Source of the DNA: a virus
DNA: 29,840 nucleotides
Virus record (IMG/VR): IMGVR_UViG_3300050821_005222
Location: 1-29,840 of that record
Strand: one strand, 5' to 3'
The translations under genes were made by a program, and so were the position numbers. The notes below the pieces were generated by a model. The model was not told the origin of the DNA and searched no databases. It saw only the letters and a list, made by a program, of their open reading frames with translations. Position 1 is the first letter of the stretch; every line of letters starts with the position of its first letter. Positions 1 to 29,840 of this stretch are shown here, piece after piece.

Positions 1-47
1 AGGGCGTCGGTTGTGCGGGCGTCGATTACTTCGGCTTCAGGGCTCAC
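1..47 (-). CDS. Partial CDS running off the left edge
   Basis: A GTG start (complement of 45-47) overlaps the TGA stop of the 44-310 gene in a GTGA tetramer. The frame stays open for 15 codons to the window edge. Only the N-terminus is visible (begins MSPEAEVIDARTTDA), so no function can be assigned. The call rests on the coupled-start pattern shared by the rest of this leftward gene train. Confidence 0.45.
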   Translation of the reverse strand, partial: MSPEAEVIDARTTDA

Positions 48-310
48 GCTCCACTTCCTTTCGAGATGTAGCCGGCGGGCTTGCTGTCCACGAAGCCGAC
101 AGGATGATCGGCCAAGATTTTGTCGAGCTGGTCGCGGAGGGACCTCGCGTGATCGAGTGAGATGGTCAAAGATACCTGAGCTGGCCAAATGCCAAGGTCG
201 ATGTAAACATTGTCATCGTCATGACACTTGGCGTTGATTGGTGCGCCGTCACAAAGTTGCAAGTGGCTGATGCAATGATTGCCCGATCCCAAAGGTTGTT
301 TCGCGGACAT
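44..310 (-). CDS. Hypothetical protein, 88 aa
   Basis: The ORF starts at ATG 310 behind a GGAGG ribosome-binding site. The protein has three scattered cysteines in its first third (C13, C20, C29), a hydrophobic beta-like centre (YIDLGIWPAQVSLTISL) and a helical stretch (ARSLRDQLDKIL). I do not recognise a family. It is the most downstream complete gene of the minus-strand operon and is coupled to the gene leaving the window on the left. Confidence 0.6.
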   Translation of the reverse strand: MSAKQPLGSGNHCISHLQLCDGAPINAKCHDDDNVYIDLGIWPAQVSLTISLDHARSLRDQLDKILADHPVGFVDSKPAGYISKGSGA

Positions 311-447
311 GTGGCCTCCAAGTTTGAGTAAAATGCAACCCGCGCTGGCCCACTCGAAGGGCCGGTCATGGCTTCAGTGCCGGAGCCGCAAACCTGCAGC
401 GCGGTAAAGTCCTGCGATTTACTCCTCTTCGAAAGGAAATTTCAAAG

Positions 448-470
448 TGGCCGGTTTCACGTACCGGCCA
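448..470. terminator. Perfect 8-bp hairpin, possible terminator
   Basis: TGGCCGGT (448-455) and ACCGGCCA (463-470) form a perfect stem around a 7-nt loop. It sits in the 186-bp gap between the minus-strand genes ending at 497 and starting at 310. Read on the minus strand it is followed by a moderately T-rich stretch. It could terminate or attenuate leftward transcription. No gene was found in the rest of this gap. Confidence 0.45.
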
Positions 471-496
471 TGAGAGGCAGGCAGGTTCTCCGGCCT

Positions 497-688
497 CTAA
501 CGATCCAGCCCTGGAATGGGAGCCAGGGCCGAATTTGCTTCTGGCTTTGGCACAGGTAGCCACGTTTGCCGTGCGTCCCATCGCGCGAACCATACGCCTA
601 CAAGAGCCGCTTTCCGCGGTTCGAGTCGTTCTGCTGCCCTCAAGAGGCGGAGAAGAAGCGAACTGTATTTGTCTTGGGTTCGGCTCAT
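497..688 (-). CDS. Hypothetical basic protein, 63 aa
   Basis: The ATG at 688 is preceded by a strong GAGGAGG ribosome-binding site four bases upstream, which decides this start. The product is small and basic, with a helical N-terminal half (residues 5-25, rich in Leu, Arg and Ala). It lies just downstream of the 698-1084 gene in the same operon. No family is recognised. A longer minus-strand frame (366-701) overlaps it, but its start would lie on top of this ribosome-binding site, so the 63-aa frame is preferred. Confidence 0.55.
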   Translation of the reverse strand: MSRTQDKYSSLLLRLLRAAERLEPRKAALVGVWFARWDARQTWLPVPKPEANSALAPIPGLDR

Positions 689-697
689 GAAACCTCC

Positions 698-1084
698 TCA
701 AAAGGGAATGTGCGGTCCTATCGGCTCCTCGGTTTCCGGTGGCATCTCTGCCAGCTCGGCAAATAGCTTTTTTGTGTTGGCCTCACCCTGGGCGTGATAG
801 CCGTACTCGGCCCAAGCTGTCGGGTCTTCCTGGTAATCATCCCAGCAGTCGAGGCACAGGCCGCGCGTGCGGTGCTTGCAGGCTGGCTCCACTTTCTGCC
901 GCTCGGCCAGCTCCTCAAGCCAGTCCTCAATGGTTTTCTGAATCTGTTGGGCGAGGCCCATTACCTCGGTGTTGTCGTGTAGGGCCTGATATGCCGCTTG
1001 AGTCCCCTGTGTTCGCGCGGCCTCGAATGCCCAATCATGCAGGAAAGTCTTGGCCAGGTCGTAGCTCTTTTGGTCAACGCTCAT
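698..1084 (-). CDS. Small phage protein with CxxC knuckle, 128 aa
   Basis: The start at ATG 1084 overlaps the upstream gene's TGA (ATGA). The frame is open further upstream, but that part belongs to the neighbouring gene. The N-terminal 60 residues are predicted helical (MSVDQKSYDLAKTFLHDW, then AQQIQKTIEDWLEEL). A Cys/His cluster follows, C-K-H-x5-C-x2-C around residues 69-79, which probably binds zinc. The C-terminus is acidic and proline-rich. This resembles the small accessory proteins common in phage early regions. The function is unknown. Confidence 0.7.
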   Translation of the reverse strand: MSVDQKSYDLAKTFLHDWAFEAARTQGTQAAYQALHDNTEVMGLAQQIQKTIEDWLEELAERQKVEPACKHRTRGLCLDCWDDYQEDPTAWAEYGYHAQGEANTKKLFAELAEMPPETEEPIGPHIPF

Positions 1085-1290
1085 TGGCGGCCTCCGCTCG
1101 ACTTGCCCTTGAGAAGTTCTTTCAGTTCGGCGCTGCCCCTGGGGTTTGTAATCAGGTCCAGTGCCTCGTCCTGATGTTTCTTGCAAAGAAAATCCCCCGG
1201 CATGTCTCGGCAATCGTTGCAGCCGTCTTTCATCTCCTGGATGAGCACGCTTATAGCACGGTCCAACCTGTCTTCAAATTCCGGCGTCAT
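1081..1290 (-). CDS. Small Cys-containing protein, 69 aa
   Basis: ATG 1290 overlaps the stop of the upstream gene (ATGA), and the gene's own stop overlaps the next start in the same way, so it is translationally coupled on both sides. The protein is helical and acidic at the N-terminus. It carries C-x2-C (GCNDC, residues 24-27), then a third Cys and a His (LCKKH, residues 36-39), a plausible one-zinc site. The C-terminus is Lys/Gly/Ser-rich. No known family is recognised. Confidence 0.7.
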   Translation of the reverse strand: MTPEFEDRLDRAISVLIQEMKDGCNDCRDMPGDFLCKKHQDEALDLITNPRGSAELKELLKGKSSGGRQ

Positions 1291-1466
1291 GGATAGCTCC
1301 TCTCGTCAATAATCGGGTCCGGGTCGTCGTAAGCCTCGGCCGCGCGCTGCTCCCGCTCGTCCTCGGCTCGCTGGCACGAGGGGCAGATTGTGGCACCTCG
1401 GCGATAGTCTGAGCCGCTTCGGAAGTCCTGGAAGTCTCTGCCACATTGCCGGCAAACTGCGATCAT
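1287..1466 (-). CDS. Zinc-ribbon mini-protein, 59 aa
   Basis: Two CxxC knuckles, CRQC near residue 5 and CPSC near residue 29, form a classic zinc ribbon. An acidic, charged tail follows (AEDEREQRAAEAYDDPDP). ATG 1466 overlaps the upstream stop as TGATG, which is preferred over the TTG one codon earlier. Zinc ribbons of this size occur in phage accessory regions as nucleic-acid or protein-binding modules. The partner here is unknown. Confidence 0.7.
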   Translation of the reverse strand: MIAVCRQCGRDFQDFRSGSDYRRGATICPSCQRAEDEREQRAAEAYDDPDPIIDERSYP

Positions 1467-1705
1467 CAATGCACCCTTTCTTGAATGGGTGGCTCTCCGT
1501 TGTCATTCGCCAGCCGGAATTTGCCACGATTCTTCTTGCGGCAGTCGGGACACCACGCTTGTAGTTCCCGCCAGCGTTCGCCGCCTGCCCCCTGCCTTGG
1601 AATCCATACCGTCCGGCATCGCGGCTTAAGCGTGTCGCAACCGTCGCATACAGCGTTGTAGGTTTTGGAGACCACTGGCTTCGGCCTCGATGTGCAACGC
1701 CTCAC
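1466..1705 (-). CDS. Zinc-binding protein, about 79 aa (GTG start)
   Basis: The frame contains C-x2-C (CDGC) and C-x2-C (CPDC) separated by about 28 residues, followed by a basic stretch (RKKNRGKFRLAND), as in zinc-ribbon nucleic-acid-binding proteins. The start is uncertain. GTG 1705 overlaps the stop of the 31-aa ORF upstream (GTGA) and gives 79 aa. GTG 1675, ten codons downstream with a GAGG nine bases upstream, gives 69 aa. It is coupled to the next gene by TGATG. Confidence 0.6.
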   Translation of the reverse strand: MRRCTSRPKPVVSKTYNAVCDGCDTLKPRCRTVWIPRQGAGGERWRELQAWCPDCRKKNRGKFRLANDNGEPPIQERVH

Positions 1706-1797
1706 ACCACGGAGCGCCTTGGTCGGCAAAAGGGATTACGCCGCCGTGGGTGAGGAGTTGCCTGTATGTCGTGCTGGGAAACCGACCAAGGTTTCAT
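1702..1797 (-). CDS. Tiny ORF, 31 aa, possible leader peptide
   Basis: ATG 1797 is preceded by GAGG and lies just 11 bases after the -10 element of the promoter at 1808-1837. Its stop overlaps the GTG of the next gene (GTGA). The composition is Pro/Arg-rich and unremarkable. It could be a leader peptide coupling the promoter to the zinc-protein genes, or chance. The very short distance to the predicted transcription start would make the mRNA nearly leaderless. Confidence 0.3.
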   Translation of the reverse strand: MKPWSVSQHDIQATPHPRRRNPFCRPRRSVV

Positions 1798-1807
1798 TCG
1801 GCCTCGA

Positions 1808-1837
1808 AGTATAGATCACACTCGGGGCCATTGTCAA
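1808..1837 (-). promoter_or_regulatory. Sigma70-like promoter (minus strand)
   Basis: On the minus strand a perfect -35 TTGACA (1832-1837) is separated by 18 bases from TATACT (1808-1813), one base off the -10 consensus. It lies in the gap between the 135-aa gene (1881-2288) and the coupled train 1797-698, and points into that train. It is the best consensus promoter I see in the window. Confidence 0.7.
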
Positions 1838-1880
1838 ACGGAATTTCAAAAAGGGGCTTCCTTGCCCCGGCAACCAGGGG

Positions 1881-2288
1881 TTACTCGATCTCCGGGGCAA
1901 TGATGCCGTAGCCGCCCCAGTCCTGATGCAGCGCCCGCAAGGCCTCGCCCAGGGGTAGTTTGTTGTGCTCGCGTTGGTCGCGGAGCCACTCATCGTCGAT
2001 CTTTAGCGCGTAGCCGCGCGGGTCTTTGTTCACGAATACCGGCACGCTAGCCGAGCGCCAGAAGAGTAGCTCATCGAGCCGGTTAAGAACTCGCTGCTCC
2101 CTGATCTCGATTTCCTCCTCCGTCATCTCCGGGCCGTTGCACATTTGCAAGCCGATGGCGTGTGCTTGGGTTTCCAGGCGCCGCAGCTTCTTGCACAGGC
2201 TCACCGGGTCTTTGTCGGTGGCCTCTGGGAAGATCGCCAGTAGGCAGCGGCCATGACTGGTGATGCAGGCTCGTTGTCGATCGGTCAT
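1881..2288 (-). CDS. Hypothetical protein, 135 aa
   Basis: The start is ATG 2288, with a G-rich AGGGGG upstream. The protein is mostly helical with charged segments (TEEEIEIREQRVLNRLDELLFW) and a C-terminal half containing KDPRGYALKIDDEWLRDQ. No signal peptide or membrane segment is seen. I do not recognise the family. It stands alone between two small gaps, downstream of the 2389-2935 gene group and upstream of the strong leftward promoter. Confidence 0.65.
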   Translation of the reverse strand: MTDRQRACITSHGRCLLAIFPEATDKDPVSLCKKLRRLETQAHAIGLQMCNGPEMTEEEIEIREQRVLNRLDELLFWRSASVPVFVNKDPRGYALKIDDEWLRDQREHNKLPLGEALRALHQDWGGYGIIAPEIE

Positions 2289-2342
2289 TGAATCAGCCCC
2301 CTGATGCCTCAGTTATCGCGGAGCAATGCGCTTGCTCCCAGC

Positions 2343-2371
2343 GGCCCCGATACTTTGCCGCCCTCGGGGCC
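2343..2371. terminator. Perfect 8-bp inverted repeat
   Basis: GGCCCCGA (2343-2350) and TCGGGGCC (2364-2371) pair around a 13-nt loop in the roughly 100-bp gap between the minus-strand genes 2389-2589 and 1881-2288. No T-tract follows, so it may be a transcript-end stabiliser rather than a full intrinsic terminator. Confidence 0.35.
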
Positions 2372-2388
2372 ACGGGCGCGGGGGTTAC

Positions 2389-2589
2389 TCACCGGCAGTC
2401 AAACCCAGCGTCAAACGCGCCGGCAGACGTGTCACTAGACGGCTGTTGAGAATCCTGCAATAGCTTTTGAGCCGCCTCTTGCATCCACGGGGGAGCGTCG
2501 CCATGCGTTGCCAGGGAGTAAAGCGATTCGGCTACGATGGTCAATGCGCCATGGTCGAGCATGTTCAGTTTTTGTCGCAAGCTTCTCAC
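2389..2589 (-). CDS. Hypothetical protein, 66 aa (GTG start)
   Basis: GTG 2589 overlaps the TGA of the upstream gene (GTGA), which fixes the start. The first 45 residues look helical (KLNMLDHGALTIVAESLYSLATHG, then MQEAAQKLLQDS). The last 20 are Ser/Asp/Ala-rich and probably disordered. No family is recognised. Confidence 0.6.
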   Translation of the reverse strand: MRSLRQKLNMLDHGALTIVAESLYSLATHGDAPPWMQEAAQKLLQDSQQPSSDTSAGAFDAGFDCR

Positions 2590-2768
2590 TGGAATAGCTC
2601 CCCCTGCTCCGGGTTCGGCTTCTCACGCCGTTTGCCCTTGTCCAAGCCGCCCTCAAACAGCGGCCTCTGCTGTAGCACGCACTCCGAGAACACCCCCGGA
2701 ATGAACGATGGTTGTTCCGTCAGGGCCGGCTCGGCGGTCGGCTCCTGGGCGTCGAAGGTTACTCGCAT
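2586..2768 (-). CDS. Hypothetical protein, 60 aa
   Basis: ATG 2768 has GGAGG seven bases upstream and overlaps the end of the upstream zinc-ribbon gene by ten bases. The sequence is rich in Pro, Glu and Lys with little hydrophobic core (ends KRREKPNPEQGELFQ). A short disordered protein or a chance frame held in by coupling are both possible, but overlaps at both ends favour a gene. Confidence 0.55.
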   Translation of the reverse strand: MRVTFDAQEPTAEPALTEQPSFIPGVFSECVLQQRPLFEGGLDKGKRREKPNPEQGELFQ

Positions 2769-2935
2769 GATTCCGCCTCCAACGCTCGCTGGTCTACCTC
2801 GTTCCAGCCGTCGTCATCGACCGGCGCGGCCAGGTCGATGTCTACGCCACCACACTTTGGGCAACCGTTCATGCTCGCCCGCTCGGCTGCGGCCACTGAG
2901 CGGAACCGCCTTCCGCACTCCTGACACTGCCACAT
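2759..2935 (-). CDS. Zinc-ribbon mini-protein, 58 aa
   Basis: Translation from ATG 2935 gives MWQCQECGRRFRS at the start and CPKCGG about 20 residues later. The pattern C-x2-C, about 21 residues, then C-x2-C is typical of a one-zinc ribbon. An acidic C-terminal half follows (DLAAPVDDDGWNEVDQ). The start overlaps the upstream stop (TGATG). It is one of several zinc-knuckle proteins in this operon. Confidence 0.7.
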   Translation of the reverse strand: MWQCQECGRRFRSVAAAERASMNGCPKCGGVDIDLAAPVDDDGWNEVDQRALEAESCE

Positions 2936-3144
2936 CACGCACCGCCTTTCAGCTCAAGCTGTGCGCGGCTGTCGCCACGAGCGGCCAGCCACTCCAGGCA
3001 CTCACGCTTACTGCCAGCATGCAACACCTGCCCATTCACGTCCCGGACTTCGGCGCTGTTGCCAACCCACACAACATCACGCCCCGCCATGCACCTAACC
3101 GAGTGCATCACCGGGCCAGTCTCCTCACCAATTCGAGTCGCCAT
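2935..3144 (-). CDS. Hypothetical protein, 69 aa
   Basis: The start is ATG 3144, with AGGGGGTTGAG just upstream. The middle looks like a small beta-sheet unit (DVVWVGNSAEVRDVNGQVLHAGS) followed by a helix (KRECLEWLAARG), a layout seen in small phage accessory proteins. No catalytic motif is seen. It is coupled to the next gene by TGATG. Confidence 0.6.
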   Translation of the reverse strand: MATRIGEETGPVMHSVRCMAGRDVVWVGNSAEVRDVNGQVLHAGSKRECLEWLAARGDSRAQLELKGGA

Positions 3145-3213
3145 AACTCAACCCCCTAATGCCTCGATGCCTGCCCAGGCCAACGCAGCCCAGGCAGGCA
3201 CTCGGCCCCTGTG

Positions 3214-3501
3214 CTACTCAAACACCACACCCGCCACCGGCACCTCGGACACATACTCCTCACCAGCCCACACGCTGATGATCGGCTCCTCGCCGGTCGT
3301 GTCAACGCACAGATGCACCACTCCCTGTTGCACGGCATCCCGCAGCATCTCAGCGAACCGTGCTATCTCATCCCCACGCATCACCACTGTCGCACTGCTC
3401 ACCTCTGCCGTGGTCAACGCCGGGAACGGATGCTGCTGAGCGTCCAGCCGGCACGCCTCGCACTCAAGGTCCAACTCGCCGCCGCATGTGTGCTTCCCCA
3501 T
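3214..3501 (-). CDS. Hypothetical protein with N-terminal Cys cluster, 95 aa
   Basis: ATG 3501, with GGGGG upstream, is preferred over the TTG two codons before. The N-terminus has C6 and a C-x2-C (CEAC, about residues 15-18), a likely zinc site. An alpha/beta body follows (EIARFAEMLRDAVQQGVVHLCVDT and PIISVWAGEEYVSEVPVAGVVFE). No known family is recognised. Another minus frame (3414-3665) overlaps its 5' end and is less convincing. I see no supported gene in the 190-bp gap up to 3695. Confidence 0.6.
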   Translation of the reverse strand: MGKHTCGGELDLECEACRLDAQQHPFPALTTAEVSSATVVMRGDEIARFAEMLRDAVQQGVVHLCVDTTGEEPIISVWAGEEYVSEVPVAGVVFE

Positions 3502-3694
3502 ATCCAACCCCCTTGCTCTCCAACGCCTTGCGTCGTCAGCGAACCGCTCGCCAATCGACCGGCGAAGTCTAGCAGCGCCGCGGCGGCCGAGTCAAATCGC
3601 TTACAGTTTAAACCGCGGGGGCGCGCGATCTCGGGACGCCTGGTGCAGGAATCTTGCCACACCACCCCGGCTGCTGGGGCGAGGGTGGGGGCGG

Positions 3695-3985
3695 TTAAGC
3701 TCCGCTCGCGGGGGTCCTATTAGTGGCTTCCCGCAGGGCCTTACAGACTGCACAATGCTTGATTGGGCCGAGCCTTACGCATCGCGGGCATTTGATAACA
3801 GGGGTGGATGAGGGTTGGGGTGGTAAGATGGTTTCAGGGGCCGGAGTTGGCGAGGTCCGAATCTTCCGGGGCCGGTTCCAGTAGGGAGAATTGCATCCTG
3901 GGCAATGGGCGGGCTTGATGGGCCGGCGAGGAATCCAGGCGTGGCCACACCGGAGACAGGATAGGGACTGGATTTCTATAGCCAT
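3695..3985 (-). CDS. Double zinc-ribbon protein, 96 aa
   Basis: The N-terminal ribbon is C-L-R-C-G-H-A-W, then 14 residues, then C-P-G-C with the tail SPYWNRPRK. This is a pattern known from small DNA-associated prokaryotic zinc ribbons. A Pro-rich linker follows, then a second cysteine set CPRC and CAVC in the C-terminal third. ATG 3985 is the first gene of the leftward train and diverges from the gene at 4009. A regulator at the divergence point is plausible but is inference. Confidence 0.7.
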   Translation of the reverse strand: MAIEIQSLSCLRCGHAWIPRRPIKPAHCPGCNSPYWNRPRKIRTSPTPAPETILPPQPSSTPVIKCPRCVRLGPIKHCAVCKALREATNRTPASGA

Positions 3986-4008
3986 GCCTATATAGTTAGC
4001 GGTGCGTT
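3986..4008. promoter_or_regulatory. Divergent start region with CTATATAG palindrome
   Basis: Only 23 bp separate the divergent starts at 3985 (minus) and 4009 (plus). The gap holds the 8-bp palindrome CTATATAG (3988-3995), which presents a TATATA -10-like box on both strands. No convincing -35 is seen on either side. Neither gene has a good ribosome-binding site, so leaderless transcripts or promoters inside the flanking genes are possible. Confidence 0.4.
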
Positions 4009-4317
4009 ATGACGTGGCAAGATGAGCCGATGCCGCCGAACATTTTGGTTGATTTGCGGTGCGTGGCAAATGGGGAATGCGACGGCACGGAGTCGCAGAC
4101 CTGGGCGAAGAACTTGTTGAAGACGGACCCGCGGGAGTTTCACGCACAGTTGATCGGGCTGGAGAAGCAGCACCAGGCGGTGTTGGCGAAGTGGATGCAG
4201 TCGCAGCCGGTGGAGCCGAAGGAGAAGCCGGAGGAGCCGGCTGCGCGGGACGCGGGACGGGAGCGGTGTGATCTGGCGATACAGAGGCTGCTGGATGAGG
4301 CGAAGGAGGGGCTGTGA
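4009..4317 (+). CDS. Hypothetical helical protein, 102 aa
   Basis: This is the first plus-strand gene after the divergence point. The central part is helical (LLKTDPREFHAQLIGLEKQHQAVLAKWM), followed by a charged Glu/Pro/Lys segment and a helical C-terminus. A small terminase subunit would be expected in this part of the genome and the size fits, but no helix-turn-helix is evident, so I leave it unnamed. Its stop overlaps the next start (TGATG). An internal ATG at 4030 is an alternative start. Confidence 0.6.
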   Translation: MTWQDEPMPPNILVDLRCVANGECDGTESQTWAKNLLKTDPREFHAQLIGLEKQHQAVLAKWMQSQPVEPKEKPEEPAARDAGRERCDLAIQRLLDEAKEGL

Positions 4318-4547
4318 TGGACTACGAAATCACGCGAGGGGGCTTGGTTGTTCCCAAGGAGCCGGAATCAGAGCCGGAGCGATGTGCTCTGGTGCTGACA
4401 GGCCGGCAAGGAATTGTGTTGCCGGAGTTCGCGGACGGCTACCATGGGCAGTTGCGCATTTCCAAAGCCGGCGTCGAGGTCCGGTTGCCGGTGACGGATA
4501 TTCAGTGGCAGAAGCTTTGCCAGATGGGCATAGGGGAGTGGACGTGA
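4317..4547 (+). CDS. Hypothetical protein, 76 aa
   Basis: ATG 4317 overlaps the previous stop (TGATG). GTG 4314 directly before it is also possible. The protein looks beta-rich (GRQGIVLPEFADGYHGQLRISKAGVEVRLPV) with a helical end. No family is recognised. Its own stop overlaps the next GTG (GTGA). Confidence 0.6.
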   Translation: MDYEITRGGLVVPKEPESEPERCALVLTGRQGIVLPEFADGYHGQLRISKAGVEVRLPVTDIQWQKLCQMGIGEWT

Positions 4548-4879
4548 GCGAGGAAAAACTTTTCGGTCGAATACCGATCAAATGGGTGCCGAAATTGGAG
4601 CAGGACGTTGGCGTTCCCGTGTTTGGTCCTGGAATTCTGGAGAAGCCGGAGCCGATGACAGACGAGCGGCTGCAGCAAATCCGCAATGGGCGTTATAGTC
4701 CTCCTGGCATAAGCCGCATTGCCGTTGACGAATTGTTGGCTGAAGTGGATCGGCTCCGTGCTGACTTGAAGGAGATCAAGGAACAGATTCTTGTCGGCAA
4801 GCGCGTGGCTGCGACAGATGATACCCGTAAAGCGCTGGAATGGTGCCTCTTGCTAATCGACGCCCGAGGGAGCCGATGA
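4544..4879 (+). CDS. Hypothetical coiled-coil protein, 111 aa (GTG start)
   Basis: GTG 4544 lies in a GTGA overlap with the previous stop, which decides the start. The C-terminal half contains a heptad-rich helix (ISRIAVDELLAEVDRLRADLKEIKEQI), similar in style to the small phage proteins that end in LLAEVxRLRA. The N-terminal part is Pro/Gly-rich. It is coupled to the next gene through ATGA. Confidence 0.65.
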   Translation: MSEEKLFGRIPIKWVPKLEQDVGVPVFGPGILEKPEPMTDERLQQIRNGRYSPPGISRIAVDELLAEVDRLRADLKEIKEQILVGKRVAATDDTRKALEWCLLLIDARGSR

Positions 4880-5331
4880 TGACGACGCTGGACCAGATGG
4901 CGAAGGCGGCTTATGAGGCAAATGGTCCCTATGGGCCTGACGCCAATCATTTTGGTTGGCTCTGGGAGAACTTGCCGGAATTGGATCAGGATAATTGGCG
5001 TAGGGTGGCACAAGCGGCCGTTGAGATCCGCGACGCGCAGTGGCTGGTGGCCCTGGGGAAACTGCAGGATAAGGATTTCTGGCAGACGGGAGCGCCGGAA
5101 GGTTGCGGCATAGACTACTGGATTGAGAAAGTAAAGCCGGATGTTCTCTCTGAGGTAAAGCCGGATGCTGTCACCGACCCCAATATGCCGATCATGCACA
5201 ACTACGAGTACAAGCCGCCGACCTGTTGCTCGGCGGAGCGTGGCCACTTCAAGAGACCGGACGGCAAGGAGTGCTACTGCGGCGCCCTGATCTACAACGG
5301 CAACCAAATCTCCCTGCGAAGGCGGCAGTAA
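4876..5331 (+). CDS. Hypothetical protein, 151 aa
   Basis: ATG 4876 overlaps the previous stop (ATGA). The N-terminal half is helical and aromatic (LDQMAKAAYEANG and NHFGWLWENLPELDQDNWRRVAQAAVEI). The last 35 residues hold four cysteines (two adjacent, then C-Y-C) that might bind metal. The N-terminal pattern recalls small phage proteins of unknown function. The stop and next start overlap as TAATG. Confidence 0.65.
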   Translation: MMTTLDQMAKAAYEANGPYGPDANHFGWLWENLPELDQDNWRRVAQAAVEIRDAQWLVALGKLQDKDFWQTGAPEGCGIDYWIEKVKPDVLSEVKPDAVTDPNMPIMHNYEYKPPTCCSAERGHFKRPDGKECYCGALIYNGNQISLRRRQ

Positions 5332-5516
5332 TGGGTGACCGCATACAAGAACTTGTAGCCGACGATCTTCAGGGGTTGCGTCAAAAAGTCTGGGCCGTTA
5401 TTTGCTCGCTGGACAGAAATCCCAACCGTTCAAAGGTCAGGGAGTTGTTGCTCGACCGAATCATGGAAGAGGTCTACGATCACCTTGAGATTGTAACGAG
5501 ATCCCGTCGATGCTGA
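5331..5516 (+). CDS. Small helical protein, 61 aa, upstream of terminase
   Basis: ATG 5331 overlaps the previous stop (TAATG), and the ORF overlaps the terminase start by seven bases. The protein is almost entirely helical and amphipathic (LVADDLQGLRQKVWAVICSL, then SKVRELLLDRIMEEVYDHLEI). Position and helical nature would allow a small terminase or packaging accessory role, but it is short for that and shows no DNA-binding motif. Confidence 0.65.
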   Translation: MGDRIQELVADDLQGLRQKVWAVICSLDRNPNRSKVRELLLDRIMEEVYDHLEIVTRSRRC

Positions 5517-7351
5517 GCCCCGGTAAGTGGCATGAGCAGGTCCCCAAGGAGCGGGACAAGAACCTCAAGTTCCGCGGCAACCTCTACCGACTGGCCGGCG
5601 CGAGCAAGCAGGCCCAGGCCGATCTCCGCGAAGCCTGTCGGCAGGACATCCTCTTCTACGTCAACGCCTTTTGTTGGACGTTTTCGCCGAAGCGGCGCGG
5701 CTCCAAGGTGGTGCCGTTTATTACGTGGCCGAGTCAGGACCATGCCTTCAAGGTCATACTCGAACACGTCGCAGAGCAGAAGTCGCTCGTGATCGAAAAG
5801 AGCCGGGATGAGGGAGCCACCTGGATCTTCTGCTACTGCATGGACTGGCTCTGCCACTTCCACGATTACAACCAGTGCCTCATGGTAAGCCGCGTGGGCG
5901 ACCTCGTTGATGGGAAAACACCGGACGCCTTGTTTTGGAAGATCGACTTCGCCCACAAGTTTCAACCGGACTGGCTGGCGCCGAAGACGAACCGGCTCAA
6001 GAAGTACATCGAGTATCTTGACACCAGTTCGACGACGACGGGGCAGGCGACGACGGAGGACATGGGCATCGGCGGCCGGGCGACCGTCATGGGGTTCGAT
6101 GAGTTTAGCCGCGTGCCGAACGGGCATGAGGTTTTAGAGGGCACGCGCGACACGGCGTATTGTCGCATCTTCATCAGCACACACACGGGGCCGGGCACGG
6201 CCTTTCACAAGGTGACCACCAATGGCATCACGGACAAACTCGTCCTCCACTGGAGCCAGAACCCGAACAAAAACCAGGGGCTCTACAGGTACAACGTCGA
6301 GGCCGGCAAAGTCGAAATCCTGGACAAGAAGTACGACTTTGGTGCCGGTTACAACTTCGTCATGGACGGTTCCCCATCGGGCGGGCCTTTTCCCGGTCTG
6401 AGGTCTCCGTGGTATGACCGCGAGTGTGTGGAGCGCGGAAGCAAGCGGGACGTGGCCCAAAACCTGGACATTGACGTCCAAGGCAGCAGTCACCAATTCT
6501 TTGATCCCCTGACGATCCGGCTCCTGAAGAACACCTACTGCACGCCGCCCTTGTGGGAAGGGGAGCTGCACTATGACGCCGACAGCGGCCGGCCGCTGGA
6601 GCTGGTGAAGGTCGAAGGAGGGCATTTGAAACTATGGATCAACCCCCTGCACACGGGACGAATCAAATCTGCACCCTACTTCGGGGGTGCGGACATCTCG
6701 ACTGGCTCTGGCGCGACCCCTTCGTGCGCCCAATTCTTGAACACACTTGGGGAACAGGTAGCGGAGTATGTGAATGCTCACCTGGATCCGAAAATGTTCG
6801 CTGTCCTCTGCGTCGCGCTTTGCTGGCTGTTCAAGAATGAGGAAGGTGAAGGCGCCCTGTTCGCCTGGGAGCAGCAGGGACCGGGAGCCATCTTCGGTAA
6901 GAAGGTGATCGAACTCGGCTACCGGAACATCCTCTACAAAGAGAACGAGCAGATGCTGGTGCCGAAGAACTTCACGCCAGCCGATCCGCAGCCGGGATGG
7001 TATCCCTCGCCCGAGAATCGCCGCCGGCTCCTGGAGGAATTGCGGAGCGCCTTGGCCACACGCGCCTGCACCGTGCGGAGCGAGCAGACGCTTGACGAGT
7101 GCCTGGACTTCAAGTATGGTGCCGATGGCAATGTAGAGCACGCTGGCGAAAAAGCCGGCGACGATCCGACAGCGGCGCGAATCAATCACGGCGACCGTGT
7201 AATCCCGATGGGGCTGGCCTGGAAGATGGCCGTGAAGCGTGGCGTGAACCGGCCAGCGGAGAAGAAAGCAGAGCAGGTGAAGCCGGGCTCCTTGCACTTT
7301 CGGATTCTGCTTGAGGAGCAGCGGCGGCGCGAGGAGCAAGCATGGGCCTGA
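5510..7351 (+). CDS. Terminase large subunit, 613 aa
   Basis: This is the ATP-driven DNA packaging motor and headful or site-specific nuclease. The N-terminal ATPase has a deviant Walker A, EKSRDEGATW (residues 96-105), Walker B VMGFDEFS with D197 and E198, and a coupling-type motif ISTHTG (222-227). The C-terminal RNase H-like nuclease shows D395 in GGADIS, an acidic E454 in WEQQGPG, and the D551/D552 to D562 stretch ending HGDRVIPMGLAW. The length is normal for the family. It precedes the portal by one small gene, the usual phage order. The start ATG overlaps the previous gene by seven bases. Confidence 0.93.
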   Translation: MLSPGKWHEQVPKERDKNLKFRGNLYRLAGASKQAQADLREACRQDILFYVNAFCWTFSPKRRGSKVVPFITWPSQDHAFKVILEHVAEQKSLVIEKSRDEGATWIFCYCMDWLCHFHDYNQCLMVSRVGDLVDGKTPDALFWKIDFAHKFQPDWLAPKTNRLKKYIEYLDTSSTTTGQATTEDMGIGGRATVMGFDEFSRVPNGHEVLEGTRDTAYCRIFISTHTGPGTAFHKVTTNGITDKLVLHWSQNPNKNQGLYRYNVEAGKVEILDKKYDFGAGYNFVMDGSPSGGPFPGLRSPWYDRECVERGSKRDVAQNLDIDVQGSSHQFFDPLTIRLLKNTYCTPPLWEGELHYDADSGRPLELVKVEGGHLKLWINPLHTGRIKSAPYFGGADISTGSGATPSCAQFLNTLGEQVAEYVNAHLDPKMFAVLCVALCWLFKNEEGEGALFAWEQQGPGAIFGKKVIELGYRNILYKENEQMLVPKNFTPADPQPGWYPSPENRRRLLEELRSALATRACTVRSEQTLDECLDFKYGADGNVEHAGEKAGDDPTAARINHGDRVIPMGLAWKMAVKRGVNRPAEKKAEQVKPGSLHFRILLEEQRRREEQAWA

Positions 7352-7698
7352 TGGGCTTCGTGAACTGGCTGAAGTCCTTAGCAGAACCGGACAAGTCGGC
7401 GGCACGTCGGCCGGTTGGCATGTCGAGGCGGTGTTTCCTTCGGGCGCTCGGCGTCGGTTCTGTGACGGTCTGCATGGGCGGAGTGCTGTTGGCCGAGACC
7501 CCGTTTGTTCCGACGACGGTCAATTATGGCCTTGAGGTTACAGAAGACACCTTTGGTGAACTCATTGAGATGACTCTGCGAGACCTCGGTAGGTTGAAAT
7601 TTCAGGAGATCGTTGAGGACCTCCAGAAGCATCAGGCACTGCGTCACCTAATTACTAAGGACCGCCTCGATCTGTCGGTTTTGATCCAAGCAGGTTAG
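7342..7698 (+). CDS. Tat-motif protein carrying a capsid N-terminal-arm copy, 118 aa
   Basis: The start is ATG 7342 behind GAGGAG, overlapping the end of the terminase. Residues 28-34 are SRRCFLR, a full twin-arginine consensus, followed by a hydrophobic stretch (ALGVGSVTVCMGGVLLA) as in Tat signals. Residues 71-111 align without gaps with residues 13-53 of the major capsid protein at 17995-19050, 21 of 41 identical by my count (shared TLRDLG, EI, DLQKH). The protein stops where the capsid body would begin. The motif is internal to a 26-residue N-terminal extension unless translation starts at ATG 7420. Function unknown. Confidence 0.75.
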   Translation: MGLMGFVNWLKSLAEPDKSAARRPVGMSRRCFLRALGVGSVTVCMGGVLLAETPFVPTTVNYGLEVTEDTFGELIEMTLRDLGRLKFQEIVEDLQKHQALRHLITKDRLDLSVLIQAG

Positions 7699-7702
7699 AT
7701 CG
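7689..7702 (+). repeat. 14-bp direct repeat AGCAGGTTAGATCG (copy 1)
   Basis: AGCAGGTTAGATCG occurs here, across the stop of the capsid-arm gene and upstream of the portal. It occurs again exactly at 16850-16863 near the scaffold start. The first eight bases also recur near several other structural-gene starts. Confidence 0.8.
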
Positions 7703-7748
7703 TTGACTTCTCACGGCAAAGCACAAGTACGATCTGTCCCGCCTCGTC

Positions 7749-9509
7749 ATGGCGATGCAGCGCTCCCGCCTCGCCTTGCGCCGCTACCGTGAGGAACGCC
7801 GCGAAGCCGTCCGGCAAATGGTCGGCCGCCACTGGTCCGAAGAAGGCACCCAGGAAAAAGTCCCCGTCAACCTCATCTCCAAGTACGTCAAGATCGTCGG
7901 CCGCAGCATGGTCCCCAAGGAGCCGCGGGTCCTGCTCTCGACCTTCGACCGCGCGCACAAGCCGATGGTGTCGGCCTGCCAAACGTGGGTCAATAAAGAG
8001 ATCGAGCAACTCCGACTTGCCAACACGCTCCAGCGCTGCGTGATCGACGGTCTCTTCTCCATCGGCATTTGCAAGGTGGCCCTGGGCACGCCGGCCGACT
8101 CGGCGCGTATGTCGTGGAACCTGAAAGCTGGCAGCGTCTTTTGCGAGCGCGTGGATCTCGACGACTTTGTGTTTGACATCCATGCGCGGGACTTCCAAGA
8201 ATGTTCCTTCATCGGCCACAGATACCGAGTGCCGCTGGAGGTGATCCGTGACGACAAGCACTACAACCGCCAGGCGCGCGAGGCGCTCGTTGCCCACTAC
8301 GACCAAGCCTTCAACCTGGAAGGCGATGAACGAATCAGCATGCTCGGCCGAAGCTACTACGGCATTGATAGCGAAGAGTTTGAGGACCTTATTGACCTCT
8401 GGGAAGTGTACCTTCCCCGGCATCGGCTCGTGCTTACTCTCGCAGACGATTCGCTTACTGGAGCGAATGAAAGCCGAGCTGGCGGAGCTGGTGTGCCTCT
8501 TAGAGAGCAACCCTGGCTCGGGCCGGACACGGGGCCTTACCATCTGCTCGGTTATGAACGGGTGCCGGGGAACCCTATGCCGAAGGGGCCGATCCAGGAC
8601 CTCCTCGACCTGCACTACTTCATCAACGGAACCTTCCGCAAGCTCATGCAGCAGGCGAATCGGCAAAAAGAAGTCACCCTGATCCAGGGTGGGGCTGCCG
8701 AGGACGGTAGCCGTATCCTCGAAGCAGATGATGGGACTATGCCTCGCGTGGACAATCCGCAGGGGGCCAAGGTTGTCAGCTTTGGTGGGCCGAACCAGCA
8801 GAACTTCGCCATGTTCGGCCAGGCATACGACCTTTTCAACCGCGAGGCTGGCAACCTGGAGCTGATGGGCGGCGAGGGGCCCCAGTCGCGCACGCTCGGC
8901 CAGGACAAGATGCTCAACGCCAACGCCTCGGGGCAAATCACCGACATGCAGGATCAGACCACGATCTTTGTAGCCGACGTCGTGAAGGCGATGATGTGGT
9001 ACTGGTGGCACGATCCGCAGAAGGTCATGCGCTCGGTTCACTCCGTCCAGGGGCTGCCCGAGTTCAACATCCAGCGCTTCGTGAAGCCCCAGGACCGGCA
9101 GCGCGTCAACTTCGCGGAGCTGGACATTCGGATCGACCCGTACAGTCTCCGGCACCAGACGCCACAGGAACGCATGGCGGCGATGAACCAAGTCGTGTCG
9201 CAGATCATCACGCCGATGATGCAGATTCTCGTCCAGCAAGGCATCGCTTTTGACGCCAACGCCTACCTGCAAAAGCTTGGCGAGTACATGGACGCACCGG
9301 ACTTGGCGGAGATCCTGACCATCATGGAGCCGCCGCAGATGTCCTCACCAGGCATGAACCGGCCGGGCAAGCCGGGAACGACGAGCCGTACCTACGAGCG
9401 GCATTCGAGTGGCGCGGCGAGCCGATATGGCACGGACATTGGCCGCATGAACGCCATGGCACCGAAGCAGAATGGCCAGCCTCAGACGAACGGGAGCCCG
9501 ATGCGATGA
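7749..9509 (+). CDS. Portal protein, 586 aa
   Basis: This is probably the dodecameric portal at the capsid vertex through which DNA enters, docking the terminase. Support comes from its position directly after the terminase block, its length, a basic N-terminus (RSRLALRRYREERREAVRQMVGRHW), a long helical C-terminal part (QERMAAMNQVVSQIITPMMQILVQQG) and a Pro/Gly/Asn-rich disordered tail. ATG 7749 has no Shine-Dalgarno. The frame is open back to 7707 with no ATG, GTG or TTG, and the upstream codons (AKHKYDLSRLV) look like family sequence, so a non-standard start (for example CTG 7734) is possible. Confidence 0.85.
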   Translation: MAMQRSRLALRRYREERREAVRQMVGRHWSEEGTQEKVPVNLISKYVKIVGRSMVPKEPRVLLSTFDRAHKPMVSACQTWVNKEIEQLRLANTLQRCVIDGLFSIGICKVALGTPADSARMSWNLKAGSVFCERVDLDDFVFDIHARDFQECSFIGHRYRVPLEVIRDDKHYNRQAREALVAHYDQAFNLEGDERISMLGRSYYGIDSEEFEDLIDLWEVYLPRHRLVLTLADDSLTGANESRAGGAGVPLREQPWLGPDTGPYHLLGYERVPGNPMPKGPIQDLLDLHYFINGTFRKLMQQANRQKEVTLIQGGAAEDGSRILEADDGTMPRVDNPQGAKVVSFGGPNQQNFAMFGQAYDLFNREAGNLELMGGEGPQSRTLGQDKMLNANASGQITDMQDQTTIFVADVVKAMMWYWWHDPQKVMRSVHSVQGLPEFNIQRFVKPQDRQRVNFAELDIRIDPYSLRHQTPQERMAAMNQVVSQIITPMMQILVQQGIAFDANAYLQKLGEYMDAPDLAEILTIMEPPQMSSPGMNRPGKPGTTSRTYERHSSGAASRYGTDIGRMNAMAPKQNGQPQTNGSPMR

Positions 9510-9922
9510 GGAAAATCGAAACTGAAAACGGGATTTTTTACGAGGTCATGGGGCAACTCCTGACCGAACAGGAGTTCGACGCGCAGTTCTCCCCGCGGCC
9601 TCGTGCTGGAGATTCCTTCGTTGCCTGGAAGCCGCTGGCAAGCGATGCGCTGGCCGTGCATCCGAGCCAGGTAAAGGAGGCTACGGAGGACGCCAAGAAG
9701 AAAGGAGTGGCCGTGGAGTTCATGCCGGACGGCCGCCCGGTCTTCACGAGCCGCGAGCAGCGGAAACGGTATTGCCAGATGTACGGCTTCTTTGACAAAG
9801 CCGCTGGCTATGGTGATGCCGCCGCCGGCAGTTGCAAGCGGGATGTGCCGGACAGACCGGACGGGAGACCTGAAGCGGCGATCTTGCATCACCTTGGCCG
9901 GCAACTTGGCCGTCGCAGATGA
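9506..9922 (+). CDS. Conserved phage head-region protein, 138 aa
   Basis: ATG 9506 overlaps the portal stop (ATGA). The core reads SDALAVHPSQVKEATEDAKKKGVAVEFMPDGRPVFTSREQRKRYCQMYGFFDKAAGYGD. I recall this pattern from a family of uncharacterised proteins encoded next to portals in tailed phages. The last 30 residues after GYGD are Arg/Pro-rich and look unrelated to that core. The role is unknown and could be structural or packaging-related. Confidence 0.75.
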   Translation: MRKIETENGIFYEVMGQLLTEQEFDAQFSPRPRAGDSFVAWKPLASDALAVHPSQVKEATEDAKKKGVAVEFMPDGRPVFTSREQRKRYCQMYGFFDKAAGYGDAAAGSCKRDVPDRPDGRPEAAILHHLGRQLGRRR

Positions 9923-9938
9923 GGTAGGAGTATTAGTT

Positions 9939-10100
9939 ATGTCGCGTGGACTGCTGTTCTGGATACTCATGATCCTCTGGTTTGTTTTCGGTCTGTGGGC
10001 CTCGTGGCCTTTGGGCTGGGGATTCGGAAGCACGGTGTTGCTGTTCGTGCTGCTTGCCCTGCTGGGCTGGCAAGTCTTTGGTCCTGCCATTAAGGGGTAA
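9939..10100 (+). CDS. Small membrane protein with two hydrophobic segments, 53 aa
   Basis: ATG 9939 follows a TAGGAG ribosome-binding site. Two hydrophobic segments, around residues 5-22 (LLFWILMILWFVFGLWAS) and 33-50 (STVLLFVLLALLGWQVFG), would form a membrane hairpin. I recall similar tiny proteins from other phages. A holin is possible from size and topology, but nothing specific proves it. It is the first of the micro-membrane proteins in this region. Confidence 0.75.
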   Translation: MSRGLLFWILMILWFVFGLWASWPLGWGFGSTVLLFVLLALLGWQVFGPAIKG

Positions 10101-10102
10101 GG

Positions 10103-10657
10103 ATGGATGATGTGTCAAGCAGGAGTAACGGCTGGGCAAATGGTGCAGGCCAGAAAGCAATCCTTGTAGCCCTCGGCGTCGTCGTAGCGCTGGGAGTGCT
10201 GGGTGCTTCCTTTGCCCATGAAACCTCCGTGCAAATTCTGGGCTTCTGCTCGCTGGTTACCGTGGCACTTCTGGGGATGTTGCAGCAGAGAGGCAACGCC
10301 GCGAAAGCCGAGCAGCAGATGGATCGCGTCGAGACCAGAGCAGTAACGACAGCCGCCAAGGTCTCTGAAGTAAGCGATGTTCTGGCGACCAAGACGGCGG
10401 CCACGGATGATAAGCTCCACAAGATTTACACCTTAGTCAACCACTCGATGTCGGTAGTGCTTAAGGACCGAGCGTCAGATAGGGAGCTTATTGCGACACT
10501 CAGGGGAACCGACGAAGACAAGGAGGCAGCCAAGGTAGCGAGGGAAGCGTCAAACATACATGAAGCGAAACAAGCCGAAGTAGATGCCGTCAAGGCTGCC
10601 GCGTCAACTGGTGTCATCAAGAGCGGGGACAATGTGACAATTACCTCCAAGGAGTAA
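10103..10657 (+). CDS. Membrane-anchored coiled-coil protein, 184 aa
   Basis: Two hydrophobic segments (about residues 19-38 and 44-60) are followed by a long helical region from residue 65 (AKAEQQMDRVETRAVTTAAKVSEVSDVLATKTAATDDKLHKIYTLVNHSM). The end carries the GDNVTITSKE-type tail. The KLHKIYTLVNHSM element recurs in small phage membrane proteins near lysis genes, as I remember it. A role in membrane remodelling or as a holin partner is inference only. ATG 10103 lies two bases after the previous stop. Confidence 0.7.
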   Translation: MDDVSSRSNGWANGAGQKAILVALGVVVALGVLGASFAHETSVQILGFCSLVTVALLGMLQQRGNAAKAEQQMDRVETRAVTTAAKVSEVSDVLATKTAATDDKLHKIYTLVNHSMSVVLKDRASDRELIATLRGTDEDKEAAKVAREASNIHEAKQAEVDAVKAAASTGVIKSGDNVTITSKE

Positions 10658-10659
10658 CG

Positions 10660-11484
10660 ATGGCTGAACCGCCTAATCCTCCGACTCTCCCTGCTCCCGC
10701 GCCGGCTCCTGCAACTAATTGGGTTCCGCTGGCTGTTGCTGCTCTAGCCGGCGTTTTGCTGACCGCTCTGCTTGCCGGTGGTGGCTGGCTCTGGTGGTGG
10801 TGGGCGCACACGAATCCGCCTCCTGACATTGTTCTGCCCTCGGCCGTTGCTGCCCTGCCCGGCCGCATCGTCGAGATCGACGTACAGACCACGGCTACCG
10901 ATCTCCAATGGGACTCGAAGAACGACCCCGGCGAGTGGGACTTGGTTTTGATCGAGGCTGGCCGAAAGAATTTCTTCGTCGCTCCGAACCCAGGCGTCTA
11001 CACGCTTCTGCTCCGGGGCATCCACGGCGGCAAGATCGTTGGCCCGTTTACCTGCACGATCACGGTAGGCACACCGGGCCCTGTTCCGCCTGGGCCTACT
11101 CCTCCAGGCCCGACGCCTCCGGTTCCTCCCGGTCCCCCTGCCCCGATCCCCGGCGACGGCCTGCGCGTGCTCATGGTCTACGACACGGCGACCCTGGGCA
11201 AGCTGCCTGTGGCTCAGCGGGATGTGCTCTACTCGGAAACCATACGTGGCTGGCTCAGGGACCATGTCGCCAAGGGGCCGGATGGCAAGTCGACCGAGTG
11301 GCGCGTGCTGCCCTCGAATGAGGACCTGAGTGCCGAGTCGCCCACATGGCAGAACGCTTTCAAGCGGCCGCGCGCCTCGCTGCCGTGGCTGATTATCTCG
11401 AACGGCAAGACGGGCTATGAAGGTCCGCTGCCTGGGACGATGGCTGACATGATGAGTCTCCTACAGAAGTACGCGACCCCATGA
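10660..11484 (+). CDS. Membrane-anchored protein with Ig-like and thioredoxin-like domains, 274 aa
   Basis: From the N-terminus there is a short Pro-rich cytoplasmic tail, one transmembrane helix (about 21-45) ending in WLWWWW, and a beta-sandwich region (55-137). A linker of almost pure Pro/Gly (139-166) leads to an alpha/beta domain (168-272) with RVLMVYDTATLGKLP and SLPWLIISNG, reminiscent of a thioredoxin-like fold without a CxxC. The layout implies an extracytoplasmic display protein, and I recall similar proteins in planctomycete prophages. Function unknown. The ATG is two bases after the previous stop and the TGA overlaps the next start. Confidence 0.75.
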   Translation: MAEPPNPPTLPAPAPAPATNWVPLAVAALAGVLLTALLAGGGWLWWWWAHTNPPPDIVLPSAVAALPGRIVEIDVQTTATDLQWDSKNDPGEWDLVLIEAGRKNFFVAPNPGVYTLLLRGIHGGKIVGPFTCTITVGTPGPVPPGPTPPGPTPPVPPGPPAPIPGDGLRVLMVYDTATLGKLPVAQRDVLYSETIRGWLRDHVAKGPDGKSTEWRVLPSNEDLSAESPTWQNAFKRPRASLPWLIISNGKTGYEGPLPGTMADMMSLLQKYATP

Positions 11485-11603
11485 TCGTTTTGAAGTGTGT
11501 GGCTGTTCTGGTGGCCGTCGTGTACGCAAGCATTCGGCCCTGGGTGATTCTGGTGCAGGTCCTGTGGGGCTGCTGGAAGATTTACGACGAGGAGAAGGGA
11601 TGA
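11481..11603 (+). CDS. Micro-membrane protein, 40 aa
   Basis: ATG 11481 overlaps the previous stop (ATGA), which supports translation. The sequence is one hydrophobic helix (LKCVAVLVAVVYASIRPWVILVQVLWGCW) and a charged tail (KIYDEEKG). Its stop overlaps the next start. It is one of several single-span proteins of 28-53 aa in this region. No homologue is known to me. Confidence 0.6.
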   Translation: MIVLKCVAVLVAVVYASIRPWVILVQVLWGCWKIYDEEKG

Positions 11604-11809
11604 TGGAACGCGAGGAGTTGCGACAGGAAATACTTGGCGCCCTGGATGAGATCATGTGCCACCCGATTGCCGTGGGGGCACGCATGGAACTAGTAAAAGC
11701 ACAGCGCCGTTTCTGGTCTGTTAGGCACGAGCAAGAACTTGACGAACTGCTGCTCGACGAAGTTTTGAACAAGCAGGACGAGCGGCAAGTTACGAGTAGT
11801 ATTTCCTAA
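11600..11809 (+). CDS. Small charged helical protein, 69 aa
   Basis: Tandem ATGs at 11600 and 11603 lie behind a purine-rich GAGGAGAAGG and overlap the previous stop. The soluble helical product is rich in Glu, Leu and Arg (EREELRQEILGALDEIM, then RRFWSVRHEQELDELLLDEVLNKQDE), consistent with a coiled coil. It is set between two micro-membrane genes. No family is recognised. Confidence 0.65.
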   Translation: MMEREELRQEILGALDEIMCHPIAVGARMELVKAQRRFWSVRHEQELDELLLDEVLNKQDERQVTSSIS

Positions 11810-11824
11810 TGTGGTTATAAGAGA

Positions 11825-11920
11825 ATGAGGTACGTGTTTGCATTTATGACCATCGCCTTTGGTTTGGCAGGGTTATGCTTTGCCATATCTTACTGGCTGA
11901 TTCACCGTAAGGATAAATGA
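11825..11920 (+). CDS. Micro-membrane protein, 31 aa
   Basis: ATG 11825 follows AAGAGA. The sequence is nearly all one membrane helix (YVFAFMTIAFGLAGLCFAISYWL) with a basic tail (IHRKDK), predicting the C-terminus in the cytoplasm. The stop overlaps the ATG of the next micro-protein (ATGA). Confidence 0.55.
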   Translation: MRYVFAFMTIAFGLAGLCFAISYWLIHRKDK

Positions 11921-12003
11921 GAAGCTTCATCGACGGCTGCCTGTGCCCGCTCCTGTTCGCGGTCTTCGTGATCCTATTGTGGACGGTAATGGTGGTGGGA
12001 TGA
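11917..12003 (+). CDS. Micro-membrane protein, 28 aa
   Basis: ATG 11917 and TGA 12001-12003 overlap the neighbours on both sides as ATGA. The protein has a short polar start (MRSFIDGCLC) and one hydrophobic helix (PLLFAVFVILLWTVMVVG). Coupling at both ends is the main evidence that it is translated. Confidence 0.55.
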   Translation: MRSFIDGCLCPLLFAVFVILLWTVMVVG

Positions 12004-12479
12004 ATTATCGCGGCATGATCTCTGAACTGTGGCTGCTGTGGACCATTATTTCCACGGTGCTAGCCTTGGTCATCGCTGCCGGCTACTGCCAAGCTAACCC
12101 GGTGCCCGAAGCGCGGCTCAATCCGTTCATGACGGAGGACGATGTCATTGCCTTGATGTACCGCTGGAAGATCGGCGTGCGCAAGAGCATCAGGGTCAGA
12201 GGGAGGAACCCGCGGCCGTGCGTGCGAGTTACCGGCATTGCCGGAGGCCCGTGTGTATATCCTGGTTTGTGCTACTACCATCTTGGGGTGGACTTCGGCA
12301 ACCCGCACTGGATGCAAATGCCGGGCGGCTCAGGTGATCTTTGTTGGTACGAGATGCCTGACCCAGACGGCTTCATGGACATGGGCATGGGGCGGACCCT
12401 GGAAGCCGCGATCAAGAACGCCGCTTACAGCGGCAACCTGCCCCAGGCTGAGCGGGACGAAGTGTTGAGGAGGAAATAA
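12000..12479 (+). CDS. Membrane- or secretion-targeted Cys-containing protein, 159 aa
   Basis: ATG 12000 overlaps the previous stop (ATGA). Residues 9-31 are hydrophobic (ELWLLWTIISTVLALVIAAGYC), either an anchor or an uncleaved signal. The remainder is a small soluble domain with several Cys (PCVRVTGIAGGPCVYPGLCYYHLG and GDLCWYEM), consistent with an exported disulfide- or metal-binding domain. A helical end follows. The family is not recognised. It is the last gene before the hairpin at 12500. Confidence 0.65.
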   Translation: MNYRGMISELWLLWTIISTVLALVIAAGYCQANPVPEARLNPFMTEDDVIALMYRWKIGVRKSIRVRGRNPRPCVRVTGIAGGPCVYPGLCYYHLGVDFGNPHWMQMPGGSGDLCWYEMPDPDGFMDMGMGRTLEAAIKNAAYSGNLPQAERDEVLRRK

Positions 12480-12499
12480 AAACGCTCGACTGAATCATT

Positions 12500-12516
12500 C
12501 TCCCCTTTCGGGGGAG
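12500..12516 (+). terminator. Hairpin, probable intrinsic terminator
   Basis: CTCCCC (12500-12505) pairs with GGGGAG (12511-12516) across a TTTCG loop, 20 bases after the stop at 12479. The following sequence (CGAAACTG) lacks a T-run, so termination may be partial. It separates the micro-membrane cluster from the protease gene. Confidence 0.5.
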
Positions 12517-12539
12517 CGAAACTGCCGAGCGGCCTTGGT

Positions 12540-12584
12540 CCGAATCGTGGCTGGCCTTGTCACAGCCCTTTGGACTCGATTCGG
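12540..12584 (+). promoter_or_regulatory. Two-tier stem-loop ahead of the protease gene
   Basis: CCGAATCG (12540-12547) pairs with CGATTCGG (12577-12584). Inside it, GGCTG (12549-12553) pairs with CAGCC (12563-12567). It lies 30 bases before the protease start. A weak promoter-like pair (TTGGAC at 12570-12575, 17 bases, CATTAT at 12593-12598) overlaps its 3' side. A structured leader or an operator are both possible. Confidence 0.4.
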
Positions 12585-12613
12585 GGCAGAGGCATTATAG
12601 CAAGGAGAGCAGT

Positions 12614-13420
12614 ATGGGCGACCTCATCACCATCAGCGACGATAACTGGATCGAGCACGCTACCCACATCGGGCCGGACGGGCTGCCCCGCGCCAAGGGG
12701 CTCGTATCCCGCGACTGGATGAAACATCCGCAAGGTTGCCTTGCCGTTGCTCCGTCCTTCGATCTCGACCTCATCCCCGAAAGCGAATGGGCCGCACGCA
12801 TCGCCGACCAGGAGGCGAACCAGTCCAGCCTTCAGCACATCAGGGATCATGGCAACTACGGCGGGCAGATTCCAACCTACGACCAAGACGGCAAGGGCTA
12901 CTGCTGGGCGCATAGTTCGACCTCGGCAGTGACTCTCGCGCGTGCAGCCAACAATGAACCGTATGTTCCCCTCAGCGCCTTTGCCGTGGCGTGCATCATC
13001 AAGGGCTACCGCGACCAGGGCGGCAACGGCATCGACTCGCTCCAGTTCATCGCGGACAGAGGCATCCCCTCGGCGCAGTTCTGGCCGATGAAGTCGATGA
13101 GTCAGGCGAACGACAAGCCCGAGACCTGGGCCAACGCCGCCCTGCACAAGTGTGTCAAGTTCCTGGACTGCTCGGATGATCCGCAGTTGCGCCGGCAACA
13201 GGTGGCAACGGCTTCGCTCCTGGGGCTTCCGGTGATCGCTGACTATAACTGGTGGAGTCACAGCGTCTGCCTGATCCGCGTCATGTCCCCGACGAAGACG
13301 CGCATCTTCAACTCTTGGGGCGATTCCTGGAGCCAGCAAGGAGTAGGCGACCTTGACGGCTCCAAGGCTTGGCCCGATGATGCCTGGGTGGTGGTGACAG
13401 AGGCGGTGTCGCAGACGTGA
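12614..13420 (+). CDS. Papain-like (C1 family) cysteine protease, 268 aa
   Basis: ATG 12614 follows AAGGAG. The catalytic set of clan CA is complete: Q91 (oxyanion hole) six residues before C97 in GYCWAH, the same Q-to-C spacing as papain (Q19/C25), then H216 in WWSHSVCL and N233 in FNSWG. About 85 residues precede the core with no signal peptide or membrane segment, so it acts in the cytoplasm or in the virion, or is released at lysis. Targets could be procapsid proteins, host proteins or envelope. An activity is likely but the substrate is unknown. Its stop overlaps a GTG start (GTGA). Confidence 0.88.
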   Translation: MGDLITISDDNWIEHATHIGPDGLPRAKGLVSRDWMKHPQGCLAVAPSFDLDLIPESEWAARIADQEANQSSLQHIRDHGNYGGQIPTYDQDGKGYCWAHSSTSAVTLARAANNEPYVPLSAFAVACIIKGYRDQGGNGIDSLQFIADRGIPSAQFWPMKSMSQANDKPETWANAALHKCVKFLDCSDDPQLRRQQVATASLLGLPVIADYNWWSHSVCLIRVMSPTKTRIFNSWGDSWSQQGVGDLDGSKAWPDDAWVVVTEAVSQT

Positions 13421-13539
13421 TACCGGGAACCGATTTTCAATGGCTGCTGGTGTTCGTCGGCCTGCCGGTCTTGGCGGCCGTTACTCGCCTCGCCTGCTTC
13501 TTACTCGAAAAAGGAGTTCCCCATGGCAAAGAAAACTGA
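13417..13539 (+). CDS. Micro-membrane protein, 40 aa (GTG start)
   Basis: GTG 13417 overlaps the protease stop (GTGA). Translation gives a single hydrophobic helix (WLLVFVGLPVLAAVTRLACFLL) and a short polar tail ending KGVPHGKEN. Its end overlaps the start of the metallothionein-like gene by 17 bases, and the ribosome-binding site of that gene lies inside it. Coupling and the hydrophobic helix support it. No homologue is known to me. Confidence 0.5.
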   Translation: MIPGTDFQWLLVFVGLPVLAAVTRLACFLLEKGVPHGKEN

Positions 13540-13675
13540 CAAGTGCCCGTGCTGCAAAGGCGACCCGAAAGCTTGCGACTGTGACAAGTGCGGCTGCGGG
13601 TGCGTAGCGATGTGCAGCGGCTGCAAGAAATGCACCTGCTGCTGCGAGTGTCCAAAGAAAGAGGCAACCGCATGA
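13523..13675 (+). CDS. Metallothionein-like Cys-rich protein, 50 aa
   Basis: ATG 13523 has AAAGGAG nine bases upstream. Fifteen of 50 residues are cysteine (positions 8, 10, 11, 18, 20, 23, 25, 27, 31, 34, 37, 39, 40, 41, 43), in CxC, CC and CxxC arrangements with Lys/Asp spacers and no aromatic residue or histidine. This composition is that of a metallothionein, able in principle to bind several Zn, Cd or Cu(I) ions in thiolate clusters. It shows no obvious alignment to the SmtA family, so it may be a separate type. Its stop overlaps the next start (ATGA). Confidence 0.75.
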   Translation: MAKKTDKCPCCKGDPKACDCDKCGCGCVAMCSGCKKCTCCCECPKKEATA

Positions 13676-14067
13676 TCTGGGTAAGCGTCATCTTCGGCCT
13701 GCTCGGTTTGCTCTTGACTTGGCTCAAGAGCGCGGGCGTTCTCACGGTCAAGCAGAAGAAAAAGCTGAACGGCATCATCTTCCGTGCCCATGAAGTGGAA
13801 GCGAAGGCGGTTGGCCTGGGCTGCAAGGCGGGAGGCGAAGAGTTTACCGACAACATGCAAAAGCCAGAGTACGACGAGCAGCCGATGGCTGCGTTGCCGA
13901 CTGACCCTGAGTCCATGCGGGCAACCATCATCAACGGTATCAACGCCGCCCTGAGTCACACATTTCTTGTGACAGGCGACAACCGCCGACTGTTGCAAGG
14001 GCAACTCGCCTACTGGCAACAGGTGCCGGCTACTGAACTGACCAAACTGATTTCGCTCTTACCTTAA
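13672..14067 (+). CDS. Membrane-anchored protein, 131 aa
   Basis: ATG 13672 overlaps the previous stop (ATGA). One N-terminal membrane helix (residues 1-18, MIWVSVIFGLLGLLLTWL) is followed by a basic patch (KQKKKLN), then a soluble, mostly helical domain. The orientation is probably N-out/C-in from the basic residues after the helix. No family is recognised. It sits between the metallothionein-like gene and another membrane protein with a Cys cluster. Confidence 0.65.
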   Translation: MIWVSVIFGLLGLLLTWLKSAGVLTVKQKKKLNGIIFRAHEVEAKAVGLGCKAGGEEFTDNMQKPEYDEQPMAALPTDPESMRATIINGINAALSHTFLVTGDNRRLLQGQLAYWQQVPATELTKLISLLP

Positions 14068-14078
14068 GGAGTATCGCA

Positions 14079-14666
14079 ATGAAAATGCAGGCCTCAGACT
14101 TAAAGACCGCCGTACAGAATGCCGAGAAGGGTTCGGCCTTACAAGCCCTTGTGGACGGATTCTTTGCCGGCCTCGAAGCACGCACCACAAATGGAATCGT
14201 GCAGGGGCTGCTCAAGGGAGCCAACAAGCTGATCGACTTTGCGATGACGGCTTATGGGCTGGCCATTCTCTTGTGCTTCTTGTTCCTGCCGGCCTTGGCG
14301 AGTGCTCAGGGACTGCCCAGGGCCCGTGACGTGGTTGCCGATGTCGGCTTGCCCCGCGCCCGCGACTATGTCGAAGTCACCGTGGCCACTCAGATCGAGC
14401 CCCCCTGCAAGAACTGTGACTGCGGCTGCATCGAGGGTCAGCCGTGTTCGTGCGATAAACCCGGCGCTGCCATAACCAAGGAGGACAAGCCCGCTCCTTC
14501 GCAGGTTGCAGAACCATCAGCGCCCGCCGAATCCACAACTCCAACATCGGCAAGCGCCGGGGAGGAGGAGGCGGGCGTTTACTCAGTGCCGGCTGCTCAG
14601 TACCAGCCGCAACGCTTTTTTCGTTACCGCCCCGCGTACCAGCGGGGCCGGGCTTGCAGCTCCTGA
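14079..14666 (+). CDS. Membrane protein with CxC metal-binding-like cluster, 195 aa
   Basis: ATG 14079 follows AAGGAG. A helical N-terminal region leads to a membrane segment (about residues 53-74, DFAMTAYGLAILLCFLFLPALA) that could end in a signal-peptidase site (SAQ). GLPRARD occurs twice (78-84 and 90-96). Residues 110-125 hold six cysteines (C-x2-C-x-C-x-C-x5-C-x-C), echoing the metallothionein-like gene 400 bases upstream. The remainder is Pro/Ala/Ser/Thr-rich, then Arg/Tyr-rich. An envelope-exposed metal-binding or structural protein is likely. Function unknown. Confidence 0.7.
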   Translation: MKMQASDLKTAVQNAEKGSALQALVDGFFAGLEARTTNGIVQGLLKGANKLIDFAMTAYGLAILLCFLFLPALASAQGLPRARDVVADVGLPRARDYVEVTVATQIEPPCKNCDCGCIEGQPCSCDKPGAAITKEDKPAPSQVAEPSAPAESTTPTSASAGEEEAGVYSVPAAQYQPQRFFRYRPAYQRGRACSS

Positions 14667-14851
14667 AGCTGATCCAGACGAGGCAGGTTCTGCCGATGCG
14701 CGAAGTGCTAGACCTCATCGGTTGCGGAAACTTGTCGTGGGCATTGCACGAATGCCTTTTCGACTTCTTCGCCGCCGTTAGCCTGAACCTCCGCCATGCT
14801 CGCCTGGAGTGGCGGAGGTTCCCTTCTCTTCGTCAGTGGGAAGGTGCATGA
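14654..14851 (+). CDS. Possible small protein, up to 65 aa
   Basis: The frame runs from TTG 14654, or from ATG 14696 (51 aa, AGGCAGG upstream), to a TGA overlapping the next ATG (ATGA). The middle looks protein-like (MREVLDLIGCGNLSWALHECLFDFFAAVSLNLR). Against it, a perfect 12-bp hairpin (14785-14821) lies inside its 3' part, which would fit better in an intergenic gap. Uncertain. Confidence 0.4.
   Translation: MQLLKLIQTRQVLPMREVLDLIGCGNLSWALHECLFDFFAAVSLNLRHARLEWRRFPSLRQWEGA
14785..14821 (+). terminator. Perfect 12-bp hairpin
   Basis: GAACCTCCGCCA (14785-14796) and TGGCGGAGGTTC (14810-14821) pair perfectly around a 13-nt loop and are followed by a pyrimidine-rich stretch (CCTTCTCTTC). It is very stable and could be a terminator or an mRNA-stabilising or processing element. 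It overlaps the uncertain 14654-14851 frame. Confidence 0.55.
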
Positions 14852-15009
14852 GTGGGCGAAAACGCCGGCCTTTGGTTGACATACTCGACGACATCTTCGG
14901 GGGCGTCGTTGAGAACATGGTGCTGATCTTCTGCATCATCTTGGCCGTGGCCGTGTGTGCAGTCGAAATGATTCATCGCTGGTTTGTTCCGTGGGACGAT
15001 AAACGATGA
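14848..15009 (+). CDS. Micro-membrane protein, 53 aa
   Basis: ATG 14848 follows GGAAGG and overlaps the previous stop. A basic N-terminus (MSGRKRRPLVDILDDIFGG) precedes one membrane helix (about residues 23-42, NMVLIFCIILAVAVCAVEMI) and a short charged tail (HRWFVPWDDKR). The stop overlaps the next ATG (ATGA). The topology would suit a holin-type or lysis-regulating peptide, but this is not demonstrated. Confidence 0.65.
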   Translation: MSGRKRRPLVDILDDIFGGVVENMVLIFCIILAVAVCAVEMIHRWFVPWDDKR

Positions 15010-15095
15010 ACTGGTCGATGATCGTGGGAATCTGGATCGGCATAATCATAGGTCTGGTGCTCTATGCCATGAAGCGTTTTGGCGGCTACCAGTAG
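15006..15095 (+). CDS. Micro-membrane protein, 29 aa
   Basis: ATG 15006 overlaps the previous TGA (ATGA). The sequence is one helix (WSMIVGIWIGIIIGLVLYAM) with a basic end (KRFGGYQ). It is the last of the micro-membrane genes. The ribosome-binding site of the next gene starts right at its stop codon. Confidence 0.6.
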   Translation: MNWSMIVGIWIGIIIGLVLYAMKRFGGYQ

Positions 15096-15104
15096 GAGGA
15101 AACC

Positions 15105-16289
15105 ATGCCAACGGCACGCGATTACTTTCTGCAGGCACAGGCCAACATTGCTTCCGGCCTCGCACTTCTGCCAGCCGACTCCAAGCGCACCATCCAGCAA
15201 AGCGACCTCACGTACCTCGGCATGATGAACACGCCTCTCAATGCCAGGAGCAACGGTGCGATCGCGTTGCGCCGCCGACCGGACGGGACGAAGTCGCTAC
15301 TTGTTGCCGGAGAGGATACTTCCCAGAATCCGCTCAACGAAATCTCTCTTGCCGGCTTCAGTACGACTGCCCCGCCGATGGCCGCGTTGCTCAACACTTG
15401 GCTGCCGGCTGCTTGGCAGCAAGGGTGCCTGACGTGGGCGCCGATCCTGCCAGCCAGCGGTGGTCTTCAGATCGGCGGCATGTGCATGATCGGGGACACG
15501 TTGTACACCGTCTTCGGCGGTCACTACGATGTCAGCCCCGGTGACAAGCCTGTCCTGTTCCTGACGAAGTTCAACGCGGATGGAACGCTGAGCAGCCAGG
15601 GCCCGGTGTTTGCGACGGCCACGAACAAGTTCTGCCGGCTCTGGGCAACGGGCGATCCGAGTGGCCGTCTATACCTCGGCTCCGGCCTTGCTGCGGGGGA
15701 TGCGGCTTCTCCTTGGGGACGCTCGCTGATCTCGGTCCCTACTGCGATCACCTTGACTCAGAACGCCATGCTGCCATCTGTCGAGATGCTCGGGTATCCC
15801 ATCGGGCACGAAGACGAGTATCCAGGCACCTACACGTCGGCCATTGTCACAACTCCGAAGACGGGCGGCCCCTGGATCAACAACGGCGTTGTGTCAACGG
15901 CTTGCTGGGTCGAAACGAACAGCCTTATCGGCGTTCTTTACTTCGGGCACTATGGGGATGGGTACGTGTGGTACGGACTCAACCCCGATCCGGTCAGCGG
16001 CAACTATGACAACGTCGATCTCTCGAAGGGCTACCATGCAACACAGCATCACGGCTATTGCGCGATCGACAACCCGGCAAAGTATGCCGACGTGGTCTCA
16101 GGCAAGATCAACCCCTGGGACCCAAGAGCCGACAGCGTCTTCGATCCGTTCCCAATGATGGGGAATCTGCCTGGGGGCAACCTCTTCACCGGCTCCGCGT
16201 TTGACCCAGACACGAACACGCTTATCCTGAGCGGGACGTGGGTAGGCACCGGCACCTTGGGAATCCACGCTTTCAAAGTAGGGATGTGA
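15105..16289 (+). CDS. Beta-rich, possibly beta-propeller protein, 394 aa
   Basis: ATG 15105 is preceded by AGGAGG. The body is rich in Gly, aromatics and short beta-strand/turn units (for example MCMIGDTLYTVFGGHYD, LFLTKFNADGTLSSQGPVF, SAFDPDTNTLILSGTW). These resemble the blades of a propeller or another all-beta repeat protein. No signal peptide is seen. Its place ahead of the capsid operon suggests a virion or receptor-binding function, but no specific family is recognised. No catalytic motif was found. Confidence 0.7.
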   Translation: MPTARDYFLQAQANIASGLALLPADSKRTIQQSDLTYLGMMNTPLNARSNGAIALRRRPDGTKSLLVAGEDTSQNPLNEISLAGFSTTAPPMAALLNTWLPAAWQQGCLTWAPILPASGGLQIGGMCMIGDTLYTVFGGHYDVSPGDKPVLFLTKFNADGTLSSQGPVFATATNKFCRLWATGDPSGRLYLGSGLAAGDAASPWGRSLISVPTAITLTQNAMLPSVEMLGYPIGHEDEYPGTYTSAIVTTPKTGGPWINNGVVSTACWVETNSLIGVLYFGHYGDGYVWYGLNPDPVSGNYDNVDLSKGYHATQHHGYCAIDNPAKYADVVSGKINPWDPRADSVFDPFPMMGNLPGGNLFTGSAFDPDTNTLILSGTWVGTGTLGIHAFKVGM

Positions 16290-16292
16290 CCA

Positions 16293-16667
16293 ATGGCAAA
16301 CGAGATTACGCTGACCGCCAGTCTCAGCCTCTTCAAGGCTCTCATCATGGAGCAAGCGGACGGGGACGCGGTCACGAACTTTCTCGCCTCGATGAGCGGC
16401 AACTTCTACACAAAAGGCGTGGTGCTCATTGCGACTTCCGCCGGCACCGCGATCCCTCTTGGCCAGGTTACGGCTCCTCATTGGGCATTCTTCAAGAACA
16501 TGGACCCCGTCAACTCCGTGACAATCCGCAACGGTTCGGGCGGTGCCGACCTCTTGCAAATGCTTGCGGGAGAGCCTGCATTCTGCCCTTTATTGAGCAC
16601 TTGTGTTCCCTGGGGCATCGCCACGGGCGGGGCGATCAACCTGAAGTACCTCATTATTTCGCTCTGA
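16293..16667 (+). CDS. Small structural (decoration-type) protein, 124 aa
   Basis: The start reads MANEITLTASLSLFKALIM, a beginning I recall from small virion proteins of metagenomic phages. A beta-rich body follows (KGVVLIATSAGTAIPLGQVTAPHWAFFKNMD, NSVTIRNGSGGADLLQMLAGEPAFCPL). It ends just before the promoter and tRNA-like element. A capsid decoration or minor virion protein is the best guess from size, composition and position. Confidence 0.65.
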   Translation: MANEITLTASLSLFKALIMEQADGDAVTNFLASMSGNFYTKGVVLIATSAGTAIPLGQVTAPHWAFFKNMDPVNSVTIRNGSGGADLLQMLAGEPAFCPLLSTCVPWGIATGGAINLKYLIISL

Positions 16668-16671
16668 GTCA

Positions 16672-16700
16672 TTGACCAAGTGTTCGGTTGCCTGTAGACT
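16672..16700 (+). promoter_or_regulatory. Sigma70-like promoter for the tRNA-like element
   Basis: TTGACC (16672-16677), 17 bases, then TAGACT (16695-16700), close to consensus with ideal spacing. The predicted transcription start is near 16707, the first base of the tRNA-like sequence. It may also drive the scaffold and capsid genes downstream. Confidence 0.6.
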
Positions 16701-16706
16701 TCTAGC

Positions 16707-16777
16707 GCGGGTAGGGGCGGTCACCCGGCAGAGGCTCATAACCTCAGCAACGCAGGTTCGAATCCTTGCTTCCCGCA
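16707..16777 (+). tRNA. tRNA-like element, anticodon CAU (Met or Ile2), atypical
   Basis: The 71-nt sequence has an acceptor GCGGGTA/TTCCCGC with one T-T mismatch. The anticodon arm has loop CTCATAA (anticodon CAT at 16737-16739) and a four-pair stem GAGG/CCTC. The T-loop is the canonical TTCGAAT, but its stem works only with a bulged T (GCAGG against CCTTGC). The D-arm is short and does not form a normal stem. It lacks an encoded CCA (ends CA). It may be a degenerate tRNA, a functional but divergent phage tRNA, or an attachment-site remnant. Confidence 0.5.
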
Positions 16778-16795
16778 GTAAAACCTTTTGTGAAA

Positions 16796-16830
16796 GGGCT
16801 CCAGGGTGTGGGTAACCTCCCCTGGAGCCC
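16796..16830 (+). terminator. Perfect 11-bp hairpin between tRNA-like element and scaffold gene
   Basis: GGGCTCCAGGG (16796-16806) pairs perfectly with CCCTGGAGCCC (16820-16830) around a 13-nt loop. It is followed by GCTATTCAC, not a T-run. It ends ten bases before the proposed GTG of the scaffold gene, so it could be an attenuator, an RNA processing or stabilising signal, or a 3' end for the tRNA-like transcript. Confidence 0.55.
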
Positions 16831-16839
16831 GCTATTCAC

Positions 16840-17958
16840 GTGGGTCCGCAGCAGGTTAGATCGGCTCATGAAGTGGCCGAAGAGACAGTCGAGACTCCCG
16901 CGCCGCCGGCCCCGGCAGCGCCCTCCAAGGAAAAAAGCTTCGTCGAGCAGTACGACCTCGGCGACACGTCCCCCGCACCGATACACATTCCTTCAGCCTC
17001 CGCTGCCACAGAAGAAACTCCGGCTGAGCCGGCATCTCCTCAGCCGGAGCCTTCCTCTCGTCCCGTCCCGCCCAAAGATCCCGAAACAGGCCGCTTTGTA
17101 GCCCGAGACGCCGAGCCCCAGCCCGGCCGGCATTCGCCGCGGCTCGTAGCGATGGCCGTGGACTACGGCATCCCTGAAAACGAAATCAAGGAGATGTTGC
17201 CGCTCGAACTGGAGCGCCACGTCCTCTACCTCCACAAGCAGGCCCTGCAAATCTCCCGCGACAACAACCGGCAACGCCTCCTGCAGAGCGGCGGCGACGC
17301 GCTCGACCCGATGATCTCGCCTGTGCAGGATACTCCTCAGCCTCAGCCGACTCAGCAGCCGCGCCGGCAAGCACCGCCTCCCGAAGACGAATTCACCTTC
17401 GACCCTGCCGACTATGACCCCAATGTGGCCAAGGCTCTCGGCATCGTCAGGGACCAGGCGAAGGAGATCAAGCAACTCAAGCAGATGGTTCAGGGCCTCG
17501 CACGCAACGAACAGATTCGCCAATTCGAGACTGCCGCTCAGCACCTCGACCGCCGCTTTGCCGAGCGAGAGGAAGTCTTCGGCAAGGGCACGGTGAGGAG
17601 CATCGACCCGAACAGCTTACACGCCACGCGCAGGCGAGCAGTCGTAGCGCTGCTCGATCAGTTCAAGGGCCAACCCGGCACCTTCGATGAAAAGTACGAC
17701 CGCATCGTGTCGGAACTCTATGGTGCCGGCGAGGAGCCAGAGCGGGAAACCTCAAGAACCCCTCGCATAGTTCGTGAAGACGAAGACGAATGGGCGAGGG
17801 GAGGCGTGGCTCGGCCGACGCACCGCGAAGCCAGGAACGAGCCGAAGGGCTTCGAGCGCGCGGTCAAGGCGGTCTCCGACAAGATGCGCGAGTTGGAATT
17901 GAATGGCGAGAGCGGCGACTTGCCGCCTGATAGTTTTCTTCCGGCCTCTGGTCAGTAG
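16840..17958 (+). CDS. Probable scaffolding protein, 372 aa (GTG start)
   Basis: It lies directly upstream of the capsid gene, the usual place for a scaffold. The N-terminal 90 residues are Pro/Ala/Glu-rich and disordered (contain PKDPETGRFVARDAE). A charged helical region follows (NEIKEMLPLELERHVLYLHKQALQI), then another acidic/Pro linker, a coiled-coil part (KALGIVRDQAKEIKQLKQMVQGLARNEQIRQFE is one long helix) and a charged C-terminus that would contact the capsid protein. No GTG or ATG start has a Shine-Dalgarno. GTG 16840 gives the longest form and GTG 16873 lies ten bases after the AGCAGGTTAGATCG repeat. Confidence 0.75.
   Translation: MGPQQVRSAHEVAEETVETPAPPAPAAPSKEKSFVEQYDLGDTSPAPIHIPSASAATEETPAEPASPQPEPSSRPVPPKDPETGRFVARDAEPQPGRHSPRLVAMAVDYGIPENEIKEMLPLELERHVLYLHKQALQISRDNNRQRLLQSGGDALDPMISPVQDTPQPQPTQQPRRQAPPPEDEFTFDPADYDPNVAKALGIVRDQAKEIKQLKQMVQGLARNEQIRQFETAAQHLDRRFAEREEVFGKGTVRSIDPNSLHATRRRAVVALLDQFKGQPGTFDEKYDRIVSELYGAGEEPERETSRTPRIVREDEDEWARGGVARPTHREARNEPKGFERAVKAVSDKMRELELNGESGDLPPDSFLPASGQ
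16850..16863 (+). repeat. 14-bp direct repeat AGCAGGTTAGATCG (copy 2)
   Basis: This is an exact copy of 7689-7702. It lies inside the scaffold ORF if translation starts at 16840, or in the leader if it starts at GTG 16873. Confidence 0.8.
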
Positions 17959-17970
17959 CAGGTTTAACAA

Positions 17971-17990
17971 GAGCAGGTTAAAGGGAGCCT
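17971..17990 (+). repeat. 20-bp direct repeat in capsid-gene leader (copy 1)
   Basis: GAGCAGGTTAAAGGGAGCCT is identical to 19631-19650. It contains the capsid ribosome-binding site (AAAGGGAG) and ends four bases before the GTG start. A further AGCAGGTT lies at 17957-17964, so the leader has the 8-mer twice. Confidence 0.85.
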
Positions 17991-17994
17991 TATC

Positions 17995-19050
17995 GTGGCC
18001 GTCACCCCGAATGCTTTAACCGCAGTTGCCATCGGCGACCTTGTTAATACCACGCTGCGCGATCTCGGTGAAATGCGCTTCACCGAAATTGCCACGGACC
18101 TCCAAAAGCACACCGCCATGCGGAACCTGCTGAAGGTGAACCGCATTGTGCTGGAGTCCGGCTACGGGGTGCAGTGGGATGTCATGGTGAATCAGACCGG
18201 CGCCGCTGCCAACGTCGGTCTGGGTGCCTCCGACAACGTCAACGATGTTGACACGATGGTCCAGGCCACGGCCGACTGGAGGAACAGCACCACCAACTAT
18301 TCGATCATCGGCCAAGTGATCGACATGAACCGGGAGCCGCGGCGGATCGTCAACCTCGTTCAGACCAAGCGCATCGCGGCCCTGATCTCACTGGCCGAAC
18401 TGATGGAGGCAAACTTCTGGGGGCCGCCGGTTCCGATCACGGACCTTGTGACCCCCTGGGGCGTCAACACCTGGATCGTCAAGAACGCGACCGAAGGCTT
18501 CAATGGTGGCGTTCCCTCTGGTTACACGACCATCGGCCTCAACCCGACCGTCTACCCTCGATGGAACAACTGGACTTATCAGTACACCAGTGTTTCCCGT
18601 GACGATCTCATTCGCCACTGGAGGAAGGCGGCGACGTTCACGGACTTCCAGCCGCCGGTTGACGGTATCCCCACGTTCAACACCGGCGACAACTATGGCT
18701 TTTACACAAACTATGGCGTCATTGGTCCCCTTGAGGAAGCCGTCGAATCCCAGAATGACAATCTGGGGAATGACCTGGCTTCCAAAGACGGGCTCACAAT
18801 GTTCCGCCGCGTTGGCGTAACCTGGGTGCCGAAACTCGAAGCGGATACGACGAACCCCGTGTACGGCCTCAACTGGGGCTGGTTCAAGACCTATATTCTC
18901 CGCGGCTGGTGGCTGAAGGAAACGCGCGTGCCGATCTATCCGGGGCAGCACACGATCTCGGCACATTTCCTCGACAGCACGTATCAGTTTATCCTCAAGA
19001 ACCGCCGCGTTCATTTCGTTCTGGCCACGGGAACGACAACGCCTTCTTAA
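17995..19050 (+). CDS. Major capsid protein, HK97-fold type, 351 aa (GTG start)
   Basis: It forms the icosahedral shell. Evidence is its position after the probable scaffold, a typical length, an N-terminal helical arm (residues 13-53, TLRDLGEMRFTEIATDLQKH) and a beta-rich, aromatic body with NREPRRIVNLVQTKRIAALISLAELMEANF as the likely long spine helix. It ends in a beta-strand segment (STYQFILKNRRVHFVLATG). GTG 17995 has a good AAAGGGAG. The N-terminal arm is duplicated in the 118-aa protein at 7342-7698. Confidence 0.85.
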   Translation: MAVTPNALTAVAIGDLVNTTLRDLGEMRFTEIATDLQKHTAMRNLLKVNRIVLESGYGVQWDVMVNQTGAAANVGLGASDNVNDVDTMVQATADWRNSTTNYSIIGQVIDMNREPRRIVNLVQTKRIAALISLAELMEANFWGPPVPITDLVTPWGVNTWIVKNATEGFNGGVPSGYTTIGLNPTVYPRWNNWTYQYTSVSRDDLIRHWRKAATFTDFQPPVDGIPTFNTGDNYGFYTNYGVIGPLEEAVESQNDNLGNDLASKDGLTMFRRVGVTWVPKLEADTTNPVYGLNWGWFKTYILRGWWLKETRVPIYPGQHTISAHFLDSTYQFILKNRRVHFVLATGTTTPS

Positions 19051-19062
19051 CGAAAGAGTTTC

Positions 19063-19632
19063 ATGGACCCGCGCTTGAACGACGTGAAGTACCGCCATGC
19101 CAAGCGGAGACCCTCTCCGCTGATCGTGGCGATTGAGCAGTCGCTGACCGGCGAGAAGGTGAACTTCTGCCCGCTCGGTTGCGAGATCGCGCATCTCGAC
19201 ATGGTCGGCTACTGCCGGCACCTGATCGGCTTCACGAATGCCAAGTTCGGGCCGAACGATCTGATGCCCGGTTCGACGCCTGGCGCGTTGATCTTCAAGG
19301 GCGGCGAAGGCAAAGGCTATGAGCCGATGGTGCGGCGTCGGGGCCGCCGTGTGGTGCAGGTCGATCTTCAGTGTCCCGACTGCAAGCTGGTGCTCACCAG
19401 GGCCGATGCCCTGAAGGCGATCAAGCAACTGGCCAAGGAGAATGAGGAAACTGAAGACTTTGAGGAAGACGCCTTGAGTTGCCCCGAGTGCGGGCAGGAG
19501 TCGCTCTTGGTGCCGTATCTGTTGCCGCTGCAGAAGGGCGATATCCTCATCGAGATCACCGACAGCTACCGCGTGTACCGAGCCGTGGAGAAAGCGGCCC
19601 CGAAGAAACTGGAAACGGCGAAAGCGTCCTGA
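19063..19632 (+). CDS. Zinc-ribbon protein in the capsid module, 189 aa
   Basis: ATG 19063 follows AAAGAG. An N-terminal basic region and a first Cys/His group (FCPLGCEIAHLDMVGYCRH, about residues 36-53) precede two CxxC knuckles, CPDC (about 103-106) and CPEC (about 142-145), separated by a helical acidic segment. The last 40 residues carry a beta unit and a basic tail. Position between capsid and lectin-like virion gene suggests a head or connector component with structural zinc. No family is recognised. Confidence 0.7.
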   Translation: MDPRLNDVKYRHAKRRPSPLIVAIEQSLTGEKVNFCPLGCEIAHLDMVGYCRHLIGFTNAKFGPNDLMPGSTPGALIFKGGEGKGYEPMVRRRGRRVVQVDLQCPDCKLVLTRADALKAIKQLAKENEETEDFEEDALSCPECGQESLLVPYLLPLQKGDILIEITDSYRVYRAVEKAAPKKLETAKAS

Positions 19633-19650
19633 GCAGGTTAAAGGGAGCCT
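19631..19650 (+). repeat. 20-bp direct repeat in structural-gene leader (copy 2)
   Basis: This is identical to 17971-17990. It carries the AAAGGGAG ribosome-binding site for the gene starting at 19655. The same leader in front of the capsid and this gene suggests duplication or shared control. Confidence 0.85.
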
Positions 19651-19654
19651 CCCG

Positions 19655-20683
19655 ATGTCCGTTAAAACCGTTGAGTACTTGGCCAATGCTCCGACCTCGT
19701 CGGCTGCGGCCACGCCGAACACCGAGCGCGGTCCCAGCGAGATCATCTGGGGAGCGCCCGGCTCGTACAACGCCTGGCCGCCGGACTTCTACCAGGAGCC
19801 GCGCCTGGGGCTCTACTTCTTCGACGACTTCAACAACATCGGCGGCTTCCCCGCCGCCGCCACGGCCGCCTCACTGTCCATCGGCAACTGGTCCCTGTAC
19901 GCCGGCTCGAACGCTGGCCCGCTGACCGATGCCGCCATTGTCGGCGGCGTCATTCAGTTTGTGCCGTCCTCGGGGACAGTTTCGACCGGGGCCTCGAATA
20001 CGCAGGTAACGCTCAACTCCCAGATCGGCGCTTACCAGATCATCACGAACTCCTCCGGCAACAGCGCCCTCCAGGGCCGGCTTGCCTTCGAGGCTCGTGT
20101 GGCCTTGACCTCCGTTACCTCGGGCCAGCGAGACGCCTTCATTGGCCTGGCCGACCAGGGGGCTCCCAGCTCGAACAACCCGTTCACGGTGGTCTCGGCC
20201 GGCAGCTCCCAGATGCTGACCACCACGCGCAATCTGATCGGCTTCTACAACGCCGACTCGGGGCGTGGGCAGGATTGGGCGTTTGTCTTCCAACTCGCGT
20301 CGACGGCGCCGGTCTTCTCGGCCGGCTTGCAGTCGCTCGTCTCGACCGTGCTCGGCTCGGCCATCGGCGCCGGCACCTACTACAAGCTCGGCTTCGTGTA
20401 TGACCCGTTTGCGCCGACGCTCATTGTGGCCACCGCTGGGCAGGGGCAGACGGTTGGCGCGATCGCCAGGGCCATGATTAAGGTCTACGTGAACGGGGTG
20501 CAGTGCGCGACGTTCCTGACGCAGACGCAGAACATTTTGACGGCCTCATTCCCGACCGGCATCATGGGGCCGTGCATCTCCTTCGCCAACGTGTCGAACT
20601 CCGGCACCTCGAACAGCGCCACGAACCTTGCCGGTTTGATGAACGTGGATTGGGTTCGCGTGGCGCAGAATCTGATCGCCTAA
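19655..20683 (+). CDS. Virion protein with lectin-like beta-sandwich, 342 aa
   Basis: After a disordered start the sequence GLYFFDDFNNIGG and the following Gly/Ser/Thr-rich beta-strands (IGNWSLYAGSN, GRLAFEARVALTSVTSGQRDAFIGLADQG, YYKLGFVYDPF, IKVYVNGVQCATF) match the pattern of a concanavalin A-like jelly roll. These are used by phages for head fibres or decoration. It ends MNVDWVRVAQNLIA, as is common for this type. ATG 19655 lies behind the 20-bp leader repeat. The role in binding glycans is inference. Confidence 0.75.
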   Translation: MSVKTVEYLANAPTSSAAATPNTERGPSEIIWGAPGSYNAWPPDFYQEPRLGLYFFDDFNNIGGFPAAATAASLSIGNWSLYAGSNAGPLTDAAIVGGVIQFVPSSGTVSTGASNTQVTLNSQIGAYQIITNSSGNSALQGRLAFEARVALTSVTSGQRDAFIGLADQGAPSSNNPFTVVSAGSSQMLTTTRNLIGFYNADSGRGQDWAFVFQLASTAPVFSAGLQSLVSTVLGSAIGAGTYYKLGFVYDPFAPTLIVATAGQGQTVGAIARAMIKVYVNGVQCATFLTQTQNILTASFPTGIMGPCISFANVSNSGTSNSATNLAGLMNVDWVRVAQNLIA

Positions 20684-20695
20684 AAGGAGGCTCCG

Positions 20696-20977
20696 TTGAT
20701 TAAGCCAACAATCGGAAGAGTCGTTTGGTTCTACAAGTTCTGGGCTGGACAGGGTCACAAAGGGCCGCTGGCCGCAATCGTGACGGCAGTGCATAGCGAT
20801 ACGTGCGTAAGCCTCTGCGCATTCGGCGAGAGCGGGCAGTCGTTCGGCGAAACCAGTGTCCGCTTGAGACAGCCTGAAGACGACGTTCCCCAAATGAATT
20901 ACTGCGAGTGGATGCCGTATCAAGTCGGCCAGGCGGCAAAGACTGAGCAACTCGAAAAGAAACTCGCCGCCAAGTAA
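20696..20977 (+). CDS. Small conserved phage protein, 93 aa (TTG start)
   Basis: TTG 20696 has AAAGGAGG six bases upstream, which decides the start. The core GRVVWFYKFWAGQGHKGPLAAIVTAVHSDTCVSLCAFGESG resembles a family of small beta-barrel phage proteins of unknown function that I have seen in neck regions. It is paralogous to the gene at 23016-23231 (shared AxV-x2-VHSD-x-C-x-SL-x2-F). The last 20 residues are charged. Confidence 0.7.
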   Translation: MIKPTIGRVVWFYKFWAGQGHKGPLAAIVTAVHSDTCVSLCAFGESGQSFGETSVRLRQPEDDVPQMNYCEWMPYQVGQAAKTEQLEKKLAAK

Positions 20978-20988
20978 AGGAGTCCGCA

Positions 20989-21807
20989 GTGCAGCAGGTT
21001 GCCGAAGCAGTCAAGCCTGAAGCCAACGGCCAGCGTCAGGGCTTGGTCCCAGCCAAAACCAAAGTGATCGCTCTCCTCACGCCGACCCTGGGGATGGTGT
21101 CGATTCACTGGTGCGTGGCCATGCAGAATCTGATCTGGCCCATGAACATCGGCCGCGGCTTCATCCCGGCAATGGACCAGGTCGGCAACGAAGTTGGCGA
21201 GATGCGGAACAAACTCGTTGCCCTCTCTCTGGAGCAGGCCGAGAAAAGCAACAACGACCTCGAAGGCATCCTCTGGGTCGATGATGATGTCATTGTCAGC
21301 AAGCTTGCTCTGCTCCAACTCGTCTCCCACGACCGCGACATTGCAGCCGGCGTCTACTTCTGCAAGGGCGATCTCGGCGAACCGTTGATCTTCGCGGGTG
21401 GCCAGGCAGGGACGATGAAGTTCCGGCCGGATGAGACCTTTGAAGCCTGGGGCTGGGCTCAGGGACTGTCCTATGTGCGAGCCGAAGTCTACAAGCGCAT
21501 GGTGGAGGACCTGGACCTGGGCAAGGACAAGTACGGCAATCCGCAGTGGTACAAGAAGCCGGACTTCGGCATCAATGAGATCACGGGGCAGATGACGATT
21601 GGCGGCACGGAGGACTTCCACTTCTTCGCCAACGCCAACAAACTCGGCTACCGCTGTTTGGTGGACTGCTCGAAGCATGCCTTCGGCTGGCACTATGACC
21701 ATCGCGTGCATGCGGCTTATCCAAGAAAGCAATGGGAACAGTTCATCAGGCGAGAGCCGGTGGTGTGGCCGAAGACGGGATCTCGCCCGGAGGTGATATG
21801 GGACTGA
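20989..21807 (+). CDS. GT-A type glycosyltransferase, 272 aa (GTG start)
   Basis: It probably transfers a sugar from a nucleotide donor onto a virion or host-surface acceptor. The frame shows a nucleotide-sugar fold start (TKVIALLTPTLG), a metal-binding DxD (ILWVDDDV, D98-D100), a later acidic pair E208/D209 in GTEDFHFF and a C-terminal WHYDHRV. This is the layout of GT-A family-2-like enzymes. GTG 20989 follows AAAGGAG. The neighbouring SAM-methyltransferase suggests joint modification of glycans on a virion component, which is inference. Confidence 0.75.
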   Translation: MQQVAEAVKPEANGQRQGLVPAKTKVIALLTPTLGMVSIHWCVAMQNLIWPMNIGRGFIPAMDQVGNEVGEMRNKLVALSLEQAEKSNNDLEGILWVDDDVIVSKLALLQLVSHDRDIAAGVYFCKGDLGEPLIFAGGQAGTMKFRPDETFEAWGWAQGLSYVRAEVYKRMVEDLDLGKDKYGNPQWYKKPDFGINEITGQMTIGGTEDFHFFANANKLGYRCLVDCSKHAFGWHYDHRVHAAYPRKQWEQFIRREPVVWPKTGSRPEVIWD

Positions 21808-21823
21808 AAGGGTGCGTGTGACC

Positions 21824-22159
21824 ATGGAATCCTACTGGATTGAAGGGAAGATTCTGTGGGTGAATGGCACTGCTGTGCCGCAGGGCACTACTGTTTTTTG
21901 CTGCATTCGTTGCTCCCTTGATGGTGGACAAACTTGGCCTTGGAATGAAGCTACCACCTTCGGGACGGTATACGACGATCAGGGAAATTTTGGCTGCAAC
22001 GTGATGCAGCTCCCGAGCAACGCTTTGACCGGAGTTGCTTACTGCTACGGCATGGATGGCGGGATTATTGTGGGGAATGGCGAGGTGCCGAATGCTGCTC
22101 CAGGAACGACCATCCTAAACCTTGTCACGGCCAAGCCGCCTGCAAGCGGTGGCCAGTAA
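21824..22159 (+). CDS. Hypothetical beta-rich protein, 111 aa
   Basis: The start is ATG 21824 with AAAGGG eleven bases upstream. GTG 21818, at closer spacing, is an alternative. The sequence is rich in Gly, Trp and Cys with beta-like units (GTTVFCCIRCSLDGGQTWPWNEATTFGTVYD). It looks like a small extracellular-type beta domain, perhaps a virion accessory or carbohydrate-contacting module. No family is recognised. It sits between the glycosyltransferase and the methyltransferase. Confidence 0.6.
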   Translation: MESYWIEGKILWVNGTAVPQGTTVFCCIRCSLDGGQTWPWNEATTFGTVYDDQGNFGCNVMQLPSNALTGVAYCYGMDGGIIVGNGEVPNAAPGTTILNLVTAKPPASGGQ

Positions 22160-22170
22160 AAGGGAATGGT

Positions 22171-22872
22171 ATGGCACTGAAACTCCTCCTACATGCTGGC
22201 TGCGGCTCAAAGCTGAACAAGCCGCCTTACGAGTTCGGCGCGTACAAGGAAGTGCGGCTCGACTGCAACAAGATGCTGCAGCCGGATATCGTCGCCTCCA
22301 TCGTCGCCATGCCCATGATCGACGATGCCAGCTACGACGCCATCTTCGCCTCGCATGTGCTGGAGCATCTGTACGCGCACGAGGTGTCCATGGCCCTGTC
22401 CGAGTTTGCCCGCGTTCTGAAGCCGGGCGGCAAGATACTCGTCCAAGTGCCGGACCTGCAGGCGATCGGCGGGCGACTGGCGCTCGACCAGGCCGACCAT
22501 GTGCTCTACATGAGCGCTGCCGGCGCGATCACGGCCCTGGACGTTCTCTATGGGCACCAGGCTTCCGTGGGCGGTGGCAACCTCTTCATGTCGCACAAGA
22601 CCGGCTTCACGAGTTCGGTCATGAAAAATGCGTTGCAGGCGGTCGGCTTCACGAAAGTTGAGATTGACCGGGACAAGTTTGAAATCAAAGCACGAGCACT
22701 CAAACCGGAGATAGTCGATGAGCAAAAAGAAGAAGGAGCCGAAAACACCGCACCCTCACGAGAAGATTCCCGAAGTGGTGCAGACGTTGGAGGAGCGGGT
22801 AACGGCCATCGAGAAGTTCCTGAACGAGCACTTCGGGAGACCGGGGTGCCCTGTGCCTCCGCAGGAGGATGA
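22171..22872 (+). CDS. SAM-dependent class I methyltransferase, 233 aa
   Basis: Motif I is LHAGCGSK (residues 7-14) with acidic D31 after it. DAIFASHVLEHL (57-68) and LKPGGKILVQVPD (83-95) are typical of the Methyltransf_11-type fold. The substrate is unknown and could be a glycan, given the neighbouring glycosyltransferase. From about residue 183 the frame overlaps the next gene in another frame and turns into Ala/Gly/Arg/Ser-rich sequence that does not resemble a fold. The natural end may have been near residue 180, with the stop lost. RBS AAAGGG. Confidence 0.75.
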   Translation: MALKLLLHAGCGSKLNKPPYEFGAYKEVRLDCNKMLQPDIVASIVAMPMIDDASYDAIFASHVLEHLYAHEVSMALSEFARVLKPGGKILVQVPDLQAIGGRLALDQADHVLYMSAAGAITALDVLYGHQASVGGGNLFMSHKTGFTSSVMKNALQAVGFTKVEIDRDKFEIKARALKPEIVDEQKEEGAENTAPSREDSRSGADVGGAGNGHREVPERALRETGVPCASAGG

Positions 22873-22912
22873 GGAATGCCCGCCCGATCCGAAGCCCAGC
22901 GAAGATACCTGA
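22718..22912 (+). CDS. Small helical protein, 64 aa, overlapping the methyltransferase
   Basis: ATG 22718 follows GGAG and lies inside the methyltransferase 3' end, in another frame, for 155 bases. The product has a lysine-rich start (MSKKKKEPK), a helical middle (VVQTLEERVTAIEKFLNEHF) and a Pro/Cys/Asp tail (CPVPPQEDEECPPDPKPSEDT). The composition favours this frame as the true one in the overlap. No family is recognised. Confidence 0.65.
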   Translation: MSKKKKEPKTPHPHEKIPEVVQTLEERVTAIEKFLNEHFGRPGCPVPPQEDEECPPDPKPSEDT

Positions 22913-23016
22913 ACTGGCGGTTCGGGCATAACTGGACCGTCAAGCACCATTTCAACAACAAAGGGAAGCTTCCTGCCCGAGTCGGCAAGAAGCCCAAACG
23001 AAAGCGAGGCAAGTAA
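22876..23016 (+). CDS. Small basic protein, 46 aa
   Basis: ATG 22876 has AGGAGG seven bases upstream. The sequence MPARSEAQRRYLNWRFGHN followed by WTVKHHFNNKGKLPARVGKK is of a type I recall as a short conserved basic protein in many phage structural regions. About one third is Lys or Arg, and the tail is almost all basic. It may bind nucleic acid or coat the genome. The stop overlaps the next ATG (TAATG). Confidence 0.7.
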   Translation: MPARSEAQRRYLNWRFGHNWTVKHHFNNKGKLPARVGKKPKRKRGK

Positions 23017-23231
23017 TGGCTCATCAGGACAAGACGCTGCTTGGAGACCGCGTGCTGTACTTCCGCAAGGGCAACCCGAGCGGGCATGTGGCCTTTGTCT
23101 ACCAGGTGCACTCAGACCATTGCGCGAGCTTGGTCTTTTACTGCCCAGTGACGCATTCTTGGAAGGAAGCTACCAGCATCACCTTTGGCAAGAACGACAC
23201 TGCGGATTACTTTGTCAACCCGGAAGGCTGA
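23016..23231 (+). CDS. Paralogue of the 20696 gene, 71 aa
   Basis: ATG 23016 overlaps the previous stop. The sequence shares the A-x-V-x2-VHSD-x-C-x-SL-x2-F core with the 93-aa protein at 20696-20977, but is shorter at the C-terminus. It is a small beta-rich phage protein of unknown function. Two copies in one module suggest a duplicated binding partner or a subunit that assembles in more than one place. Confidence 0.65.
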   Translation: MAHQDKTLLGDRVLYFRKGNPSGHVAFVYQVHSDHCASLVFYCPVTHSWKEATSITFGKNDTADYFVNPEG

Positions 23232-23245
23232 AAGCGAGGTCGATA

Positions 23246-23533
23246 ATGGCCAAGAAGAAAAAGAGCGGCTTCGGCATGGACGGGGAATACCACATGCCGA
23301 GCAAGCACCACAAGGGCGACGGCGCCCACATGGGCGTGTCGGCTCATCATGCGCATCCGCACCGGGGGCCGCACGGCATGAAGGACGGGGCCAAACACTA
23401 CAACCAGGACCGGGCTCAGGATGAGCCGAACGAACACCTGACGCTCGACGGCCACACCTTCGGCATGGACGGGGATTACGACGGGCCGGGGCCGAGTCAC
23501 CACCTTGGTAACAACCAGTGTCACGAGGACTAG
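23246..23533 (+). CDS. His-rich protein with internal repeat, 95 aa
   Basis: Translation from ATG 23246 begins MAKKKKSGFGMDGEY. Fifteen of 95 residues are histidine, many in pairs or in H-x-H. The heptapeptide FGMDG(E/D)Y occurs twice, at residues 9-15 and 72-78, flanking the His-rich middle. The composition suggests metal binding or a flexible virion component. Its stop (TAG) overlaps the stop of the HNH gene on the other strand as CTAG. Confidence 0.6.
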   Translation: MAKKKKSGFGMDGEYHMPSKHHKGDGAHMGVSAHHAHPHRGPHGMKDGAKHYNQDRAQDEPNEHLTLDGHTFGMDGDYDGPGPSHHLGNNQCHED

Positions 23534-24018
23534 CGCTCGCATCGGTGGCGATGTCGGTGTGAGACATGTACCGAAAGAGCTTGTTCGACTGGCCACCCGA
23601 GTTTGTTAATCCGGTCGGATAGGCGGTAGCGAGGGATGCCTAGGTCCTTTGCCCAGTCTGTAAGGCACTGAGTTTTGCCATTGAAGGTAATGAGATGATT
23701 ACGGCGACTATTACGAGCTTGTTCCGTCGATGTGGCCCAGCGGCAGTTGCCGGGCTCATAGGAGCCATCTTTATTTGGATAGCGGTCGATGGAATGGCGT
23801 CTTGTGGGAGGCTCGCCCATGTCGGCAAGGAAGTTGATGAAGCCCCCATTGCCAATCCAGCGTTCACAGACTCTGATGCCTCGTCCTCCCCAAATGTGGT
23901 ATTGCCGCAGGCGAGGGTTCGTGCATCGCTGAATCATCATGCGCCAGATGTTATAGACGCGACGGCGTTTGCCGGGGTGTGTGCTGGCGTATCCATGCCG
24001 GCTGTAAGTTGTGGCCAT
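23530..24018 (-). CDS. HNH endonuclease with C-terminal helix-turn-helix, 162 aa
   Basis: ATG 24018 gives the start; a TTG at 24039 is less likely. The HNH core is RRHSIDRYP (H75, D78) and EPGNCRWAT (N91), as in free-standing phage HNH nucleases. The C-terminal LTDWAKDLGIPRYRLSDRINKLG (118-141) is a DNA-binding helix-turn-helix, in line with homing-type enzymes that nick or cut an intron-less target. It is on the opposite strand to all surrounding genes and shares its stop with the 23246 gene. A mobile insertion is likely. Confidence 0.85.
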   Translation of the reverse strand: MATTYSRHGYASTHPGKRRRVYNIWRMMIQRCTNPRLRQYHIWGGRGIRVCERWIGNGGFINFLADMGEPPTRRHSIDRYPNKDGSYEPGNCRWATSTEQARNSRRNHLITFNGKTQCLTDWAKDLGIPRYRLSDRINKLGWPVEQALSVHVSHRHRHRCER

Positions 24019-24029
24019 GCGGTAATTGT

Positions 24030-24185
24030 ATGACAGCAACTAGCCTCGGCATCTGGGTCGTCGAGGTCTGGAAACGGGCCGAATTCTTGGCTCGCACGGT
24101 GTTCGACGATGAGACGCTGGCCAAGAACTATGCCAGCAACGCAGCCATGCGAGGCTGTCAAGCTTACTGGTGGAAGTTGGACTGA
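24030..24185 (+). CDS. Small protein, 51 aa
   Basis: ATG 24030 lies 12 bases beyond the start of the divergent HNH gene. The sequence has a helical middle (IWVVEVWKRAEFLARTVFDDETLAKNYASNA) and an aromatic end. The stop overlaps the adaptor start (TGATG). No clear ribosome-binding site is seen, which fits a region disturbed by insertion of the HNH gene. Confidence 0.5.
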   Translation: MTATSLGIWVVEVWKRAEFLARTVFDDETLAKNYASNAAMRGCQAYWWKLD

Positions 24186-24985
24186 TGGAAAGTTCACTCT
24201 CAGCCGCGTATGTCGATCTCCAAGGGGACGTGTCGTTCTTCCTTGGCTATGGTCGCGGTCCCACCAACGCGGCCGGGCAACCAACCGGCGATCCTACCCT
24301 CACCACCCAGCAGCAGCAGTCGGTTGACCGCTGCGTCAAGGGCGGGCTGCGGCGCTTCTACTTCTGCGGCTACGACTGGTCCTTCCTGAAGCCGACCGCC
24401 ACGGTGGACCTTCCTGTCAACGCTCAAACGATTCCCCTGCCTGACGACTTCGGAGGCTTCGAGGGGCAGCTTTCCCTGTTCTCGACGGTATCACAAATCT
24501 GGTGGCCGATTGACCTCATCAGCGAGGGCAAGATCCGCCAGATGTACTCGGCCATCTCCGGGGCCAGCGGTCGGCCTCTGTTCGCTTCCCTGCAGCCGCT
24601 CAAGGGGACCGGGCCGACCCAGGGGCAGCGCTGGCAACTGTTCATGTTCCCCCAGGCCGACGCCGATTACACGCTCCAGTTCCAGTATTACATCCTGCCC
24701 GATTACCTCTCGGGCGCGTTCCCCTATGCCTACGGCGGAGCGCAGCATTCCGAGACGCTGCTGGCGGCCTGCAAGGCAGTGGCCGAACTGGAACTCGACG
24801 ACATGATGGGGCCGCAGGAGCAGAACTGGCAGACGATGCTGGCAAAGTCCATGGACATCGACCGCCGCAGCAAGCCGCAGAACCTCGGCTACAACCGCGA
24901 CCAGTCGGATTGGCACCACCGGGGCCCGTGGCGGCCTGACCTGCACGGCTACAGCCCGATTCACATTAACGGAGTGCTCTACTAA
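24185..24985 (+). CDS. Head-tail adaptor (podovirus-type neck) protein, 266 aa
   Basis: It probably forms the ring joining portal and tail. Support: SVDRCVKGGLRRFYFCGYDWSFLKP, TIPLPDDFGGFEGQL and the downstream QAD-Y-LQFQYYILPD segment followed by a helical end. These match the adaptor proteins (T7 gp11 or P22 gp4-like) of short-tailed phages as I remember them. ATG 24185 overlaps the previous stop. It is followed by tail-associated small proteins. Confidence 0.75.
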   Translation: MESSLSAAYVDLQGDVSFFLGYGRGPTNAAGQPTGDPTLTTQQQQSVDRCVKGGLRRFYFCGYDWSFLKPTATVDLPVNAQTIPLPDDFGGFEGQLSLFSTVSQIWWPIDLISEGKIRQMYSAISGASGRPLFASLQPLKGTGPTQGQRWQLFMFPQADADYTLQFQYYILPDYLSGAFPYAYGGAQHSETLLAACKAVAELELDDMMGPQEQNWQTMLAKSMDIDRRSKPQNLGYNRDQSDWHHRGPWRPDLHGYSPIHINGVLY

Positions 24986-25431
24986 TGAACGCACGCGCAT
25001 TACGGCGGTTTGAATTGGCGCTGCCGAACGACCCCTACATCATCAACACCACGACATTCCAACTCGCCAGTGACCAACACGAATGGCGGACTGGGCGCAT
25101 CGACGTGGCCACGACAACGATCACCTTGCCGAAAGCGAACGGCTCCGGTGCAGAAATCTGGCTGGCGACGGGCATTATCGCGGTCAGCCAGGTTATCCAA
25201 ACCAGCGGCTCGGACAAGCTTGTTGGCGTAATCGACATCGGCGCCACGGCCAGCACCAACAAGAACGTGTTTGCCGGAGCTGGTACGGCGGTCAAGGTGA
25301 CCCTGAACGGATCGACGCAGGGAGGGGCCGAAATCGGAGATCAGTTGTTCTTCACCGATTTGAAGGCGGCAGTCTGGATGGTCACCGGCTGGCTGCTCGG
25401 CTCGGGTTCCATCGTGACGCCGTTCAGTTGA
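24985..25431 (+). CDS. Beta-rich virion-associated protein, 148 aa
   Basis: ATG 24985 overlaps the adaptor stop (TAATG). After a basic start the body is Gly/Thr/Ile-rich with beta-strands (TTTITLPKANGSGAEIWLATGIIAVSQVIQ, STNKNVFAGAGTAVKVTLNGS). It resembles the small beta-structured structural proteins of phage heads or tails. No domain family is named. It ends nine bases before the next start. Confidence 0.65.
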   Translation: MNARALRRFELALPNDPYIINTTTFQLASDQHEWRTGRIDVATTTITLPKANGSGAEIWLATGIIAVSQVIQTSGSDKLVGVIDIGATASTNKNVFAGAGTAVKVTLNGSTQGGAEIGDQLFFTDLKAAVWMVTGWLLGSGSIVTPFS

Positions 25432-25439
25432 GATCGGCT

Positions 25440-25727
25440 ATGTCACGTTACCGAAAAGCGAGGAAGCAGGTTATGGCACAAGAGAATGGACAGGAGCACA
25501 TGCCGGGAGTGCAGGTGCTTTGGGACGAGAAGACGCAAAACGTCGTCTTGCGATTTGACCCCAAGGAGTTTCGCTCCTGGCCGTTCATGATCGCCGTTCT
25601 TGAAATGGCCTCCAAGGAAGCCGACAAGCAATGGCGGCTGTCCCAGATGAACGCTCTTGTGCAGCAACAGCAGGAGGCGCAGCAGGCCCAGGCGATGGTG
25701 CAGAAACTTCAGTTGGGCAAAGGATAG
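25440..25727 (+). CDS. Small protein with C-terminal coiled coil, 95 aa
   Basis: The frame starts at ATG 25440, with ATG 25473 (84 aa) as an alternative preceded by AGGAAGCAGGTT. The N-terminal half is beta-like (MPGVQVLWDEKTQNVVLRFDPKEFRSW). The C-terminal part is a long Gln/Ala-rich helix (LVQQQQEAQQAQAMVQKLQ). It is possibly a virion or tail-chaperone-type protein. No family is recognised. Confidence 0.6.
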   Translation: MSRYRKARKQVMAQENGQEHMPGVQVLWDEKTQNVVLRFDPKEFRSWPFMIAVLEMASKEADKQWRLSQMNALVQQQQEAQQAQAMVQKLQLGKG

Positions 25728-25739
25728 CCAGCGAAACGT

Positions 25740-25806
25740 GCCCCTCATCTCCGTCCTAGAGCTTCGTTCACAACCTGCGCGAGGCCGGAACTTGGGGATG
25801 AGGGGC
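25740..25806 (+). terminator. 10-bp inverted repeat in gap, possible terminator
   Basis: GCCCCTCATC (25740-25749) pairs perfectly with GATGAGGGGC (25797-25806) around a long 47-nt loop. The 3' arm is followed by TTCCTTTTAC. The 101-bp gap lies between the genes ending at 25727 and starting at 25829. The long loop makes it an unusual terminator, and it could be a cruciform or riboregulatory element. Confidence 0.4.
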
Positions 25807-25828
25807 TTCCTTTTACAAGGAGTCGGCC

Positions 25829-26401
25829 GTGCAGATTGACACCCGCTCCATGCCGTTCCAGATCGGCAACCCTGGGGGCAACTCCACGGCCGGTTCCATC
25901 GTTGAGCCTCTTCCGCAGTTGGCCGTCCCCGGCACCACGACGACAAGCGGCGTCACCACGGCGGGCGACGGCATCATTGCCATGGCCGAGCAGATCAGCC
26001 AGGGCGGCTTCGGCGCCATGACGTCGAACTCGCTCATGCTGATCCCCTACGGTGCCGGCTCCTCAACGCAGACCTATACGCTGAAGTGCTACGGCTGGCG
26101 GCGGACGATTCCGATGGGCGGCGTCACGGCCGGTATCTGGGTTCCGTTCCTGCTGGCTTCCTTCACGGTGACGCTCGGGACGGCTCCTGGGCTCGCGGGC
26201 ACGGATGTCAATGCGAGCCAATTATTCAACACGACCCTCGCGCTGGTAGCTGGAAACGCCAATGTGTCCAACGAGATTGTCAGCCCCGGCTCGAACGTGA
26301 TCGGCCACATCATTCTGGATTGCAAGGGAGTGCAGTACGTCGAGACGCGGTATGCGATGGTGTCGGCTACTTCGGGCAACTGCCTGGTGGCCAAGCTATG
26401 A
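25829..26401 (+). CDS. Beta-rich virion protein, 190 aa (GTG start)
   Basis: GTG 25829 has AAGGAG upstream. The sequence is rich in Gly, Thr, Ala and short beta-strands (STQTYTLKCYGWRRTIPMGGVTAGIWVPFLLASFTVTLG, HIILDCKGVQYVETRYAMVSAT), with a disordered start. It is of the type of phage tail or head accessory proteins that occur in series in this region. No specific family is recognised. Confidence 0.65.
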   Translation: MQIDTRSMPFQIGNPGGNSTAGSIVEPLPQLAVPGTTTTSGVTTAGDGIIAMAEQISQGGFGAMTSNSLMLIPYGAGSSTQTYTLKCYGWRRTIPMGGVTAGIWVPFLLASFTVTLGTAPGLAGTDVNASQLFNTTLALVAGNANVSNEIVSPGSNVIGHIILDCKGVQYVETRYAMVSATSGNCLVAKL

Positions 26402-26409
26402 GGTGAACC

Positions 26410-26562
26410 ATGCCGCTGCGACGTGAGGAGTTTGATCTGTCGAGCGCCGTCGGACGCATTTCAAGCCGAGATGTTGCCGAGGTGGCCGATCCGACTCTGG
26501 GCGTCTTGTGGAACAACCTGAGCGTGAACTGGGAAGCGTGGACTCTGGGATGGGGTAACTAA
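26410..26562 (+). CDS. Small protein, 50 aa
   Basis: ATG 26410 follows GAGGTG. Translation gives MPLRREEFDLSSAVGRISSR, then ADPTLGVLWNNLSVNWEAWTLGWGN, with the last part strongly aromatic. Its TAA shares the tetranucleotide CTAA with the stop of the minus-strand HNH gene. No family is recognised. Confidence 0.6.
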   Translation: MPLRREEFDLSSAVGRISSRDVAEVADPTLGVLWNNLSVNWEAWTLGWGN

Positions 26563-26996
26563 CCGAGTTTGGAGTGACAGGGCACGCATACCGGCACAAC
26601 ATCAAGAACGTGTTCTTCGGAGTAACCTTTGTGGTGATGGTAATGCCTGGCTTGATTCCCGCATTTGACGCAGCGCTGAGTGCGTGCCTTCGGCATGCGC
26701 CCTTCACGGACTTCTCGCCAAATAGCAACGCGAGCCCGCTTAACCTCTGGAGCCAGGCGCATTCGTCGGCGCCGCTGGGAGGCTTTGCCTTTCGCTGTCT
26801 TCGACCATCGCTGCCCTCTTGCCGCGTTGAGGGCTTGTGCCTGAGGCGATTGCATGTAAATAATGTGCAACTCTTTGTGGCATTTCCTGCATTCGCGGGC
26901 GTACCCATCTCGTGTTGCGCGGTTCCGCGAGAACTCGGCAATAGGCTTGGTGAGCTTGCAGCGATAACAGCGTTTGGTTACAAGGCTATGAGCCAT
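26559..26996 (-). CDS. HNH endonuclease with N-terminal zinc finger, 145 aa
   Basis: ATG 26996 has GGGAGG upstream. The N-terminus has a C-x2-C (C10, C13) and C-x2-C (C36, C39) treble-clef-like finger. The C-terminus has the HNH/zinc nuclease core CVKC (109-112), HYHHHKG (118-124), then CVPCH (137-141). A basic linker (about 70-105) likely contacts DNA. It lies on the opposite strand to all nearby genes and overlaps the preceding stop by three bases, which indicates a mobile insertion. It differs in family from the HNH gene at 23530. Confidence 0.85.
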   Translation of the reverse strand: MAHSLVTKRCYRCKLTKPIAEFSRNRATRDGYARECRKCHKELHIIYMQSPQAQALNAARGQRWSKTAKGKASQRRRRMRLAPEVKRARVAIWREVREGRMPKARTQRCVKCGNQARHYHHHKGYSEEHVLDVVPVCVPCHSKLG

Positions 26997-27036
26997 GGCG
27001 GGAACCTCCCTCAAAGGTTTGCGCTAGGGTCAGGGT

Positions 27037-27062
27037 CGAGCGAAGCCTGGCAGCTTCGTTCG
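27037..27062. repeat. 10-bp hairpin upstream of fibre gene and of HNH gene
   Basis: CGAGCGAAGC (27037-27046) and GCTTCGTTCG (27053-27062) form a 10-bp stem with one G-T pair and a six-base loop. It lies between the divergent HNH start (26996) and the plus-strand gene (27098). It could be a terminator on either strand or a structured leader. Confidence 0.45.
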
Positions 27063-27075
27063 GCCCGCATTGTAA

Positions 27076-27092
27076 CCTCCGCCAGAAGGAGG
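27076..27092 (+). promoter_or_regulatory. Hairpin masking the ribosome-binding site of the 27098 gene
   Basis: CCTCC (27076-27080) can pair with GGAGG (27088-27092), which is the Shine-Dalgarno of the gene starting at 27098, across a seven-base loop. Such pairing would lower translation until it is opened. Confidence 0.4.
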
Positions 27093-27097
27093 GTGCA

Positions 27098-27772
27098 ATG
27101 GCAGGATTGACTGGCCTGTTGCCCAAAAACACATACCAGGATTTGATCCAACTCAACAACGGTGGAACGGGCGTGCCCGCCACGCTCCAACGGCTCCAGG
27201 ATGGGCTCGGCAACAACACGGGCATGGCCCTGTCCACCACCCAGATCGGAATTGCGGGGACAGATGTAGGAATCAAGCGGCTCGCCGCTCTTGTCGCCGC
27301 CATGACGGACGGCGGCGGAACAAACCTCGGTTGGCTTCAAGAAGCCGGCTATGCGGCGCTGGCGGCTCCCTTTACCCGAGCGCTCGCAACCTTGGCCGTG
27401 ACAAATCTTTCGATCCCCGTCATTGCCGGCCGCAGCTACCAGATCAGCGGCGTCTTGCAGGTTTCTAACTCGACGGCGACCGAAGGTTCTCAATTCGACT
27501 TCGCGGGCGGGAGCTGTTCGGCCACGACCTTCTTCATGGCCTTCAACAATGTCGGCGCTGTTGTTGCCGGCACCGTGACTTCGACGACACTCGCTGGGGT
27601 GCTGAATTACACGACCAACACCGGCACGGATTACATCATGTTGGCCGGCTACCTGAAGGCGAATCTGGGCGGCACCTTCATCTTGAGAGCTGCGGAAAAC
27701 ACAACTGCGGTAGGTACCTTGACGATTGGTGCCGGCAGTTGGCTCGCCTTAACCGATACCCCGACACTGTAA
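27098..27772 (+). CDS. Tail-fibre-like protein, 224 aa
   Basis: ATG 27098 follows AGAAGGAGGG. The N-terminus (NTYQDLIQLNNGGTGVPATLQRLQDGLGNNTGMALSTTQIGI) matches the repeated element typical of phage tail-fibre and structural proteins. A Gly/Thr/Ser-rich beta domain follows (SYQISGVLQVSNSTATEGSQFDFAGG, FILRAAENTTAVGTLTIGAGSWLAL). It may be a receptor-contacting fibre or a trimeric tail appendage. The role is inferred from composition and place. Confidence 0.7.
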   Translation: MAGLTGLLPKNTYQDLIQLNNGGTGVPATLQRLQDGLGNNTGMALSTTQIGIAGTDVGIKRLAALVAAMTDGGGTNLGWLQEAGYAALAAPFTRALATLAVTNLSIPVIAGRSYQISGVLQVSNSTATEGSQFDFAGGSCSATTFFMAFNNVGAVVAGTVTSTTLAGVLNYTTNTGTDYIMLAGYLKANLGGTFILRAAENTTAVGTLTIGAGSWLALTDTPTL

Positions 27773-28209
27773 TGGCCGAGAAGATCGACATAGCCCTGTG
27801 GCATCAATGCACGGCTTCGCTCCCAAAGCAGCCGGTTCCCCCGCACGCCATGCCCTTCCGCTGCCGGGATGTGGACGGCAACCGCGTCTTTCTGGTGGAC
27901 GGTGGCGACATCATGATTCGCCCTGACAAGCCAGCAGACGACGAGCATCCGCACATGGACTTTACTCAGGGCGCAAACGACATGGAGGCTGCCTGGGTAG
28001 GGCGTGAGTTCGGCAAAAAGGTTCTGCTTGTGGATGCGACGATCATTCCGCGAAACCGGCCCTTCAACCTCTACCACGAAGCTTACGAACGCCGGCTGAT
28101 GGCTCAGGGCATGTCGTACAACCGCGCCCACCTTCGCGCCAACGCGCACGAGCGCATGCTGCGGATCACCGTGAAGGGAGGGCAACGTGCCACCCAGCGC
28201 ACCGCCTGA
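27772..28209 (+). CDS. Hypothetical protein, 145 aa
   Basis: ATG 27772 overlaps the previous stop (TAATG). It is a mixed alpha/beta sequence with many His, Asp and Arg (PFRCRDVDGNRVFLVDGGDIMIRPDKPADDEHPHMDF) and a helical charged end (LYHEAYERRLMAQGMSYNRAHLRANAHERM). No family is recognised. It overlaps the next gene by 23 bases and lies within the tail module. Confidence 0.6.
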   Translation: MAEKIDIALWHQCTASLPKQPVPPHAMPFRCRDVDGNRVFLVDGGDIMIRPDKPADDEHPHMDFTQGANDMEAAWVGREFGKKVLLVDATIIPRNRPFNLYHEAYERRLMAQGMSYNRAHLRANAHERMLRITVKGGQRATQRTA

Positions 28210-29284
28210 CCAATATGCCGACTTCCTCTTCCCGGTGAACGGCCTCGACCTCTACCAGTCGTTCATGAACCAGCGGCCGGGGACAACGCCGGTCGGCCTC
28301 AACGTCCGCGCTTACGAGCCCGGCACACAGCGAGCAAGGGGAGGCGCGCGCCCCGGTCTGACGAAGTGGATACCTCCACAGCTTCCCAGCGGGGCGCACG
28401 TTATCCAGCACCTGAATTACATCGTTGATCCGACGCCGAATGCTCTCGACGACCAGGACTCGACGGACACAACCGCCGTCAACGACCCGACGACAAACCC
28501 GCCCGGCTCGGACCCCAACAATCCGAACGATCACACCGTGCGCATCCGGCCGCCGCGGAAGATCCGCAAGGGCGGCACAGGAAGCCGACCAAACCGCAAC
28601 CGGCAGCCAAAGCACGCCGGCATCAAATTGGTTCAGGCAAAGTTCGGTGGCTTGGGGACAGCCGTGTTCACGGCTCCAGTCCACATCGGTAACCTCATCG
28701 TTGTCGAGGTTATCAACGTCACGACCCTGGCCCTGGGGCAGACGGTCTCTGTCACCGACGATGGAGGCAACCATTACACTCAGGCGGGCGGGTACGTTCG
28801 GCTCAATGGCAGCATCGACCCCGGCATCTCGGGCGAGATCAGCATGTCGTTCTGGTATACGATCTCCAGCTCGACGGGGCCGCAGACAATCACCGCGACC
28901 GGCACAAACAACGTCCTCCCCATCAGCATTTCGGAGTTCTCAGGGGTGGACCCGGTGAGCACGCTGGACCAGTTTTCAGCCGGCTTCATTACCCCATCGG
29001 CGATCAACGCGGGGCCGTTCACGATGCAGAGCGGCAACGTGGGCCTCACGGCTGCGGGAGGCCTCGTCGTAGCTGCCTTCTGCACGCGGGATAGTTTCGT
29101 TGCTTGCAGCCCGTTCTCGGCGATGGGTGGGTATTCGACGCTGAGCCAGCCGGGAGGGTTGCACCAGGATTACGCCGAGTATCTGATCGGGCCGCCGATT
29201 GGGAACCAGGCACCGCAGGCGCAGGCGACGGGCGCCTTCCAGACGTTCCAGCTTGGCCTGGCGATTTCGTTCAAGGCGTTATGA
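28187..29284 (+). CDS. Tail protein: nozzle-like N-terminus plus beta-sandwich, 365 aa (GTG start)
   Basis: GTG 28187 follows AGGGAGGG. The first 75 residues (DQYADFLFPVNGLDLYQSF, GLNVRAYEPGTQRARGGARPGLTKWIP) are paralogous to the gene at 29371. They resemble the start of tail nozzle or stabiliser proteins that begin with a QAP- and RPG-containing region. A basic disordered linker rich in Pro/Asn/Arg (about 80-140) leads to a beta-sandwich domain (145-365, IKLVQAKFGGLGTAVFTAPVHIGNLIVV) typical of surface-exposed phage or bacterial proteins. Confidence 0.65.
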   Translation: MPPSAPPDQYADFLFPVNGLDLYQSFMNQRPGTTPVGLNVRAYEPGTQRARGGARPGLTKWIPPQLPSGAHVIQHLNYIVDPTPNALDDQDSTDTTAVNDPTTNPPGSDPNNPNDHTVRIRPPRKIRKGGTGSRPNRNRQPKHAGIKLVQAKFGGLGTAVFTAPVHIGNLIVVEVINVTTLALGQTVSVTDDGGNHYTQAGGYVRLNGSIDPGISGEISMSFWYTISSSTGPQTITATGTNNVLPISISEFSGVDPVSTLDQFSAGFITPSAINAGPFTMQSGNVGLTAAGGLVVAAFCTRDSFVACSPFSAMGGYSTLSQPGGLHQDYAEYLIGPPIGNQAPQAQATGAFQTFQLGLAISFKAL

Positions 29285-29285
29285 C

Positions 29286-29399
29286 ATGGAAAATGATGAA
29301 GGAATCCTGATCTTTGCTGGCGACGGTGAGATTTGGATTTTCTACGACGATGGACGTGTCGAGGTAATTGATGCCAACGGTCCAAGCGAGAGCCAGTGA
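29286..29399 (+). CDS. Acidic mini-protein, 37 aa
   Basis: ATG 29286 lies two bases after the previous stop. The sequence is a strongly acidic beta-like unit (MENDEGILIFAGDGEIWIFYDDGRVEVIDANG) of paired short strands. It overlaps the next start by 29 bases. No Shine-Dalgarno is visible, so it may depend on coupling. No family is recognised. Confidence 0.5.
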   Translation: MENDEGILIFAGDGEIWIFYDDGRVEVIDANGPSESQ

Positions 29400-29840
29400 C
29401 CAGTATGTCGAACTCGGCTTCCCGCTAGCCGGCATCGACCTGTCGCAGCCGTTCACGAAGCAGGCGCCCCGGCAGATGCCCAACGGCATCTGGGGCCGAA
29501 CCACGCCGGCCGGGCAGAACGTGAGGGGCTTCGACTTCGGTTCACAAAGGTTACGCGGTGGGTGCCGGCCGGGATTGAGTAAGTATCTGCCGGTGACGCC
29601 GATTGACGGCTGGCTCTTGCAGGAGCTGGCCGTCATTGTGGGAAGCGGCTACAAGCCGCCAGGAGCGCCAGTGCAGTTAGCACCGTCAGGAAGAGTGGTA
29701 ACCTTGGTCGTGGTCAGTCAGGGCCGCGTCTTCTACGCGAATGCCGGCGACCAGACCTGGACCGAGGCCACCAACAACACGGGGCTGACGCCGCCCCTCA
29801 TCTTCTCTGGGGTCGTGTACTCGGCTCCCAATAATCAGCG
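29371..29840 (+). CDS. Partial tail protein (nozzle-like), runs off right edge
   Basis: ATG 29371 follows GAGG, and the frame is open to the window end (156 codons). The N-terminus (DQYVELGFPLAGIDLSQPFTKQAP, NVRGFDFGSQRLRGGCRPGLSKYLP) is of the nozzle/stabiliser type and parallels the start of the gene at 28187. Further on it is beta-rich with YAN-x-GDQTW and similar repeats, in line with a beta-propeller. The C-terminus is missing here. Confidence 0.7.
   Translation, partial: MPTVQARASDQYVELGFPLAGIDLSQPFTKQAPRQMPNGIWGRTTPAGQNVRGFDFGSQRLRGGCRPGLSKYLPVTPIDGWLLQELAVIVGSGYKPPGAPVQLAPSGRVVTLVVVSQGRVFYANAGDQTWTEATNNTGLTPPLIFSGVVYSAPNNQ

Follow-up and report, generated by a model that had tools for sequence, protein, structure and literature searches.

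A small chimeric gene between terminase and portal in a probable planctomycete phage joins a twin-arginine-like leader to a piece of the capsid N-terminal arm

Introduction

It is already known that capsid proteins trigger bacterial immunity and that phages interfere with virion assembly. In the CapRel-SJ46 system a capsid protein is sensed by bacterial immunity (PMC9712102), and in staphylococcal Thoeris a capsid protein likewise triggers the immune response (PMC11312562). Recognition of capsid protein in the cell is a possible reason for capsid mimics to exist; in both systems, however, the trigger is the whole capsid protein, and the accessible portions of these reports describe no phage-encoded decoy made of a capsid fragment. 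Tab, a prophage-encoded tail assembly blocker, interferes with the virion assembly of competitors (PMC10884400). It resembles what is proposed here in being a phage-encoded protein that hinders competing virions, but it blocks tail assembly, and neither capsid homology nor a Tat leader is reported for it in the text available. Our literature searches turned up no earlier case of a Tat leader in a phage or of a decoy made from a capsid fragment.

Here we examine a gene in a 29,840-nucleotide viral sequence (IMG/VR record IMGVR_UViG_3300050821_005222; hereafter the window), for which a preliminary description had reported a piece of the major capsid protein (MCP) behind a twin-arginine (RR) motif. 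We refer to it as ORF 7342, after the position of its start codon (Table 1).

Results

Table 1. Annotated features of the window, with positions counted from its first nucleotide.
Feature	Position	Strand	Remarks
Second MCP-piece gene, 111 aa, beginning with a copy of MCP 267-291 (LFGRIPIKWVPKLEQDVGVPVFG)	4544-4879	+	GGGGAG site; GTGA overlap with upstream ORF
Terminase large subunit (terL)	5510-7351	+	Stop overlaps start of ORF 7342 (ATGGGCCTGA)
Shine-Dalgarno GAGGAG	7331-7336	+	5 bases ahead of ATG 7342; same letters in sister lineage
Chimeric accessory ORF (ORF 7342), 118 aa: RR/hydrophobic leader and MCP N-arm piece	7342-7698	+	Frame open over 118 codons
Twin-arginine-type motif SRRCFLR, residues 28-34 of ORF 7342	7423-7443	+
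Uncharged hydrophobic stretch ALGVGSVTVCMGGVLLA, residues 35-51 of ORF 7342	7444-7494	+	Signal h-region or membrane anchor
Diverged copy of MCP residues 8-53, residues 66-111 of ORF 7342	7537-7674	+
Portal protein, SU10/podovirus-like	7749-9509	+
Major capsid protein (MCP), HK97 fold	17995-19050	+	Copied N-arm at 18016-18153

We found that ORF 7342 is flanked by the terminase and portal genes, as first described, and that its start overlaps the terL stop by 10 bases, which suggests coupling to terL rather than a promoter and terminator of its own. The ribosome site ahead of it is not a common feature, GGAG standing at the matching position before only ~5-6% of ATG or GTG codons in these sequences. 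Upon examining the leader, we observe the order typical of twin-arginine signal peptides, S/T-R-R-x-F-L-K/R followed by an uncharged h-region. Both elements of the preliminary description, a complete motif and a hydrophobic stretch, are thus present, but the match to the curated Tat profile (NCBIfam TIGR01409) reaches 13.4 bits, below the cut-off of 16.7, so we call the leader Tat-like instead of treating it as a certified Tat signal. It further differs from twin-arginine signal peptides in its long n-region, in the lack of a clear AxA cleavage site and in its cargo, a phage capsid piece. At the candidate site, LLA-E, position -3 is not occupied by a small residue, and the leader may instead be a membrane anchor; the protein is probably membrane-directed.

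Next, we investigated the capsid-like part. The ungapped match of residues 71-111 to MCP residues 13-53 (21 of 41 identical) was reproduced, and local alignment widens it to residues 66-111 against MCP 8-53 with 22 of 46 identical, again without a gap. The local score is 114, compared with a maximum of 55 in 5000 shuffles, tblastn and HMM searches return E-values of ~1e-8 to 1e-11, and homology to the N-arm of the MCP family is found at 34.8 bits (E = 6.4e-9 over all ORFs searched). That the protein encoded at 17995 is the MCP was confirmed by its match to NCBIfam NF033394 (capsid_maj_Podo; E = 2.4e-28) and by an AlphaFold model built from 75 sequences (pLDDT 83), whose best structural matches are many HK97-fold capsids; this model replaced an earlier, poor one from 19 sequences (pLDDT 48). 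In the monomer model, in which the arm is of low confidence at its N-terminal end, the copied piece is the flexible N-terminal arm and ends where the first core strand starts. Of the parts of a complete HK97 fold (N-arm, E-loop, P and A domains), ORF 7342 has only a homologue of the N-arm of the MCP in the same genome: about 300 capsid residues are absent, and nine of the 46 residues of the piece are never found at their positions in 75 MCPs.

The piece and the arm in the MCP gene share 58% DNA identity. GC3 is 0.75 in the 5' half of ORF 7342, 0.55 in the MCP-like 3' part (7537-7695) and 0.76 in the MCP gene, so that ORF 7342 is chimeric in composition; the 58% identity together with the differing GC3 rules out an assembly duplicate or a copied read. 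Downstream of the capsid gene, the window also encodes a methyltransferase domain protein (22171-22872; Pfam Methyltransf_11, E = 5e-11).

When comparing the window with its sister lineage, we observe a clean exchange of the gene. The sister is represented by contigs L235 (TerL 97% identical) and G009 (MCP 99% and portal 94% identical), which carry the same sample number in their names and which we infer to be one genome. Sister and window have a common sequence up to the ATG of ORF 7342 and again from the last codons (GCAGGTTAG), and between these points the sister encodes an unrelated protein (beginning MGLSDEDLEKL and ending IDARQENPIAG) with the same start and stop. ORF 7342 is therefore an exchangeable cassette whose translation start is retained, present in one lineage and replaced in a close relative between conserved flanks, as in accessory (moron-like) cassettes. 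More distant relatives, too, differ in what lies between terL and portal, and several of them have genes there for small proteins containing hydrophobic segments. Such proteins, with apparent membrane segments, occupy the slot in G001, G002, G008 and G011, and three of this set that were tested gave no confident Pfam family.

With the MCP as a single query we detected 22 loci in viral contigs, and with an MCP alignment 80 loci, with no match in the phage collection. Nine further loci were found in genome assemblies, mostly Planctomycetota bins (including Brocadiaceae and Bythopirellula bins), the exceptions being one unclassified bacterium and one Sumerlaeota bin. Since the MCP relatives in genome assemblies are mostly from Planctomycetota bins, the host of the phage is probably a planctomycete. 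Peptide patterns of ORF 7342 retrieved no orthologue from the viral contigs, the phage collection or 392 Planctomycetota genomes; a match with an internal stop in G040 was discarded, as it overlaps that phage's own MCP.

Upon searching 34,400 ORFs of the relatives with the capsid profile, and setting aside full MCPs and pieces at contig edges, we identified seven small MCP-piece genes in six phages, two of them in the window. ORF 7342 appears in this search with MCP 10-52, and the same stretch recurs in G027 behind a basic amphipathic leader (MFRWLKRLFRREPEP). The L166 gene carries MCP 87-137 and 297-331 behind an RR leader (MERRGFFGTLVALLTLGFLPRAKA, MERRGFF...), and the G006 gene carries MCP 12-55, 93-143 and 301-333. 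The remaining three, in G003 (MCP 264-293), G015 (266-293) and the window (ORF 4544; 267-291), are individually weak matches to the profile (E = 0.001-0.05); in comparisons with the MCP of their own genome, shuffling gives p = 1e-7 for G003 and 2e-6 for ORF 4544, and for the L166 piece p = 7.5e-12. Near-identical boundaries thus recur, 10-52 twice and approximately 265-292 three times. The same search with TerL, in comparison, returned no internal fragment and with the portal only one (G027, E = 7e-4), with both proteins being longer than the MCP and about as often sampled. GGAG stands at the right distance before six of the seven ORFs against a background of ~5%, a contrast somewhat inflated by analyst-chosen starts. 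The nearest MCPs to these pieces belong to the same subgroup but in most cases come from other genomes than the piece itself, which fits old captures travelling as cassettes. Fifty-four portal-based loci contained no further MCP-piece gene, and Pfam, PHROGs and NCBIfam gave no confident family for the MCP-piece proteins.

Several of these genes have further features of their own. The MCP copy of ORF 4544 is followed by an unrelated charged helical region, and sister contig L235 does not share this stretch. The L166 gene (L166:15309-15926) encodes its RR leader with an internally deleted mini-capsid, ~4 kb downstream of the MCP gene, and a 147-residue mini-capsid protein with three colinear MCP segments lies downstream of the portal at L156:10563-11003 on the minus strand. 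The portal fragment of G027, which also has an MCP-piece gene, is a possible piece in a small ORF (L143:5490-5888; portal profile 137-172). A mini-MCP in G013 (L129) was left out of the seven as weak alone (shuffle p = 0.0013), and the WLKxL..EP shared by the N-termini of the ORF 7342 and G027 proteins was not counted (p = 0.015).

A strict RR-leader scan returned seven ORFs, including four small genes from the clade studied here (window, G003, G013 and L166), compared with 0-2 matches in Markov sequences and five in reversed sequences. The G013 leader (L128) scores above the curated Tat cut-off, at 18.5 bits, and two of the four genes, those of the window and L166, carry significant MCP pieces. 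The RR-leader protein of G003 (L070:5956-6296) is suggestive and was not counted as an MCP-piece gene; its similarity to MCP 110-129 has p = 0.015, and its virion-protein motif GFxxGalWxxl...VNTGTxxSAxWV has E ~0.01. The separation of a capsid-arm piece from its capsid, behind an RR/hydrophobic leader, stands as originally described and is strengthened by L166 and G027. The expectation that related phages pair a Tat-tagged leader with a capsid piece is borne out in principle, as L166 joins an RR leader to MCP pieces, but not at the level of the gene itself, with no orthologue of ORF 7342 in the collections searched and an unrelated gene in the sister slot.

Finally, we asked what selection the piece records. 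Its divergence from the MCP shows overall constraint (Fisher p = 6e-4), which may predate the capture. Neutral drift of ~0.3-0.45 substitutions per site fits both the identity and the open frame of the piece, and simulations of the hydrophobic pattern and of stop codons do not separate selection from drift. As ORF 7342 is without an orthologue in the collections searched, any selection after capture is putative. The conservation of TLRDLG and DLQKH, previously taken as a sign of retained function, is a weak argument for it, since it possibly dates from the capsid-protein stage and the neutral simulations allow drift since capture.

Discussion

We read the observed chimera, with its intact translation start, its cassette swap and its recurring counterparts in relatives, as a maintained capsid mimic that acts as a decoy or competitor, a tentative reading to which we assign a probability of about 0.4. 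Being translationally coupled to terL, this exchangeable accessory gene would probably be expressed late; the C-terminal half of its product would have diverged from the N-terminal arm of a related phage's HK97-fold MCP, and the twin-arginine-like leader would place the protein in the inner membrane or carry it across, fixing the place where the mimic acts. The arm may still fold and dock where the MCP arm or free MCP docks, and, once docked, could act on a binding partner of capsid protein as decoy or competitor; at a guess, the likeliest targets are a capsid sensor of the host or capsomers made by a competing relative. A mimic occupying an MCP binding site is favoured because the piece is the N-arm and ends at the first core strand. 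Further support comes from the strength of the arm match and the same 10-52 piece in G027, from the excess of MCP pieces over TerL and portal pieces, from two RR-leader proteins that carry MCP pieces together with a G013 leader that passes the Tat cut-off, from GGAG before six of the seven ORFs and from the exchange in the sister, whose boundaries fall cleanly at the start and stop codons, and from capsid-sensing immunity known elsewhere (CapRel, Thoeris), which we assume by analogy to operate in Planctomycetota. Against it, binding in the manner of the MCP arm may have been lost, because nine of 46 residues are unseen in MCPs; an RR leader is missing from most MCP-piece genes; export of the arm by its leader does not readily agree with a cytosolic target; and the sub-cut-off Tat score, the missing AxA site and the five matches in the reversed control weaken the case for a Tat signal.

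The main rival, which we consider a serious possibility, is that the slot is a site where illegitimate recombination joins fragments of host and phage genes, here a host-type signal and an MCP fragment, giving chimeric debris that is translated without a selected role. The complete change of slot content between the sister lineages and among relatives, the differing GC3 of the two halves, the nine unseen residues and a drift compatible with neutral simulations are all consistent with debris. Debris would be expected from any gene, yet the counts are zero for TerL, one for the portal and seven for the MCP; the recurrence of near-identical boundaries and the strong ribosome sites before six of seven genes likewise argue against debris. 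An improbable alternative is a virion or assembly factor: its arm would replace an MCP arm, in trans, in the procapsid of the same phage, and its hydrophobic leader would hold the heads at the membrane as they assemble. The position beside terL and portal, the coverage of the arm and the several capsid segments retained by the mini-MCPs of G006 and L166 would suit such a role, but an assembly factor should be conserved, and this one is absent even from a sister with a 99% identical MCP; moreover, an N-in leader would carry the arm to the opposite side of the membrane.

Still less favoured is the idea that a second MCP gene decayed and left this remnant, read-through being the only fusion involved. 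The G006 and G013 ORFs do resemble internally deleted MCPs, but here the arm stands alone behind an intact start and leader, with no MCP trace downstream, and the sister is entirely without the piece. Chance similarity or an assembly artefact is refuted by the gap between the alignment score and the shuffle maximum, by a DNA identity too low for a copied read and by independent cases on other contigs.

Returning to the capsid mimic, the sequence comparisons suggest that a recurring mimicry trick may be predicted across related phages. The extended form, in which one clade of Planctomycetota phages keeps producing small and exchangeable mimics of the capsid as decoys for capsid-recognising proteins, with Tat-type leaders sending some of them to the membrane or periplasm, we regard as unlikely. 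Since folded proteins are the cargo of Tat, Tat-tagged mimics might even export a cytosolic sensor bound to them. The MCP-piece genes supply defined short peptides for direct fishing of binding partners, and, if the mimic reading is true, the repeated joining of capsid pieces to leaders at sites prone to swapping would indicate that capsid recognition is under pressure in Planctomycetota.
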